NCBI RefSeq assembly: GCF_014695375.1
Contig: NZ_JACJOG010000053.1
Coordinates: forward strand, 62,001-126,000
Reading direction: 5' to 3'
Source of the DNA: Coleofasciculus sp. FACHB-T130
GTDB taxonomy: Bacteria > Cyanobacteriota > Cyanobacteriia > Cyanobacteriales > FACHB-T130
DNA: 64,000 nt
The notes under the pieces are model-generated. The model was not told the DNA's origin. It made no database searches and saw only the letters and a list, made by a program, of their open reading frames with translations. Positions within the stretch are counted from its first letter, which is position 1, and each line of letters opens with the position of its first letter. Positions 1 to 64,000 of the stretch are shown here, one piece after another. The translations under genes were made by a program, and so were the position numbers.

Positions 1-1
1 C

Positions 2-2611
2 GATTTGGCAGATAACGTCGTGATTATCTGCTCGATTGAGAACCTTGACCCGATGGGCATCCACACTGGGGACTCGATTACCGTAGCACCCGCGCAAACC
101 CTCACCGATAAGGAATACCAGCGGTTGCGGGATGCGTCGATTAAAATTATCCGCGAGATTGGGGTAGAAACCGGCGGCTCGAATATTCAGTTTGCAGTTA
201 ATCCTCTGACTGGCGACCTGATTGTCATTGAGATGAACCCCCGCGTTTCTCGCAGTTCTGCCCTGGCTTCTAAAGCGACCGGGTTCCCAATTGCGAAGAT
301 AGCGGCAAAGTTGGCGGTAGGCTATACCCTCGACGAAATTCCCAACGATATCACCAAGAAAACCCCGGCGTCCTTTGAACCGACCATTGACTATGTGGTG
401 ACGAAAATACCCCGATTTGCCTTCGAGAAATTTCCGGGTTCTCAGGCAATCCTGACGACGCAGATGAAGTCGGTGGGAGAAGTGATGGCGATGGGGCGGA
501 CGTTCTGCGAGTCGTTCCAGAAAGCATTAAGAGGCTTGGAAACGGGTCGCGCGGGTTGGGGATGCGACAAGAACGAGAAATTGCCAAGTTTGGAACAAAT
601 TCGTTCGGGACTGCGGACGCCTCATCCAGAGAGAATTTTCACCGTTCGTCATGCCATGTTGATGGGGATGACGGTAGAAGAAGTCTATGAACTGACGGGA
701 ATCGATCCGTGGTTTCTAGATAAGATGCAACAACTGTTGGAAACCGAGAAGTTCTTGAAGCGAAGCAAGCTGAAAGACCTGACAAAAGAAAAGTTGTGGG
801 ACATCAAGCAGGAAGGTTTTAGCGATCGCCAGATTGCCTACGGCACCAAAACGACCGAAGATGAAGTCCGCGACTACCGGAAGAATTTGGGTGTAGTGCC
901 CGTCTACAAAACCGTGGATACCTGTGCGGCAGAATTTGAGGCGCTGACTCCTTATTACTACTCGACTTACGAAGAAGAATCGGAGGTATTGCCCTCAGAT
1001 AAGCGCAAGGTGATGATTTTAGGGGGTGGCCCGAACCGGATTGGGCAGGGGATTGAGTTTGACTACTGTTGCTGTCATGCAGCTTATTCTCTCTCCAAGC
1101 AAGGGTTTGAGACGATTATGGTCAATTCAAACCCGGAGACCGTTTCCACCGATTATGATACGAGCGATCGCCTCTACTTTGAGCCGCTGACGAAAGAAGA
1201 TGTTCTCAACATCATCGAGGCGGAACAGCCAGAGGGAATTATCGTGCAGTTTGGGGGTCAGACGCCGCTAAAATTGGCTTTGCCATTGCAGGAATATCTG
1301 CAATCCCACCCCGAAATCACCGCTAAAATTTGGGGAACCTCGCCAGATTCGATTGACACCGCCGAAGACCGAGAGCGATTTGAAAAAATCCTGCGGGAAC
1401 TTGATATCAAGCAACCAGCGAACGGAATTGCTCGGAGTTTTGAAGACGCCTTAGCGGTCGCGCAGCGCATTGGCTACCCCGTCGTGGTACGTCCTTCTTA
1501 TGTATTGGGAGGACGGGCGATGGAAATTGTCTACTCCGATGAGGATTTGCAGCGCTACATGATGTATGCGGTGCTGGTGGAACCCGATCATCCGATCTTG
1601 ATCGACAAGTTTTTGGAAAATGCGATTGAGGTGGATGTGGATGCGATCAGCGATCGCACTGGTAAGGTGGTGATTGGCGGCATCATGGAGCATATCGAAC
1701 AAGCGGGCATTCACTCTGGGGATTCTGCCTGTTCCTTGCCCTATACTTCCCTATCGGAAGCAGTCTTGGATACCATCCGTACCTGGACTATCGATCTCGC
1801 CAAGACCCTCAAGGTGATTGGATTGATGAATATCCAGTTTGCCGTTCAGGGGGAACAAGTTTACATTCTAGAAGCCAACCCCAGAGCCTCGCGCACCATC
1901 CCTTATGTCTCCAAAGCGACTGGAGTACCCCTAGCCGCTCTGGCGTCCCGAATTATGGCAGGTGCCACGCTGGAATCCCTCGACTTGACAGAGGAGGTAC
2001 TGCCGCGTCACGTTGCCGTCAAGGAAGCCGTACTGCCTTTTGAAAAATTCCCCGGTGCTGACACCCTTCTGGGGCCAGAAATGCGCTCGACGGGAGAAGT
2101 GATGGGGATTGACGTGGATTTCGGAAGAGCGTTTGCTAAGGCAGCGTTAGCAGCGGGACAGCGGTTGCCCTTATCTGGCACAGTGTTTGTCTCAATGAAC
2201 GACCGGGACAAGGCGGCGGCGGTGCCAGTGGTCAGAGATTTGATCGAGTTGGGCTTTCATATTGTCGCCACCGTTGGCACGCGCAAAGTGCTGCGGGAAC
2301 ATGGGCTAGAGGTGGATGTGGTGCTGAAACTGCATGAGGGGCGTCCTCACGTTCTGGATGCGATCAAAAACAACAAGATTCAGCTGATTATCACCACACC
2401 TTCTGGGGAAGAAGCGCAGGCAGATGGACGCTTGATTCGTCGCAGTGCCCTCACTTACAAAATCCCTATGATCACGACGATTGCAGGTGCTAAAGCTACT
2501 GCGGCAGCGATTCGTGCCTTGCAGTCAGCTCCTTTGGAGGTGAAAGCGCTGCAAGACTATATTGGCATCCCCAACTATAGTGATGCCAAGTTGAGTCCAA
2601 TCCAGGTTTAA
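2..2611 (+). CDS. carB: Carbamoyl-phosphate synthase large subunit, 3' part
   Basis: Makes carbamoyl phosphate from bicarbonate, ATP and glutamine-derived ammonia, feeding arginine and pyrimidine synthesis, as partner of CarA. The frame is already open at the left edge, and about 210-220 N-terminal residues of the usual ~1,080 lie outside, so the first in-window start-like codon (TTG at 5) is not the real start. Seen with that TTG as residue 1: the end of the first ATP-grasp domain (GIHTGDS near 18, EMNPRVSRS near 76-84), an oligomerisation region, the second ATP-grasp domain ([15 protein letters not shown] near 495, [11 protein letters not shown] near 623), and a C-terminal MGS-type allosteric domain from about 725 to the end. 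The gene runs without frameshift to a TAA stop. Identity is secure from uninterrupted family motifs. Confidence 0.97.
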
Positions 2612-3746
2612 CCCTCCAGTCCCCTTTTCGGAATCGGGAAGGGGAGGGGCAAGGTCAGAGTGTATGGCATAAAAATAAGAACCGCTATAGATGCCAAACG
2701 CCCTTCCGGGAATCCCCCATGAATCTTAGGGGATTTTACCGAAGCGATCGCAAGGTTGCTTACCCAAACCTGTTTTCTTCGAGAACAGGTTTGGGTTCTT
2801 TCAAAACTAAGCCGAAATCTACGTAGTGGGATCGTATCCCTACTTCAGTCAGGACTTAAATCAGGTTTTGCAAGAGATAAGCATCCCCGTTCTTACACCA
2901 TTTCCCGTTTAAAATGTCAAGCTTGTCATCCCAGAAACCGACGCTGAGCTTTGACAATTTATTGGCAACCTTTATGAATTATTAGGGCTAGGTATAAATT
3001 TATTGCCCTTCGTAAAGGCAATAGTTGGCAGCAACTGAGTTGAGATTTTTTGACATTCAGAAGAAATTACTACTTTGTTAAATTGTCAGCAAATCATCAG
3101 ATTCGCCTTCTATCGAGAAGCGTGGATTCACAATTATTCTTTTATGCAATTTGATAGAAACTTGACTAAAAAGGCATTTCGATCAAAGGAAATCTCAGTA
3201 GACTAAAGTATTATAGGTTACATAGTAATTTCGCTTGGTGTTCCCCTGATGCAACTGAACCGATGCGATCGCCACATAGCCATTTCAATTGCAGCATATG
3301 CTGTCGGCTACGCAACACGATCGCTCGATAAGCGATCGCCCAAAGGACCTCAAGCAGGTCAAGGTTAAATCTTCTTTCTCTGAGTCTGATAAATGTCTGC
3401 CCGTAACGATCCCAGCTATTTTGTTGGGGAAATGCCAACCAATCGAACTTTAGACAAAAACAACCGTAAAGTTTTTTCGAGCGAGTTCAATCCAGAAATC
3501 AAAATCCAAGTAACCCAAGTATAAAAAAATACTCAATATTGCTTTTGTTTTACTGATTGAGAATCAAAATTTTTTTCTAAAACTCATGCAGCTTCAGACA
3601 TCTAGGCGAAGGGGAGTTGGTTACTTTTCCATAACTTGATGAACCCTCAAATTCACGTAAATTTTAGTGGATATTTCCCCGGCGATCGCAGTGCAATGTT
3701 ATTTTTAAAATGGGTTTACTTAAGCTAAATGATGTTGAGGTAAAAA
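2612..3746. other. Long intergenic region after carB
   Basis: About 1.1 kb without a convincing gene. It holds a C-rich/G-rich imperfect hairpin just after the carB stop (about 2620-2646), a strong perfect hairpin at 2762-2796, and AT-rich sequence further on. Short open frames exist (for example 3211-3438 on the minus strand) but show no recognisable motif or good ribosome-binding site. The last 20 bases contain TTGAGGT, which fits a Shine-Dalgarno site for the small gene that starts at 3747. Confidence 0.5.
2762..2796. terminator. Strong hairpin downstream of carB (candidate terminator)
   Basis: Perfect 13-bp arms, ACCCAAACCTGTT and AACAGGTTTGGGT, surround a 9-base spacer that can add three more pairs. 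The sequence after it is TCTTTC rather than a clean T-run, so factor-independent termination is only likely. It lies about 150 bp past the carB stop, and a mobile or regulatory hairpin is the alternative. Confidence 0.5.
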
Positions 3747-4010
3747 ATGCAATACTCAAATTCTAAAAAATCCCACCTAGAGATGGTTGATGAGGAGTCA
3801 ACAGACAGTCTCGATAAATCCTTAGAAGCAATTTTGGCTCAACTAGAGCAAAATAACCAATTTGTAAGTGAATATCCGGATGTCGAGGAACTGGGGTTGA
3901 AGCATATTAGTCGTAACAAGAGGGCGGTAATAGAGAGAATGATTGCCCTCTGCCTATTCAGGTCCAAACAAAAGCCTAATGAAAGCCGGACAGAGTTTGA
4001 ATGTGCCTAA
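3747..4010 (+). CDS. Small acidic hypothetical protein overlapping a pentapeptide gene
   Basis: An 87-residue product, unrecognised, rich in Glu, Ser and Gln, with probable helical segments and no signal peptide or membrane span. It begins at ATG with TTGAGGT a few bases upstream, the best ribosome-binding site at this locus. Its last 68 bases overlap, in another frame, the start of the pentapeptide-repeat gene. Either the two are coupled genes, or one gene has been split by a frameshift near 3943-4010, with this part forming the helical N-terminal region of the pentapeptide protein. The sequence cannot decide between these. Confidence 0.5.
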   Translation: MQYSNSKKSHLEMVDEESTDSLDKSLEAILAQLEQNNQFVSEYPDVEELGLKHISRNKRAVIERMIALCLFRSKQKPNESRTEFECA

Positions 4011-4698
4011 TGAGAAATCTCTCCAGCGACTGAAAGACTTGATCTTACACGTTGTAGAGGCAGATACAGATAACTTCCTTGAATTAGCAGAAATTGCTGG
4101 ATTAAATCCCGTTAAAGATTTTGCGGGTGCTAATCTTAGTGGCGTTGACCTACATGGTGCCGACTTAAGCGGTTCAATTTTGCTGGGTACGCTGCTGCTG
4201 GGTGCCAATCTGATTGGTGCCGATCTCGCGGGTGCCAAGCTGAATAAAGCCAACTTGAATATGGCTGATTTGAGCGGTGCTAATTTGCTCAGTGCCAATC
4301 TCAACAGAGCTGACGCTATTAAAGTCTGTTTGATGGGTGCCAACTTGATTGGTGCTAACCTCAACAGTGCCAACTTACTATGTGCCCAACTCAATGAGGC
4401 TCAAATGATTGGAGCCGACCTTTGTCGCGCCAACTTAATTGATGCTTCCTTGTGTAGTGTCAACTTGAGTGAGGCGAACTTGAGTTATGCTATCCTGCGT
4501 CGTGCTGACCTGAGTAGTGGCACGTTGATAGGTGCAAACTTGATGGGTGCCGACCTAAGCGGCGCTGACCTACGTCGTGCCAATTTGAGCGATGCGGATT
4601 TAGGCACGGTAAAAGTGGAAAAAGCTCGATTTGGAGAGAATACAGGACTTTCAGAAGCAATGAAGCGTGACTTGAAGCGGCGAGGGGCAATCTGGTAA
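3943..4698 (+). CDS. Pentapeptide-repeat protein
   Basis: A 251-residue protein. After a helical lead-in of about 58 residues (including LKDLILHVVEAD and FLELAEIAGLNP) it becomes a run of A(D/N)LXX pentapeptides from about residue 60 to 235, which folds as a right-handed quadrilateral beta-helix in this family. It ends with a short basic tail. No enzymatic motif is present, and the role in cyanobacteria is generally unknown. The start is uncertain: TTG at 3943 gives the frame stated, ATG at 3979 is an alternative, and neither has a strong ribosome-binding site. This supports translational coupling to, or a frameshift from, the overlapping upstream frame. Confidence 0.8.
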   Translation: MPSAYSGPNKSLMKAGQSLNVPNEKSLQRLKDLILHVVEADTDNFLELAEIAGLNPVKDFAGANLSGVDLHGADLSGSILLGTLLLGANLIGADLAGAKLNKANLNMADLSGANLLSANLNRADAIKVCLMGANLIGANLNSANLLCAQLNEAQMIGADLCRANLIDASLCSVNLSEANLSYAILRRADLSSGTLIGANLMGADLSGADLRRANLSDADLGTVKVEKARFGENTGLSEAMKRDLKRRGAIW

Positions 4699-4915
4699 GA
4701 ATATTTGCGCTCGTCGTTGCTCCTCAAGAGCCGCTTACCGAATCCGCCACAACTAAGTTTTATAATACTTTTCGGTTAACCTCTCTCCAAAGAGTTTAGA
4801 TGGGGGAGACACGCAGGGAAGTAGAGAATTCGTTTGCCGATAAAGAGGGACTCTCCCACTCCAGAAGCCAGATTGGGTAATGCTATAGGTTGAGTCTAGG
4901 ATCAATGGTTGTTGA

Positions 4916-5758
4916 TTATTGGGGCGAGTCTAGTGAATGCGATCGCTTCCGCATCCCAAACGCCAAAACGCTCAAAAACACCAACCCGATTACCCCCGCC
5001 AAGGGATTTTTGTCCACACCAGTAATCCAGTCGGAAACTTGACCAGAAAATTGCACCAGATTCCCCACATTAATGATGTAGTATCCCCAAACCAAGCCAG
5101 CGTGCAGACCGATCGAAAGTCCCAGACGCCCCTTGCTTCCGCGCTTTGCCCAAACCAGGGTTAATCCCAGCAGCAACAACCCTGGAAATCCCGGCAAAGT
5201 CCGAAAAATCTCCCTCAGCGGCTTCAGAAAATGTAGCAGCGCAAAGATAAAAGCATCTGCCAAAAGAGATACGCGGGGACGATAATCCCGTTCCAACTCA
5301 TCTAGCAGCCAGCCTCGGAATACCAATTCCTCTGCAAAACCGATACCCAGCGCGCTCGCTAACCCTTCTAAAATCAGCTTGGCTAATGGAATTGTCGGAG
5401 GCTGCCACACCAGCCAACCCAATAGCCCCTCCAGCCCAAACAGACTGAAAGTAATCAAGACGCCAACACCCAGTCCAGAGAAAAGCTCTTTGGCATTTTG
5501 CCGCGTTCCTTGTAAACCATAGCGTCTCAGTAGCTGGGGTTGCTGATAGACTTTCTGACCCCACCACCGAACAAGCAGGAGAAACGCTGCAAACAACAGT
5601 CCCATCGTCAGGATGGTGACTAAGTTGGGATCTTTACTCAAGAGTAAGTAGATGGGTGCAGCCACCGGCAACCAGAGCAAGAGTAAACTCAGCACAAAAC
5701 AGCCCAGCCGCGCCGGTGCCGGGTACTGGGCTAAACGGACAAAGTTTATTTTTAACAA
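4916..5758 (-). CDS. CPBP-family intramembrane glutamic endopeptidase
   Basis: A 280-residue polytopic membrane protein of the CAAX-prenyl-protease/bacteriocin-processing (ABI, CPBP) family. The family motifs are visible: EELVFRGWLLDE (EExxxR, the catalytic glutamates and arginine), FALLHF with a conserved His, and GLHAGLVWGYY carrying the third-motif His. About seven or eight hydrophobic segments surround them. The start is TTG, with AGAGG about seven bases upstream. It lies 33 bp after clpS on the same strand, so the two probably share a transcript. The family cleaves within membranes; the substrate here is unknown. Confidence 0.88.
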   Translation of the reverse strand: MLKINFVRLAQYPAPARLGCFVLSLLLLWLPVAAPIYLLLSKDPNLVTILTMGLLFAAFLLLVRWWGQKVYQQPQLLRRYGLQGTRQNAKELFSGLGVGVLITFSLFGLEGLLGWLVWQPPTIPLAKLILEGLASALGIGFAEELVFRGWLLDELERDYRPRVSLLADAFIFALLHFLKPLREIFRTLPGFPGLLLLGLTLVWAKRGSKGRLGLSIGLHAGLVWGYYIINVGNLVQFSGQVSDWITGVDKNPLAGVIGLVFLSVLAFGMRKRSHSLDSPQ

Positions 5759-5791
5759 CCTCTTGCCTCTTACTTGTTGCCTGGGCGTATC

Positions 5792-6073
5792 CTATTCGTC
5801 TGGTTCTATGGTGCTGGTCAATCCGTGGTTGTTCAATGTTTCACTATAGAACTCCGCATGCTCCAAGGCGCAAGTAATCACGAGAGCAAGCCCATTGGTA
5901 TGAGCTTCCATCATGATACTGACAGCCTGAGGTTGCGTGATACCAGGCACCGTCGTTATCAAAACCTGCACCACGTACTCCATTGGGTTGAAGTCATCAT
6001 TATGGAGCAACACACGATAACGAGGTGCGAGTTTACGGACTGTTGAAGGCTTTTGTACGGTTTCGACAGACAC
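5792..6073 (-). CDS. clpS: ATP-dependent Clp protease adaptor ClpS
   Basis: A 93-residue adaptor that delivers N-degron substrates to the ClpAP/ClpCP protease in the cytoplasm. The core is clear: YRVLLHNDDFNPMEYVV, with the HNDDFN substrate-pocket motif near residues 24-29, followed by the helical face (AVSIMMEAHTNG) that meets the Clp N-domain. The start is GTG at 6073 with AGAGGG seven bases upstream. It is the first gene of a probable pair with the CPBP membrane protease. Cyanobacteria often carry two ClpS types, and this sequence alone does not say which one this is. Confidence 0.93.
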   Translation of the reverse strand: MSVETVQKPSTVRKLAPRYRVLLHNDDFNPMEYVVQVLITTVPGITQPQAVSIMMEAHTNGLALVITCALEHAEFYSETLNNHGLTSTIEPDE

Positions 6074-6456
6074 TGCTCTTCCCTCTTCGTTACTGATCTA
6101 CGATTGATAAACGCTACTTGAACTCTCCCCTTCTCTACTCCAGATGTGATGCGAACACAGCTTGCGTACTACCATACGGAAAGCCGCTACGCGCCTACGT
6201 TACCCCATCTGAAGTTGGGTCGCTCAAGGCAAATGTTAAGATTCTAGCTGCTTTTTTTATATTACTCAATACTTATGCGTTCTGAGGAGGCAATCGCTCC
6301 AGCATTTCCTTAGCGCCTGAGCAAAACCTTTCCTCAACATAACTAACGTGGATGCAGCAACCAAGCCCTTAGACAGAACTACTGAATGTCTAAGGTCATC
6401 CAGCCTTCCTGAGAAGCTAAAATAAAGAAGTTAACATTACTTAACATTTTTGTGAC
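6074..6456. other. Divergent promoter region, clpS / alpha-beta hydrolase
   Basis: This 383-bp spacer separates the minus-strand clpS gene from the plus-strand hydrolase and should hold both promoters. I see no open frame of interest, no strong palindrome and no exact sigma-70 pair. Confidence 0.4.
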
Positions 6457-7350
6457 ATGCAGGCAACCCCAGCAGCCTCTACCGTCCCCATTCCCGGCAC
6501 TTATTGGCAATGGCGGGGGCAATCCATCTATTATGTACGGGCAGGACAACCGCAACCCGAACGCCCGCCCCTATTATTGATTCATGGCTTTGGTGCCTCT
6601 ACAGACCACTGGCGCAAGAATATTACTGAACTGAGTCAGGATTTTGAAGTTTGGGCGATCGATCTGCTGGGCTTTGGTCGTTCAGCCAAGCCGGAGTGGG
6701 AGTATGGTGGCAACTTGTGGCGAGACCAACTGTATGATTTCATCACTAACGTGATTCGTCAGCCAGTTGTGTTAGCAGGAAACTCTCTAGGCGGCTATTG
6801 CGGGCTTTGCGTGGCAGCCCAACGTCCATCAGCCGCTGTTGGATTAGTATTGCTCAATAGTGCTGGCCCGTTTACCAATCTTAAGGTGCCGACTCAACCG
6901 AACCCCATCCAAAAAGTGATGGGTGAAGTCGTTCAGTCACTTTTTCGCCAACCCTGGGCTAGTTTTCTGTTGTTCCAGTATGCGCGACAACGTTCAGTCA
7001 TTCGGAATACACTCCAGAAAGTTTATCTCGACCAGAGTGCGATCACCGATCGGTTGGTGGAAGAAATCTATCGCCCCTCTTGCGATCCCGGTGCTGCTCA
7101 AGTGTTTGCTTCTGTCTTCAGAACGCCTCAAGGCGAAAAAGTTGACGTTTTATTAAAGCAGATGCGCTGCCCGCTGTTGCTGTTGTGGGGAGAAGCAGAT
7201 CCCTGGATGAATGCAAGAGATAGAGCGGAGCAATTTCGCCAATACTATCCTCAACTGACAGAGCATTTTTTACAAGCAGGTCACTGTCCCCATGATGAGG
7301 TACCAGAACAAGTAAATGCTCTGATGCGCTCGTGGGTATTAAGCAATTAA
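6457..7350 (+). CDS. Alpha/beta-fold hydrolase
   Basis: A 297-residue soluble hydrolase. LLIHGFGAS supplies the oxyanion-hole HG (about 41-48). GNSLGGY carries the nucleophile Ser110. LLLWGEADPW supplies the likely acid Asp, and QAGHCPHDE the catalytic His near the C-terminus. The layout matches the haloalkane-dehalogenase/epoxide-hydrolase-like branch common in cyanobacteria and plastids; a halide-binding pair is not evident and the substrate is unknown. The gene is convergent with the CHAT gene, and a long symmetrical hairpin separates them. Confidence 0.9.
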   Translation: MQATPAASTVPIPGTYWQWRGQSIYYVRAGQPQPERPPLLLIHGFGASTDHWRKNITELSQDFEVWAIDLLGFGRSAKPEWEYGGNLWRDQLYDFITNVIRQPVVLAGNSLGGYCGLCVAAQRPSAAVGLVLLNSAGPFTNLKVPTQPNPIQKVMGEVVQSLFRQPWASFLLFQYARQRSVIRNTLQKVYLDQSAITDRLVEEIYRPSCDPGAAQVFASVFRTPQGEKVDVLLKQMRCPLLLLWGEADPWMNARDRAEQFRQYYPQLTEHFLQAGHCPHDEVPEQVNALMRSWVLSN

Positions 7351-7358
7351 AAATTCAA

Positions 7359-7404
7359 AAAAACGCCAAATTAAAAATCAGAGAATGTTTAATTTGGCGT
7401 TTTT
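7359..7404. terminator. Bidirectional terminator between convergent genes
   Basis: Perfect 17-bp arms, AAAAACGCCAAATTAAA at 7359-7375 and its complement at 7388-7404. The A-run on one side and T-run on the other give a U-tract whichever strand is transcribed. It sits 8 bp past the hydrolase stop and 6 bp past the stop of the CHAT gene, so it should end both transcripts. Confidence 0.88.
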
Positions 7405-7410
7405 AATTGT

Positions 7411-10400
7411 TTACCAAGGATTGCCGATCATCGTAAATGCTGCCCAATAATAGGGATGAGAGAGTTTCTTCTCTCCTAACCCTGCCAACTCCGGAGGTAG
7501 CGAGATATCCTCTCTGGAAGTATGCATTTTGTTTCCCTCAATACTTACTTCTCCATTAATCATCGATATCTGTGCCTGCCGTAGTGCCTCCGCTTTGATG
7601 GGGGCTTTTTTCAATTGTGAATAGAAACTGGTCATCAGTCCCAGCGTCCCTTCATCGCTGACGTACCACAGACTTCCCATTGCCGATTTCACCCCTGCTT
7701 GCACAGCCAATCCAGCAAAGCCCATCTCTGCCTGTTCATTGCCTAACGCTGTGCGACAGGCGCTCAGCACTAATAACTCTACAGGTGGATCGTTCCAGCC
7801 CATTTGCTTTAGCTGATTCAATCGCAGTTTCGTGTCCCATAGCTGAATGTAGGATTGGCTAGGAGGGCCTAATTCAAATTCGGCATGAGTTGCTAGATGG
7901 ACAATCCCAAAGGGCTGCGAGTAGCGCTGGGACTTCAGATTCTTGAGGGTGAAGGCGTCGTTAAGGAAGGCTTTGCCTTTCCACAGCTGGGGCGTAATCA
8001 TTGACAACTCCAGGGGCACTGATGGTAACGCGCTTTGTTCGGGAAACTTCTCCGCTCCCATTGCCAGAACTTGGGAATTTTTAATGTCTTTGAAGAGAGT
8101 ATCCGTCAAACTAAGACTGGGCATCAACCCCGTACTGTATTTCTCCACCAGAAACTTTTGACCATCGTGGAGAGCGGCAATCGGGATGGAGCGTAACCCA
8201 CTGTCTGCGAGGAAGACCATATTCTGGATACCCCGCGCTTGTAAATCGGCTTCAATGGGTGCAATCATCCACTTATAAAGTTTTTGGGCTGGAGCCAGGT
8301 AAGCCTTCTGTCTTCGCGGGTTAATCACTTCGGCACGGAATTGATCGGCAACCTTGATTACTTGCGATCGCGTTGTCCCCGGAACCCGTTTGCGAATTGG
8401 TACACCATCAGAAGTCACTACCAATATTTCCAACTGGTCGCTATTGTTACGCCCTGCCCGATTGACCTTACTTAGGGAACTAGATTGCTGCACATTTTCT
8501 GGTTGATTTAACGGCTGTAGTGACTTAGTTCCATTGAAAGCCGTCGTATCTAGTAGGCTCGGATCGAGTGCAATCGTCTGGGGTACAAAAGTTACATAGA
8601 TGAGTGCCGGTTTCACCCCAGTCGCTTTCTCAATTTTTTGCAAAATATTACGAGCCTGCACCAGTGTTGTCGTCCGAGAATCAACGGGTTGACCCAAATA
8701 TTCCTCAAATTCACGGGTGAAGGATTCTTCCAGAACTGCAACAGATTCACTTGCATCAGTTTGTGAAGATGATTCCGCATCCACCTTTCGTGATGATGAA
8801 TTTTCCTTGCCGGAAGAGGTGGAAACCGGATCGTTTCCTGAGCCGGATAAGTTATCTCCCTGACTTGTTCCGTCATCTCCCTTGCTTGCTTGATCGTTGC
8901 TAGGGCTGCCGGAGCCTGTGTTTTTGCCCGTGCCACCAGTGCCGGTACTACCGCCCCCCGTGCCACCGGAGGAACCTGTGTTTTTGCTTGTGCTTCCACC
9001 CGTGCCGCCGGAGGAGCCTGTGTTTTTGCCCGTGCCACCGGAGGAGCCTGTGTTTTTGCCTGTGCTTCCACCCGTGCCGCCGGAGGAGCCTGTGCCGCTG
9101 CCACCTGTATTGCCACCCGTACCCCCGGAGGAGCCGGTACCGCTGCCACCTGTATTGCCGCCCGGATCTATGCCGCCGGTGCCACTGCCACCTGTATTGC
9201 CACCCGGATCTATGCCGCCGGTACTGCCACCTGTATTGCCACCCGGATCTATGCCGCCGGTACTGCCACCTGTATTGCCACCCGGATCTATGCCGCCGGT
9301 GCCGCTGCCACCTGTATTGCCACCCGTACCCCCGGAGGAGCCGGTGCCACTGCCACCTGTATTGCCACCCGGATCTATGCCGCCGGTACTGCCACCTGTA
9401 TTGCTACCCGGATCTATGCCGCCGGTGCCGCTGCCACCTGTATTGCCACCCGGATCTATGCCGCCGGTACTGCCACCTGTGTTGCCCCCCGGATCAATGC
9501 CGCCAGTACCCCCAGGACTAGGGGTAGGAGTGGGGAGAGGAGTAGGGCTGGGAGTGGGAGTAGGATTGGGATTTGGGGTAATATCTGTACCTACCTTGGT
9601 CGGTTGGGCAGATCCCGTAGATCCCGTGTATTTTATGGGGGCTGCTGTACCCGTTGTTAAAGTAATCGTCCCATCAGTGCCTTGACCGAACTTTCCATTA
9701 CCAGAAGCGCCCGCCGTTATCTTGTTATACGTAATGCTACCCTTCGCAGTTAACGTTACATTCCCACCATCGTTGGGGCCGCCTGTAGCTTTCGTTATGA
9801 TGTTGCCAGTTTTAATGTTTCCGTCTTGTGCTGTCAACGTTACACTACCAGCACCGCCCATGTTGCCCTTAACAGAAGTGTTAATCTCTCCAACAGTTAC
9901 ATTTGCACCTGTAATGGTTAACGCTCCCCCGGAAGTTGTGATGGATTGCGATTGATCCATTGAAAAAGACCCGGCACCATTTTTATCCGCGTCGGCAGTA
10001 AAGGTAATCGAGCCACCAGAAGAAAAGTCCAGCGACACACCGTTGTCGATGGTAATATCATTCGTTGCTTGTAGTAAGACATTACCAGTCTGATTTTCGA
10101 GTAAGCTCTTGGAGATAGTGAAGTCTACCTCATCCCCTCCATCAGCCGATAAAATTTGCCCCGCTAAGTCTCCTGTAGGAGTATCGGCATTGAGTTGATC
10201 GTCGTTCGTACCACCTGTATTGACTATCTTGATATTCTTTGGATCGAGCAGAATGGTGCCGTCTACCCCGTTAGGCGCACCTACATTCACCTCTCCTTTA
10301 AATGCTAAGTTTTCCTTGCCGGATACTTCGACAAAGCCACCATTACCTTGATTAGTGCCGCCACTAGCACCGATTTTGCCATAGAAGCCGGTTACTTTGT

Positions 10401-11625
10401 CTGCCCAGACGATGACATGACCGCCATCGCCGTTGAGCAAACTGTCAGCATTGATCGTAGAGTCGCTGCTGATGTAAGTATGAGAGGCAGTGGGAATGGT
10501 GCCTTTCCCCTGAAAATCCCCTCCAATCAGGACGGTGCCGCCACCATTGGTGCCTGAAGCGTTAACATTGCCACTAACCAGCCCGACTTTGTCGCCCAAG
10601 ACCTGCGCCGTGCCGCCAGTCTGACCTGAAACGTTGAGACTGCCAGAGGCGATCGCAGTGCCTGGATCTGTGGGAATGCTAACCCCAGATCCCGTTAACA
10701 CTACCTGACCATTGCTGTTGACTGTTAGCCCAGTGGCACTCCCGGCACCGCCTCCCGTTAACAGTTCTGGGATGGAAGCAACTGGCAATGTCCAATTTTC
10801 CGGCTGGCTACCGGCTGCTGCTATGGGTTGAATTTCTAAGCTTAGTAGATTCCCTGGTTGACTCAGGCGTACTATGTTCTCACCAGGTACGGCTGTTAAG
10901 GTGATATTACCCCCAGGAGCTGTCAGGGTTCCGGTATTTACTACGGTACCACCCAGTAAAGCAATATCCTTTGCCGCGCCTACACTCAGTTGCCCTGCGT
11001 TGATAATTGCACCGGGTTGAGCGTTGGTGAAGGCAAAGGCGTTGGGTTCTCCCCCCAGGGCAGCATAATTATTGTTACCAGATGCATTGAACCAGTTGTT
11101 GCCAAAACCAATTCCTGTAGCAGTGGTGGCGGTGAAGCTTCCGTTTACATTTAAGCTGGCGTTGGCACCCAATACAATGCCAGATGGATTAATTAGAAAT
11201 AGATTGGAATTGCCATTCGTAACTTGGAGCAGACCGTTAATAATAGAGGGGTTTCCGCCAGTGACGCGACCCAATATATTTTTAATATTTTGGTTCGACA
11301 GAAAATTCGCAACTTGGTTGGCGTTTAGCCCAAACTCGGAGAAACTGTGAAAAAGGTTTGCCCCATTACTGGAGGTTTTTCCCCCAGTAATGTCGAAACT
11401 GTTGCCATTGGTATTGACAATGGTGTTCGTGGTGTTGGTGGGGTCCTGATCTGGCACAATTTGTGCCTGCGCGATCGCCCAATCGACGCCTCCTGGAGCG
11501 ATCGCAGGCAACATCCAAAAGGCCAAGGGTAAAACTAAATATTTTATCCTTTTTCCTTTTTCTTTTTTCACTTTAATATAGCTTGCCTTCAGCAATAGAC
11601 TGATTTCACATACAGCGACTTTCAT
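7411..11625 (-). CDS. Exported TPS (haemagglutinin N-domain) protein with C-terminal CHAT protease domain
   Basis: A 1404-residue protein with a start ATG at 11625. Order of parts: a basic then hydrophobic export signal (about 25-53); a filamentous-haemagglutinin/TPS secretion domain (about 55-190, with [19 protein letters not shown]); beta-helix-like sequence to about 660; a Pro-Thr stretch; a Gly-rich repeat (about 700-915); a charged Ser-rich spacer; and a CHAT domain (about 1050-1404). CHAT is a caspase-like cysteine peptidase fold. Both catalytic residues are present: His1247 in HLATHAEF and Cys1290 in LSACRTALG. The TPS domain implies export through a TpsB/Omp85 partner, which is not in this window. 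A protease on the surface or in the matrix is the inference; the substrate is unknown. HIP1 sites and ordinary flanks suggest a resident gene. Confidence 0.9.
8895..9520 (-). repeat. Gly-rich tandem repeat inside the CHAT gene
   Basis: On the minus strand the code gives eight GGIDPG(G/S)NTGGS units mixed with [13 protein letters not shown] and SSGGTGKNT variants, at about residues 700-915. Units are 11-14 codons long and nearly identical in DNA, so unit number probably varies by slippage or recombination. The repeat joins the secretion/beta-helix part to the CHAT domain, probably as a flexible tether. Its base pattern also opens long meaningless frames on the opposite strand. Confidence 0.9.
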
Positions 11626-12632
11626 TTGCCTAATTCCTGGGAAGAAACACGTCGCTCGTTGCCACTTCTGGAACTGTCACCCCAGCTTGTGTTGCAGGTA
11701 GCAGGTAACCAGATACTTGGTAAGAATGCACCGATTTTTTTTCTACTCTCAATTAGAAAAGTGGCGAGGCGGCAAAAAAAACAAATTTAGATTGCTCTGC
11801 CTAGCCTTATCTCCAAGCTATCCTCAAAAAGCAGATTTTAGGCATTTTTAATGCATTTATTTTAACAAAATGTGTTAATGCACTTTTCTCTCTACAGCTA
11901 TATAAAATCCATAGGCGAACGCATTCCTTTTAGGGGATGGTAAAATTATTTTTTCTATAAAACTAATTGGCTGTAACACTGTTTGAGTTTATGCCAATCG
12001 TGAAGTGCCAATCATCACCAAAACGGATGAGTAGGCAAATTTCGATTCTCCACTTCGGGCAGTTCAGTCGGCAACATATACCCTTCCGGAGTATACCCCT
12101 TTCTGCCCTTAAACGTACCCCTTTCCTTTAAACGTTACCGCATGGGTCGATGATAGCCCAGGGCTTTGCTGTACCGATCCGAAAAGTCTGTCATTCATTT
12201 GGGAATTTTCCGAGATGAATGACAAAGAGTCACTACCGCTTTTGCTAGCCCCTACATGCTGAGTTCGAGGATTTCCGCAAGAATATGACCTTATCTAAAT
12301 AAAAACGCGATCGCGCTCTTCAGATTCACTTTGTGCAATACTCGCCCCAATTCTTCTAGAATTCACAATCCGATGCACGAGCTTCTAGGTCGAGGATTGC
12401 TGGGAGTTAAGTCGGAGAAATGAATGAAACCCTGTCATTCGTACGCTGGTAAGCCACTCCGTGTAGATGAGTTCTCCGCGTTGGGGGCGTGGCCTTTGAG
12501 GAACGCAACCCACAACATTGAGAAGGCTTCGATAGCTAACACTTAGTCGCTCTACCCTTCACACAGATAATTATGGGTTGGGGAGAGATTAACCGAAAAG
12601 TATTGACTTCAATCTTACTCAAATATTTCCCT
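11626..12632. other. About 1 kb without an intact gene, upstream of the CHAT gene
   Basis: Contains the promoter region of the CHAT gene at its left end and AT-rich sequence after it. A perfect inverted repeat, TGTCATTCAT/ATGAATGACA, lies at 12189-12224. No open frame here shows a recognisable family. The stretch may be debris from the decayed CHAT locus to its right. Confidence 0.4.
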
Positions 12633-13068
12633 TCACTGCGCTTCGCCAATCAGGGTAAATGCCGCCCAGTCTCATGGGTTCGGGTATGTTTTCAGAGTTT
12701 TTCACATGGCACTTCGCAGTGCAGATGCTCGGTCTGGATTTCCCTGGAGATTATTATAAAACTTCGTCATTAGGAAAGAAGTGGGGGCAGCAGGGATCGC
12801 CCATAATGACACTTGAACACTAGGAACTCTAGCGGAAATAAAAACCCGAGACAGCCTGATGACGCCATCGCCTGTAATCCGACCTCTTCCCGTGTCAAAA
12901 GCACTCAAAACCACCAATTCGGCTTTTAAAGACGAACTGTGCGGTGTGTCGAAGGCAGTTCGCTCCGATCGTGCGTACAAATCCAGTATTTCACCCGCCG
13001 TCAGCAAACCACTATCTTTCCCGTCTGATGCAAGGGCGAGCCTCCCTTCGGGAGGAGCTAGCGCTATC
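12633..13068 (-). pseudogene. Decayed CHAT-domain gene (C-terminal remnant)
   Basis: Minus-strand sequence from about 13068 to 12702 reads as the end of a TPR/CHAT-type protein: SGLLTAGEILDL, then AELVVLSAFDTGRGRITGDG, SLWAIPAAPTSFLMTKFY and NPDRASALRSAM. The catalytic motif normally reads SACDTG; here codon 12897-12899 is TTT, giving Phe for Cys. An insertion of about 15 residues lies before it. After an in-frame TGA at 12702 the family ending resumes in another frame as DWAAFTLIGEAQ, preceded by a TGA where Arg is expected, and stops at 12633. Upstream TPR-like sequence was not found, and a stop occurs near 13060. This is a clear remnant, not an active peptidase. Confidence 0.82.
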
Positions 13069-13688
13069 TACGTTTAATTTTCCGACCTTTTGTGGCTTTT
13101 AATCTTATGAAGATTTGGCTAAAAGTATTTCCTATCCTTGAGCTAGATGCGGGTTTTTAGGGTTTAATTGCTTTTATGAATTGGTTCAGGGGTGCTGTTT
13201 CCACAGCTCTTGAGCCAACCGATTTCCATTTTTCCTCTGCCTAGAGTGACAAAAGAGCGATAGTGTGGTTTGTGATGTACTCCATCTGATTCAGTACTAA
13301 TTTTTAAAATTTCTTCTTCAACATCCGATAGTCGGCTTGAGCGATGGTCGGTTTCAGACAATAAAAAGGCAAAATGCTAAAGAAAGGAGAAATTTTCTGG
13401 ATGCATTTGCCTTTTTATTTTTGTTGTAGGTTGTAAAATTATCCGCTTGTGTTCTTCGCTTCCTTTGCAGCTAAAGCGAAGATAGTGCATCCGCAGTGCT
13501 ATGCGATCGCTAACGGAGTTTTTTAGAAGAGACTCTCTTCACAAATCAGATAGAAGTGCAATAGAAACCTTTTAGGCGATCTCTAATTGTGCTTTTTCAG
13601 GTATCGGGAAAAGGTAGAAACAAATCAAAATTATTTAAATCCCGATGGTTTTCCTCTAATTTCCTATGTGAAAATTTCTACTCAACGA
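13069..13688. other. Intergenic region with an imperfect hairpin
   Basis: About 620 bp between the CHAT remnant and the Usp-like gene. Arms AATAAAAAGGCAAAATGC (13360-13377) and GCATTTGCCTTTTTATTT (13403-13420) pair with one bulge and resemble a terminator or the end of a small mobile repeat. A 65-codon minus-strand frame to its left (13164-13361) has no recognised motif. Nothing else is supported. Confidence 0.4.
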
Positions 13689-14441
13689 TTAAACTGATTG
13701 GAAATCTGAGGAACAACTTGAAGTATCCGGTGAATTCAAGATGCTGGGAATACCCAACACCGCGCAAGGAAAATTAGCACCTAGTTTCTGAACAATTGGA
13801 TGGTTGGCAGAGGTACAGCCCAGCAACAATAAAGTCGCAGCTTCTGATTCAACAACTTTTCTGAGTTCTGTAGAAATGCAACCAAACCGTAGATGAGCTT
13901 TGAAAGAACTTCGCCATTCTTCAGCCAGACAACGGGCTTGCGATAGGATACGATCTGCTTGCTCAGAAGGATTCGTTTGATAGAAAATTTCCCTCAAATA
14001 GGAAGGATCTATCTCCATCATTCGTGTGCGTGCTTCTAATTCCACAGGGGTAGGTTGAGTTAAAACAGGTGTGGCACACTTTTTTGCCGATGCTTCTAGA
14101 GACTCTAGGGGAAGCTGTTGGCTTAAAGGGCGTCTAGCATCGCCCCCGTTAGAGATATGTGGACAATGGCTGCTTTGATCTTCATCGACAACGTAAACGA
14201 CTTGAACCGTGACTTGCGCCTTTGTAACTAACCGGGTTTGATGGGCAATCCATAGGGCAAAATCCAGAGCGGTTTGACTGCTAGGAGAACGATTATAGCC
14301 CACGACTAAATTGATTGATTTAGCAGAATTAGCGCCTTTGGAAGTAGGGGAAACTGGCTCTGGTAGTAATACCATTTGTTCAACTACATCCTGACGACCC
14401 ATTGCGCTTTCAAGACGGGCTAACATTGACTTAATATTCAC
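13689..14441 (-). CDS. UspA-like universal stress protein
   Basis: A 250-residue soluble protein. Residues about 42-90 (INLVVGYNRSPSSQTALDFAL) match the first strand and helix of the Usp fold, and the end (AATLLLLGCTSANHPIVQKLG) matches its last strand. The usual GxxGx9G(S/T) ATP-binding signature is weak or absent. The start is GTG at 14441, supported by AGGAGG nine bases upstream. It is the last gene of a same-strand run behind the NrtA-like transporter genes, 135 bp after the ATPase, and may be co-transcribed. Its function with the transporter is not known. Confidence 0.75.
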   Translation of the reverse strand: MNIKSMLARLESAMGRQDVVEQMVLLPEPVSPTSKGANSAKSINLVVGYNRSPSSQTALDFALWIAHQTRLVTKAQVTVQVVYVVDEDQSSHCPHISNGGDARRPLSQQLPLESLEASAKKCATPVLTQPTPVELEARTRMMEIDPSYLREIFYQTNPSEQADRILSQARCLAEEWRSSFKAHLRFGCISTELRKVVESEAATLLLLGCTSANHPIVQKLGANFPCAVLGIPSILNSPDTSSCSSDFQSV

Positions 14442-14576
14442 AAATTCAAACCTCCTGAAGTAATTAGCCTAGCTTTGCAAGAACTTAAGTAAGGGTTTTA
14501 ATGGGTTAGAAACGCAATAGAGCGTGTTTCCAGTTCAGTTGTTTTTTCTTTGATAAACAGTTGACCAATGGCTCGT

Positions 14577-15416
14577 CTACTCGTCTTGATTGAAATATTC
14601 ATCGAGGAAGTTCAAAGCGTGGTTACGCAATTCAAAATACTCGCGGGAGTTGCGGAGGGCTTGGCGATCGCGTGGATGCTTAAAAGGCACGTCCAAAATT
14701 TCCCCAATCTTCGCGTGGGGGCCGTTGGTCATCAGTATAATTCGGTCAGACATATACAGCGCTTCATCTACATCATGGGTAATCATCATCACCGCCTGCC
14801 GTTGGTGTTCCCAAATATGCAATACCTGCTGCTGTAATTTGCCTCTCGTTAGGGCGTCGAGTGCCCCAAAAGGTTCATCCATTAACAACATTTTGGGGCG
14901 AATTGCCAAGGCACGAGCAATCCCCACCCGTTGCTTCATCCCGCCAGAAATTTCATCAGGATATTTGTCAGCGGCTGCTGTTAAATTCACCATTGCCAAG
15001 TGTTCGTTCACAATGCTAATTTTTTCAGCACGGGAGGCATTTTTTAGCACTTCATCGACCGCCAGACGGATATTTTCTTTCACCGTCAACCACGGCAGCA
15101 GTGAATAGTGCTGGAACACCATCATGCGCTCGGCACCAGGTTTACGAATTTCTTTACCTTCTAATTGCACGGAGCCGGAAGTCGGTTTTTCTAACCCAGC
15201 AACCATTTTGAGAAGCGTTGATTTGCCGCAGCCAGAGTGACCAATCACGCAAATAAATTCATCTTCACTCACACTAAGATTAATGCCATCCAGAACAACA
15301 AATTCACCTCCATCTGCTGTGGGATAGGACTTGCAAAGATTTTCTATTTCCAGAAATCCAGTGCGGTTGACACTTTGATTATTGGCATCCGTTGAGAATG
15401 AGGTGGATTTAGTCAT
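14577..15416 (-). CDS. NrtD/CmpD-like ABC transporter ATPase
   Basis: A 279-residue ATPase of the nitrate/bicarbonate/cyanate (NitT/TauT) uptake class. Walker A GHSGCGKST is at 59-67, the Q-loop at FQHYSLLPWL, the signature SGGMKQR at 157-163, Walker B LLMDEP at 177-182, and the H-loop in MITHDVDEAL. It has only the NrtD-type single domain; no NrtC-type ATPase fused to a binding protein is nearby. It follows the binding-protein gene by about 115 bp and should power the permease encoded at 17157-18011. Family assignment is firm; the substrate is not. Confidence 0.9.
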   Translation of the reverse strand: MTKSTSFSTDANNQSVNRTGFLEIENLCKSYPTADGGEFVVLDGINLSVSEDEFICVIGHSGCGKSTLLKMVAGLEKPTSGSVQLEGKEIRKPGAERMMVFQHYSLLPWLTVKENIRLAVDEVLKNASRAEKISIVNEHLAMVNLTAAADKYPDEISGGMKQRVGIARALAIRPKMLLMDEPFGALDALTRGKLQQQVLHIWEHQRQAVMMITHDVDEALYMSDRIILMTNGPHAKIGEILDVPFKHPRDRQALRNSREYFELRNHALNFLDEYFNQDE

Positions 15417-15530
15417 ATCATGCTCCTTCGGGGGACGAACTCTTGAGAATTTTAAAGGTATGAACGAGGCTGGCTTTTGCCAAAAAGTAAAACTCAGCCG
15501 AGCTGTTTGAACAGTAACAAGTGCAACTAA

Positions 15531-16937
15531 TTAAGATAAGAAGAAACGAGCGGGACGGTTTGCCCGAATCTCAAACCCATTAATATATCCAACTGGATCG
15601 CTGGGATCAAAACCTTTCTTATCAATGAATACTTGCGGTGGTTCAACTTTGTAATCTTCCTGGGGACACTCAATGCCCATTTCTGCGGCAATTTCTCGAT
15701 AAAGATCGGTTCTCCAAGCTTGTTTTGCCAGTGCTTCTGCATTCTTAGGAAATTCTTTGATTTGTCCCCAACGAGCCGCTTGAGTCATTAACCAGAGACT
15801 TTCAGATTGCCAGAGAAATGTCGAATGTTCTCCTGGACGTTTGGGAATGTTGTCAGGGATATCGAAGAAAATTGTAGTGTCCTCGGCTTTCGCAATCCGA
15901 GCTTTACCATCAAAACCGCCATAATTGTAGTCGCCAATAATTGCGGGACGAGTAAATTTGGGTTTAGCACCTGTAAAGGAACGCTCGGAAATAAGTGTTG
16001 CTACTTCTTCGCGGTTTTCAGGCTTGCTGCAATACTGGCAAGCTTCAATCATCGCTTTGACGAGGGAACGATAAGTTTTGGGATTTTTTTGGATGAAAGA
16101 TTCCATCACACCCAGCAGTCGATCTGGGTGTCCCAACCAAATTTCTTTGCCTTGAGCGAAGGTAAAACCAACACCTTCATTTCCGGTAATTGCGCGGGTA
16201 TTCCAAGGTTCTGCCACCATGTAGGCTTGCATCGCTCCTATCCGCACGTTCGTCACCATTTGCGGTGGGGGAACGATGATGACGCGAAACTCTTTCAGGG
16301 GATCGACTCCGGCGGCGGCGGATAGGTAGCGGACGAAGTATTCGTAAATGGCAGAACTGAGGACAACTGCCCAAACTCGTTGTTCTCGCGGCTGTTTGTC
16401 AAAGTAGCTGCGGAAATCCTTCCCAAATGCTTCTAAATCACCGTTATACTCCCGCCAGGGACGCAAACCTGCTTCCCACATTTTCCGGTTCATCGTCATG
16501 GCGTTGCCATGTCGGTGAATGGTCATGGCGGCGCAGAGAGGGGCATGGCGTGCGCCTTCAGCACCGATTCTGGCGTTGGTGACGGCACCGGAGACTACGG
16601 GGGCGGCATCAGTACGACCAAAAATTACGCCGTCACGAGAGGTTGCCCAGCTAGCTTCCCGGTTAAGTTGGACGTTGAGACCGTACTTGCGGAAAAATCC
16701 TTTTTTCCAAGCGATCGCAAACGGCGCACAATCATTCACCGGCACATAGCCAACAATCAGATCGGGTTTTTCTAACGATCCTGGCTCTACGACTTGTTTG
16801 ATGGATGCGGATTCTTCAGTGAGTCCTTTCGCTGAGCGATCGCCGCTAATCGCACAAGATGATAGTGCCATTCCTGCTGCTGTGGCACCCATACCCTCCA
16901 GAAATTTTCGTCGCGTCCAGTTTGTGGTGTCACTCAT
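15531..16937 (-). CDS. NrtA/CmpA-like substrate-binding lipoprotein
   Basis: A 468-residue binding protein. The N-terminus TRRKFLEGMGATAAGMAL followed by SSC combines a twin-arginine export motif with a lipobox, so it is probably a membrane-anchored lipoprotein exported folded. The body shows NrtA/CmpA-type blocks: DLIVGYVPVNDCAPFAIAWKKGFF, VAEPWNTRAI, and IQKNPKTYRSLVKAMIEACQYC. The ligand-site region (SWATSRDGVIFGRTDAAPVV) differs from my recollection of classic nitrate and bicarbonate proteins. The substrate could be nitrate, nitrite, bicarbonate, cyanate or something else. It lies between its permease and ATPase genes, an unusual order. Confidence 0.85.
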   Translation of the reverse strand: MSDTTNWTRRKFLEGMGATAAGMALSSCAISGDRSAKGLTEESASIKQVVEPGSLEKPDLIVGYVPVNDCAPFAIAWKKGFFRKYGLNVQLNREASWATSRDGVIFGRTDAAPVVSGAVTNARIGAEGARHAPLCAAMTIHRHGNAMTMNRKMWEAGLRPWREYNGDLEAFGKDFRSYFDKQPREQRVWAVVLSSAIYEYFVRYLSAAAGVDPLKEFRVIIVPPPQMVTNVRIGAMQAYMVAEPWNTRAITGNEGVGFTFAQGKEIWLGHPDRLLGVMESFIQKNPKTYRSLVKAMIEACQYCSKPENREEVATLISERSFTGAKPKFTRPAIIGDYNYGGFDGKARIAKAEDTTIFFDIPDNIPKRPGEHSTFLWQSESLWLMTQAARWGQIKEFPKNAEALAKQAWRTDLYREIAAEMGIECPQEDYKVEPPQVFIDKKGFDPSDPVGYINGFEIRANRPARFFLS

Positions 16938-17156
16938 AATTCGTCCTTGCGATCCATTTCCACTCAGCTCAAGCCACTAGGTTTGAGCGATTACTGCTCA
17001 TGAGTTCTCTGAAAAAATTGACGCCGTAGGTACTACGTCTGGCAACCCACTCGTTTGAGCGGTCAGCGTTACCACGACGCCCGTGAGTCTCGCTCACACT
17101 AGCGATTTCTGTTAGAGCAGAATCATCCCTACTCAACAGAGGTTTACAGAAAATTA

Positions 17157-18011
17157 TTAGACAGAGGTTGCCCTAGGGCGACGGTGAGTAACCAAAGCTT
17201 CAACTTTGCCTAGGGCGTAGTCCAGCAGTAGTCCTGTCAGCCCAATCACTACCACTGCCAAAAATACTGAGCTTAGGTTTAAGCGACTCCATTCATCCCA
17301 CACAAAAAACCCAATCCCGATGCCGCCTGTGAGCATTTCTACAGCGACAATGACCAGCCATGCAATCCCCAAACTAATCCGTAAACCAGTGAAGACATAA
17401 GGCAAACTCGCAGGCCAAATAATCTTGGTAATTCGTCGCCAACGGGGCATTTCTAGCACCCTTGCTACATCGAGGTAATCTTTGGAAACGCTAGAAACAC
17501 CGAGAGCAGTGTTAATAATTGTGGGCCATAAAGAGGTAATGAAGATAACAAAAATTGCTGACGGATCTGCTAGGTTAAAAATTGCTAAAGCAATGGGCAA
17601 CCAAGCTAGCGGCGATACCGGCTTGAAAATCTGAATTATGGGATTGAGTGCCATCATTGCTTGCTTGGACATCCCAATCAAAAATCCAATGGGAATGGCA
17701 ACAACTGCACCTAACAAAAATCCCAGCAATACTCGTCGAAGGCTTGCCAGTAGTAACCAACCAATCCCTAGATCGCCAGGACCCCGTCGGTAAAAGGGGT
17801 TCAGAATGTAGTCTAAATTCTTGACAAACGCCTCTGGTGGGGTGGGTATTAATTCATGCTTGAAAAGCGCAACAATCCACCACAAAACGATAATTCCTAA
17901 AAAACCAAGGGCGGGGAGGACGACGACATCCCGAATCAGAACGGGTTTTGCCCGTTTCCAGGCTACCTGTCCAGCAACTGCAATCGCAGACAAATTCAGC
18001 TGCAATATCAT
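17157..18011 (-). CDS. NrtB/CmpB-like ABC transporter permease
   Basis: A 284-residue inner-membrane permease with about six hydrophobic segments. It carries the binding-protein-dependent transport signature around YLDVARVLEMPRWRRITKIIWPASLPYVFTG, with the EAA-type loop contacting the ATPase. The start is taken as ATG at 18011 because AGGAG lies seven bases upstream; a GTG at 18032 is the alternative. It is the first gene of the operon permease - binding protein - ATPase (- Usp-like). Classic nrt and cmp operons place the binding protein first. Confidence 0.9.
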   Translation of the reverse strand: MILQLNLSAIAVAGQVAWKRAKPVLIRDVVVLPALGFLGIIVLWWIVALFKHELIPTPPEAFVKNLDYILNPFYRRGPGDLGIGWLLLASLRRVLLGFLLGAVVAIPIGFLIGMSKQAMMALNPIIQIFKPVSPLAWLPIALAIFNLADPSAIFVIFITSLWPTIINTALGVSSVSKDYLDVARVLEMPRWRRITKIIWPASLPYVFTGLRISLGIAWLVIVAVEMLTGGIGIGFFVWDEWSRLNLSSVFLAVVVIGLTGLLLDYALGKVEALVTHRRPRATSV

Positions 18012-18587
18012 TATGAAGCTCCTCAGAGTCACTCTTCAGGTACAAGAAAGTAGAGCAGTACCAGCCGGGGACACTGATGAGTTCAGAACATTTCAAAAAA
18101 TGCTGACTCTTCAGTCTCCTCTCAATGCCTACGAAGTTAGCTGACGGGCTAGAGCTGAGAGATGCTCTTCTCTAATGGATAAGGGATGAAGGATAAATAA
18201 ACAGTTTTTTATTCCGCCTTACACCTCTTGCCTTACTCCTGGCAGAGATACGCCCCATTAATTGGTTCCTCCGTTCCAGCGCTTATACAGAGCGATCGCT
18301 TGCTAAGACGCTGAATTAGGCTGACTTACTCGGATTAACCGATAAGTCTAGCACGCCTTTTTAAGACAGTCCACCTTTCCGAAGACATAGCTTTCTAGCG
18401 ATCGCTTCTCGATCAAATTCACAATAGTTTACGAATTTTTTGAGGCATTCTAGTGATGTTTGTATTCTGTACTACATCTTGCCTTCCTTCAACCCCATCT
18501 TTAGGTAGAAGCCGCTTGAAGCAGTCAAAGTTTATATTATCTATCTTGTTAATCAGCCAATTTTAGCGTTCGTTCAAGGCACCCAAT
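18012..18587. other. Divergent intergenic region before the transporter operon
   Basis: About 575 bp between the permease start (minus strand) and the DUF1830 gene (plus strand). It should contain promoters for both. Two HIP1 octamers are present. I see no clear NtcA (GTA-N8-TAC) or CmpR/NtcB-type half-site arrangement by eye, and no convincing gene. Confidence 0.4.
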
Positions 18588-18869
18588 ATGATGTCAGCAT
18601 TCTCCTCTTTGGTTTCTGAACCTTCCGAACAAATCCTTTGTTTTTATACAAATTGCACAAATAAGATTCAAATTGTTAAATTTGATAATACTCAAGACTT
18701 AAACTTTGAACGGATTGTTTTCCCTGGTCAACGTTTATTGTTTAAAGCCTTACCGGACTCCCAACTAGAAATACATACTAACCCAACAAAAAGTTCTACT
18801 GAAAACTTAGCTTTAATAGAAGTAATTCCCTGCGATCATCTCCGCGTACATGAAGAAATGAGCGTCTGA
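18588..18869 (+). CDS. DUF1830 family protein
   Basis: A 93-residue protein with the typical cyanobacterial DUF1830 pattern: ILCFYTNCTNKIQIVKF, then FERIVFPGQRLLFKA, then LEIHT. It is soluble, has no signal peptide and has no known function. The start is ATG, with a second ATG at 18591. It precedes a histidine kinase by 165 bp on the same strand, with a perfect palindrome between them. Confidence 0.88.
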   Translation: MMSAFSSLVSEPSEQILCFYTNCTNKIQIVKFDNTQDLNFERIVFPGQRLLFKALPDSQLEIHTNPTKSSTENLALIEVIPCDHLRVHEEMSV

Positions 18870-18974
18870 AAATGAAGCTTTTAACCCTTAGGGTGGCTTT
18901 TGATTAAAAATATTTTAAGAGCTTATAGGCGAAGTATTTGGGCGCGAAAATAAGAAAGACAAACAAATTAGCTA

Positions 18975-19002
18975 CTCCCTAAACTAAGATTAGTTTAGGG
19001 AG
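18975..19002. promoter_or_regulatory. Perfect 28-bp palindrome upstream of a histidine kinase
   Basis: Arms CTCCCTAAACTAA and TTAGTTTAGGGAG with only GA between them, ending 32 bp before the kinase ATG. No T-run follows, so a dimeric-regulator operator or an mRNA hairpin is more likely than a terminator. The regulator is unknown. Confidence 0.6.
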
Positions 19003-19034
19003 AGCATTTGTAAACGAGTCAATAGCGCCAAAAA

Positions 19035-20315
19035 ATGATGGATTTTAGTCAATTACTGATCGATAAATCTGCCACGATTGTAGAGAAATGGATTGAAGCT
19101 GTCCGTGCTGATAGTCGAATTGAGACCGCAGCAGAATTATCTTACAAGGGTTTGCGCGACAGCCTCCCCCGTGTCCTCAAGGCATTAGCGACTGTACTTT
19201 CTAAGTTTCAAGACAGTGATGTTCAGTCGTTAGTAGATGCAAGTTTAGAACATGGTATACTTCGGGCTGAACAAGGTTACGATCCAGTAGAAATTGTCCG
19301 CGAATATCGAATTTTACGGGAGACAATTGTTTCTACGTTAGAGGGAGAGTTGCTAGACTCATCACCGATTGAGATAATCCGAGTCATTCGTCTGATTGAT
19401 ACAGTAGTGGATGAAGCGATCGCTCAATGTTTTAAAAGCTACATGGATGAGCGATTGCACGAACTCCAACAGCTGCAAAGTCAGTTAAAATTGACCAATC
19501 AAGAATTAACTCGTTTGCTTCGGGCGAATAAAGATAACCTTTCTCATCTAGCCCACGAATTGAAAACTCCCCTTACTTCCATTATTGGCTACTCAGATTT
19601 ATTTTTGCGCCAACAACAACGGAAGCAGGAGGAGAGTGATAACCTTCCGAATCTAGAACACATTGAGAAAGTGCTACGAAATGGACGACAGCTACTTCGA
19701 TTAATCAACGATGCGTTGGAAATCTCTCGCTATGAAGCGGGGAAAATGAAATTGCAGCCATCTGTAACAGATGTACGCTCTTTAATTCAGAATATCCTGG
19801 AAATGGTAGAACCTTTGGCGGATTCCAAGGAGCTACAGATAATCGTTGATTACGATTCAGCTAGCGCCGATAGCTGTGCTGCTCTTCGAGAAGGACTACA
19901 CCCAACATGCGCCCCCGATCGGGTGCTGACAGATCCCCTGAGACTACAGCAAATTATTACTAATCTCTTTAGTAACGCGATTCGTTACACCGACTCTGGA
20001 ACGATTAAATTAAGCTGCCAAACGCTATCAGATAAAGAGTGGGCGATCGCTATCAGCGATACGGGAATCGGCGTTCCTCCAGAAGACCAAGCTCGTATAT
20101 TTGAACCCTACTTTCGCTCTATCCCCCAAGAAAAGTCTTTCCTTCCGGAAAGTACAGGTTTAGGATTAGCGATTGTCTCGCGGTTGGTAAAATTATTACA
20201 AGGAAGAATAGAGCTAGTTTCACAAGTAGGCATTGGCTCCACCTTCACTGTCATTTTACCGTTAGCAGTGAATACTTCTGAGGAAATCGTGACGCCTTCA
20301 ACAACCCAGGTATAG
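19035..20315 (+). CDS. Sensor histidine kinase with RsbRD-type N-terminal domain
   Basis: A 426-residue cytoplasmic kinase without transmembrane segments. Residues about 5-135 form an all-helical domain resembling the RsbR/RsbU sensor (RsbRD_N: FSQLLIDKSATIVEKWIEAV ... GYDPVEIVREYRILRETIV). A short coiled coil leads to HisKA with the phospho-acceptor His174 in HELKTPLTSIIGYSDL. The ATPase domain has the N box (LQQIITNLFSNAIRYT), G1 (ISDTGIGVPPE) and G2 (STGLGLAIV). No receiver domain or cognate regulator gene is adjacent. The input signal is unknown; the stress-type N-domain suggests a soluble partner. Confidence 0.92.
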   Translation: MMDFSQLLIDKSATIVEKWIEAVRADSRIETAAELSYKGLRDSLPRVLKALATVLSKFQDSDVQSLVDASLEHGILRAEQGYDPVEIVREYRILRETIVSTLEGELLDSSPIEIIRVIRLIDTVVDEAIAQCFKSYMDERLHELQQLQSQLKLTNQELTRLLRANKDNLSHLAHELKTPLTSIIGYSDLFLRQQQRKQEESDNLPNLEHIEKVLRNGRQLLRLINDALEISRYEAGKMKLQPSVTDVRSLIQNILEMVEPLADSKELQIIVDYDSASADSCAALREGLHPTCAPDRVLTDPLRLQQIITNLFSNAIRYTDSGTIKLSCQTLSDKEWAIAISDTGIGVPPEDQARIFEPYFRSIPQEKSFLPESTGLGLAIVSRLVKLLQGRIELVSQVGIGSTFTVILPLAVNTSEEIVTPSTTQV

Positions 20316-21001
20316 CACTTTCAACTAATTTTTAAAGATGAAACCCCAGACTCCTTAGAACAGTCTGGGATTTGAACTCTAAACTCGAATCAAATAGCGA
20401 TGAAGCCTGTTTTCGGGAAACAACTGCTAGTTTAGGGTCAAGCAGACGACCTGCAAGACTCTCCAAAATTCTTGAACCCCTTCAAAAGCCGTAGGTGCCC
20501 GTGCGGGAGCGTAGGTGCAGCCTTGGAGAGTCAATAGAGCGAAACACTGGCTGCTGTTGGGGGTGCATCCACTTCAACCCAAGCCAGACGTAAAGATTGG
20601 TCAGCCAGCCAAAACTAACCACCTGAAATTCTCGAAGGGGTGGAGTCACGATTGAGCGCTAGGTGAATTGGAAACAGGAGGAATTTGACAAGCAGAAAAC
20701 TGAGTGTTGCGATCGCTCGTAAACTTTACCATGCGATCTCTTTGCTAGCGTATGCCGCGATCGCTCGGTGGCTGCTCATCTATCTTCGATCGGCAGGCGA
20801 GTGAAAAGTTGTACTTCGCGTATGATTAGTAATCAGCTGCTTAGCACTGGGAATAATAACTTAAGAGTTGAAAGCGGTTATTTTTAAAGTGCTGAAAAAA
20901 CAATTAAAAACATTTCCAGAAAATCCGAGCGGGGAAAAACCTATTCGAGCTGACTTGAATAGCCAATACCTAAGGGGGCACAAACCCAGGGGGCATACGC
21001 C
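20316..21001. other. Intergenic region with no supported gene
   Basis: About 690 bp between the kinase and the pentapeptide gene. It contains two or three HIP1-like sites and a GGGGG-rich ribosome-binding region immediately before the GTG at 21002. No long open frame, RNA motif or repeat was recognised. Confidence 0.4.
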
Positions 21002-22264
21002 GTGATTGTAGACTTGAAAGAAACTGAACTCAGGGGAGCTTTTCTCAAAGGGAAGGAGCTGAGGGGAGCAGACCTAAGAAGGGTAAACCTCAGCGAGGCG
21101 AACCTCAGTTATGCAGATCTCATAGAAGCAGACCTAACAGAGGCAAACCTGAATGGGTCAAATCTAAGTGGAGCCTGTCTCAATTTAGCAAATCTGAGCG
21201 AGGCAGACTTGACGAAAGCAGACCTGAGTGGAACCACCCTGATTGGAGCAGATTTAACAGCAGCCAACTTGAGCGGAGCCAACTTGAAAAAGGCGAATCT
21301 GGTTGGAACTAATCTGGAAAATGCTAACTTGGCTGGAGCGAACCTGGTAGGAGTGGACTTGAGCGCAGCCGAGCTAAAGGGGGCTATCCTACAAAAGGCT
21401 GTCTACAATCAAGAGACTCGATTCCCTCCAGACTTTAACCTTCAGGAAGCGGGGGCTTACTTGATTGCCTCTGGCACTTTACTCATCGGCGTCAACCTGA
21501 GTGAAGTCGATCTCAGTGGAGTTTATTTAAAGTCAGCCGACCTGAAAGCAGCAAATTTGATGAGAGCAAATCTGGTCGGCGCAAATTTGGAGAACGTTAA
21601 CTTGGCGGGTGCCAATCTGGTTGGAACCGATTTGAGTAAAGCCAAGCTGAGGGGAACCATTCTAGAAAAAGCTGTCTACACGCAAGAGACTCAATTTCCC
21701 TACGAGTTTGACCCCAGTGAAGCTGGAGCTTACTTGATTGCTGCGGGTGTATGCCTGCCTGGGGTTAATTTGAGCGGAGTCAATCTGAGCGGAGCCGACT
21801 TAAGGGCGACCAATCTGCGAGGGGCAAAGTTACGAGGAGCAAACTTGAGAGGGGTAGACTTAAGCAAAGCTAACTTGAGGAAGGCTGACCTGGATGATGC
21901 CAACTTGAGCGGAGCCGACTTACGAGGGGCGGACTTTACGGGAGCCATTTTGAAGCTGGTGAACTTCAGCGAGGCGGATCTAAGAGGAGTAGACTTAACG
22001 CGAGCCGACTTGAAGGGAGCCAATCTAAGTAGAGCCGACTTGAGAGGAGTAGACTTGACGGGAGCTAGCTTGAAGCAGGTGAACTTAAGTGAAGCCGACT
22101 TGAGGGGGGTAGACTTGACGCGAACGGATTTAAGGGGAGCCAACCTAAGTGGGGCAGACTTGACGGATGTGGATTTGAGTCGGGCGATGCTCAAGGGTGC
22201 CGACCTGACAGAAGCCAACGTTCCGCAAGAAAATTTCTTTAACTTAGAAATAGAGGCGCGATGA
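21002..22264 (+). CDS. Long pentapeptide-repeat protein
   Basis: A 420-residue protein made almost wholly of A(D/N)LXX pentapeptides, for which the family fold is a right-handed beta-helix. Two short breaks recur at similar spacing (near 140-160 and 225-250), each with AVY(N/T)QET(R/Q)FP followed by EAGAYLIA, so about 85 residues are duplicated as a module before a final unbroken run. The start is GTG behind a GGGGG tract. No export signal, membrane span or enzyme motif is present. The function is unknown. DNA repeats in the gene produce spurious antisense frames. Confidence 0.88.
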   Translation: MIVDLKETELRGAFLKGKELRGADLRRVNLSEANLSYADLIEADLTEANLNGSNLSGACLNLANLSEADLTKADLSGTTLIGADLTAANLSGANLKKANLVGTNLENANLAGANLVGVDLSAAELKGAILQKAVYNQETRFPPDFNLQEAGAYLIASGTLLIGVNLSEVDLSGVYLKSADLKAANLMRANLVGANLENVNLAGANLVGTDLSKAKLRGTILEKAVYTQETQFPYEFDPSEAGAYLIAAGVCLPGVNLSGVNLSGADLRATNLRGAKLRGANLRGVDLSKANLRKADLDDANLSGADLRGADFTGAILKLVNFSEADLRGVDLTRADLKGANLSRADLRGVDLTGASLKQVNLSEADLRGVDLTRTDLRGANLSGADLTDVDLSRAMLKGADLTEANVPQENFFNLEIEAR

Positions 22265-22346
22265 AGCTTAAAGCGATGTGCGATGGATGTGCGATGAATA
22301 GAGGGGCGAATAAATAATCGGAGTATTCACCCGGAGACGATATCCA

Positions 22347-22457
22347 TTATTTTTTCTTGCGAGTCCAAAGATCCGTGAACATCATGGTCAACCCGCCGAT
22401 AAAAATTGCGATCGCCATCCCGCCTGCCGTAACATTCATCCAATCAATATTTTCCAT
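22347..22457 (-). CDS. Candidate 36-residue single-span membrane protein
   Basis: ATG at 22457 to TAA at 22347 encodes a product with an acidic start (MENIDWMNV), one hydrophobic segment rich in Gly, Ile and Met (about 10-27), and a basic end (RKKK). This is the shape of the tiny subunits of photosynthetic and respiratory complexes, but I do not recognise it as a known one. It begins four bases after the stop of an upstream open stretch on the same strand, which favours a real gene pair. The ribosome-binding site is weak. Confidence 0.45.
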   Translation of the reverse strand: MENIDWMNVTAGGMAIAIFIGGLTMMFTDLWTRKKK

Positions 22458-22461
22458 CTGA

Positions 22462-22668
22462 TTATTCAGCCGTTTTTTTGAGCAACGGTACTAGATTAGC
22501 AACTTTGGCATCCAGACAAACATCCCCGCCCAGAAAAGCGCGAACTAAGCGAACATTAAAGGTTCTGTAACCTGCTCCTGGCAAGTTTCGCTTGCGTGCT
22601 TGCTGGTGCGCTTTCAACCGTCCGGTGCAAGATGCGAACTCAAGGGACTTATTTTGCTCGAAGCAGTC
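22462..22668 (-). other. Open stretch of 68 codons ahead of the tiny membrane protein
   Basis: Minus-strand frame, open between a TAA at 22669-22671 and a TAA at 22462, containing GRLKAHQQARKRNLPGAGYR and RLVRAFLGGDVCLDAKV. Its composition looks protein-like (basic first half, hydrophobic end), but no ATG or GTG lies in frame; only TTG codons are available. It may be a short gene with a TTG start, the tail of a decayed gene, or chance. It is not assigned to any family. Confidence 0.3.
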
Positions 22669-22800
22669 TTAGACCTAGCCAGAATCGCCCCTTAGAAAGC
22701 GACAGGCGAGGGGAACTATCTTCAAACCCCTCTCCGATACGGAGAGAGGTTTGGCTACAGATCTGCCCGCTTGTGTCTTCCAGAGACTTGTACAAAAGGT

Positions 22801-24756
22801 TTAGTGTCTGACTTCAAACTCAGGTGAGATTTTCGGAATTTCTTTGAGATAAACCCGCGAAAAAGGTTCGGCTGAGCCAAGCTGGTACTGTTCAAGCAAG
22901 CCATGAGAGCGGATGGAGATAGTGTCTCCTTCCTTAATCACGACAGTAGAGTCGTGGAGAATGTCTCTCGCCAGCATCATCTCGGTTTCCGTAGGATTAT
23001 CCAAGATTACAAGATTGCTCCCGTAGTAGAACATCCCATCTGCCTCTAGTACGTCTTCTGTGTACTCAACAATCAGCAGATCGAGCTGGGGATTCCGGAG
23101 CAGGTTTTGAACGTTACTGTTGTAATCTTTGTTCAAGTTTTTCTGGGAACGATTGACGAAAACTCCATCCCGACAAACTGCGCCAATTGTCCAGTCGGGG
23201 TGTTGCATCAGGATATCGTCAATGACTTCTTGAAGTTCTTGAACTGAGATCCGGTTGAAGGTGATGAAAGGTATTCTGGCTTTTTCGGCAGAGTCAAAGA
23301 AGGTTTCCAGAATATGGGAAGGCACATCGACGCTGTCACCAACGGCGGGTCTAAGATGCATATAGATGCCGGGGGCGGCGTTAATTTCGATGATGCCAAA
23401 CTCACCATCCTTCCAAGATTTGGATAAATTTTGGGCGATGACATCAATACCGAGGCAAGTCAGGCGGAAATGCTGGGCGATATCTTGCGCCAGGATAATG
23501 TTGTCCGGATGAACAGTGCTAGTCTTATCGATGCTCAAGCCGCCAGCCGATAGGTTGGCAACTTTGCGAAGATAGACGGTGCGATCGCTTTCAATCACGC
23601 TATCCAGACCTAATCCCTGTTCTTCTAAGTACATTTCCATCGCTTCATCGCACTGGATCTTGCCCATTGGCGACGTTGGTGTATCTATCCTGTCTGGCTT
23701 CCGATTTTCCTGCTCGATCAATTCCGCAATCGTCGAGTGTCCATCACCCACGACTGATGCGGCGCGGCGTTCCGTCGCGGCGACGAATCTACCATTGACG
23801 CAAAGCATCCGAAAATCTGACCCTTTGTAGCTTTTTTCGACGATGATCCGGACTGGCTGCTCTTTAGGAATCGCATTGACTGCCCTGCTAAAGGCATATT
23901 TCAGTTCTTCTGAATCTTGCACATCAGCCGTTACCCCAATTCCTTTGTGGCCCACTACCGGCTTCACAGCGACGGGATAGCCAATCTCTCTAGCGGCTGC
24001 GCGAGCGTCTTCCAGTGAAGCGACGATGTCACCTTTGGGAACGGGGAATCCCAAGGTACCTAAGAAAGCTTTGCAGTCATCTTTGCGAGTGGTAAAGTCC
24101 GAATCCAGATGGCTATCGCAGTCAAAAGTCGTTGCTATCCCGCGAATCTGCTTTCTTCCATAGCCATATTGAACCAGTCCTTCGTCCCATAGATAAAAAA
24201 CGGGAATTCCTTTTTCGTGAGCTGTACGCCACAGCGCATAGACTGTCGGTCCGCCGTAGACGGAGTAGCGGAACTGATCCTGCATCGCCTTGAACTGATC
24301 GTCAATCCGAAAATCTTTGCCTTGAGCGATCGCTTCAAACCAATCCCAAACACTGTAAACGACTGCCCGACTGGTGCGTGCATGAAGCGATTCTACGGCA
24401 ATCTTCGTGCAAGTGGGAAGTTGCTTGATACTCCAGTGCTTGAGGTGCAGCCCCATGTCCAGTTGTCCCACTTCTGACACGGTTCGAGCGAACAGTTGGG
24501 CATGAGATTCGTAGGTTTCATCACGCAAGTGGGGGTAGCGATCGCCAATAATCGATACATAATCGCTAATTGCCGGAGGTTGCGCGTACTCAGTCAGAGC
24601 GAAATCGAATATTAGCGCCCCCGTCTGCAAATACGGGTTTGGCCCCATGTAATGCTTGAAGTTAAAGATATCGAATGCATCCGTTTTTCTCGCATTGACA
24701 CGGACTGCATCGGTCATTATCTCTCTGCTCATTGAGTATCTCCCGTTTTTAAACAC
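22801..24756 (-). CDS. cphA2: Cyanophycin synthetase-like ATP-grasp enzyme, short CphA2 type
   Basis: A 651-residue enzyme. The N-terminal region (to about 205) and the ATP-grasp domain (about 210-480, with PVAVKPVVGHKGIGVTADV and the metal-binding end FGIIEINAAPGIYMHLRP) match cyanophycin synthetase. Full-length CphA1 is about 870-900 residues and has a Mur-ligase domain with GTNGKTT. Here only about 150 degenerate residues follow (WTIGAVCRDGVFVN ... LDLLIVEYTEDVL) and the P-loop is absent. That is the published pattern of CphA2, which polymerises beta-Asp-Arg dipeptides using one ATP site. Cyanophycinase, which makes those dipeptides, is encoded 600 bp upstream on the same strand. A terminator lies between csbD and this gene, so it probably has its own promoter. 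Confidence 0.82.
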   Translation of the reverse strand: MFKNGRYSMSREIMTDAVRVNARKTDAFDIFNFKHYMGPNPYLQTGALIFDFALTEYAQPPAISDYVSIIGDRYPHLRDETYESHAQLFARTVSEVGQLDMGLHLKHWSIKQLPTCTKIAVESLHARTSRAVVYSVWDWFEAIAQGKDFRIDDQFKAMQDQFRYSVYGGPTVYALWRTAHEKGIPVFYLWDEGLVQYGYGRKQIRGIATTFDCDSHLDSDFTTRKDDCKAFLGTLGFPVPKGDIVASLEDARAAAREIGYPVAVKPVVGHKGIGVTADVQDSEELKYAFSRAVNAIPKEQPVRIIVEKSYKGSDFRMLCVNGRFVAATERRAASVVGDGHSTIAELIEQENRKPDRIDTPTSPMGKIQCDEAMEMYLEEQGLGLDSVIESDRTVYLRKVANLSAGGLSIDKTSTVHPDNIILAQDIAQHFRLTCLGIDVIAQNLSKSWKDGEFGIIEINAAPGIYMHLRPAVGDSVDVPSHILETFFDSAEKARIPFITFNRISVQELQEVIDDILMQHPDWTIGAVCRDGVFVNRSQKNLNKDYNSNVQNLLRNPQLDLLIVEYTEDVLEADGMFYYGSNLVILDNPTETEMMLARDILHDSTVVIKEGDTISIRSHGLLEQYQLGSAEPFSRVYLKEIPKISPEFEVRH

Positions 24757-24942
24757 CCTTTTTATTAACTTGGCGACTCGCTTACTTGAGCCTAATTCGA
24801 TTGCATAACCTTTTCAGCTATCAAAGGGCAGAGTCAAGTCAATTCTTTTTTATTGGATTTAATGGTGAATGGTTCGTTGCCTTTCTACCATTTGCGACCG
24901 CCATTACCCAAATCACTTAAATTTCTTTAATAAAACACTTTA

Positions 24943-24973
24943 AAAACCCATTTTCTTTAAGAAAATGGGTTTT
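24943..24973 (-). terminator. Terminator after the csbD-like gene
   Basis: Perfect 13-bp arms, AAAACCCATTTTC and its complement, around TTTAA. Read on the minus strand it ends in GGGTTTTT, a proper U-tract. It lies 42 bp past the csbD stop and separates that gene from cphA2. Confidence 0.85.
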
Positions 24974-25014
24974 CAGATTTGTGGAGTTTCCCCCTTGAAA
25001 ATTTGATACAAAAC

Positions 25015-25203
25015 CTAAGCTCGATCTACAATTTCTTTTGCTTTATCTTTGAGGTCTTCTTTTAGATGCATAGCAGCAGCTTCATCCTGCTTCATCTGAC
25101 CTTCTGCTTGGTCTTTTTGGTCGCCGGTTACATGACCAAGCCCCTCTTGCACCTTGCCTTCTATGTTTTTAGCAACCGCTCTGGCTCTATCTTCTACGCT
25201 CAT
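25015..25203 (-). CDS. CsbD family small stress-type protein
   Basis: A 62-residue charged, helical protein with the CsbD pattern: the N-terminal KNIEGKVQEGLGHVTGDQKDQAEGQ is followed by a second amphipathic helix. CsbD proteins are widespread general-stress proteins of unknown biochemical role. It starts with ATG with AAGGAG-like sequence (GTAAAGGAGC) just upstream, and has its own terminator at 24943-24973. It lies between cyanophycinase and cphA2 on the same strand, but terminators flank it on both sides. Confidence 0.9.
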   Translation of the reverse strand: MSVEDRARAVAKNIEGKVQEGLGHVTGDQKDQAEGQMKQDEAAAMHLKEDLKDKAKEIVDRA

Positions 25204-25318
25204 TTTTAGCTCCTTTACAAGGATATGTAATTTCTTATACTACTCCCAGTATATGAAGCTTAAGGGTAAAAAAGACATCCCTCGGCAGTTAGATTTTAAA
25301 GGCACAGGTAGCATTTAA

Positions 25319-25349
25319 AAAGTAGGATGGAAAGTGCCCACCCTACTTT
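25319..25349 (-). terminator. Terminator after cyanophycinase
   Basis: 12-bp arms, AAAGTAGGATGG and CCACCCTACTTT, begin 4 bp past the gene's stop. The single A/C mismatch on the plus strand becomes a U-G wobble in the minus-strand RNA, which then ends CTACTTTTT. This orientation-specific pairing and T-run point to termination of the cphB transcript. Confidence 0.85.
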
Positions 25350-25352
25350 CAA

Positions 25353-26177
25353 TTAATCAAGAATTGGCTTGCGAGTTTTCAGATCAAATTTGTATCCGTG
25401 TGGAAGGATATGAAGCTTAGCTCCACAAACTGCCAAAGGCTCATCCTTCAAAATGTCACCGATGTTGCTATGGGTCAGCTCTGACTCATCGACAATCGTG
25501 ACAGCTCCTTCCCCGATTACTTCAAACTTGTTATCGCTGACCGCGATCGCTGTATTCTCGTCAATCCCAAATCCTAAGACAGCAGGCTGCTGTGCCAAGG
25601 CAGAAATTAACCGTCCCAGACGCCCACGTTGTAAGAAATGCTGATCGATGACCACTCCTGGCAAGAAGCCCATACCGGGGCCCATCTCTACCACTTCAAC
25701 CCGTGGATTTGTCTCAGAGTCGCCTTCAACGATCATGACATCTGGCATCATCGCAGCTCCAGCGCTGGTGCCTCCCACGACGATTCCTTCAGCGTACCGT
25801 CTGTGAATCGCCTCATCGATCTGGGTACCCTTGAGAATGCTGGTGATGCGAGCCTGATCTCCGCCGGTAAAAAATACACCAGTGGCTTTCTCAATGGCCT
25901 CTAAGTAAGTGGCTGAAGTTGCATCTTCCCGCTCAACGGTGTCAACGATGCGAACGTCTTCGGCTCCCAGCCGCTCAAACACTCTGATATAGTTCTCTCC
26001 CACTTCTCTGGGCAACTCTGTCGCCACGGTCATGACGACAATTCGAGCTTTAGTACCCCCGGCGCGGCGAACAAACTCCCGAAGGATTGTGCAGTCTCCC
26101 TCCTTGTCTTCTGCACCCCCGATGATCACCAACTGCCCGCTAGGTTTATTCGCTGGTACGTTTTCTTGAGCTTCCAT
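25353..26177 (-). CDS. cphB: Cyanophycinase
   Basis: A 274-residue serine peptidase of family S51 that cleaves the storage polymer cyanophycin to beta-Asp-Arg dipeptides in the cytoplasm. LVIIGGAEDKEGD at the N-terminus, VFFTGGDQARI (about 101-111), and the nucleophile Ser138 in GGTSAGAAMM are all typical. The length matches known CphB. The start is ATG at 26177. A terminator follows immediately. CphA2, the enzyme that re-uses the dipeptide, is encoded downstream on the same strand. Full-length CphA1 is not in this window. Confidence 0.94.
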   Translation of the reverse strand: MEAQENVPANKPSGQLVIIGGAEDKEGDCTILREFVRRAGGTKARIVVMTVATELPREVGENYIRVFERLGAEDVRIVDTVEREDATSATYLEAIEKATGVFFTGGDQARITSILKGTQIDEAIHRRYAEGIVVGGTSAGAAMMPDVMIVEGDSETNPRVEVVEMGPGMGFLPGVVIDQHFLQRGRLGRLISALAQQPAVLGFGIDENTAIAVSDNKFEVIGEGAVTIVDESELTHSNIGDILKDEPLAVCGAKLHILPHGYKFDLKTRKPILD

Positions 26178-26577
26178 TGATTTTATGTCCAGGTATTAAT
26201 GGTTGTTTTGTGCATAAAAATACCCAGGAGATATAGAAGACTCCCAGGAAATTTTTTATGTCTCAGATTGGCTGTCCTGAATAACTAAAATAACTGCATA
26301 CCGTTTGCCGCAGCTTCTTTCTAGGGATATAACTTGCAGCAAATCTGTAATTTAAAATACATAAGTCTATTTTGAAGCCTTTGACCGCTAAGCATAAATT
26401 AAGCTTGTAAGGCTGCAAAACTATATAGCTTACAATTCATTAAATCTTGCGGCTGTTATTCAGATCCTATAGCAGCAATTCTCAGATGCATGAATGAGAC
26501 GCTTTGGCACACACTATTGCTGTGTTCCGGATAAGCTTTATAGTGCACCATCAGCTAGCTGCATTAATTCAGATGAA
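26178..26577. other. Intergenic region between the cyclase gene and cphB
   Basis: 400 bp of AT-rich sequence ahead of cphB on the minus strand; it should hold the cphB promoter. No open frame, clear palindrome or RNA motif was recognised. Confidence 0.35.
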
Positions 26578-27741
26578 TTAATAAAGTAGCTTTGCTTGAT
26601 GGAACAGTTGAGTTTGCGTACCCAAGACTTCGTAGAGGTCAACTGCTTGCTGCTTACCGCGAGGGATCACCCGGTCAATCAACCGACAGTTGAATAACTC
26701 CGGTTGTCTCATCTGGGCAATAACGGCATCACTGGCAAGGATGTGACAGCCGTAAAGCTTTGTCAATTCTTCTAGACGGGCGGCAGTATTCACGACATCG
26801 CCGATTACAGTAGAGTCCATGCGCCGGTCTGAACCCACTGTCCCAATCATGGCAACGCCTGTATGAATGCCGATACCAATGTTCACCGGCTGCTCCAGGT
26901 TGTATTGTTGGCGATCGCGATTAAACCGATTTAAGCTGTCTACCATCGCCACCGCCGCACTTAAGGCATCCTGTCCGTGGTTTCCCGTGCGGTCAAACAC
27001 CGCCATCAGCGCATCTCCCAGGAATTTATCAATAAATCCATAATTGATTGCGATCTCTTGATTCATCTGGGTAAAGAAAGCGTTCAGCCACTCAAAGGTG
27101 TCGCTGGCGGTTTGAGTTTCAGCGATCGCGGTAAAGTCCCGAATATCGCAAAACAAAATCGTCAATTCTTCTTCCCTGGCGTTTCCCAGTTGAATTGACT
27201 CTACCCCTTCGGGTGCAATGCGTCTCAAGAATTGATCCGGCACAAATAGCCGAAACTTCTCTGAGAGATATTCATTGATTCGCCATGCCGCTGATAGTTG
27301 ACGCTTCGTTTTTTCTTTAATTTTTTCCTGCATTTGTTGCCCGGAATGCTGCGATCGCATCTCGATCAAACGCAGAGTATTTGCAATCTTTTTCAAAAGG
27401 AGAGTAGTTTTAATCGGCTTGGTGAAGTAGTCATCACCTAATATTTCCAACCCCCGAAGCTTGGATTCTTCATCATCCAAAGCCGTCAAAAAAATCACCG
27501 GCACCGTTTGTAGCTTTGCATCCTCCCGCAACCGGCGACAAACTTCAAAGCCTCCCAGATCCGGCATCATTACATCCAGTAAAATCAAATCTGGCTGAAA
27601 ATCTTTGACAACTTCCAGTGCTTGAACGCCTGATGAAGCTATTAGAGTTTCATATCCTTGTGAATACAACAACTCTTCTAGCAGCAATAAATTATTGGGT
27701 TCATCATCAACTAACAGAATGCGCGGCAAGGGCTTTGTCAT
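26578..27741 (-). CDS. Response regulator with class III nucleotide cyclase output
   Basis: A 387-residue protein. The receiver domain (about 6-125) has the acidic pair DDE at 12-14, phospho-acceptor Asp56 in LLDVMMPD and Lys108 in TKPI. A linker with coiled-coil character leads to a guanylate/adenylate cyclase catalytic domain (about 190-370): metal-binding Asp199 (FCDIRDF) and Asp243 (FLGDALMAVF) and the C-terminal block VIGDVVNTAARLE with the catalytic Asn and Arg. It is therefore probably active, making cAMP (or cGMP) on phosphorylation. A hybrid kinase lies 486 bp upstream on the same strand and could be its partner. A Crp/Fnr-type receptor is encoded 6 kb away. Confidence 0.92.
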   Translation of the reverse strand: MTKPLPRILLVDDEPNNLLLLEELLYSQGYETLIASSGVQALEVVKDFQPDLILLDVMMPDLGGFEVCRRLREDAKLQTVPVIFLTALDDEESKLRGLEILGDDYFTKPIKTTLLLKKIANTLRLIEMRSQHSGQQMQEKIKEKTKRQLSAAWRINEYLSEKFRLFVPDQFLRRIAPEGVESIQLGNAREEELTILFCDIRDFTAIAETQTASDTFEWLNAFFTQMNQEIAINYGFIDKFLGDALMAVFDRTGNHGQDALSAAVAMVDSLNRFNRDRQQYNLEQPVNIGIGIHTGVAMIGTVGSDRRMDSTVIGDVVNTAARLEELTKLYGCHILASDAVIAQMRQPELFNCRLIDRVIPRGKQQAVDLYEVLGTQTQLFHQAKLLY

Positions 27742-28227
27742 GGGACTGACAATATAAGTGCAAGTGGCGCTGTTATGGAAAACTACTTCTGTTAGCCACC
27801 ATTACACTCGCGCCTATGATTTTCCTTCAGTGTAACTACTTAAAACAGTTGTTCGCTGAACCAGTAATTCTAACTAGATGCCCCTGACGATTCCTAAGCT
27901 TGACAAGTTTTCTTTCAGTACAGGTAGGTAGATAGATGGAAATCTAACTCCTCCGAGGTTGCCGGTAACTGAGAGAACTTTAACATTATTGAAACACAGG
28001 ACTTCGGTAAAGACAATTAACCATCTGGTAGATCGAAAAACAAACCGATCAAGAGATGATCTTTCTCCCAAAGATAGATAGCCCTTTGGTGATAACAATT
28101 CTCGATTGGATGCAGCAAGGTTTAACCCCACCCCATAGACCTAGAGGGCTGCCACACCTCTCAATTTGCAGATTCAAATAGGGTATAGGAGCAGGGTATC
28201 CTTGCCGCTCATGGATTCTTTGGGGTT
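27742..28227. other. Spacer between hybrid kinase and cyclase genes
   Basis: 486 bp. An 85-codon minus-strand frame (27874-28131) has no recognised motif. No terminator-quality hairpin is visible, so read-through from the kinase gene to the cyclase gene is possible. Confidence 0.35.
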
Positions 28228-30426
28228 CTAATCCTGCATAAAAGAGCGGACGGTAGTCGTGAGGAGATCGATATCTATTGGCTTACTGATGTAACCATTT
28301 GCCCCAGCAGCCAAACAGCGATCGCGATCGCCCGCCATTGCCATTGCCGTTACTGCAATTACTGGCACCGACTTCCACAAGCGATTGGCTTTAAGCTGAC
28401 GGATAATTTCAAACCCATCCACCCCCGGTAGTTGGATATCCATGACAATCAAGTGCGGCAGCGATTTAGGCGTCACAAAGGGAGATTGCAACGCTTCCAT
28501 CATCGTGCGACCGTTATAAATTAACTCAACTGCATACCCTTCTAACTCAAGTACATCAGAAATCAATGCCTGATTGAAAGCTTGATCTTCCACCACCAAA
28601 ACTCGCTTGGCATTCTCAGAAGACACACCACCTTTGAGAAATGATGACGGCTGTTGGCTTGGCACTGGGTTCGCTGCCTCTGTCAACGTCTGACTCATTT
28701 CCGTTACCGGCAACCAGACGCGAAACGTACTCCCCTGATTTTCCACCGATTCCAGAGAGACGGTGCCGCCGTGGAGTTCCGCCAGTCGCTTCGTCAGCGC
28801 CAAACCTAACCCAGTTCCTTCATGTTGCCGCGTTAAGGAAGCATCCACCTGCTGGAAAGGGCGAAACAGCAAATGCCACTTATCTCTAGAAATCCCGATA
28901 CCTGAGTCTTTGACTTCAAGACACAAGAAAGGCGTGCTAGGATTCACCGGGCTGCGATCCGGTCGAAATTCCCCAATCAACTGGGTGCCATAAGCCAGTC
29001 GTCCACTCAATTTAATTTGCCCGCGATCTGGGGTAAACTTGACAGCGTTGGAGAGCAAATTAATTAATATCTGGCGGACACGGCGTTCATCTAAAGATGC
29101 CTGCCCCAGCCGATAGTCTATTTCTAGGGTTAAGGCAAGTCGCTTTTTATCCGCACGGGGTTGAATCATTTGCAAACACTGCCTGCAAAGATCCAGGATG
29201 GAAACTGGCTGGAGTTCGAGTTCTGCCTTTCCGGCTTCTATTTTGGAGAGATCCAGAATGTCATTAATCAACTGCAACAGGTGTTGACCGCTTTCTTCCA
29301 TCACCCGCACGTATTTAATCTGGCGTTCGTTCAAGGAACCGGCAATTTGCCGCAGCAACAAGTCCGAAAACCCTAAAATGCTGTTGAGGGGTGTCCGCAG
29401 TTCGTGGGACATGGCAGCCAGAAACTCAGACTTCATTTGGGAAGCCCGTTCTAAATTCTGATTAATTTCGCGCAGGTGTTCTTGCGCCTGGGCCCTTTCA
29501 ATGGCAACGCCCAGCGTGCGACAAGCGACCAGGAGTATATCCTGTTGGGGAGCGTCCTGAAGTCTCTGATGAGTGCGAGATTCCAGCGTCAAGACGCCAA
29601 TAATCTTGCCATTGGCGGCGGGAATGGGAAAAATGCCCAGTTGACCAATTGCCGGATGGCGAAATGCCGACACTGCCTGGGGATGTTTAGAATAATCGTC
29701 AACAAATACTGGCTTGCCGGTTTCTACGACTTGCCACAATAACCCTTGACCATAGGGAATCCCTCGATCGAGAAAGGCTTGCATCTCGGCAACGGCAGCT
29801 TCGCCGTGAGTCGCGATGAATCGACCAGAAATTTGATTGGTGAGAATATCGGCATAGGCATCAATGCCTTGACCCGTAATTACCTTGACATCGCCGAACG
29901 CTGCACCCATTGTCTCCACCAGATAGGAAAGTGCAAATTTTCCGATTGTCTGCAAGTCGCTGGCAGGCTGCAACCGTTCCATCAAACCTACTAAAAAGGT
30001 CAGCCGCCTCACCTCAGCGTTTAAAGTTACCTGGTAGTCTTGATACCTGGTGACATCGCGGAAGGTAAACAGGCGTCCCCCATCACTCGTCAGTGTGGTA
30101 TCTATCTCTAGGCAGATACCGTTAGATTGCTGTATGGGAAAGGAAATGTATTCTGTTTCAGTTTTGCTAAGGGCTGAAGCGATTTGTTCGCTCTGCTGCT
30201 GCGACCAATATCCCTGTGCCACCACTTCAGCCAAGACTTCGCTACAATGCGGCTGTAGACCCAGCCATTCGGGGGGAAGTCCCCAAAGAAGACTGAATTT
30301 TCGATTAAACAAGACTAAGTGATGGGAGCGGTTAAACAAAGCGATCGCATGGTCTACTGGATTCAAAATGAGTTCTTGTTCCTCCTTTGACTGTTGCCCA
30401 GCAGCGATTGTCTGCTCTGGTTGCAT
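28228..30426 (-). CDS. PAS-GAF hybrid sensor histidine kinase
   Basis: A 732-residue soluble hybrid kinase. A PAS-like domain (about 20-130) and a GAF domain (about 140-310) precede HisKA, with His341 in AAMSHELRTPLNSILGFSDLL. The ATPase domain (about 450-580) shows VRQILINLLSNAVKFTP, VKDSGIGI and GTGLGLAL. A C-terminal receiver (about 608-730) has phospho-acceptor Asp663 in LIVMDIQLPG and a conserved Lys in SKPIDID. It probably feeds the response-regulator/cyclase encoded just downstream on the same strand; this is inferred from position only. The signal is unknown. Confidence 0.92.
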   Translation of the reverse strand: MQPEQTIAAGQQSKEEQELILNPVDHAIALFNRSHHLVLFNRKFSLLWGLPPEWLGLQPHCSEVLAEVVAQGYWSQQQSEQIASALSKTETEYISFPIQQSNGICLEIDTTLTSDGGRLFTFRDVTRYQDYQVTLNAEVRRLTFLVGLMERLQPASDLQTIGKFALSYLVETMGAAFGDVKVITGQGIDAYADILTNQISGRFIATHGEAAVAEMQAFLDRGIPYGQGLLWQVVETGKPVFVDDYSKHPQAVSAFRHPAIGQLGIFPIPAANGKIIGVLTLESRTHQRLQDAPQQDILLVACRTLGVAIERAQAQEHLREINQNLERASQMKSEFLAAMSHELRTPLNSILGFSDLLLRQIAGSLNERQIKYVRVMEESGQHLLQLINDILDLSKIEAGKAELELQPVSILDLCRQCLQMIQPRADKKRLALTLEIDYRLGQASLDERRVRQILINLLSNAVKFTPDRGQIKLSGRLAYGTQLIGEFRPDRSPVNPSTPFLCLEVKDSGIGISRDKWHLLFRPFQQVDASLTRQHEGTGLGLALTKRLAELHGGTVSLESVENQGSTFRVWLPVTEMSQTLTEAANPVPSQQPSSFLKGGVSSENAKRVLVVEDQAFNQALISDVLELEGYAVELIYNGRTMMEALQSPFVTPKSLPHLIVMDIQLPGVDGFEIIRQLKANRLWKSVPVIAVTAMAMAGDRDRCLAAGANGYISKPIDIDLLTTTVRSFMQD

Positions 30427-30730
30427 AGTTTTTTGAGAAGTTGAGGGTGAAGAAGTCGGGAATCAGTCTAGCACCGTCTGAATCTTGTTAATGTGGCTTT
30501 CATCGTCAAAAGTAAACCTTTCTTAATCATTCTTTACTTAACAAAATCTAACATTATCGCTCATGAGTTGACCAACTAAATGTTGTGATTCAACGCACAA
30601 GGCAATAAGATCAAAATCTCACTCCATAGATGTTAGGAGTCAAACTATCCAGGGTGGTGCGATCACTTCTATCTCAAGGTAGACATGATGAAATAGAGGT
30701 CAGTTGCTCCTTAAATGGGTGAGGTGAGAG
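30427..30730. other. Divergent promoter region, hybrid kinase / HetZ-like gene
   Basis: 304 bp between two divergent genes. No exact palindrome or known binding site was recognised. GAGGTGAG immediately before 30731 serves as a ribosome-binding site. Confidence 0.35.
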
Positions 30731-31981
30731 ATGAGGTTTGTAGAGCAAACTTTAAATCAGGAAAATGAGTTTGAAGTCAGTCTTCCTCTGTCTGAATTTC
30801 CGGCTTCAAAACTGAAAACTCAAACGATGCTAAATACTCAAAACTCCATGTCACTGGCCCAAGAACTGGCACAGAATTGGCGAGAGCAGATTGTAGCCGA
30901 CTATCCCGACTCTAGCGCAGCAATGCAAGAAAGTATTACGCGCTGGCTGATCGGAGAAGATTTAGAACGATTTGAAGCCCTGAACCCAAGCCAGATGACA
31001 ATTGCTCGGCAAGCAATGGAATATCGTTACCGAATTTTACGGCAGCGCTATTTAGGCGTGGGGCCAGAGCGTGCCTATCGGAATCTTACGACTCGGTTGG
31101 GCAGCTTAGTGCTGCTTCGCAATAAAATCCGTACTTGGGTGGCGCTTTCGCGCGATCGCCAGCGGGCAGTGGTCGATGTATTGCAAGAAGTAATTCAGGA
31201 ACTATTACACAGCGATCGCTACATTCAACAGCAAATTGCTTGGATTGCCCAATGTACTCCTAGTGATACTCGTCTCCGCAATTCCCTACTGATGACCAGT
31301 ATCGAAGAGTATTGCCTCAGGCCGATTCGCAACCAACCGCTGTTAGTGTATCGGTTTGTGAATTATCTACGGCGTTCTCAGAGAGGCGGCATGACTCACG
31401 TACCCGATGGCGAACTGGTACGGCTGGTTTCCGAAGAAGTGACGCCCGATGAAACAGACAGCCCGGTGAGTTTGCTAGACGCTCAAGCAGTCACTCAGTA
31501 CCAAGAAAATCAAGTTTGGGAAGAACAACAAGCGTTACGTACCACTGTCAAGCAGGAATTTAAAGACTATCTAGCCGAAAATGTGAGTCAATCTGCTGCT
31601 GATTGGCTGACACTGTATCTGCAAGGCAAGTCCCAAGAAGCGATTGCTAGCGCCTTAAACCTACAGATCAAAGAAGTCTATCGACTGCGTGAAAAAGTCA
31701 GCTACCATGCCATTCGGGTTTTTGCCGTTAAAAGCCAGCCAGAATTAGTCGCCAGTTGGCTAGAAGCGTCATTGCAAGAACACAACCTGGGTTTGACCCT
31801 AATCGAGTGGGAGCAATTCTACGCCACTCTCCCCTCCGTGCAGCGGCAGTTAATTGATGGTTTAAAAGCAGGCAAAACCCTAGACGCGATTGCTGCTGAA
31901 TTGAACCTGAAAAATCACCAAGTCATGGGCGAATGGAGCAAACTTTATCTAGCCGCTCAAGCCTTGCGGAGCGATTCTTAA
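30731..31981 (+). CDS. HetZ-like conserved cyanobacterial protein with C-terminal HTH
   Basis: A 416-residue soluble, helix-rich protein. From about residue 39 (SMSLAQELAQNWREQIVADY) it is uniformly charged, with WVALSRDRQRAVVDVLQEVI and LRPIRNQPLLVYRFVNYLRR in the middle. Two sigma-like helix-turn-helix stretches follow: GKSQEAIASALNLQIKEVYR and GKTLDAIAAELNLKNHQVMG. I recall this layout from proteins called HetZ-related in cyanobacteria, but I cannot confirm the link by alignment. HetZ itself acts in heterocyst development; relatives also occur in strains without heterocysts. A DNA- or RNA-polymerase-binding role is the cautious inference. The ATG has GAGGTGAG just upstream. Confidence 0.7.
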   Translation: MRFVEQTLNQENEFEVSLPLSEFPASKLKTQTMLNTQNSMSLAQELAQNWREQIVADYPDSSAAMQESITRWLIGEDLERFEALNPSQMTIARQAMEYRYRILRQRYLGVGPERAYRNLTTRLGSLVLLRNKIRTWVALSRDRQRAVVDVLQEVIQELLHSDRYIQQQIAWIAQCTPSDTRLRNSLLMTSIEEYCLRPIRNQPLLVYRFVNYLRRSQRGGMTHVPDGELVRLVSEEVTPDETDSPVSLLDAQAVTQYQENQVWEEQQALRTTVKQEFKDYLAENVSQSAADWLTLYLQGKSQEAIASALNLQIKEVYRLREKVSYHAIRVFAVKSQPELVASWLEASLQEHNLGLTLIEWEQFYATLPSVQRQLIDGLKAGKTLDAIAAELNLKNHQVMGEWSKLYLAAQALRSDS

Positions 31982-32217
31982 CCTAGTTTTCGACAACTAG
32001 CAATATTTTCTTCCCAGAGGGGTAGCATAACTATAACTATATGGATAAAACTGATTTATTCAGAACAATGTGCTAGATAATAGCTGAAATTCGATCGCAG
32101 GGGCATCTAGGATATTCACAATTCAAGTTCTGTAACTCGCCATGACCGCACTCGGAGTAACCAAGCTGCGGCTGGTAATTACTACTGGTGCTGATACCCT
32201 CTCCACTCTTTTTCTGA

Positions 32218-33429
32218 GTGGCTCTGATAGATGCAAATCAAATGTTTAGATTGATTGACAAGCTCCTGCCCTTTGAAGCCTGTCTGTACTATCAAATCTT
32301 GCCCATCACCTTAGAAGGCACCTGCCTAAAACTGGGCATGGTAAATCCAGCAGACACAGTCTCGTTGGATTATGTCCGTCGTATCCTAACTTATCAAAAC
32401 TACTCGTTAGAAACCCAGCCGATAGCCGCTGACGCTCTCCAGGCAATCCTCAGCGCGTACTTGAAACACAATACGGGCATCGGCAAACAACAAGCCCATA
32501 CCGAACCGCCCACGCCGGCAACTGGACACTTAGACACGCAGCCAGATCGAGAAAGCCCAAGCAAAAATTCCGATCCGATAGAACGGCAAACCCTCCCAAC
32601 TCTGATTGTCGATAGTCCGGAAGAACTGGTCGAAGTGGAGGCAGATCGCCCCAACACTCAAGTGCCGCAACCAGCTCCAGAAAAACCTTTGAGAAAATCG
32701 CCGCAAGTGAAGCGCAACGCCACAGTTTCACCCGCTGGCAATCCCTCCCCCCAATGGCAAGAGCGAGCGCAGCATCACTTATCTGGTTTCACTGCTAATC
32801 TGGCAGCCCTACCGCCCCAGCAGATGTTAAAAGAATTGTTAAAGCGGGTGCTGAACGGAACTATCGATCGGCTGGATTGCGAACGACAGCTCTATGAAGG
32901 AAACATTCTCTGTAGTCGAAACAATGTCTTGCAGTTTGCGATCCCAGGATTAGCGCTACCCATACTTCAAGGAGTCATCGACGAGCTAAAGCGAATCGGA
33001 AATCTGCAATTAATGCCAGTCGAACAAACCAAAGTGGTGGAGATTGAGCGATGCTATCAGCACAATCATCTGTTACTGCGCTTGCAAATCATCCCTGGTG
33101 AGTACGGAGATGAGGCAGTTATGCAAGTGTTTCGCGGAGAAGCTTTGAGAGCTTATCAGCAGCAGCAACTAGAAAATCTCTGGGGGGAAGCTTTGAATCT
33201 TGCCCAGAAGCTCCAGCGCAAGATGAATCAGATATGCCATGCCAGCGCCTCAGACTCAGTTCTCCGTACTTCATCCCATCCCGCCTCAAACCCAGCTCAG
33301 ATAGAAGCCCTGCCAGCCGTGCATCACTTGCTTACGAGCATCGAGCAACAACTGGAAGGACTCAAACGAATGCCCAGCGATCGCGCGAACCTTGATCCCA
33401 AGTCAAAGGACAATATGGCTCATCTGTGA
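32218..33429 (+). CDS. MshEN-like (type II/IV secretion ATPase N-domain) protein without ATPase core
   Basis: A 403-residue soluble protein. Residues about 8-90 (PFEACLYYQILPITLEG ... LKLGMVNPADTVSLDYVRRIL ... SAYL) match the N-terminal fold of PilB/GspE-type ATPases, some of which bind c-di-GMP. A disordered Pro/Gln-rich linker (about 95-185) follows. The second domain (about 190-340) is found in related cyanobacterial proteins, with LLLRLQIIPGEYGDEAVMQV. No Walker A or B motif exists, so it cannot be a motor. A regulatory or scaffold role in pilus function is an inference. The start is GTG at 32218, directly after an in-frame TGA; ATG at 32242 is an alternative. Confidence 0.65.
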   Translation: MALIDANQMFRLIDKLLPFEACLYYQILPITLEGTCLKLGMVNPADTVSLDYVRRILTYQNYSLETQPIAADALQAILSAYLKHNTGIGKQQAHTEPPTPATGHLDTQPDRESPSKNSDPIERQTLPTLIVDSPEELVEVEADRPNTQVPQPAPEKPLRKSPQVKRNATVSPAGNPSPQWQERAQHHLSGFTANLAALPPQQMLKELLKRVLNGTIDRLDCERQLYEGNILCSRNNVLQFAIPGLALPILQGVIDELKRIGNLQLMPVEQTKVVEIERCYQHNHLLLRLQIIPGEYGDEAVMQVFRGEALRAYQQQQLENLWGEALNLAQKLQRKMNQICHASASDSVLRTSSHPASNPAQIEALPAVHHLLTSIEQQLEGLKRMPSDRANLDPKSKDNMAHL

Positions 33430-33734
33430 TGTAATGAAGAGCGTAGGAGTAACCAGCTTATTGCCTGTTATTGCCTGAAAGCTGAACAGAAAAGCATGAA
33501 TGCTCCAAGCAAGAGGCAAATCGCGATCGCTGAAGCGATGGATGAAATCAAGGCTGTAATGTGCCACCGATTGCCTTAGCCTGCACGAACGAATTCGCAC
33601 CCGTTGCAGTAGGGTAGGATAAATCATAAAGGATAAATCGACGAATATCCCGGCTTAGATAATCGTATTTTCCAGACTTGCTCGTTCAAACTTTAAACTT
33701 GATAATTCATACTTTATAGTTCACACTTCCTTTC
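33430..33734. other. Intergenic region before the Crp/Fnr gene
   Basis: 305 bp, AT-rich near its right end (33650-33730), where a promoter for the regulator is expected. No Crp-type TGTGA-N6-TCACA site was seen and no gene is supported. Confidence 0.35.
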
Positions 33735-34418
33735 ATGCAGACCAAAGCTTTTTCTGAGCTGTTTCCCCTCTTTAACACTGCCGCTCCAGAGACATTAGAA
33801 TGGCTTTTGTCTGTCGCAGTCGAACACGAGTACCCATCAGACAGAGCGGTTTTGATGGAAGACGCTTGGGGAAACGCAGTTTATTTTGTCGTGTCGGGTT
33901 GGGTGAAAGTCCGACGGCTCTCTGGGGAGAATGTCGTTACCCTAGCAATCTTGGGCAAAGGTGATTTTTTTGGAGAAATGGCAATTCTTGATGAATCTCC
34001 CCGCTCAACCGATGTGATTGCCCTCTCGCCCGTAGAATTGCTCAGCGTCTCTGCCCAACGCTTCATTCAAACCCTCTTCAAAGATCCGCAGTTGCACCAC
34101 CGAATGTTGCAACTGATGGTGAAGCGTCTGCGCCAAACGAATCTCCGCTTTCAAATGCGTCATCAACCCCCAGCCGTAAAATTAGCGAACACGCTGATTG
34201 CTTTGGGAGAAAACTATGGCGAAGCCACAGAAAAAGGAACGGAAATCTATAATATTCCCTCTAAAGATTTGGCTAACGTCACAGATATCGGCGTTGAAGA
34301 CACTAGCAAAATTATCGAGAAACTGGAAAGTAAAGGCTGGATTAAAATCGATCCAGCGCAGGAGACGCTCCATCTTCTCAACATCAAGCAGCTAACGCAT
34401 CTAGCAGGACGAGTTTAG
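33735..34418 (+). CDS. Crp/Fnr family transcriptional regulator
   Basis: A 227-residue regulator. The cyclic-nucleotide-binding beta-barrel (about 1-120) has the phosphate-binding cassette FGEMAILDESPRSTDV, with the Glu and Arg that contact cNMP, so ligand binding is plausible. A long dimerisation helix follows, then a winged HTH (about 150-220: IPSKDLANVTDIGVEDTSKI). No Fnr-type cysteine cluster is present. A class III cyclase is encoded 6 kb upstream and an MshEN-type protein immediately upstream. In Synechocystis the cAMP receptor SYCRP1 interacts with the pilus ATPase, which makes this neighbourhood suggestive but not proof. Confidence 0.9.
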   Translation: MQTKAFSELFPLFNTAAPETLEWLLSVAVEHEYPSDRAVLMEDAWGNAVYFVVSGWVKVRRLSGENVVTLAILGKGDFFGEMAILDESPRSTDVIALSPVELLSVSAQRFIQTLFKDPQLHHRMLQLMVKRLRQTNLRFQMRHQPPAVKLANTLIALGENYGEATEKGTEIYNIPSKDLANVTDIGVEDTSKIIEKLESKGWIKIDPAQETLHLLNIKQLTHLAGRV

Positions 34419-34612
34419 TTGTGAGATTCCAGATGTTCAGATCCCTGGCTTCTCTCGCGAAGTTGAGGATCTCCCCTGCGCGAATCATTTAGGACTTATG
34501 TCGTTAATCCTTATCTCTACTAATTGAAAACCGAATTTCTGACTACCGGCTAACCACTGACCAAAAATTGCTAGTTAAATTAGTGGATATCTACGATTGA
34601 TAAAAGCTAAAA

Positions 34613-36385
34613 ATGACAGAAGCAACAGTTGTTCGCCGCGATCGCTTATCCAATACCGCACCAAAAATTCATTACCAGGTGGCGATACGGGAGCCGGAAT
34701 CGCATCTTTTTGACGTAACTTTTACCGTACAAAACTGGCAGTCACCGATTCTCGATTTAAAATTGCCCGTTTGGACTCCTGGTTCCTACTTGGTGCGCGA
34801 GTATTCTAAACATTTGCAAGACTTTTCGGCTGATTCCAGCGAACAACCTTTAGCGTGGCGCAAGCTTAGCAAAAATCACTGGCAAATAGAGACAAACAGT
34901 GTGTCGGAAGTTACGGTGCGTTACCGAATGTTTGCCAATGAACTAACAGTGCGAACCAATCATTTGGACGGGACTCACGGTTATTTTAACAGTGCTGCTC
35001 TGTTATTTTATATACCCGAATTTGAAAAACAACCCATTCTAGTGACGATTGTGCCGCCCAAACCCGAATGGCGCGTCACAACTCCATTACCCACGGCGGA
35101 TGGGCAAGCGAACACCTTCCAAGCGCCCGATTTTGACACGCTGGTGGATAGCCCTTTTGAGATTGGTTGCCACCAGTTGTATCATTTTGAAGTTTTGGGA
35201 AAAGCTCATGAGTTAGCCATCTGGGGACAGGGGAACGCCGAACCAGAGCGGATTATTGAGGACACGCAGAAAATTATTGGGGTGGAATCCCAGATATTTG
35301 GAGGTTTACCTTATGACCGATATGTGTTTCTGTTGCATTTAGCTTCCACGGGTGCTGGAGGTTTGGAACACAAGAATGCTTGCACGTTGAATTACAATCG
35401 CTTTGGTTTCCGCGATCGCGAGAAGTACAATCGCTTTATGCAGCTGGTCGCCCACGAGTTCTTTCACCTGTGGAACGTGAAGCGCATCCGTCCCAAAGGA
35501 TTGGAAGTGTTTGATTATACTGGGGAAAACTATACGCCTTCTCTGTGGTTTAGTGAGGGGACGACCAGTTATTACGACTTGGTGATTCCGTTCCGGGCGG
35601 GAATCTATGATGGAAAGTCTTTCTTGAAGGAGTTAGGCAAGGAAATCTCGCGGTTACAAACGACACCAGGGCGGCTGGTACAACCTGCGAGTGAATCGAG
35701 TTTTGATGCCTGGATTAAGCTGTATCGACCAGATGCCAATAGTGGAAATTCTCAGATTTCCTACTATCTAAAAGGGGCAATGGTATCATTTTTGCTGGAT
35801 TTATTGATTCGAGGGCGTCATGGTAATCAGCGATCGCTCGATGATGTGATGCGGCAAATGTGGCAGCAGTTTGGACAGCCGGAAACCGGCTTCACTCCAG
35901 GAGAATTGCAGCAAGTTATAGAATCAGTCGCTGATATGGATTTGAGCGACTTCTTTAAGCGTTACGTTGATGGAACCGAGGAGTTGCCCTTTGACGAGTA
36001 CCTGAAACCCTTTGGCTTGCGGTTGGTGGTTGAGGAAGAGGAACCCGTTCCTTTTCTGGGTGTGACGGCGAAGACAGAGAATGGGCGCGAGGCGATCAAA
36101 TTTGTTCAAGCGGGTTCTCCAGCACAGTTAGCAGGGATTGATGCGGGAGATGAATTGCTAGCAATTGACGGCTTCCGAGTGACGGCGCTTTCTTTGAGCG
36201 ATCGCTTGAAAGACTACCAACCGGGTAATACGATTCAGGTAACGGTTTTCCATCAAGACGAACTTCGGATGCCACTGGTGACGTTAGCAGATCCGCGCCC
36301 AAGTGCTTACAAAATTGTGCCAGTGGAGTCTCCTGACGACGCCCAAAAACACAATTTTGCCAAGTGGTTGGGATCGGGATTCTAA
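34613..36385 (+). CDS. M61 family metallopeptidase with PDZ domain
   Basis: A 590-residue zinc peptidase of the glycyl-aminopeptidase (M61) family. The N-terminal beta domain (to about 180) is typical. Zinc ligands are His281 and His285 in HEFFHLWN, with the third ligand Glu315 in FSEGTTSYYD. A C-terminal PDZ domain (about 480-560: VPFLGVTAKTENG ... GIDAGDELLAIDGF) should bind substrate tails. No signal peptide is seen, so it is probably cytoplasmic. The start is ATG. A HIP1-containing terminator follows 28 bp after the stop. Confidence 0.93.
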   Translation: MTEATVVRRDRLSNTAPKIHYQVAIREPESHLFDVTFTVQNWQSPILDLKLPVWTPGSYLVREYSKHLQDFSADSSEQPLAWRKLSKNHWQIETNSVSEVTVRYRMFANELTVRTNHLDGTHGYFNSAALLFYIPEFEKQPILVTIVPPKPEWRVTTPLPTADGQANTFQAPDFDTLVDSPFEIGCHQLYHFEVLGKAHELAIWGQGNAEPERIIEDTQKIIGVESQIFGGLPYDRYVFLLHLASTGAGGLEHKNACTLNYNRFGFRDREKYNRFMQLVAHEFFHLWNVKRIRPKGLEVFDYTGENYTPSLWFSEGTTSYYDLVIPFRAGIYDGKSFLKELGKEISRLQTTPGRLVQPASESSFDAWIKLYRPDANSGNSQISYYLKGAMVSFLLDLLIRGRHGNQRSLDDVMRQMWQQFGQPETGFTPGELQQVIESVADMDLSDFFKRYVDGTEELPFDEYLKPFGLRLVVEEEEPVPFLGVTAKTENGREAIKFVQAGSPAQLAGIDAGDELLAIDGFRVTALSLSDRLKDYQPGNTIQVTVFHQDELRMPLVTLADPRPSAYKIVPVESPDDAQKHNFAKWLGSGF

Positions 36386-36412
36386 TGGGCGAACCGACAA
36401 AGTCGGCGCTTC

Positions 36413-36460
36413 GCGATCGCATTTTCACATTCAGTTATCGTGAGAATGCGATCGCTTTTT
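36413..36460 (+). terminator. HIP1-built terminator after the M61 peptidase gene
   Basis: Arms GCGATCGCATTTTCAC (36413-36428) and GTGAGAATGCGATCGC (36440-36455) pair fully, with one U-G wobble in plus-strand RNA, and are followed by TTTTTC. Each arm contains a complete HIP1 octamer, so the stem base is two HIP1 sites paired together. Confidence 0.8.
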
Positions 36461-36642
36461 CTTCTTCTAGAGGGCGATTTTTTCAGTCGGATTTGATGGA
36501 TTAGAAGATGATTTCTCGATTCGCACATCCAGAGTTTTTCCACCGTTTACATGGTTGTTCCAATCTCAATTTGATGTCTGGGCTCGATCGCACGTCTCAA
36601 CCCAAGTGGCTGAATACATGACGCAAATTTATGAAAGCATAC

Positions 36643-37071
36643 CTACGCGCCAAAGTGAGTAAGGGCGGCGCGGAACGCGATGAACCAAACCGAGAGGGTA
36701 GCGAACAGATAGAGGTAGAACCGAAGCATAACGAGATTGAATGTACAGTGGACGACGCTATGCAATACCCGAAATACAACGAAGATCCACGCGGCGTTTA
36801 CGTACACTGTATCGACTTGTTTCGTGACGAAAAGGTATAGCACAAGAGCATAAAAAAGTACCGGAATCTCGAACAAATTTTTTAGGTTATCTGATGGATT
36901 GGATACCTTTCGCGACCATATTTGCGCGGGTGTGCTAGATGCAACAAGGTCTTGCGGATGGATCTTCTGGCTTTCTATAAAACCGATCCGACGAATGTAC
37001 ATATACACCCAGATTAGGAGTGTCAGAAAGATTGTTGCAAAGAAGGGACTAAAGATTGCCTCTTGTGTCAT
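36643..37071 (-). CDS. MAPEG family membrane protein
   Basis: A 142-residue integral membrane protein with about four hydrophobic helices and the MAPEG patterns NPSDNLKNLFEIPVLFYALV and FRVLHSVVHCTFN. Members in eukaryotes act on glutathione and eicosanoids; bacterial members are mostly uncharacterised, some with glutathione-transferase activity. It lies 9 bp after the partner membrane-protein gene (37081-37503), so the two form a short operon. Confidence 0.9.
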   Translation of the reverse strand: MTQEAIFSPFFATIFLTLLIWVYMYIRRIGFIESQKIHPQDLVASSTPAQIWSRKVSNPSDNLKNLFEIPVLFYALVLYLFVTKQVDTVYVNAAWIFVVFRVLHSVVHCTFNLVMLRFYLYLFATLSVWFIAFRAALTHFGA

Positions 37072-37080
37072 CTCTACCTT

Positions 37081-37503
37081 TTAAGCTTGCTCATTGGGCT
37101 GATGATTGAGCGATAGGCTGCGCCATACACGATGGACAAGGCTTGAAGAAACGTAGAGTAACGAAAACCCTATCAAAGGGTGTAGTATCTCTAGGTGCAA
37201 AGGACTCTTGAGATGAATGGTGAGAAACTGTAGTCCCAGCAGCACGGGTAGACTCGCAGTGAGGCGTTGTATTTGAGGTGGAAATGGGGTGAAGAATGAC
37301 CATCCTAGTAATAGTAACGACAGTCCACCATACCCTCGGACTAACCAAACGTGAATATTCCACCATGCAGGACTAATAAAGTAGGCGATTCCGACTGTTA
37401 ATAATTGAGTAATCAAGCATAGGTTAAAGACGACTGAAGTTGCATAAAAGCCGACCTGCATCGCTCTTCTATCCGCGCGATCAATTTCTGGATTGATAGT
37501 CAT
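37081..37503 (-). CDS. Small polytopic membrane protein (DUF6220-like)
   Basis: A 140-residue protein with four hydrophobic segments (about 18-42, 55-70, 82-98, 105-120). PAWWNIHVW between the first and second and LHLEILHPLIGF near the end carry His residues on the same side, which could bind haem or metal. It resembles the DUF6220 group; I hold that assignment loosely. It is the first gene of a two-gene operon with a MAPEG protein, 90 bp divergent from a GAF-LuxR regulator. Confidence 0.7.
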   Translation of the reverse strand: MTINPEIDRADRRAMQVGFYATSVVFNLCLITQLLTVGIAYFISPAWWNIHVWLVRGYGGLSLLLLGWSFFTPFPPQIQRLTASLPVLLGLQFLTIHLKSPLHLEILHPLIGFSLLYVSSSLVHRVWRSLSLNHQPNEQA

Positions 37504-37592
37504 ATCAGGGGATTATTGAGATTAAAGCTAATATAGGCTGAGCGCCTTAATGCTTCTAGACCTCGATCGGGTACACTTTAACCCCTTCACGT

Positions 37593-38390
37593 ATGACAAG
37601 TTCCTTAGAGCCTCTGTTGTCAGCGATTCGCCAAACCCATAGCAAATCCGACCTGCGATCGCAAATCGCGCCAAAAATTGGTGAATATTTTGCAGCGAAA
37701 CGATGGGCAATTTTTTTCTTTGACCAACTCCCCTTAAGCGATCGCAATTTTCAGAAAATCTTGAAAATTGCACTCTCAATCGAGCATAATCCTGTGGCGC
37801 GTTATTTAGCAGAGCGCTATGCTCCGGTTCACGAAGCATTAGTGACAACCCCCAAGACTTGGAAATTAATCTGTCCTCGTCCAGATCACTGGCATGTGAT
37901 GGCAGGACCTATCATCAATCACGGTCAAATCGTGGGTGTAGTCGGCTGCACGCGTGACAAAATAATGCCTGCCTTTGATAGCGAAAATCTAGTCGATTTA
38001 GGTGCCCTCTGCCTGCACTTATCGAGTTGGGTTGCAACAGTGGATTCACAAAGCATTTTTGCAGGAAAGTCACAGCACCAACCGTTTAATAGTGGTTTCC
38101 TTCAGAACGGCAAAGCCGAACGTTTAACAGCTCGTGAGTTGCAAATTGCAGAATTGGTGGCGTTGGGGCAAACCAACGCGGAAATTGGCAATCAACTTTG
38201 GATTACTGAAAATTCCGTGAAGCAAGCTTTAAAGCGAATGTTCCGTAAGCTTGAAGTTTCATCCCGTGCAGAGATGATTGCACAGCTTTCAAATATAAGG
38301 CTTCATTCATCCAAGGCAAACTCAGATTTATTTAACTCGGTGCTGAATTCCCACTCATCACCTTTCGGTTGTGTTTCCACTAAAGATTAA
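37593..38390 (+). CDS. GAF-like LuxR family transcriptional regulator
   Basis: A 265-residue regulator. Residues about 20-150 look like a GAF sensor (IFFFDQLPLS ... HWHVMAGPIINHGQIVGVVGC). Residues about 180-240 form a LuxR HTH: LTARELQIAELVALGQTNAEI then NSVKQALKRMFRKLEV. It is divergent from the DUF6220-like/MAPEG pair across 90 bp, which makes it a natural candidate regulator of that pair. The ligand is unknown. An IS630 element lies about 60 bp downstream. Confidence 0.88.
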   Translation: MTSSLEPLLSAIRQTHSKSDLRSQIAPKIGEYFAAKRWAIFFFDQLPLSDRNFQKILKIALSIEHNPVARYLAERYAPVHEALVTTPKTWKLICPRPDHWHVMAGPIINHGQIVGVVGCTRDKIMPAFDSENLVDLGALCLHLSSWVATVDSQSIFAGKSQHQPFNSGFLQNGKAERLTARELQIAELVALGQTNAEIGNQLWITENSVKQALKRMFRKLEVSSRAEMIAQLSNIRLHSSKANSDLFNSVLNSHSSPFGCVSTKD

Positions 38391-38451
38391 GTGGTTTGAC
38401 AGTTGCAATCAGCGGCTGCTAAAGGCTGTGTGACTTAACAAACAGCTGTTA

Positions 38452-39390
38452 TAACAAGCGAAGCAAGGGTTAGGAAATAATAGAAAGGAGTGAACAGGAG
38501 AAAAAATGCCCGCTCCCTACAGTTACGACGTGAGAATAAAAGTAATAGGGGCAATAAATAGAGGAATGGGAAAAACCCAAGCTAGTAAAATCTTCAACAT
38601 TAGTCGAAATAAAATAAACTTATGGCTTAACAAAAGAGAAGAAACGCGAGATTATAGAGCCAAGAAGGGATATCAACAAGGGTATGGGGCGAAAATCACT
38701 GATTTAGCGAAATTTAGAGAATTTGCCCAAAAACATGGTAGTCAAACTCAACAAGAGATGGCTCAAGCCTGGACGGAAGAAATCAGCGAGCGAACAATTA
38801 GAAAAGGCTTGAAAAAGATTGGTTTTACCCGAAAAAACTTACGGATATCGAGAAAAAGATGAAGAGAAAAGAACAGAATTTATCTTAAAAATCGACCAAA
38901 AAAAATTAAAAGAGCGAGTTTATGTAGATGAATCAGGCATAGATAATAGAGAAGATTATGGTTATGGCTGGAATGAAAAAGGACAAAGGTTCCACCACTT
39001 AAAATCTAAGAAAAGAAGCCTAAGAGTGAGTATGATAAGTGGCTTATGCCAAGGGAAACTGATAGCGCCCCTAACCTGGGAAGGCTCTTGTAACCGTGCC
39101 GTGTTTGAGCAATGGTTATCTGATAAACTCGTACCTGAGTTAAAAGCAGGGCAAATGGTGATTTTAGATAATGCCAGCTTTCATAAATCCGAAAAATTAG
39201 AAAAATCATCGAATCGGTTGGCTGTGAACTCGAATATTTACCCCCTTACTCTCCCGACTTAAATGATATTGAGCATTACTGGTTTCCGATTAAAAATCGA
39301 GTCAGAAAATCGCTTGGGACTATCGAAGATTTTCGCGAACGAGTAGATACAGCCGTTCGCCTAAGGTCCTAATCTATGCTTCGACTGCTA
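38452..39390 (+). mobile_element. IS630-type insertion sequence, copy 1 (inactivated)
   Basis: A 939-bp element bounded by TA dinucleotides (38450-38451 and 39391-39392), the duplicated IS630/Tc1-type target. Imperfect terminal repeats begin TAACAAGCGAAGC at the left and TAGCAGTCGAAGC in the complement of the right end. The transposase is broken by two indels compared with copy 2. The element contains no HIP1 octamer, unlike its surroundings, which fits recent arrival from another genome. Confidence 0.88.
38506..39372 (+). pseudogene. IS630 family transposase, frameshifted (copy 1)
   Basis: Three consecutive frames. The N-terminal HTH part runs 38506-38862 (SYDVRIKVIGAINRGMGKTQ). The first DDE aspartate is in the next frame (YVDESGIDNRE), with AGQMVILDNASFH carrying the second. 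The end, with the final Glu in DLNDIEHYWFPIKNR, lies in the third frame to TAA at 39372. The first break is CGAAAAAACTT where copy 2 has CGAAAAGAAACTT (two bases lost); the second is a lost A near 39197. Programmed slippage at the A-run is conceivable, but the second break makes decay more likely. AGGAG precedes the ATG. Confidence 0.85.
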
Positions 39391-39533
39391 TAACACTGAG
39401 TTTGAGGTACGCAGTGTCAACTCCCAAGAATTGTCTCATAAACGTGTTTGTAGAACAGGAGAAAAAAATACCCCAGGTATAAGAGTTAGGGTACAAATAG
39501 CATAGAAAATTAATTGCAGTCGGATTGCTAGCA

Positions 39534-42500
39534 TTAGGTGTGATTGAGTAAACGTGATATCTCCCTGATTAACCTCTCTGGTTCTATGGGTTTTGAAAGA
39601 TGTTGTTGGAATCCAGCTTGTAGTGCTTGTTGCTGGTTAAAGTCCCCAGCGTAGGCAGTTAGAGCGATCGCCTTCACTTGTCCGCCTTGCTCTGTTGACA
39701 AAGTTCTCACCTGTTGCATCAGCATATAGCCATCCATATCTGGCATCCCAATGTCACTCAGCAGCACAGTTGGCTTGAATCGCATGAGCATTGTCAAAGC
39801 TTCGGCGGCAGTCGTTGCAGTCATGACCTTTGCTCCCGCTTCTTCCAACACAAACGCCACAAACTCCCGTGAATCCGGTTCATCATCCACGACTAACACT
39901 TGAATCCCGTTTAAATCAAAAGATGGCTCTGATAATGGACTGTTTTGATTGGCGGTTGGCTGTATGGGCATGAGTGGAAGTTTAACGGTAAAGGTTGCAC
40001 CCATCCCAGTCCCTGAACTTTCGACTCCGACAGTCCCCCCATGCAGTTCGACTAAGTTTCGCGCGATCGCTAGCCCTAATCCCAGCCCACCAAAATTTCG
40101 GGTTGTGGTGGCATCAGATTGGCGAAAGTAGTCAAACACATAGGGCAGAAAGTCCGATTCAATTCCCTGCCCAGTGTCGCTGACTGTAATCTGGGCATGA
40201 GAGTCAAGGCGCTCCAACCGAATGTTCACCTGTCCACCTGCCGGTGTGAACTTGACCGCATTAGAGAGCAGATTCCAAATCACTTGCTGCAACCGAGCGG
40301 AATCTCCCTGAACCAGACCCACATCCAGGTCAAAGCTTGCCTCGACTTGGATTGACTTCGCTTCTGCTGCTAGCCGTACCGTTTCCATCGCCGCCTGAAT
40401 GATGGAGACCAGATTGAGCGAACTGACATTCAGGTTGAGCTTGCCTTGGAGAATTCGGGACACATCCAGCAAATCTTCAATTAAGTCTGCTTGTAGTTGG
40501 GCATTACGCTCAATTGTCTTTAATGCCAACTGGATTTTGGCGGCATCTAGCTTGCCGTTCTGCAAGAGTTTTGACCAACCCAAAATTGGATTGAGGGGCG
40601 TTCTCAGTTCATGAGACAGCACCGCCAGAAATTCATCTTTGATCCGATTGGCGTTCTCGGCGGCTTCGCGTGCGATTTGTTCTTGCTGTAAGAGCTGTTC
40701 TCGTTCAGCCTGGGCGCGTCTAAACTCTTCGATGTCTGTGCTAGTGCCAAACCACTGTACAATTTGTCCCTGCTCATCACGAATAGGGATCGCGCGGGAG
40801 AGAAACCAACGATAGGTCTGAGCAGCCAAGTGTTTCAAGCGAAATTCAGCTTGATAAGGTGTTTCCGTAGCCAGCGCCGTTCTCCACCTTTCACTCGTCA
40901 TCTCAAAATCATCCGGATGAATCACTTGAAGCGCATAGTGAATGTCTTGAGTCTGCTCTAAGGTCAGCCCGGTATAAGTAGTCCATTGCTGATTCACATA
41001 TTGCGTTTTGCCTCCAGCATCGGTTATCCAAACCTGTTGCGGCATCGCGTCCGCGAGCTGGCGAAATTGCGCCTCCCGTTGCCTAATTGTGGCTTCTGCC
41101 TGTTTGCGTTCGCTGATGTCGGTAAACACGATTGCCACCTGGTGCATTGCGGCATCGCCGACCCGCGAAATCAAAACGTCAAACCAGCGTGAGAGTGCAT
41201 CCGATCGCACTTCAGTGCGAATAGACTCACCTGTGTGAATGACTTGTGCGTAGAGGTCATTCCAATATTGTTTCAGTCCCGGTGCGAGTTCGCTTGCTGT
41301 TTTGCCTTCTGGGTTGGCAATGCCGGATTGCCGCTCGAATGCGGGATTCGCTTGCAAAATGCGGTGATCAACCGGCTTGCCATCCGCATCGAATAGCACT
41401 TCAACGGTGCAAAAGCCTTCGTCGATCGACTCAAACAACCGGCGATAGTGTTCTTCAGATTGGCGCAGGGCGACTTCTGCCTGTTTATGCTCGGTGATAT
41501 CTACCGCCGTTGCGTAAAGCACCCGTTCTTCTAAGTGGGGCTGCGCTCTCCAGAGCAACCAACGGTAGTCGCCCTCTTTGTGCCGATAGCGGTTTTCAAA
41601 TGCCAACGTTTCGGAGCCAGATAACACGCTGACGCTTTCCCCGACCGATGCGACAATATCGTCTGGATGCAGAAAATCAGTCCAGGGGCGGGAGGTCATT
41701 TCGTCCGGTGTCCAGCCGAGAATGCGCTCAAAGGCGGGGCTGACCCAGTGAAAATACCCGTGGCTGCTCATAATCACTTGCAAATCTGACCCAAGCGCCA
41801 GAAAGCGATCGCGTTCCTGCTCCACTTTTTGCCGTTCGGCTTCGATGCGCTTTATCTCGGTAATGTTGGTAAATAAAGCAGCAAACTGATGACTTTGTGG
41901 CTCTCCAATGCAAAAGGCATTGACATTAAACCAACGGTTCATTGCGCTCGCTTGCTGCTCAAAGCGAACGGCTTCTCGGTTTCGCACAAGGCTGCCATAA
42001 ATCTCAAACCAGTAGTCTTCATGATTGGGAACCAGTTCCCGCATCGTTTTACCACTCGCTTGCTCCAATCCGGTTAGCCGTTCAAATGCCGCATTCACTT
42101 CCAGATATCGATAGTCAATCGGTTCCTCTTTCTCATCAAACAGCACTTCACAGATGCAGAAGCCCTGGTCGATTGACTCGAACAACGTACGGTATTTTGC
42201 TTCCGATTCGCGCACGGCGAGTTCCATGAGCCTGCGCTCCGTGATCTCCCGTGAAATGCACAACAATCGCTCCACTTGCCCATTAGCCTCTCGAATCGGG
42301 CTAATTTTGTGATCCCACCATTTGAGTTCGCCGTTGAGTGTTAAACAAGCTCCTTGAAAGGTACAAACCTCGCCGTCTCTTGCAAGGGCTATTGCTTCAA
42401 TTGCTGCTTGCTTTACTGCTCCTTGCCAAAATTCTGCCCAAGACGTGTTGAGGAAGGGGGTTATATCCCGAATGCCCAGCCGCACTTGCCCCGCTTGGCT

Positions 42501-42677
42501 CATGAACAGAATTCGCCCTTCTAGGTCAAATACTTTGATGCAGTCATCGCTACTGTCGAGGAGCTGCTGATTAAACTCCTGGCTTTGACGCCACGCCGTT
42601 TCAGGAATTCCCTGCGAACTTTGAAGTGAATCTTTTTTTGCCAAATCCGAGTCAGAGCTGTGGAGGCTATCATTCAT
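39534..42677 (-). CDS. Multi-PAS hybrid sensor histidine kinase
   Basis: A 1047-residue soluble hybrid kinase with five PAS domains in series over about 20-630, HisKA with His689 in AVLSHELRTPLNPILGWSKL, an ATPase domain (LQQVIWNLLSNAVKFTP, VSDTGQGI, GLGLGLAIA), and a receiver at about 920-1045 with Asp975 in LLSDIGMPD. The second and fourth PAS domains share LFESID(Q/E)GFC and a matching body, so one is a duplicate of the other. The start is ATG at 42677, chosen because AGGAGGAG lies five bases upstream and it overlaps the XRE gene's stop by eight bases; an ATG further upstream lies inside that gene. The two proteins are probably translationally coupled. Confidence 0.92.
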   Translation of the reverse strand: MNDSLHSSDSDLAKKDSLQSSQGIPETAWRQSQEFNQQLLDSSDDCIKVFDLEGRILFMSQAGQVRLGIRDITPFLNTSWAEFWQGAVKQAAIEAIALARDGEVCTFQGACLTLNGELKWWDHKISPIREANGQVERLLCISREITERRLMELAVRESEAKYRTLFESIDQGFCICEVLFDEKEEPIDYRYLEVNAAFERLTGLEQASGKTMRELVPNHEDYWFEIYGSLVRNREAVRFEQQASAMNRWFNVNAFCIGEPQSHQFAALFTNITEIKRIEAERQKVEQERDRFLALGSDLQVIMSSHGYFHWVSPAFERILGWTPDEMTSRPWTDFLHPDDIVASVGESVSVLSGSETLAFENRYRHKEGDYRWLLWRAQPHLEERVLYATAVDITEHKQAEVALRQSEEHYRRLFESIDEGFCTVEVLFDADGKPVDHRILQANPAFERQSGIANPEGKTASELAPGLKQYWNDLYAQVIHTGESIRTEVRSDALSRWFDVLISRVGDAAMHQVAIVFTDISERKQAEATIRQREAQFRQLADAMPQQVWITDAGGKTQYVNQQWTTYTGLTLEQTQDIHYALQVIHPDDFEMTSERWRTALATETPYQAEFRLKHLAAQTYRWFLSRAIPIRDEQGQIVQWFGTSTDIEEFRRAQAEREQLLQQEQIAREAAENANRIKDEFLAVLSHELRTPLNPILGWSKLLQNGKLDAAKIQLALKTIERNAQLQADLIEDLLDVSRILQGKLNLNVSSLNLVSIIQAAMETVRLAAEAKSIQVEASFDLDVGLVQGDSARLQQVIWNLLSNAVKFTPAGGQVNIRLERLDSHAQITVSDTGQGIESDFLPYVFDYFRQSDATTTRNFGGLGLGLAIARNLVELHGGTVGVESSGTGMGATFTVKLPLMPIQPTANQNSPLSEPSFDLNGIQVLVVDDEPDSREFVAFVLEEAGAKVMTATTAAEALTMLMRFKPTVLLSDIGMPDMDGYMLMQQVRTLSTEQGGQVKAIALTAYAGDFNQQQALQAGFQQHLSKPIEPERLIREISRLLNHT

Positions 42678-42942
42678 GGGTCTCCTCCTCACTTCCAGAA
42701 GTCTTTGAGAAGTATTTGACGAGCAAATCTTTGCCAGAATCGCCCATCTGATGCAGCAAGTGTTCAATCTGCTTCAACGCAATCGGCAAGGGCTTAGTCC
42801 GCCCATTCTCCCAACGATTAACGCTCTGAAATGAAACCCCTAGCTTCTGTGCAAACTTGGTTTGTGAGAGTTCCAGACGTTGCCGCGTTTCCCGCACGAG
42901 AGATTTTAGCTCTGACTGGTCAATTACAGGCATGAAGCACAA
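42670..42942 (-). CDS. XRE family HTH regulator
   Basis: A 90-residue DNA-binding protein. The HTH runs over about residues 17-50: RLELSQTKFAQKLGVSFQSV then NRWENGRTKPLP, a classic Cro/C1 pattern. The end is acidic (GSEEETHE). Its stop overlaps the kinase start (ATGAATGA), so the two are probably made from one mRNA in linked amounts. A phospho-relay from a kinase to an XRE protein is not established, and no receiver domain is present here. Confidence 0.88.
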   Translation of the reverse strand: MCFMPVIDQSELKSLVRETRQRLELSQTKFAQKLGVSFQSVNRWENGRTKPLPIALKQIEHLLHQMGDSGKDLLVKYFSKTSGSEEETHE

Positions 42943-43023
42943 GCCATCAAGTTATATTCTCACTAACTATACCAAGTGTTATAACTGACCTTCTACCTAT
43001 CAATAGACAGAACCTTTGCAATA

Positions 43024-43863
43024 TAGCAAGCGAAGCAAGGGTTAGGAAATAATAGAAAGGAGTGAACAGGAGAAAAAAATGCCCGCTCCCTACAGTTACG
43101 ACGTGAGAATAAAAGTAATAGGGGCAATAGATGGAGGGATGGGAAAAACCCAAGCTAGTAAAATCTTCAACATTAGTCGAAATACAATAAACTTATGGCT
43201 TAACAAAAGAGAAGAAACACGAGATTATAGAGCCAAGAAGGGATATCAACAAGGGTATGGGGCGAAAATCACTGATTTAGCGAAGTTTAGAGAGTTTGTC
43301 CAAAAACATGGTAGTCAAACTCAACAAGAGATGGCCCAAGCCTGGACGGAAGAAATCAGCGAGCGAACAATTAGAAAAGGCTTGAAAAAGATTGGTTTTA
43401 CCCGAAAAGAAACTTACGGATATCGAGAAAGAGATGAATAGAAAAGAACAGAATTTATCTTAAAAATCAGCCAAAAAGAAGTAAAAAAAACAAGTTTATG
43501 TAGATGAATTGGGCATAGATAATAGAGAAGATTATGGCTACGGCTGGAATGAAAAAGGACAAAGATTCCACGACTTAAAATCTGGAAAAATCTGACAAAC
43601 TTCTACCCGAGTTAAAAGCAGGGCAAATGGTGATTTTAGATAATGCCAGCTTTCATGAATCCGAAAAAATTAGAAAAATCATCGAATCGGTTGGCTGTGA
43701 ACTCGAATATTTACCCCCTTACTCTCCCGACTTAAATGATATTGAGCATTACTGGTTTCCGATTAAAAATCGAGTCAGAAAATCGCTTGGGACTATCGAA
43801 GATTTTCGCGAACGAGTAGATACAGCCGTTCGCCTAAGGTCCTAATCTATGCTTCGACTGCTA
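43024..43863 (+). mobile_element. IS630-type insertion sequence, copy 2 (internally deleted)
   Basis: An 840-bp element with the same ends as copy 1 (TAGCAAGCGAAGC left; TAGCAGTCGAAGC in the complement of the right end), flanked by TA at 43022-43023 and 43864-43865. It is nearly identical to copy 1 but lacks about 100 bp between the two halves of the transposase. It lies in the same orientation as copy 1, with the XRE/kinase pair between them. Confidence 0.88.
43079..43845 (+). pseudogene. IS630 family transposase, truncated (copy 2)
   Basis: The N-terminal part (43079-43441) is open and reads through the site where copy 1 is shifted (GFTRKETYGYRERDE), then hits TAG where copy 1 has GAG. Central sequence with the first Asp is scrambled and part is deleted. 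The C-terminal part (about 43627-43845) is intact, with VILDNASFHES and YSPDLNDIEHYWF. The product cannot be a full transposase. Confidence 0.85.
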
Positions 43864-44055
43864 TACTAAGAAGTTTGCACTCAAGAGATTGATTCAAAGG
43901 TTTGCTAGAAGTCATTGACGCAGCAGAACAATTTTTCTAGACTAAAAATGGGGAAAGCCGATGGATGAGAATTTAGAACTTTTAGTCTATCTGTTTTGTT
44001 CCTCCCTTATCCCGAACTCAGGTTATTTTTATCAAATTTTAGATAAAGGGTCTGC

Positions 44056-44748
44056 TCACTTCTTAGGACGATAAAATTTAACCAGATGAGATGAGGGAAC
44101 TCCCAAGAAATAGCCAAGAATTACTATCTGATTAATCAGCGTAGTTTTCAGAACCCCAAGTTTGTGCCAGCGACGGGCTGAAGTCAGTACCGGAGTCGGA
44201 ACAATAGCAATTCGCCCCAAACGTCTCAGACAACGGATCAATTCAAAATCTTCCATAATCGGGAGATCGGGAAAACCTCCAATATCGTGAAATACAGAAG
44301 CTTTTAAAAAGATAGCTTGGTCGCCATAGGGTAGGGAAAAAAAGCGCGATCGCCAATTCACCATCCTTTCAACTAGACGTAGCGATCGCATTGGAGAATT
44401 AATTTTGAGTTCAAAGGCACCCGCAACGGTTCCAGACTGGGCTAGTGTCAACGGAACTAATTTCTCAAACCCAAGCGGTAAAGAGGTATCTGCATGGAGG
44501 AATAACAAGATATCTCCTGTCGCAGCCGTTGCACCCGCGTTCATTTGGCAGGCACGTCCAGCAGCCGAAGACAGAACTTTAACGCCCCAGGATTGCACAA
44601 GAGCGACGGTTTCATTCTGACTTCCCCCATCCACTACAATGACTTCCACATTTTTGACATTCCGAACACTCGCTAATGTTGACCGAATCGTGTCAGCAGC
44701 TTCATTCAAAACGGGAATAATAATGGAAATTCTTGCCGCTTCTATCAC
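44056..44748 (-). CDS. Family 2 glycosyltransferase, TIGR04283 type
   Basis: A 230-residue GT-A enzyme. ISIIIPVLNEA at the N-terminus, EVIVVDGGSQNET (about 35-47), and the metal-binding region LLFLHADTSLP (about 82-92) are typical, as are ALPYGDQAIF-like SLPYGDQAIF and PIMEDFELIRCL. This family is annotated as arsenosugar-biosynthesis glycosyltransferase by association. Its start overlaps the stop of the partner gene (ATGA, 44745-44748), indicating a coupled operon. No arsM-type methyltransferase is in this window, so the arsenosugar link is only by family name. Confidence 0.9.
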   Translation of the reverse strand: MIEAARISIIIPVLNEAADTIRSTLASVRNVKNVEVIVVDGGSQNETVALVQSWGVKVLSSAAGRACQMNAGATAATGDILLFLHADTSLPLGFEKLVPLTLAQSGTVAGAFELKINSPMRSLRLVERMVNWRSRFFSLPYGDQAIFLKASVFHDIGGFPDLPIMEDFELIRCLRRLGRIAIVPTPVLTSARRWHKLGVLKTTLINQIVILGYFLGVPSSHLVKFYRPKK

Positions 44749-45368
44749 TCAAAACTCAAAACTCGTAACTTTTCAAGATCCTCTGGACGGTCAACATCAA
44801 ACAGGGAGGGAAGATAAGCAACTGCCAATCCAAGGGAGATAGCGATCGCTACCGTCTTTTCTCGCACCTCCGAGGTTCCCCAGTTGATTCCCTCAAACAA
44901 TTCTGGAATCATCCGCCGCAACCCAATTAAATAATAGCCGCCGTCCATCGCTGGTCCCAAAACTAAATCATGACGGTTTAGCTGCTCAAATGCTTGCGCC
45001 ATTATTTTCGCATCCAAACCAGGGCAATCAGTACCGACGATGGCAACACCCTCCATTCCAGCCGCAAAAGCCGTTTGAAACGCCGACTTCATCCGCTGTC
45101 CTAAATCGCCTTCACCCTGCGGCTGATAAATAATATCAGTTCCCAACCAGGCTTGCATCAGAGACTGGTCGCCTCCAGTAAAATAAACTTCCACTCTCGT
45201 TGCGCGATCGCTTTGCAGTTCCCTCACCTGCAAGAGTGTATGCTCGGTCATCTGGCGATGAAGATTTGAAGCACCATCCTCCCCCAAAACCGGAATTAAC
45301 CGAGTCTTTGCCTTTCCTGGCTCTGGATAGCGAGTAAAAACGATTAAGCACTCTCTATTCATTGCCAT
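44745..45368 (-). CDS. TIGR04282 family (DUF2064) nucleotidyl/glycosyltransferase-like protein
   Basis: A 207-residue protein with a CofC-like nucleotidyltransferase fold. CLIVFTRYPEPGKAKTRLIP near the start, GVAIVGTDCPGLD (about 110-122) and LVLGPAMDGGYYLIGL (about 135-150) match the family. It partners the TIGR04283 glycosyltransferase, with a 4-bp overlap. The pair may act on a nucleotide-activated sugar. The start may be GTG/ATG at 45368 or the ATG two codons in (45362). Confidence 0.88.
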   Translation of the reverse strand: MAMNRECLIVFTRYPEPGKAKTRLIPVLGEDGASNLHRQMTEHTLLQVRELQSDRATRVEVYFTGGDQSLMQAWLGTDIIYQPQGEGDLGQRMKSAFQTAFAAGMEGVAIVGTDCPGLDAKIMAQAFEQLNRHDLVLGPAMDGGYYLIGLRRMIPELFEGINWGTSEVREKTVAIAISLGLAVAYLPSLFDVDRPEDLEKLRVLSFE

Positions 45369-45552
45369 TCAATTCGTTGCTCATTCATCGTTCATTGTTG
45401 CTTGTTATACCAAGTCCAGTCGATCCCCCGCAATGAAGAACCCCAACCAAGCGATCGCCTGCGTCTCTTACTCCATCTCCCCTCCCTGTAAGCGGGGAGG
45501 GGCTGGGGGAGGGGTTCTTTTCCATCAGGTTTCGTTCCCGATCCAACATTGA

Positions 45553-46527
45553 CTAGGCGCTCATTTCCAACATCCGCTGAATTGGACGCAGCGCCGCCAC
45601 TCGCGTTTCTTCTGGCAAAGTAATTTCTGGTGCCCGATTTTTCATCGCTAAATACAGCTTCTCCAGAGTATTTAACCGCATATGAGGACACTCATTGCAA
45701 GCACAGTCGTTGATTGGCGGTGCTGGAATAAACTGTTTGTCAGGTGCCTGTTTCTGCATTTGGTAAATAATTCCCGGCTCAGTCGCCACAATAAATACCT
45801 GAGTGGAACTTGCTTGAGAATATTTCAGCAGTGCAGAAGTAGAACCGATGTAATTGGCATGGCGCAACACCGATGGTTCGCACTCTGGATGGGCAATCAC
45901 TTCAGCTTCTGGATGTTCAATTTTTAGCTGGACAATCTTCTTTTCAGAGAAGGTTTCATGCACCATACAGCTACCTTGCCACAGCACCAAATCTCGCCCT
46001 GATTGTTCCATTACATATCGTCCCAGATTCCGGTCGGGGGCAAATATAATCGGCTGGTCTTCTGGAATCTGAAGAACCAGTTTAACCGCGTTGGAACTGG
46101 TGCAAATAATGTCGCTCATTGCCTTAATTTCGGCAGAGCAATTGATATAAGAAACGACTATATGACCGGGGTGAGCCGCCTTAAATTTAGCAAAAGCATC
46201 CGCAGGACAACTGTCTGCCAACGAGCAACCGGCGTTGAGGTCGGGTAAGAGTACCAACTTGTCGGGGTTGAGAATTTTGGCAGTTTCCGCCATAAAGTGA
46301 ACCCCCGCAAACACGATGACATCCGCATTTGTGCTGGCTGCTTTTCGGGAAAGCTCTAAGGAATCTCCGATATAATCTGCTACATCCTGAATATCAGAAT
46401 CTTGATAGTAATGAGCAAGAATAACAGCGTTTAACTCTTTTTTGAGGGCGTTAATTGCCTCAAATAAATCGTGAGGGAATGCCGCTGTCTGAGCAAAATT
46501 ACGCTGAGGAAGTGTAGTAGTAAACAC
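45553..46527 (-). CDS. nadA: Quinolinate synthase NadA
   Basis: A 324-residue iron-sulfur enzyme that condenses iminoaspartate with dihydroxyacetone phosphate to quinolinate in NAD synthesis. Typical blocks: [20 protein letters not shown] near 33-52, [29 protein letters not shown], and the cluster-binding cysteine region [12 protein letters not shown] near the C-terminus. The start is GTG at 46527 with no strong ribosome-binding site. G/C-rich imperfect hairpins at 45480-45530 after the stop may end the transcript. NadB is not in this window. Confidence 0.95.
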
Positions 46528-46873
46528 AGTGATAATTTTTTGGGGGAATCAAATCGCTAGGCGTGTAATCAGTAATTATAGTTGTTTTTACCAAAACTTG
46601 TGGGCAAGTCAGGTCAGAGAAAATTTGCTTTAATATAGCGGTTCTCAATAAGAGTTAGATGCATCTGTGCGAGCGCTCATCGGCTTGTGCTACCTGGCGG
46701 TGAATTGTGTCGAAAGTGAACAACGCTCTAGACCCCGCCCAAGCAGGCAAGTGTTCCTGGCAAAATCAAATCACGCGATCGCTCACAAACAAAAAAAAGG
46801 AGTTACACCAGAGGATACTGCGAAAACAGGCGATGCTTTTTTATGCTGGAGAAAGACCGACGAGGAAGATAGG
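46528..46873. other. Divergent promoter region, nadA / phosphoesterase
   Basis: 346 bp between divergent genes. The frame before 46874 is open from 46667 on the plus strand but has low-complexity, non-family sequence, so I treat it as leader. No clear palindrome was found. Confidence 0.35.
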
Positions 46874-47809
46874 ATGAGCAATCAGAGGAACCCGGAAAAA
46901 CCCATCAAAATTGCGGTTGTTGGCGATATTCACGACCAGTGGGACAGCGATGATGAAATTGCCCTCAAGCATCTGGGTGTTGACCTAGTGCTATTTGTAG
47001 GGGATTTCGGCAATGAGTCGGTGGATGTGGTGAGAGCGATCGCATCTCTCGATCTTCCCAAAGCGGCAATTTTTGGCAACCATGACGCTTGGTACAGCGC
47101 CTCAGATTGGGGCAGAAGTCGGTGTCCCTACGACCGCCAGAAAGAAGACCGGGTGCAGCAACAGATGGATTTGTTGGGAGAAACCCATGTCGGTTACGGT
47201 TCGCTTGATTTTCCCGCCCTGAATTTAACAGTTGTTGGGAGTCGCCCTTTTAGCTGGGGCGGAGAAGTCTGGAAAAATGCCCAGTTCTACGAACAACGGT
47301 ATGGGGTGAAGAATTTCGAGGAGTCAACCGCCCGAATTCTCTCAGCGGCTCAGAGTGCTGCTTCTGAAACGATTATTTTTATAGGTCACAATGGGCCTGT
47401 CGGGTTAGGCGATCGCCCAGAAGACCCCTGTGGCAAAGATTGGCATCCTATCGGTGGCGACTATGGCGATCCGGATTTTGCAGATGCGATCGCCCAAACT
47501 CGCGACGCAGGGAAAACCATTCCCCTCGTCACCTTTGGTCATATGCACCACACTATGCGCCACACAAAGATCCACTTGCGAACCCCAGTTTATGTCAGCG
47601 CAGAGGGAACCGTTTACTTAAATTCAGCCAGCGTACCTCGGATTATCCAAACGGAGACGAACCGCCTGCATAATTTCTCTCTCGTCTCTCTGCAAGGCGG
47701 TATCGTCTCCCAAGTCTCCCTGATTTGGGTTGGTAAAGACTTCACCGTTGCATCTGAGCAGATTCTTTACCATCGCACCGAGCCAGCGATCCAACCCGTT
47801 TTAAGTTAG
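46874..47809 (+). CDS. Metallophosphoesterase, TIGR04168 type
   Basis: A 311-residue calcineurin-like phosphoesterase. Metal ligands are visible: Asp18 and His20 (VVGDIHDQ), Asp44 (FVGDFGN), Asn69-His70 (FGNHDAW), and GHNGP and FGHMHHT further on. The family is found in cyanobacteria and plastids and has no firm substrate. The start is placed at ATG 46874, with GAGGAAGATAGG upstream; the frame is open for 69 more codons upstream but those do not resemble the family. A tRNA-Ser gene follows. Confidence 0.9.
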   Translation: MSNQRNPEKPIKIAVVGDIHDQWDSDDEIALKHLGVDLVLFVGDFGNESVDVVRAIASLDLPKAAIFGNHDAWYSASDWGRSRCPYDRQKEDRVQQQMDLLGETHVGYGSLDFPALNLTVVGSRPFSWGGEVWKNAQFYEQRYGVKNFEESTARILSAAQSAASETIIFIGHNGPVGLGDRPEDPCGKDWHPIGGDYGDPDFADAIAQTRDAGKTIPLVTFGHMHHTMRHTKIHLRTPVYVSAEGTVYLNSASVPRIIQTETNRLHNFSLVSLQGGIVSQVSLIWVGKDFTVASEQILYHRTEPAIQPVLS

Positions 47810-47853
47810 TAGTAACAAATTCCACAACCTTGATATGATAAAAAAACACACCT

Positions 47854-47938
47854 GGAGAGGTGGCAGAGTGGTCGATTGCGTCCGACTTGAAATCGGATGA
47901 ACCGAAAGGTTCCGGGAGTTCGAATCCCCCCCTCTCCG
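47854..47938 (+). tRNA. tRNA-Ser(UGA)
   Basis: An 85-nt class II tRNA. Acceptor GGAGAGG pairs with CCTCTCC, discriminator G follows. The anticodon stem TCCGA/TCGGA encloses loop CTTGAAA, with anticodon TGA at 47888-47890. The variable arm ACCGAAAGGT and the T-arm loop TTCGAAT are present. CCA is not encoded. A T-rich terminator follows. Confidence 0.97.
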
Positions 47939-47947
47939 TTAGCGAAT

Positions 47948-47984
47948 AAAAGGGGAATGGTTAGCTCGCACCCATTCCCCTTTT
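47948..47984 (+). terminator. Terminator after tRNA-Ser
   Basis: 13-bp arms AAAAGGGGAATGG and CCATTCCCCTTTT with an 11-base spacer, ending in TTTTAG. It lies 10 bp after the tRNA and separates it from the MgtC-like gene. Confidence 0.88.
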
Positions 47985-48048
47985 AGTCATCTATATAAAC
48001 CAGCCTGTAAACTAGACTGGTTGAAACTTCGTTTTTAGTAGCACAACA

Positions 48049-48510
48049 TTGCCACAAACCTACATCCTTTCCCCCAATGATGGCTTAGGAATTTTCTTAA
48101 GGCTATGCCTTGCCTTGCTGGTTGGGGCAGTCATCGGCTTAGAGCGCCAACTCAAGAACAAACCAGCAGGTTTAAGAACCCATATGCTGGTCAGTCTGGG
48201 TTCAGCATTCTTTGTTCTCGTGCCCCTCCAAATCGGTACGGCACAAGAAAGTGCTGAGGCTCTTGGCAGAGTCATTCAGGGCGTTACAGCCGGGGTTGGA
48301 TTTTTAGGCGCAGGAGAAATTTTACGCGAGTCTCAGGACGAATCAAAAACAGGTGTTAAAGTTCGTGGACTCACCTCGGCTGCGGCTACTTGGGTTTCCG
48401 CTGCTTTAGGAATTGCTGCTGGGTGTGGGTTATGGCAAATGAGCTTAATTGGGGCTTTGCTGTGTTTGGTTGTTCTAAGAGCTTTTAAAAGGTTAGAGCC
48501 TCATAAGTAG
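48049..48510 (+). CDS. MgtC/SapB family membrane protein
   Basis: A 153-residue membrane protein with four hydrophobic segments. The family signature is clear: LVGAVIGLERQLKNKPAGLRTHMLVSLG (about 23-50), then GVGFLGAGEI and VRGLTSAAATWVSAALGIAAG. MgtC proteins are linked to magnesium stress and to inhibition of the F-type ATP synthase in pathogens; the role here is unknown. The only in-frame start after a TGA at 48022 is TTG at 48049. The C-terminal cytoplasmic ACT-like domain of MgtC is absent, so this is the short SapB-like form. Confidence 0.85.
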   Translation: MPQTYILSPNDGLGIFLRLCLALLVGAVIGLERQLKNKPAGLRTHMLVSLGSAFFVLVPLQIGTAQESAEALGRVIQGVTAGVGFLGAGEILRESQDESKTGVKVRGLTSAAATWVSAALGIAAGCGLWQMSLIGALLCLVVLRAFKRLEPHK

Positions 48511-48565
48511 TTACTTTAATCAAGTTTAGGCTTAGCAAATCAGCGATCGCTCTTAGCGCCATATT

Positions 48566-49150
48566 TCATCCGTGCAACTTCGCCACGATAGTAGCAACTT
48601 TTTCGCCTAACTTCTCGATGGACTCTTGCTGCTTGGGATCTTTCATCGTACCGTCGGGATTAAATATTTCAAAAGCTTTAGGCACCGCAATCTGATCGGG
48701 AAGAACAATAACTCTGATATTTCCCAGGATCGAGCGCAGGTGGACTAAACAGCGTAAACCGCCCAATCCTCCCGGTGAGGTACTCATAATCGCCGCCACC
48801 TTATCCGCAAAAGCCACGAGCGGGGGTTCCTCTGGTGCGGTTGAACGTGACGCCCAATCAATGGCATTTTTCAGAACGGCTGTAATTGAGCTGTTGTACT
48901 CCGGAGAAGCGATGAGAAGTCCCTGATGTTCGATCATCAGCTGTTTAAACTTCCGCGCATTTTCAGGCATTCCCTCGCTCTTTTCCAGATCCTCGTCGTA
49001 TAGCGGCATCGGTAGGTCGCGCAGATCCACGTATGTCACCTCAGCTCCCGCTGACCGCGCTCCGTTCGCAGCAACTTGTACCAGCTTTTTATTGTAAGAA
49101 TCAATGCGGGTGCTACCTGCAAATGCCAAGATTTTAGGGGTGTAAGCCAT
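48566..49150 (-). CDS. NADPH-dependent FMN reductase family protein
   Basis: A 194-residue flavodoxin-fold oxidoreductase. ILAFAGSTRIDSYNKKLV (about 7-24) is the FMN phosphate loop, and LLIASPEYNSSITAVLKNAIDW (about 77-98) and MSTSPGGLGGLRCL follow in order. It probably reduces FMN, quinones or azo compounds with NADPH in the cytoplasm; the substrate is not defined. The start is ATG at 49150. Confidence 0.92.
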   Translation of the reverse strand: MAYTPKILAFAGSTRIDSYNKKLVQVAANGARSAGAEVTYVDLRDLPMPLYDEDLEKSEGMPENARKFKQLMIEHQGLLIASPEYNSSITAVLKNAIDWASRSTAPEEPPLVAFADKVAAIMSTSPGGLGGLRCLVHLRSILGNIRVIVLPDQIAVPKAFEIFNPDGTMKDPKQQESIEKLGEKVATIVAKLHG

Positions 49151-49434
49151 AGGTGCAAATCTGTTTTCGTGCGACTTCTCTCTCAGGTTGATAATAATTC
49201 ACTACAGGCTATTTGTGATAGTCAGGATTTGTTAAAGGCGATCGCGTTCTTCGTAGCGGCACAAAGCACAGCGGCTCTTGCTCTTAGCAGCTTCCTGGCT
49301 TCTTTAAGAGTGACTCGCTATGTAGATCATCTCCCAGTGTGATGATATTTAATTCAGCACACAGAAGGGGACGCGACAACAAACCCTCTCGTTATGCTTT
49401 GAGAGTAGACCTGAATCGGAAGGAAAAAATACCT

Positions 49435-49608
49435 ATGAACAAGGCACTACTGACGATTCTATTGCTGGCGTTCATCGTTTTATTCATTACCTCTCCCTTT
49501 GCCGCGCTTGCTATGTTGATGTTCGTTGTCTTAGGAGGGGCATTTATTTCGGCATTTTGGAATTTGGTGCAAGCGCTAATCGGCAATGCTCCGAAAGAGC
49601 CACTATAA
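49435..49608 (+). CDS. Small two-span membrane protein
   Basis: A 57-residue product that is hydrophobic throughout (LLTILLLAFIVLFI and LAMLMFVVLGGAFISAFW) with a short polar end. No known family is recognised. The ATG at 49435 has GGAAGGAAAAAA upstream. A longer frame opens at 49339, but its extra 32 residues are hydrophilic and start without a ribosome-binding site. Confidence 0.6.
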   Translation: MNKALLTILLLAFIVLFITSPFAALAMLMFVVLGGAFISAFWNLVQALIGNAPKEPL

Positions 49609-49668
49609 ATTAAAGATGCCAAATTAAGCCAAATTAAAACTTCAGAAAGGGTAATTTTTAATCCCTTT

Positions 49669-50457
49669 TTAGAGACGAGTCACTACCTGATTCACGCGGG
49701 GTTTGCCGAAGCGTTCCCAAGCATTGCCGCCTCGCAAAAATAATTCCATCCAACGGATAGGCTTTCCATCCTTCGCAGCATTCCAGCCGGAACTTCCTGG
49801 TGAAAATGCTAAAGTTCCCTGTGGCACCCGGAAGCTGCCGTCAGAGTAAACGGCATCGCTCACGACATCCCCTACCCGAATCACTATTTTTTCTTCCGGT
49901 TTTAGGTTGAGGGTATCAGCGGGAATTGTGGTTTTGATGTTCCCGTAACCATCGATCCAGGCAACGCGATCGCTCGGTGCATCGGGGATTTGGCTAGGGT
50001 TTAAGACTTCTCCTAAATAGCTAGTATCTCCCTGAGCGATCGCTGCCGCTGCATTGGGAAACACATCCCGCGAACGAAACTGCGATCCCCCTCTAGAAAC
50101 TTTGACTGTTTGCAGAACTTGAGCGTGGTCTTTGATAAAAGAGAGGGTATAACCCGCAAACACACCCACTACTTTGACGCCATTAGGCAACAGCGCATAA
50201 GTTAATCCCTCGCCTTCATTGTTTTGCCGTGCTTCTGGGTCATCTTGGCGAGGAGCGCAGTTGTGATAAATGAGACGCTCTTCGGGACCAGGATTGAGTC
50301 CGAGTTGAGCAATCCAGAAACCAGTTGCCAAGGTGCTGAAGGGAGGGACCGAGAGGCAGTGAATCTGGGAGGAAGGTAAAGCCATCAAAAGACGTTGCGT
50401 GACCTCTGCAAAAGCTGGATCGCCGGTTCCGTAGTCTGCAATCAGGCTGATGAACAT
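49669..50457 (-). CDS. SAM hydroxide adenosyltransferase-like protein (DUF62)
   Basis: A 262-residue protein related to bacterial SAM-dependent hydroxide adenosyltransferases and halogenases. The N-terminus FISLIADYGTGDPAFAEV matches the SAM-binding start, QFRSRDVFPNAAAAIAQG the central block, and VAWIDGYGNIKTTIP the C-domain start. Typical members split SAM into adenosine and methionine. The halogenase insert is not evident, so chlorination is unlikely. The start is ATG at 50457 (GAGAGG upstream); a TTG at 50469 is possible. Confidence 0.85.
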   Translation of the reverse strand: MFISLIADYGTGDPAFAEVTQRLLMALPSSQIHCLSVPPFSTLATGFWIAQLGLNPGPEERLIYHNCAPRQDDPEARQNNEGEGLTYALLPNGVKVVGVFAGYTLSFIKDHAQVLQTVKVSRGGSQFRSRDVFPNAAAAIAQGDTSYLGEVLNPSQIPDAPSDRVAWIDGYGNIKTTIPADTLNLKPEEKIVIRVGDVVSDAVYSDGSFRVPQGTLAFSPGSSGWNAAKDGKPIRWMELFLRGGNAWERFGKPRVNQVVTRL

Positions 50458-50654
50458 AGCGCCTCTCAAGTGGGGTTTGCTACAGCAATGGTACCTTGTA
50501 GCTGGCTTTCTGTAACTGCGGCGATCGCGTTATTGAACACAAAAGCGATCTCGCTGGTGGTGCTACTTTTAACAAAGTACTGCTGATTAGACCAAAAAGC
50601 GATCGCTTTGGTTATCGGATACACTCATGAAACTGGAAACAGAGGTCTGAGTAA

Positions 50655-50981
50655 ATGTCCGATATTTATGTCACGATTCGCAATCAGGAGAATCATGCCC
50701 TGACTTCAATTGATGGCATTGCCTTTATCACTTTACTTAGGCAAAATGGGCAAGCGATCGCTCAGGAGACAATTGACCTGATTCATGCAGACGCGGGCTT
50801 TGATGACCTGCCAATTGGGCAATACACTGTAGTGGTGAGGCATGAACGGGTTTTACCGCAAGAAGTCCTTAATGATGTAACAATCAGTACGGACGAACAA
50901 GTAATCATACTGACATTTGTTTATCTAGAGCCAGCACGGGTACTTCTAGACATTCAAGCTTCTGTAGAAAAGAGATTGTAA
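50655..50981 (+). CDS. Small beta-rich hypothetical protein
   Basis: A 108-residue protein, unrecognised. The pattern of strands (VTIRNQENHALTSIDGIAF ... LPIGQYTVVVRHERVLP ... VIILTFVYLEPARVL) resembles a small beta-sandwich or transthyretin-like fold. No signal peptide. It is the first of two tightly packed genes; the next starts 2 bp after its stop. Confidence 0.7.
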   Translation: MSDIYVTIRNQENHALTSIDGIAFITLLRQNGQAIAQETIDLIHADAGFDDLPIGQYTVVVRHERVLPQEVLNDVTISTDEQVIILTFVYLEPARVLLDIQASVEKRL

Positions 50982-50983
50982 CC

Positions 50984-51208
50984 ATGACTGTTAAAGCCAT
51001 CCCGTCATACTCCATTAAAATGTTCCGCTATCGAGTACATTGTCTGTCGCGGGATCTTTGGCAAGCAAAAGATCCTGTATGCCGAGTGAATCTGGCTTTA
51101 CAGTTAGCAGATGCCGCTACATCACTGGCTCGGCTAGAAGTCCTGGAAGCGCAAAAATTGCAGCAACTCTCTTCGATTCATCCGGTTTCCAGTTCTACTG
51201 AGTCATAA
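50984..51208 (+). CDS. Small hypothetical protein paired with the preceding gene
   Basis: A 74-residue basic protein. The N-terminal half contains FRYRVHCLSRDLWQAKDPVC, the C-terminal half a helix (NLALQLADAATSLARLEVL). It is not recognised. It starts 2 bp after the preceding stop, indicating one operon and perhaps one complex. Confidence 0.65.
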   Translation: MTVKAIPSYSIKMFRYRVHCLSRDLWQAKDPVCRVNLALQLADAATSLARLEVLEAQKLQQLSSIHPVSSSTES

Positions 51209-51347
51209 CTGAACTGAGTCCTCTGTGAGATGGCTACCAGTTATCAGGCGGGACGTATGAATGGATATTCGGTGAATGGATTGGCATTGGGCACAAGCGT
51301 AGATTACAGCCCCTATAAATCAGATTTTGCTCAGGAGTACAGTTGCC

Positions 51348-52064
51348 TTGACTGGAGACGCGATCGCTCTAAATGAGATTGCACAATTTTTAGATCGATT
51401 CTTTGCCGTTCATCGCTTTGGTGATGACCAAGGTGGCATTTATCAGCTCTCCTCGCGCCCGATTCGCCGGATAGGATTAGCGCTGGAACCTTGGGCGGGA
51501 TTAGAAAAATGGGCGAAATCTAAACGAATAGATGCATTATTTTTACATCGTCCCTGGAAGCTGAAGGTGGGGCAACTCGCACCCGATGTTGGCGTAGTAG
51601 CGTATCATCTAGCTTTTGACGAACGGATGACGCTGGGTTTTAATCCTCGACTTGCCGCTGCCCTAGGGATGTCTGCATTGGAGGTGTTGGGTGAAAAAGA
51701 AGGACGACCGATCGGTACGATTGGGGAAATTGCTACGCAGAGTTTTGTGAGTTACTGCGATCGCGTTCGGGAAATCTTTGGCGGATACGATCAAACCCTT
51801 GCCGGTAGTGGAAGCGACATCAAGCGAGTCGCAGTCGTTGGAGCAATGACCGATGCACTAATCCGTGAGGCGTCAGGACGGGGTGCCGATCTATATATTA
51901 CCGGGCAGTTGCGGCAGCCAGCGGCGGCGGCTGTGGAAGAAACCGGAATCTACGTTATCGCCATTGGTCATCGTCGGAGTGAAGAATGGGGATTGCGATC
52001 GCTTGCGGGAGTATTGCGCGATCGCTACTTCAATCTAGAAGTTGTTTTACCGCCTGTAAGATAG
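51348..52064 (+). CDS. Nif3-like dinuclear metal centre protein
   Basis: A 238-residue Nif3/DUF34 family protein. IGLALEPWAGL near the start, FLHRPWKL (metal-ligand His region), AYHLAFDERMTLGFN, VAVVGAMTDALIREASGRGADLYITGQ and IAIGHRRSEEWGL follow in family order. It is soluble and probably metal-binding, and its reaction is unknown. The start is TTG at 51348 with AGGAG ten bases upstream; a TTG at 51327 adds seven residues. Confidence 0.87.
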   Translation: MTGDAIALNEIAQFLDRFFAVHRFGDDQGGIYQLSSRPIRRIGLALEPWAGLEKWAKSKRIDALFLHRPWKLKVGQLAPDVGVVAYHLAFDERMTLGFNPRLAAALGMSALEVLGEKEGRPIGTIGEIATQSFVSYCDRVREIFGGYDQTLAGSGSDIKRVAVVGAMTDALIREASGRGADLYITGQLRQPAAAAVEETGIYVIAIGHRRSEEWGLRSLAGVLRDRYFNLEVVLPPVR

Positions 52065-52111
52065 AAAAATAGTTGCTCGTTCCGATGCCTAGACGACGTT
52101 ATAAATAGATT

Positions 52112-53950
52112 ATGAGTCGTCAGAAATTTAATCTCTTCAAGCTGATTGGGCAACGGTTACGCCAATCTTTAGCAGTTTTCCGATATAGCGATCGCGCGAT
52201 TAGTTTAGTCTGGACTACCAGCCACATTCTCACAATCGTTCTTGCCGCTTTCACCTTATTCGCCGGTTTGCTACCAGGGGCTGTTGCCTATGTCAGCAAG
52301 TTAATCGTCGATGGGGTGGTTTTGGCTTCTCAAACCGGCTTGCAAAGCGATCGCTGGACAGCGTTAGGTTATGTAGGATTGGAAGCGATCGCTGTCCTGT
52401 TGCTGGCAGGTAGTCAAAGGGGTCTATCCGTTTGTCAGTCCTTGCTGCGAGTGTTGCTGGGTCAGCGAGTGAATGTCTTAATTTTGGAAAAAGCACTCAC
52501 CCTCAACCTCACCCATTTTGAGGATTCCGAGTTTTACGACAAGATGAATCGGGCGCGGATGGAAGCATCCAGTCGTCCCTTGTCGCTAGTCAGCCGGACT
52601 TTCAGCTTAATTCAGGGTGGTCTGTCGCTTGTCACTTACGGCGGTTTGCTGCTGCAATTCTCCATTTGGGCAGTGGTAGTCCTGGTTGTAGCTGCTTTAC
52701 CTGCCTTTATCGCCGAAACGCGCTTTTCTGGGGAAGCATTTCGCTTGTTTCGCTGGCGATCGCCGGAAACCCGCCAACAACACTACCTGGAAACACTGAT
52801 TGCGCGGGAAGATTACGCCAAAGAGGTGAAATTGTATCAGTTGGGGCCGATGTTGCTGCAACGCTATCAAGATATCTTCTCGCGGCTGTACGGCGAAGAC
52901 CGAGATTTAACCTTACGGCGAGGATTCTGGGGTTACTTGCTGGGGAGTTTGAGTAGCGCCGCCTTCTATGTCGCCTACGCCTGGATTGTCCTAGAAGCGA
53001 TCGCGGGTCGGATTTCTCTCGGCGACATGACGATGTACTTGATGGTATTTCGGCAAGGACAGTCTACCTTCTCCGCCGCCCTGACTTCCATTGGGGGAAT
53101 GTACGAAGACAACCTGTATCTCTCCAACCTCTACGAGTTTTTAGAACAAGACATCCCCAAATCTTGGGGAATGGCAACCAAGGGTATACTTCCGAATGAT
53201 GGGGTGCGTTTCGAGAATGTCTACTTCACCTACCCAGGAAGCCCTCAACCCGCTTTAAATGGAGTCTCGTTACACCTGAAACCAGGAGAAAAACTGGCAA
53301 TTGTCGGAGAGAACGGCTCTGGAAAAACCACGCTGATTAAACTATTAACTCGATTGTACGCCCCCGATTCTGGGCGCATCTTACTCGATGGCTTGGATTT
53401 GCCGGAATGGGACATTGAAGTGCTGCACCGACGGATTGGCGTGATTTTCCAGAACTTCGTCCGCTACCAGTTCAAGGTAGGAGAGAATGTGGGCGTTGGG
53501 GATGTCAACTACTTAGAAGACGAAAAACACTGGGAAATTGCCTCAGAAAAAGGCATGGCGAAACCTTTTATCGAAACGATGACAGACGGGTTTCAGACTC
53601 AGTTAGGACGATGGTTTAAAGGAGGAACGGAACTGTCTGGCGGTCAGTGGCAAAAAATCGCCCTTTCTCGCGCTTTTATGCGAACGAAAGCAGATATCTT
53701 GGTATTGGATGAACCAACGGCGGCGATGGACGCAGAAGCGGAAGTGATGATTTTCGATCGCTTTCGGACGGTGACAAAAAATCAGATGGTTCTCCTCATT
53801 TCCCACCGCTTCTCAACGGTGCGAATGGCTGACAAGATTGTAGTTTTGGAAGCCGGAAAGGTGATAGAACAAGGAAGTCACGAGGAGTTATTGAAAGCTG
53901 GAGGACGCTACGCGCGGTTGTTCACGTTGCAAGCAGCGGGATACCAGTAG
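52112..53950 (+). CDS. ABC transporter, fused permease and ATPase (exporter type)
   Basis: A 612-residue half-exporter. About six membrane helices (30-320) form the transmembrane domain. The nucleotide-binding domain (about 365-600) has Walker A GENGSGKTT (about 400), Q-loop FQNFVRY, signature ELSGGQWQK (about 508), Walker B ILVLDEPTAAMD (about 531) and H-loop LISHRFST. It probably works as a homodimer, exporting a hydrophobic or peptide substrate. No peptidase C39 domain is present. The substrate is unknown. Confidence 0.93.
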   Translation: MSRQKFNLFKLIGQRLRQSLAVFRYSDRAISLVWTTSHILTIVLAAFTLFAGLLPGAVAYVSKLIVDGVVLASQTGLQSDRWTALGYVGLEAIAVLLLAGSQRGLSVCQSLLRVLLGQRVNVLILEKALTLNLTHFEDSEFYDKMNRARMEASSRPLSLVSRTFSLIQGGLSLVTYGGLLLQFSIWAVVVLVVAALPAFIAETRFSGEAFRLFRWRSPETRQQHYLETLIAREDYAKEVKLYQLGPMLLQRYQDIFSRLYGEDRDLTLRRGFWGYLLGSLSSAAFYVAYAWIVLEAIAGRISLGDMTMYLMVFRQGQSTFSAALTSIGGMYEDNLYLSNLYEFLEQDIPKSWGMATKGILPNDGVRFENVYFTYPGSPQPALNGVSLHLKPGEKLAIVGENGSGKTTLIKLLTRLYAPDSGRILLDGLDLPEWDIEVLHRRIGVIFQNFVRYQFKVGENVGVGDVNYLEDEKHWEIASEKGMAKPFIETMTDGFQTQLGRWFKGGTELSGGQWQKIALSRAFMRTKADILVLDEPTAAMDAEAEVMIFDRFRTVTKNQMVLLISHRFSTVRMADKIVVLEAGKVIEQGSHEELLKAGGRYARLFTLQAAGYQ

Positions 53951-54074
53951 AAATGACTAATCCGATTGGGGGATTCCGATCGAATTAGCAACTATCGCGA
54001 GCGATCGCTAGTCGAGGAGAACAGGCACAACCAATATTTGCCTTTCCCTTGGATTTTTCAGGTATCGCGGAATA

Positions 54075-55139
54075 ATGAATTTCACTCATAAAGCGATCGC
54101 TATTCTAGGTATTATTACAGCACTCGGTGGATTAATTTTTGCTGTCCGCGTTACCCTTGAGTCATCAGGCAAGGCACAGCAATCGCAGACACAAATTCCT
54201 GTAAATCAACGCTATAAAATCGCCAATCTTGATACCCTCAATAGCCGTGCCAGCGTTGCTAAAAAAATTAATAATAACGGTCAAGTCGTTGGTTTTTTTA
54301 ACCCTAACGACAGTACCCAAACGGCCTTCATCTATCGTGATGGCAAAATGACCGAAATTAACAGTATTAACAGCCGCTACAATGCCGCTACAAGTATCAA
54401 TGACAACGGGGAAATAGTCGGTGTGATGACCTTTGCCAACGATAATTATCACGCCTTCTTTTATAAAAATGGCAAGACAATTGACCTTGGCACTTTTGGC
54501 GGTAAAAGCAGCGATGCCAGAAGTATCAATCGTAAAGGTCAAATAGTCGGATTTGCCGAGACTCGCAATGATAGGGCGCACGCCTTCCTGTACAGTAACG
54601 GCAAGAAGATTGACCTCGGCACCTTCGGAGGTGCGAATAGCTACGCTAACGATATCAATGAAAACGGACAAGTAGTTGGTTCCGCAGAGAATCGCGATCG
54701 CATTCCCAAAGCTTTCCTCTACAGCGGCGGCAAGATGATGAACCTCGGCACTTTAGGCGGCCAAAGCAGCACCGCTAACAGTATCAACAACCAAGGTCAG
54801 GTGGTTGGTGTGGCAGACACCGCGAATTATCGTCCTCAAGCCTTTCTCTACAACAATGGCAAGATGCTTGACCTCGGAACTTTAGGGGGACAAAGCAGCA
54901 TTGCTCACAGTATCAACAATCAGGGGCAAGTGGTCGGTGAAACAGAGAATGCCAGCCGCATCCCCCGCGCCTTTCTTTACAGTGGCGATCGCATGATTGA
55001 CCTAAATCACGTCATTCCAGCTAATTCGGGTTGGGATTTAACCAGTGCCACCGACATTAGCGATCGCGGAGTCATTGTTGGCATCGGTACTTATAACGGC
55101 AAAACCCAAGCTTTCCAGTTAACACCCTTTGCGCGCTAA
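54075..55139 (+). CDS. HAF-repeat protein, probably exported
   Basis: A 354-residue protein. A hydrophobic N-terminal segment (about 7-28: AIAILGIITALGGLIFAVRV) is a signal peptide or anchor. The rest is a set of about seven repeats of 38-40 residues with the pattern INxxGQVVG ... AFLYxxGKM(x)DLGTLGGxxS, the HAF repeat family (beta-propeller-like). It probably works outside the cytoplasmic membrane. The function of the family is not known. HIP1 octamers occur inside the repeats. Confidence 0.88.
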   Translation: MNFTHKAIAILGIITALGGLIFAVRVTLESSGKAQQSQTQIPVNQRYKIANLDTLNSRASVAKKINNNGQVVGFFNPNDSTQTAFIYRDGKMTEINSINSRYNAATSINDNGEIVGVMTFANDNYHAFFYKNGKTIDLGTFGGKSSDARSINRKGQIVGFAETRNDRAHAFLYSNGKKIDLGTFGGANSYANDINENGQVVGSAENRDRIPKAFLYSGGKMMNLGTLGGQSSTANSINNQGQVVGVADTANYRPQAFLYNNGKMLDLGTLGGQSSIAHSINNQGQVVGETENASRIPRAFLYSGDRMIDLNHVIPANSGWDLTSATDISDRGVIVGIGTYNGKTQAFQLTPFAR

Positions 55140-55264
55140 TACCGTTTTACGGCTTGTCCGCAACAAATCCCCTTAATGCTTTTAAAAAAAAGCGTTGAAA
55201 ACGTGAAATCTTCTTCTCTCCTTTGTGTACTTTGCTACAAGTCTTTGAGTTAGTGCGATTGGAG

Positions 55265-56530
55265 CTAAGTTGCTTCTAAGTTTTTCTTGATGCGAACAGG
55301 CCAGACGCCAAAAGCAATCACACGCGCCGGGATATCGCGCAAAATCGGTAAACGAAACAAGAATGGCGGCTTAAATGTCTGGGTCGAGTCAATCGCCTTC
55401 GCAATAACTCGCTGCTGAACCAAAGACTGAAAGGCTTGAATAATCCGCGTCGGTAACTCCCGCTGGCGCTGTACTTTCGCCAAGTCGCTTTCTTGCAATT
55501 GTCCTTTTTTCAGCGGCTCACTCAGCACATTTGCAGCGACCACTGCATCCTGAATCGCGTAGTTAATGCCAACTCCACCAACTGGCGACATGACGTGAGC
55601 CGCATCGCCAATCAGCAGCAAACCAGGGCGATACCAACGCTTGACGCGGCTAGACTCGACGGTAAGCAGCGCCACTTGGCTCCAATCATGTAATTCTTGC
55701 ATCCGGTCTGCAAACAAGGGTGATGTCTCAGATACAGACTGACGCAAAGTTTCTAAACCCGCTTCCCGCAACTGTTGATAGCTACCTTTGGGAATTACAT
55801 AGCCAACCTGCCAATAATCAAAGCGGTTCAGCAGAACTAAAAGGCGACCGCCAGCAACGCGCCCCATTGTTTCTTCGGGATCGTCCGCTTTGCGAGGTAA
55901 GCGGAACCAAAGCACATCCATTGGTGGCGAAGTCTTGATCGGTTCCATCCCGGCTAATTGGCGGATGCGAGAGAAGCGTCCGTCTGCGCCAATGGCCACT
56001 TGACATCGGACTTCATGCCAGCCGCCGTGTCCCCGGTAGCGTACACCCTGGATGACCCCATTTTCTTCAATCAACTCCTGTACGTTTGCTCCCATCACCA
56101 TCTGAAAATTTGGATAGCGTTTCGCTTCTTCAGTAATGAATTGCAGGAAATCTACCTGGGGAAGCATGGTGATATAGGGGTACTTCGTCTTCAAGTGGCT
56201 GAGGTCAACAAATCGAATCGGCCCCTCGGTCGTCTTCAGAGTAAGACTGGGAACCTTTGTGTGACGCATCTGCAACAAGCGATCCGCCAAACCGAGTTCA
56301 TCCATGATTTCCATCACCGATGGATGAATGGTGTCTCCCCGAAAATCGCGGTCAAAATCCTTGTGTACCTCCAGTAACATTACCGGAATGCCTTGACGGG
56401 CTAGAAGAAGCGCTAGAACAGCCCCCGCAGGCCCTCCACCGACAATGCAGCAGTGTGTTTGCTGTACATCGACAATGTCGTGGGTCGTGGCGGGTATCTT
56501 AGTCTGCGGAGGAGTTGGAATTGCGTTCAT
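55265..56530 (-). CDS. FAD-dependent monooxygenase (PHBH/UbiH type)
   Basis: A 421-residue flavoprotein. CCIVGGGPAGAVLALLLARQG near 26-46 is the ADP-binding GxGxxG motif, and LLLIGDAAHVMSPVGGVGIN near 310 is the second FAD motif (GD). GDTIHPSVMEIMDEL is the conserved region after the first domain. It hydroxylates an aromatic or quinone-like substrate in relatives; the substrate is unknown. The start is ATG at 56530, with AAGAGG eight bases upstream; GTG at 56539 is less likely. It begins 23 bp after ndhK on the same strand. Confidence 0.88.
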   Translation of the reverse strand: MNAIPTPPQTKIPATTHDIVDVQQTHCCIVGGGPAGAVLALLLARQGIPVMLLEVHKDFDRDFRGDTIHPSVMEIMDELGLADRLLQMRHTKVPSLTLKTTEGPIRFVDLSHLKTKYPYITMLPQVDFLQFITEEAKRYPNFQMVMGANVQELIEENGVIQGVRYRGHGGWHEVRCQVAIGADGRFSRIRQLAGMEPIKTSPPMDVLWFRLPRKADDPEETMGRVAGGRLLVLLNRFDYWQVGYVIPKGSYQQLREAGLETLRQSVSETSPLFADRMQELHDWSQVALLTVESSRVKRWYRPGLLLIGDAAHVMSPVGGVGINYAIQDAVVAANVLSEPLKKGQLQESDLAKVQRQRELPTRIIQAFQSLVQQRVIAKAIDSTQTFKPPFLFRLPILRDIPARVIAFGVWPVRIKKNLEAT

Positions 56531-56553
56531 CTTGAACACCTCTTGAAATCAGT

Positions 56554-57294
56554 TCAACTAGAGGCGATCGCTTCTGTTTCTAAAATCGGCTGGGAAAGAA
56601 CAGAGGCTTGCATTCCCATCGTTGCAACTAATTCTTTGGGTGCATTCACCCGACTGGGCGATTCTAAATATTCACCCGTAACGGCTGGCGAAACTACCTT
56701 CATCTGGTGGCGAATGCTGTAGTATCGATGAGTCTGAGCAATGATATCTCGCTCCTGCATCGAGTCATTGGCAATTTTCTTACGCAGTTTAATAATTGCA
56801 TCAATCACGGCTTCTGGTCTGGGAGGACACCCCGGCAGATAAACATCGACCGGAATCAACTTATCGACTCCCCGCACCGCTGTTGGTGAGTCTGCGCTAA
56901 ACATACCGCCGGTAATCGTGCAAGCACCCATTGCAATGACGTACTTGGGTTCTGGCATTTGTTCGTAGAGGCGCACCAATGTTGGAGCCATTTTCATAGT
57001 GATGGTGCCTGCGGTAATCATCAAGTCAGCTTGACGAGGACTTGCCCAAGGTTTCAAGCCAAATCTGTCAAAATCAAAACGGGCTGCAAACATCCCCATC
57101 ATTTCAATAAAACAGCAGGCAGTCCCAAACATCATAGGCCACAAGCTGGAGAGGCGTGCCCAGTTGTAAAAATCGTCTACGGTTGTCAAAACGACATTTT
57201 CCGAAAGACTATGGGTAATCTCAGGTCGTTCAATGGGGTTGAGAATCTGAGTTTTTTGATTGTCAGGTTCAATAATGGTTGCTGTCGGATTCAT
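56554..57294 (-). CDS. ndhK: NAD(P)H-quinone oxidoreductase subunit K
   Basis: A 246-residue NDH-1 subunit that carries iron-sulfur cluster N2 in the peripheral arm on the thylakoid membrane. The four cluster cysteines are present: Cys60-Cys61 (GTACCF), Cys125 (MGACTITGG) and Cys156 (YLPGCPPRP). AGGAGG lies five bases before the ATG. In cyanobacteria ndhK normally sits in ndhC-ndhK-ndhJ; here neither neighbour is present, and instead an FAD monooxygenase follows. A deleted second copy lies upstream. This may therefore be an extra NdhK rather than the housekeeping one. Confidence 0.94.
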
Positions 57295-57328
57295 TTTGTC
57301 CTCCTTTAGCTCAATCTATAAACGCTTG

Positions 57329-57691
57329 CATCGAGAATGTTGTGGGTCTCGATCCGCATAGAAGTTGGAATTGCGTTCATCTTGAACACCTCGTGAAATC
57401 AGTTCAACTAGAGGCGATCGCTTCTGTTTCTCATATCATCTGGGGAAGAACAGAGGCTTACATTCCTATCGTTACAACTAATTCTTTGCGTGCATTCACC
57501 CGACTGGGCGATTCTAAATATTCTCCAGTCAAAATCAAAACGGGCTGCGAACGTCCCTTCCATGAAGGCAAAAGCACTCCTGAACAGGATAGACCATAGA
57601 CTGAACAGGGTTGCCCGGTTGTAGAGGTCATCTACAGTTTTTGAGGCAATATTTTTAGAAAGACTACGAGTAATTTTAAATTTCTTTATTG
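57329..57691 (-). pseudogene. Internally deleted tandem copy of ndhK
   Basis: Bases 57329-57528 copy 56455-56680: the last 40 residues of ndhK, the spacer, and the first codons of the FAD monooxygenase gene. Bases 57529-57691 copy the ndhK N-terminus ([26 protein letters not shown]). The central part of about 130 codons is missing at the joint. The C-terminal frame ([13 protein letters not shown]) contains two stops and is out of frame with the N-terminal part; the start codon is lost. This matches tandem duplication of a unit holding ndhK and the next gene's 5' end, followed by decay. Confidence 0.85.
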
Positions 57692-57797
57692 ATTAATGAA
57701 TTCGTTATTCTTTAATAGCAACCTTTTCATAACTAATGAGCAAGCGCATTTTTATTAATTAACAACGAGTAAATTGCAACTCCTCAAGAAAATAGTA

Positions 57798-59954
57798 TCA
57801 GAAGAATTGAAATCGATTGCGACCCTGTTCTTTGGCACGGTACATAGCAGAGTCTGCATTTTTAATTAAGGTATCTACAGTGTTCCCATTAAAAGGATAG
57901 ATGCTAATACCAATACTGACAGTTACGAAGATAGTTTGTCCGTTGAGAATGAAAGGCTGAGATAGGGTTGATAAAGTCTTTTCTGCAACTCTGGCAGCAT
58001 CTTGAACTCTACTAATTGCAGGTAAAATTACTGTAAATTCGTCACCACCCAAACGCGAGACGGTATCGCTGCCGCGCAAGCAACCCGTGAGTCGTTGAGC
58101 GACCATCCGTAGCAGCAGGTCGCCCATGTCATGTCCGAGGGTGTCATTAACCTGCTTAAAGCCATCCAGATCGAGAAACAAAAGAGCAAACAACTGGTTA
58201 TTACTACTACCCCATTCTAGAGCTTGAACCATGCGTTCGTAGAATTGTTTACGGTTAGGTAGACCAGTCAGTGGATCGTGATAAGCCAGATGACGCATCT
58301 GGTCTTCTGAAAGCTTTAATTCGGCGTTAGAACGGATTAACTCTTCTGCCGTTCGTTTCAACTCTTCTTCTATCCGCTTGCGTTCAGTGATATCTCGGAT
58401 GACACCAACTAAAAAAATATTACCGGCAGCATCTTTGTGGAGCGATCGCTTGGTAGCGATTAGGTGAGTTGTACCAAAGATATCCGTAAATTCTTCTTCA
58501 TTTTCTTGCTCCTCACCACCTTGTAACACTTGCTCATTGTTCTGCCAAAAAACTTCAGCCTCATGTTTAGGAAAAAACTCATAAGCAGACTTTTTAAGTA
58601 AAGTTTCTAGGGGATAACCAATAAATTTGCAATATGCCTGATTTAAAATAATCCAACGATGTTCTTTGTCTTTGACAAAAATTGGATCGGGGATGGTGTT
58701 AATCACCTTCTGCAAAAACTCTTTAGAGCGTTTTAACTCCTCCTCCAAATAAGCCAGATGACTCACGATCGCGATCGCAGACCCTACAAGCCCCAGGAGT
58801 GGAGGAATCAGCGGTATCCACCAACCGAAGAGAAAGGCCAGGTAGGAAATACCGAGCAATCCAGCCCCAGCCGCTAAAATACTGAGACCAGACTTTCTAA
58901 GGAGACGCAATCGCCAACTGATATAGGCACCTATCCACGACCAAACCAAAATCCACAAGGCTTCTACGAGATCGGGCCAGACGTTGATTAAGGAACGTCC
59001 GTCCAGAGCAGCGCTCAGGAACGCACTGGTAAAATTGGCTTGGAGTTCGACACCTGAAATCCTTTGTGCGCCTTGGTTGAGACGGCTACTGTAAGGGGTG
59101 TAGAAAAAATCCTGGAGGCTGGGTGCGGTTGAACCAATCAAAACAATGCGATCGCGCAGAAGGCTGGGTTGTACGCGGTTTGCCAGAACATCTACCATTG
59201 AAACAATCTGAAAGCTATTGGGTTGCTTAAAGTTAGCTAATATTTGATAACCCTTGGAATCAGCCGTTACATAAGCCCCATCATTTGATTTAAAAACTGG
59301 GAAGACACCCCTCCCTAGCTGTAGGTAATCAGGGTTCACGCGCGACGGACTCGGAGTAATTCCCTTTTCCTTCAAATAAATCAACGCCAACTGGAGCGCA
59401 AAACTTGTATGTAGTTTGTTATCTACGTGTGCATATAAAAAGCTACGGCGCACCTTACCATCAGCATCAACGACCACATTATTAAAACCAACTTGCTGGA
59501 GACGGTTTAGTACTGGGGATGGTGGAACACCCAAGCTTTTTTCAGTCTTCAATAGTTCAATTCCGATCAAGTTAGGGATAGTTTGACCAGCTTTGATGAA
59601 TTCTGCATGACCGGGTGGTACTGGGAGATCGCGATAAATATCCAGACCAATCGCTCGTGGCTCAAAGGCATTTAATTTTTGTACTAAAGTTGCCATGACT
59701 GCGTCAGGAATGGGCCATTGTCCTACGTGCTTTAAGTCTTTTTCGTTAATTTCGACAATTACCACGCGCTCGTCTATTGGTTCTGAAGGACGCAAACGAA
59801 ACAGCTGGTCTAAGGCTGCCAACTCCCAGGATTGAAACAGTCCAGCCATCCGCAGGATAATGATGCAGCTTGCAACAGCCGAGGAAGCGATCGGCACTCG
59901 GCGCTCTTGTTGAAGCCGTTGCTTCAATCTTGCCCATATACTTTTTTTTAGCAT
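57798..59954 (-). CDS. CHASE2-PAS-GGDEF diguanylate cyclase
   Basis: A 718-residue membrane protein. The N-terminal anchor helix precedes a CHASE2 extracytoplasmic sensor (about 45-310), then three transmembrane helices (about 320-395), a PAS domain (about 415-530) and a GGDEF domain (about 545-715). GGDEF is intact, with an RxxD inhibitory site (RGSD) five residues before it, so it should make c-di-GMP and be product-inhibited. No EAL domain. The start is ATG at 59954; TTG at 59978 would add eight residues. The sensed signal is unknown. Confidence 0.92.
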   Translation of the reverse strand: MLKKSIWARLKQRLQQERRVPIASSAVASCIIILRMAGLFQSWELAALDQLFRLRPSEPIDERVVIVEINEKDLKHVGQWPIPDAVMATLVQKLNAFEPRAIGLDIYRDLPVPPGHAEFIKAGQTIPNLIGIELLKTEKSLGVPPSPVLNRLQQVGFNNVVVDADGKVRRSFLYAHVDNKLHTSFALQLALIYLKEKGITPSPSRVNPDYLQLGRGVFPVFKSNDGAYVTADSKGYQILANFKQPNSFQIVSMVDVLANRVQPSLLRDRIVLIGSTAPSLQDFFYTPYSSRLNQGAQRISGVELQANFTSAFLSAALDGRSLINVWPDLVEALWILVWSWIGAYISWRLRLLRKSGLSILAAGAGLLGISYLAFLFGWWIPLIPPLLGLVGSAIAIVSHLAYLEEELKRSKEFLQKVINTIPDPIFVKDKEHRWIILNQAYCKFIGYPLETLLKKSAYEFFPKHEAEVFWQNNEQVLQGGEEQENEEEFTDIFGTTHLIATKRSLHKDAAGNIFLVGVIRDITERKRIEEELKRTAEELIRSNAELKLSEDQMRHLAYHDPLTGLPNRKQFYERMVQALEWGSSNNQLFALLFLDLDGFKQVNDTLGHDMGDLLLRMVAQRLTGCLRGSDTVSRLGGDEFTVILPAISRVQDAARVAEKTLSTLSQPFILNGQTIFVTVSIGISIYPFNGNTVDTLIKNADSAMYRAKEQGRNRFQFF

Positions 59955-60313
59955 CGACCTGGTTGCAGGGTTATGCAAACAATTTTTTTGTATACACCAT
60001 CGTGATACAACTTTCCTAAGTATGTGTAGATCGCTCGGTGAAAACTTTAAGTCTAGTCAATGAGAGACTTTTTCAAAATCAGAGTTGCTGATTATCCTTT
60101 CTTCAATACTAAGACAGCAGCGTTGTCGCTGTTTTGGCTATCCGTAAAGTGCTAAATAATTGGATGATGAAAGGATACCCCATCATGCCAAAGATTTTGC
60201 CGTAGAAGTATTCGGTTTTAATTTTAGCAACTGCTGAAAAGACCAAATAATTCTACGGCAAATATCTTTTTTTCCGTTTCGGGTGACATCGCTATTTTCT
60301 ATGGCACCCAAAT
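59955..60313. other. Spacer with a long-range inverted repeat
   Basis: About 360 bp between two minus-strand genes. TTTGCCGTAGAA (60196-60207) and TTCTACGGCAAA (60251-60262) are perfect complements 43 bp apart and lie 50 bp past the VKOR stop. They could close the base of a larger RNA structure or end that transcript. The promoter of the CHASE2 gene should lie at 59980-60100. Confidence 0.4.
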
Positions 60314-61258
60314 TTAAAGCCCTGGCAAGGAGTTCTGAAAGTTGCGAGGACCTGTATAACCCGATAAATCAGCCAGTTTCTCTAAAGATTTCACACCTGG
60401 CTCGACCAATTTACCGTTGACTTCCCAGCTGGGGTAGCTTTGAATTCCCGCTTTTTGGCAGATTTCCGCCTGCTTTTGTGGAGCATTGGGATCGGCACAC
60501 TCAACGTAATTGACTTGGCTGAATGCTTCTTTACCAAACAATTGCTTTTGATCGTGGCAGTGAGAACACCAGAAAGCACCGTACATTTTAGCTCCTGCCT
60601 CTTTGAGATGTTTCGCTAAAGCAACTTCTGCGGAGCTAGAGACGGTGGTAATGGGAAATGTTTGCGATCCGGTGGAGGCGGAGCCACCCCCTGAAGCGAC
60701 TGGTGATTTCACAGTGGCATAGACGCCCAGAGTGCTAACTAGGGCTACCATTGCCACGACGATCCCGGTAAAAAAGAGTTGTCCCCAGTCCTCCCAAGCG
60801 CGACCGATCAAGGTCAGCACTAACAAGCTAAGGGAGAAGAAAGCGGAGGCAAGACAGTAGAGACAAACGGCTTTGATTTCAAATGCCAGTAGATACATCA
60901 AGTAGCCGCTGAAAACCGTCATAGCGGTGCCACCGGCAAATAATAGCAACCATGTCCAGTTTTCTAGTTGAGAATGCAGGTCTTTTTTTTCAACTGGGTT
61001 GGCTGCCATTGGAGCGAGGGCAAAAGCGACCATGCTGACATAAGCCAGCAAGCCAAACAAAGTTAAGGGAACACCAAAGACGGTGGCGTAGGGGCTGGAG
61101 AGGACTTGATCGCAACCGCTGGTAGGACAGGCAGCAGAGCCTCCTGTTAGCTTGACTACGGTTAGATAGCCCGTCACTAAGGCACCTAAAATAGCGATCG
61201 CCGCAATCAGCAGACGCGACCAGCGATGAATCCAGGGAGTAGAACGTCGGCGGCTCAT
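60314..61258 (-). CDS. Vitamin K epoxide reductase homologue fused to thioredoxin
   Basis: A 314-residue membrane protein for disulfide formation outside the cytoplasm. The VKOR part (about 15-180) has loop cysteines Cys44 and Cys49 (CPTSGCD) and the quinone-side pair Cys132/Cys135 (CLYC), on four or five helices. The thioredoxin-like part (about 205-300) has the CxxC pair Cys231/Cys234 in FWCSHC. The order VKOR-thioredoxin is the known cyanobacterial arrangement. All redox cysteines are present. The start is ATG at 61258. Confidence 0.93.
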   Translation of the reverse strand: MSRRRSTPWIHRWSRLLIAAIAILGALVTGYLTVVKLTGGSAACPTSGCDQVLSSPYATVFGVPLTLFGLLAYVSMVAFALAPMAANPVEKKDLHSQLENWTWLLLFAGGTAMTVFSGYLMYLLAFEIKAVCLYCLASAFFSLSLLVLTLIGRAWEDWGQLFFTGIVVAMVALVSTLGVYATVKSPVASGGGSASTGSQTFPITTVSSSAEVALAKHLKEAGAKMYGAFWCSHCHDQKQLFGKEAFSQVNYVECADPNAPQKQAEICQKAGIQSYPSWEVNGKLVEPGVKSLEKLADLSGYTGPRNFQNSLPGL

Positions 61259-61421
61259 GTCAGAACTGAGGTAGGAGGGCTGAGAAGTGAGAATAGAAAC
61301 CTGAAGCGCGAAATTATCGCAGGTTAGAGAACTCAGTAAAAAGTTTTGAGATGTTAGTTTTTTGGAGTTAATTTAGAAAACCAACAACTAAAAACTAACA
61401 ACTAACAACTGCAACTAACAA

Positions 61422-62282
61422 CTAATAAGTGACCGAAGAAACTGGCTTGGGTTCCGCTTTGGTCGCAAAGCTGCGTCGGGTTGCTTCTACAAATTGGCTG
61501 ACCCGAATCGGGTCAATGGGCTGCTCGATCCGCCCGTGGCGCTTGAGAGAGCTGGAAACAATCACGCCATCTGCGGCTTGCATCAGCGTAGAAATATTTT
61601 CCCAGTTGGCACCACTACCGATAAATACGGGCGTCCCGTTGGCAGCGGCGGTTGCTAGTTCCAAGTCTTCTAGACTCGGAGGGCTACCCGTCGCCCAGCC
61701 ACTTAAAATGACGCCATCTGCTAAACCCCGCTCAATCGTCTCTTGCACTGCTGTGGTCAGATTCGGGGAACCTAAGGGGCGACCGTGCTTGACTAAGACA
61801 TCTGCCAAAATTTTTACATTACTGCCCAATTCCCGACGGTAACGGAGCAATTGATGCGCCTCTCCCTCAATCAGCCCTTGGTCAGTTGCCATGACCCCAG
61901 TGAGGACATTGACGCGGATAAACTGAGCGTGGACGCAGGATGCAATTGCGATCGCGCTATGGGCATCATTGCGTAATACATTAATGCCTACAGGTAACGT
62001 CACCAAGTTCATCAGCCGCTGGATAATCAGTGTCATTGCACTAACGACCGCTGGATCTACCTGGTTTTTACTAAAAGGGGCGTCAAAGAAATTTTCCACA
62101 ATAATGCCGTTCACGCCTCCCGCAGATAGCGCTGTCGCTTCCTGCTCAGCTCGATCGATAACCGCTTTCAGGCTACCTCCCCAGCGGGGAGATGTCGGCA
62201 GCGGCAGAAGATGAACCACGCCAATGATGGGATTCGGTGTCTTGAAGATTTGATTTAAGTCCACTTGTCTACCTGAAAACAC
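61422..62282 (-). CDS. btpA: BtpA family protein (photosystem I biogenesis)
   Basis: A 286-residue TIM-barrel-like protein. IGVVHLLPLPTSPRWGG, GVNGIIVENFFDAPF, PVGINVLRNDA, FIRVNVLTGVMATDQG, ADVLVKHGRPLG and ADGVIVSSSLKRHGRI are characteristic. In Synechocystis BtpA is an extrinsic thylakoid protein needed for stable PsaA/PsaB. The start is GTG at 62282. It is divergent from rimO across 320 bp that contains a palindrome. Confidence 0.92.
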   Translation of the reverse strand: MFSGRQVDLNQIFKTPNPIIGVVHLLPLPTSPRWGGSLKAVIDRAEQEATALSAGGVNGIIVENFFDAPFSKNQVDPAVVSAMTLIIQRLMNLVTLPVGINVLRNDAHSAIAIASCVHAQFIRVNVLTGVMATDQGLIEGEAHQLLRYRRELGSNVKILADVLVKHGRPLGSPNLTTAVQETIERGLADGVILSGWATGSPPSLEDLELATAAANGTPVFIGSGANWENISTLMQAADGVIVSSSLKRHGRIEQPIDPIRVSQFVEATRRSFATKAEPKPVSSVTY

Positions 62283-62364
62283 CGGCGAATTCTTGCTACA
62301 CCTGTCGGTTCTTCTCCTCCAAGCAGCAAAAATAGCAGTGAAATGAATCGCATCTTGGATGATG

Positions 62365-62390
62365 CCATTCTAGAATTTTATCTAGAATGG
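62365..62390. promoter_or_regulatory. Perfect palindrome between btpA and rimO
   Basis: CCATTCTAGA and TCTAGAATGG with a 6-bp AT spacer, 83 bp upstream of the btpA start. The size and symmetry fit an operator for a dimeric regulator. No T-run adjoins it on either side, so terminator function is unlikely. The protein is unknown. Confidence 0.5.
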
Positions 62391-62498
62391 AGACAGGGGT
62401 AGATACCACTATCCAGTTCCCTACTCTGGTTGGTGAGTGGAAGATAGATTCTTCAACGACTCAACTCCTATCTTCATACCCAAACCGATCCTCCCAGT

Positions 62499-62553
62499 TT
62501 GACACTCACGTCCCACTGGGTAATACACTGCTGTGCCAAGAATAGGGTATAAT
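62499..62553 (+). promoter_or_regulatory. Candidate promoter for rimO
   Basis: TTGACA at 62499-62504 is followed after 16 bp by TAATAC (62521-62526), a near-consensus pair. A separate exact TATAAT lies at 62548-62553 without a good -35. Either would give a leader of 40-70 nt before the ATG at 62603. This is by eye only. Confidence 0.35.
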
Positions 62554-62602
62554 ATTTTGGCTTCAGCTTCTAACAGAATTTCTTTAGCCGTATCTAAACC
62601 GC

Positions 62603-63928
62603 ATGGGCAATAAGCCAACAATTGCAATTTCTCACTTGGGCTGCGAAAAAAACCGTATTGATACCGAACATATGTTAGGTCTGTTGGTACAGGCAGGGTA
62701 CCAGGTAGACAGTAATGAAGAATTAGCAGAATATGTTATAGTTAATACATGTAGTTTTATTGAGGCTGCAAGGACAGAGTCTGTCCGCACCTTAGTAGAA
62801 CTGGCGGAAGCGAACAAAAAGATTGTAATCACAGGCTGCATGGCGCAGCACTTCCAGGAGCAGCTGCTGGATGAATTGCCAGAAGCAGTTGCCGTGGTGG
62901 GCACCGGCGATTATCACCAAATCGTCGATGTGGTTCAACGAGTGGAAGGCGGTGAACGGGTCAAGCAAGTTTCAGAGCTGCCGACCTACATAGCCGATGA
63001 AACAACGCCTCGCTACCGCACGACATCGGAAGGTGTCGCGTACCTGCGGGTAGCGGAAGGATGTGATTACCGCTGCGCGTTCTGCATTATTCCCCATCTC
63101 CGGGGAAATCAGCGATCGCGCTCCATTGAATCCATCGTCGCCGAAGCCCACCAGCTAGCCTCGGAAGGAGTCCAAGAGTTAATTCTCATCTCCCAGATCA
63201 CTACCAACTACGGTCTGGATATTTACGGGAAGCCGAAACTGGCGGAACTTCTACGGGAGTTGGGAAAGGTTAACATTCCGTGGATTCGGATGCACTATGC
63301 CTATCCCACAGGCTTAACACCAGCCGTCATCGAAGCAATTCAGGAGACTCCTAACGTATTGCCCTATTTGGATTTGCCGTTACAGCACTCCCACCCGGAA
63401 ATTCTCCGCGCCATGAACCGACCTTGGCAGGGACAGGTAAACGACCAAATTATTGAGCGGATTAAAACAGCTCTGCCTGATGCTGTACTGCGAACCACTT
63501 TCATTGTCGGGTTCCCTGGCGAAACGGAAGAGCATTTTGCACACTTGCTACAGTTCGTCCAGCGCCATGAATTTGACCATGTAGGTGTGTTTACTTTTTC
63601 TCCAGAAGAAGGCACCCCTGCCTTCACCTTGCCCAATCAACTGCCCCAAGAAGTCATGGATATCCGCAGGGATGCCTTGATGGAAGTTCAGCAGCCAATT
63701 TCCTTGAGAAAAAATCAAGCTTGTGTCGGCAAGATGGTTGATGTCTTGATTGAGCAAGAACATCCAGAAACTGGGGAATTAATCGGTCGATCTGCCCGAT
63801 TTTCTCCGGAGGTAGACGGATTAGTCTACGTCCAAGGCGACGTCCCATTAGGTTCTATAGCATCGGTGGAAATTACAAGCACTGACATCTACGACCTGTA
63901 TGGTCATGTCGCCAAGCCCGAAGCATGA
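62603..63928 (+). CDS. rimO: Ribosomal protein S12 methylthiotransferase RimO
   Basis: A 441-residue radical-SAM enzyme that adds a methylthio group to an aspartate of ribosomal protein S12. The N-terminal cluster cysteines are Cys14, Cys50 and Cys79 (HLGCEKN, VNTCSF, TGCM). The radical-SAM triad is Cys154, Cys158 and Cys161 (GCDYRCAFC). A TRAM domain occupies about 375-440. [10 protein letters not shown] replaces the SQDT seen in many RimO proteins, probably a lineage trait. The start is ATG at 62603. Confidence 0.95.
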
Positions 63929-64000
63929 AGAATGACAACTCAAGAATGAAGGCTGAAGAACCAAGGCAAATATTAATTCATACTTCAAACTTCATACTTA

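Follow-up and report, generated by a model that had tools for sequence, protein, structure and literature searches.

The window gene of Coleofasciculus sp. FACHB-T130 belongs to a widespread cyanobacterial family in which a two-partner-secretion (TPS) domain and a caspase-like CHAT peptidase are fused in a single protein and which travels with its own type of outer-membrane pore, TpsB-II. The window is the whole stretch of 64,000 nucleotides analyzed here. Since the family travels with its own pore type, the sequence evidence suggests that the window protein probably works outside the cytoplasm. Bacterial CHAT and caspase-like peptidases have mostly been considered in connection with death, defence or development inside the cell. 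The reading that we favor, and consider reasonably probable, is that the gene product is a TpsA exoprotein that ends in a caspase-like CHAT domain, is exported via TpsB-II and processes TPS-exported surface proteins.

Domain Organization of the TPS-CHAT Protein

An ORF check of the window showed that the gene is one open reading frame with an ATG start and that its coordinates are exact (Table 1). A preliminary description of this DNA had claimed that a TPS N-domain, a beta-helix-like stalk, a Gly-rich tether and the CHAT dyad His1247/Cys1290 occur together in one protein, and this architecture was confirmed by Pfam, NCBIfam, alignment and structural models. Both the TPS domain (PF05860, E 9.3e-42) and the CHAT domain (PF12770, E 2.5e-71) scored above the cut-off in the Pfam scan, the NCBIfam model adhes_NPXG (TIGR01901) also matched the protein, and the NPxG motif is present as NPSGI at residue 146 of the TPS domain. 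These domain matches are far beyond chance. The downstream neighbor at 6457-7350 is an alpha/beta hydrolase gene on the opposite strand, convergent with the fusion gene and separated from it by 60 bases, and a decayed TPR-CHAT remnant lies immediately upstream at 12642-13055.

Table 1. Features of the TPS-CHAT gene, in window coordinates.
Feature	Coordinates	Strand	Evidence
TPS-CHAT fusion gene, 1404 aa	7411..11625	-	single ORF; PF05860 and PF12770 above cut-off
Residues 1-53, long signal-like N-terminal region (basic, then hydrophobic, then AIAQAQ)	11467..11625	-	script for hydropathy and Ala-x-Ala
Residues 54-266, TPS domain	10828..11466	-	Pfam and NCBIfam; fold match to EtpA, HMW1, HxuA and FHA secretion domains
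Residues 267-683, predicted beta-helix-like stalk	9577..10827	-	AlphaFold2 model; EtpA by sequence profile
Residues 684-960, tether, Pro-rich then Gly/Thr/Ser-rich	8746..9576	-	composition; tandem repeats
Residues 961-1110, conserved helix/strand segment before Pfam CHAT boundary	8296..8745	-	model of residues 931-1404
Residues 1111-1402, CHAT (clan CD) peptidase domain	7420..8295	-	PF12770; model
His1247 codon (HLATHAEF)	7885..7887	-	alignment with other CHATs
Cys1290 codon (SACRTALG), sole Cys of the mature protein	7756..7758	-	alignment with other CHATs

An AlphaFold2 model of residues 46-700 consisted mostly of beta strands (mean pLDDT 79.8, pTM 0.83), and the stalk matched solved TpsA exoproteins (EtpA 8vbb/8cpk, HMW1 2odl, HxuA 4i84, FHA 1rwr) both by profile and by fold, with modest query TM-scores of 0.20-0.43. 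The tether contains a longest hydrophobic-poor run of 297 residues, 35% of them Gly, and is encoded by tandem repeats whose listed periods, from 12 to 207, are all multiples of 3, so that a change in copy number would preserve the reading frame. The earlier view of the repeat tether as a mark of the design did not hold across the family, since a hydrophobic-poor run of at least 40 residues was found in only 17 of 67 fusions, a count that includes L078 and L097, whose rows contain stretches of X. Linkers vary in sequence from member to member and are often short or undetected; the long Gly tether is local to the window copy and its likely ortholog in locus L059.

The CHAT Domain Is a Conserved and Probably Active Protease

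In an alignment, His1247 and Cys1290 lined up with the dyad of the other CHATs, and the His-Cys dyad was kept in all 67 fusions examined, which were drawn, with several per genome, from the best-scoring 80 loci of a GTDB contig scan, as well as in 27/27 other ORFs carrying the same CHAT. A model of residues 931-1404 reached a mean pLDDT of 86.4, and as far as a predicted model can tell the active site is not misfolded. The structure alignment used for the CHAT model (A5) comprised the window protein and 30 of 59 usable fusions, and a further structure alignment (A4) the window protein and 21 of 58. The best structural match was the TPR-CHAT protein of Craspase (7y84_C; Z 28.5, 331 residues, rmsd 3.1, 13% identity), along with separase (5fby; Z 25.1, 314 residues, 14% identity), the gingipains RgpB and Kgp (4ief and 4rbm; Z 18.7 and 18.6, 11% identity) and the transmembrane anti-sigma factor DdvA (Z 18.7). 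The range aligned with the Craspase protein and with separase starts near model residue 21, ahead of where Pfam places the start of CHAT. With a profile built from the CHAT sequence, no PDB chain scored better than E 0.39; the fold search recovered CHAT structures. Substitution rates relative to the likely ortholog in L059 gave dN/dS values of 0.14 for CHAT, 0.13 for TPS, 0.23 for the stalk and 0.34 for the segment preceding CHAT; both ends of the protein are under purifying selection. That the domain is a conserved, probably active protease is well supported.

In 42 of the 67 fusions the mature part contains no Cys other than the catalytic one; the others have three (19 fusions), five (3) or two (3), and the additional residues occur mostly as close pairs (a spacing of 4-10 residues in 22 of 25 extra pairs). 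We read this pattern as a probable extracytoplasmic signature.

Probable Export by Two-Partner Secretion

Signal peptides were scored throughout only by a simple script for hydropathy and Ala-x-Ala sites. On this basis the N-terminus of the window protein has a hydrophobic segment (hydropathy 2.16) followed by an Ala-x-Ala site, and its start, MKV-VC, is common to the likely ortholog in L059. Among the 65 of 67 fusions that were scored, hydropathy was at least 1.8 in 58 and an Ala-x-Ala-like site was present in 61. Such starts are not peculiar to the fusions, for about 26 of the 34 CHAT ORFs of the Coleofasciculus genome begin with a signal-like segment. The 26 signal-bearing proteins contain 1.86 Cys per 1000 residues versus 10.7 in 7 others; one CHAT without a signal, on contig C23, is as Cys-poor as the exported set (1.2 per 1000). 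Most CHAT proteins of this genome therefore look exported, and the proposal that export sets the window CHAT apart was not upheld.

The preliminary description had also proposed export by two-partner secretion, which depends on a TpsB partner. A search of the Coleofasciculus genome recovered two ShlB/TpsB genes above the cut-off, with POTRA, and a third match under it. None adjoins the window copy; one of the two, a TpsB-II gene (C56:57023-59005), lies tail to tail with a TPS-CHAT paralog (C56:59073-62366). Across 44 genomes of the same class, TpsB-II was found in all 25 genomes that carry a fusion belonging to this clade and in 1 of the 19 that do not, so that 25 genomes had both, none had the fusion only, 1 had TpsB-II only and 18 had neither. 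In the single exception, G067, the fusion gene is apparently broken at the linker, being out of frame at an EP-repeat. TpsB-II forms a clade with support of 100/100 in a 19-row tree and SH-aLRT 100 in a 40-row tree, the latter holding 23 of 29 TpsB-II matches and leaving out L133 and L147 of the smaller tree. Six TpsB proteins chosen for their adjoining fusions all fall within it, and 8 of 29 TpsB-II copies are located within 5 kb of a fusion. Taken together, the sequence data give good support to export of the TPS-CHAT protein, and we read them as indicating a dedicated TpsA-CHAT/TpsB-II system. However, some TpsA proteins share this TPS type yet lack CHAT (C59:215619-218273 of the Coleofasciculus genome, and G053:C33, the latter beside a TpsB-II), suggesting that TpsB-II may fit this TPS class rather than CHAT itself.

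Distribution of the Family

The fusion is not a one-off: it accounts for 7 of the 12 TPS proteins of the Coleofasciculus genome and occurs in 25 of the 44 same-class genomes and in 14 of 19 sampled families, although these genomes are related, so that fusion counts are not independent, and the sampling favors intact genes. Five paralogs of the same genome have CHAT domains 69-74% identical to that of the window protein, and a tree of the genome's CHATs (33 of 34 rows, the CHAT remnant being left out) implies at least two fusion events. In 14 other genomes, chosen from the 44 for spread, 25 of the 32 CHATs that scored at least 350 bits were fused to TPS, 32 of 65 at 140-230 bits were located within 8 kb of a TPS or TpsB gene, and below 140 bits 2 of 53 among the matches listed were fused or near. 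The 20 stretches examined were chosen for nearness to matches. Seven of the 32 CHATs in the top tier are unfused; for one of them, G035:C159, an assembly gap separates CHAT from its TPS. Together with a CHAT of the Coleofasciculus genome that has a signal but no TPS (C9:70901), the unfused members of the top tier suggest that passage through the outer membrane may not be needed for the CHAT role.

The best 80 loci of the GTDB contig scan, through which alone other phyla were sampled, all carried cyanobacterial titles. Query A1 matched 14 of 14 same-class genomes, with a best E of 4.3e-62 or lower in each, and 0 of 54 genomes from other classes of the phylum at E 1e-20, an empty answer that by itself shows nothing. 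The best plasmid match (48% identity) was a CHAT gene of 450 aa, too short to hold TPS as well. Phase variation was considered as an explanation for six loci whose TPS and CHAT lie in different reading frames and was rejected, since four of them (L067, L093, L109, L129) break at runs of N, which are assembly gaps; at L079 and L089 the two domains are out of frame without N.

Proposed Function and Alternative Explanations

According to the favored reading, a Sec signal, as judged from the sequence, would take the protein into the periplasm, where the TPS domain would engage a TpsB-II pore of the Omp85 type, here presumably that encoded at C56:57023-59005; gene linkage and co-occurrence suggest both this pairing and that the same pore would serve several orphan TPS-CHAT proteins. 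The beta-helix would be threaded outward and fold into the predicted stalk, and such threading and folding outside the cell are established TPS biology. The CHAT domain, joined by the linker to the stalk, would then fold outside the cytoplasm, either at the surface or, in the event of stalled translocation, in the periplasm. More speculatively, it might cut proteins of the envelope or surface, among them possibly its own linker or neighboring TpsA proteins. The role of a processing peptidase for TPS-exported surface proteins is suggested by a sister form of the system, in which separate genes lying side by side encode a TpsA, a TpsB of another kind and a TPR-CHAT protein with a signal. In 4 of 15 such split loci (C55 of the Coleofasciculus genome, G005, G008 and G027) a full regulatory set of DUF1822, CHASE2-CHAT and DUF928 lies beside this group; the set is not found beside the window gene. 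Tentatively, and with clearly less confidence than we place in the window gene itself, it is possible that cyanobacteria run a whole extracytoplasmic caspase-like system, in which CHATs exported to periplasm and surface, either fused to TpsA and paired with TpsB-II or present as signal-bearing TPR-CHAT in TpsA-TpsB operons, and in some cases wired to CHASE2/DUF1822, respond to envelope signals by remodeling surface proteins.

Among the alternatives, the one that survives best, although we regard it as unlikely, is self-cleavage, in which the exported CHAT would act like a maturation protease on the tether as its substrate and so free the stalk or itself. In 79 of the 80 best loci just 2 residues follow the CHAT domain (3 in the remaining one), a low-complexity linker precedes it in part of the family, and the modeled fold resembles that of exported clan CD peptidases such as gingipains, which process themselves. 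However, the linkers are too often short, undetected or different in sequence to fit this role readily, and in the sister form TPR-CHAT is encoded by a gene of its own and has no TPS tether, so that tether self-cleavage cannot be the common function. Rather improbable is an exported CHAT that serves as the binding module of an envelope-stress relay, a sensor or scaffold with proteolysis of minor importance, as the regulatory set at the four split loci and the model's likeness to DdvA might suggest; the dyad is invariant in the fusions and the window gene has no such set beside it. Delivery of CHAT into neighboring cells as a contact-dependent toxin, as in CDI, would agree with the combination of TPS and a C-terminal enzyme and with several paralogs per genome, but we consider it very unlikely: the C-terminal domain is conserved among the five paralogs rather than polymorphic, Pfam up to E 1 reports CHAT, TPS and a sub-threshold HEPN and no pretoxin-VENN, and the convergent hydrolase gene leaves no room downstream for an immunity gene. 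A chance fusion yielding a degenerate or unexported protein is hardly credible, given the purifying selection on both ends, the occurrence in many families and the repeated fusion events, although the upstream remnant indicates that CHAT genes have been gained and lost at this locus.

A large branch of the cyanobacterial CHATs shows export features and is found together with a single lineage of outer-membrane pores, usually as a testable pairing of one TpsB-II with one to several TpsA-CHAT proteins. Genomes G047, G080 and G084 each have a single TPS-CHAT and a single TpsB-II. This association points to the envelope as the place to seek substrates of exported CHATs, provides a starting point for asking why dozens of CHAT genes are retained in some cyanobacteria, and cautions against reading every cyanobacterial CHAT gene as a cytoplasmic defence effector.

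Comparison with Known Systems

In the open-access literature searched we found no description of a TPS-CHAT protein, including the sections covered of PMC8406250, PMC10907252, PMC8195603, PMC4195282, PMC10811720, PMC9284123, PMC12785971 and PMC4390845; in the last, on the exoproteome of Anabaena PCC 7120, a term search of the main text returned neither 'CHAT' nor 'hemagglutinin'. For phage-resistant strains of Nostoc 7120, PMC10811720 reports a mutated gene for a protein with a filamentous-hemagglutinin N-terminus in RD5 and two mutations in RD2, one of them in the CHAT gene all2170. HetF of Anabaena is likewise a cyanobacterial CHAT protein, described in the sections covered as a divisome component in which CHAT spans residues 1-555, with a single predicted TM segment and TPR and without mention of TPS (PMC8406250). 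The EACC2-caspase systems combine an ECF sigma factor with DUF1822 and in some cases CHASE2, and TPS is not mentioned for them in the sections covered (eLife 2021, PMC8195603). A similar set, with DUF1822 and a CHASE2 protein bearing an N-terminal CHAT, stands beside some of the split TpsA-TpsB-TPR-CHAT groups, a likeness by gene content alone, and not beside the window gene. Separase is a structural match, yet it is eukaryotic and intracellular. The gingipains RgpB and Kgp are likewise exported clan CD cysteine peptidases, their export being by the type IX system. Csx29, the Craspase TPR-CHAT protein and best structural match of the window CHAT, has the His-Cys dyad but is an intracellular partner of an RNA-guided CRISPR effector, whereas the window protein has no TPR and starts with a signal-like region and TPS. 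Finally, the TpsA exoproteins EtpA, HMW1, HxuA and FHA (type Vb) resemble the window protein in the TPS domain, the NPxG motif, the predicted beta-helix stalk and a genome-encoded TpsB; in contrast to them, it has no adjoining TpsB gene, belongs with a separate TpsB lineage and carries a C-terminal clan CD peptidase.

Domain structure and constraint

The gene under study encodes a TPS export domain and a CHAT peptidase domain in a single protein, as the preliminary description had proposed (see the table of features below), and NCBIfam additionally assigns an adhes_NPXG domain to it. The catalytic dyad, which was likewise said to be intact, is formed by His1247 (HLATHAEF) and Cys1290 (SACRTALG), and the only other cysteine of the protein, residue 6, lies in the signal-like region. 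The tether is rich first in proline and then in glycine, threonine and serine, and its DNA consists of tandem repeats, all listed periods of which are multiples of 3. The CHAT remnant upstream of the gene carries two stop codons and a phenylalanine in place of the catalytic cysteine, and shares 63% identity with another CHAT of the FACHB-T130 genome (C57:75855).

Features of the window (residue numbers refer to the 1404-aa protein)
Feature	Position	Strand	Remark
TPS-CHAT fusion ORF	7411-11625	minus	1404 aa
TPS domain	residues 54-266	minus	Pfam, far above cut-off
CHAT domain	residues 1111-1402	minus	Pfam, far above cut-off
CHAT remnant	12642-13055	minus	decayed C-terminal half of TPR-CHAT-type gene

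The dyad was intact in all of 67 fusions (seven from FACHB-T130 and 60 from 54 loci), a sample that comprises the best-scoring loci, several per genome, and is biased toward intact genes. In a comparison with the likely ortholog from Trichocoleus (L059), dN/dS was 0.14 in CHAT, 0.13 in TPS, 0.23 in the stalk and 0.34 in the segment preceding CHAT. The Gly-rich tether of this ortholog is long as well, at 456 residues; a hydrophobic-poor run of at least 40 residues occurs in just 17 of the 67 fusions. Mature cysteines numbered one in 42 fusions, three in 19, five in three and two in three. Where extra cysteines were present, their number was even in 22 of 25 fusions (binomial P = 7.8e-5, proteins treated as unrelated), and 22 of the 25 extra cysteine pairs have a spacing of 4-10 residues. 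Judged from sequence, such even, closely spaced cysteines are what disulphides formed in an oxidising compartment would leave.

CHAT proteins of the FACHB-T130 genome

The genome contains 34 CHAT matches, 12 TPS matches and two ShlB/TpsB genes above cut-off. Of these 12 TPS proteins, seven carry TPS and CHAT within one open frame and were counted as TPS-CHAT fusions; neither catalytic residue is lost in any of them. A tree built from 33 of this genome's CHAT domains united six fusions and a signal-bearing CHAT protein on contig C9 in one clade (100/99) and placed the seventh fusion (C6:112638) among TPR-CHATs, which requires a minimum of two changes. The nearest relatives of the fusion clade, with moderate support (90/67), are the TPR-CHATs C56:118929, which adjoins a TpsA, and C55:18069, which adjoins TpsA-TpsA-TpsB. 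At C6:108138-113504 and at three surveyed loci (L160, L161, L164), the TPS stalk is fused to a CHAT domain of the TPR-CHAT type, which scores 59-79 bits with the clade profile; these likely represent a second kind of fusion, of which the FACHB-T130 member alone was placed in the tree. The CHAT protein at C49:40526-41389 bears a signal, has Tyr and Val at the two catalytic positions and is, from its sequence, a probable pseudo-peptidase, and C57:91932 has Thr instead of the catalytic His and retains Cys.

A signal-like segment, called by hydropathy only (threshold 1.6 over 13 residues), lies near the start of 26 of the 34 CHAT ORFs; revision by eye set aside C38, with 23 cysteines, kept one borderline case and again gave 26. 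Cysteine content was 1.86 per 1000 residues in the signal-bearing CHATs compared to 10.7 in the seven others (remnant excluded), among which C23 is also Cys-poor (1.2 per 1000). Since 26 of 34 CHATs are thus signal-like and Cys-poor, the contrast previously drawn between an exported fusion and the usual intracellular CHATs fails within this genome.

Distribution of fusions and pairing with a TpsB lineage

Profile A1, built from six CHATs of the fusion clade, separated two score groups in 14 genomes, with an empty gap at 227-352 bits. Above the gap, 25 of 32 matches were fused to TPS. At 140-230 bits, 28 of 65 lay within 8 kb of a TPS and a further four had a TpsB within the same distance, chance proximity being about 3% by hand arithmetic; below 140 bits, one was fused and one lay near TPS/TpsB among the 53 matches listed. 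Fusions of any tier occurred in 11 of the 14 genomes and accounted for 26 of 112 TPS entries. The best 80 loci of a GTDB contig scan all bore cyanobacterial titles, with TPS in the best CHAT ORF in 54, 15 cut by the locus end, and 11 without TPS in the ORF; six of these 11 had a TPS ORF directly upstream. Four of the six break where the sequence has a run of N, and the other two, with no N, are out of frame.

Six TpsB pores chosen for lying beside fusions formed one lineage (TpsB-II), and the TpsB of split operons were placed elsewhere in the tree. Across 44 same-class genomes the TpsB-II profile gave 29 matches of at least 612 bits, the remainder reaching at most 551, and one clade was formed by 23 of the 29 put in a tree. 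With fusions defined as A1 matches in one open frame with TPS (at least 350 bits in 14 genomes; E ≤1e-75, at least 311 bits, in the other 30), 25 genomes had both fusion and TpsB-II, none the fusion only, one TpsB-II only and 18 neither (Fisher P = 1.8e-11, genomes treated as unrelated). The corresponding counts for non-II TpsB were 20, 5, 8 and 11 (P = 0.013). In the sole genome with TpsB-II only (G067), a proline-rich repeat marks the point where TPS and CHAT lose their common frame. The apparent break at this locus (L165, G067:C1:153000-161000) falls inside an EP-repeat linker, and fusion genes, or their assemblies, may be prone to break at tether repeats.

In genera g10 and g6, fusion and TpsB-II were jointly present or jointly absent. 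In three genomes (G047, G080, G084) the sole TPS match is the fusion and the sole ShlB match TpsB-II, and in G076 both TPS matches are fusions, with one TpsB-II. A fusion lies within 5 kb of 8 of the 29 TpsB-II. Because TpsB-II in G053 adjoins a CHAT-less TpsA whose TPS is of the fusion type, and C59 of FACHB-T130 likewise carries such a TpsA, TpsB-II may serve the whole TPS class, CHAT being one cargo. TpsA proteins with CHAT-type TPS that end in a short two-Cys tail were seen at C59:215619-218273 and L158:1185-3770, one adjoining TpsB-II.

Split and related arrangements

In 4 of 15 split loci (FACHB-T130 C55, G005, G008, G027) TpsA-TpsB-TPR-CHAT is adjoined by a small protein, DUF1822, CHASE2 with N-terminal CHAT, and DUF928. 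The small protein, which had no Pfam match, we take to be sigma-like. In line with this, one article describes ECF sigma and DUF1822 together with EACC2-caspase proteins (eLife 2021, PMC8195603). Clusters of this composition were located at L022/L023 (C55:2784-20855 of FACHB-T130), L130, L131 and L135, and the FACHB-T130 cluster also holds three small RTX-like proteins (C55:8445-11081). TpsA and TpsB share a single open frame, a one-protein two-partner secretion, in three genomes of two genera (L131:6767-11119, 1451 aa; L133:6895-11322, 1476 aa; G057:C1, 1473 aa).

Proposed mechanism and relation to known systems

Sequences and models show the order of the domains, their predicted fold, the conservation of the dyad, the pairing with TpsB-II and the cysteine pattern. 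The TPS-CHAT protein would be exported by Sec and pass through TpsB-II, its CHAT would fold outside the cytoplasm, and, more speculatively, the exported CHAT might cleave envelope or surface proteins. The existence of the C9 signal-CHAT protein without TPS and of signal-bearing TPR-CHATs suggests that the periplasm, the compartment common to both formats, can be a site of CHAT action. In phage-resistant Nostoc 7120, a table lists a mutated filamentous-hemagglutinin N-terminal protein for strain RD5, and strain RD2 is given two mutations, one in the CHAT gene all2170 (PMC10811720); for the protein studied here these are a lead rather than evidence.

The combination of TPS and CHAT is already readable from public domain libraries (Pfam, NCBIfam), and our search of open-access papers found none naming it. 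We regard the fusion system as a form of two-partner secretion in which a CHAT peptidase is the cargo and the pore comes from a TpsB lineage of its own. The model of residues 46-700 (22 sequences; mean pLDDT 79.8) predicts a fold like that of the TpsA exoproteins EtpA, HMW1, HxuA, FHA and P. mirabilis hemolysin A (TM-scores on query 0.20-0.43). Similarly, the predicted fold of residues 931-1404 (31 sequences; mean pLDDT 86.4, pTM 0.85) resembles Craspase TPR-CHAT (Z 28.5) and separase (Z 25.1) most closely among solved structures, followed by gingipain RgpB and the anti-sigma factor DdvA (both Z 18.7).
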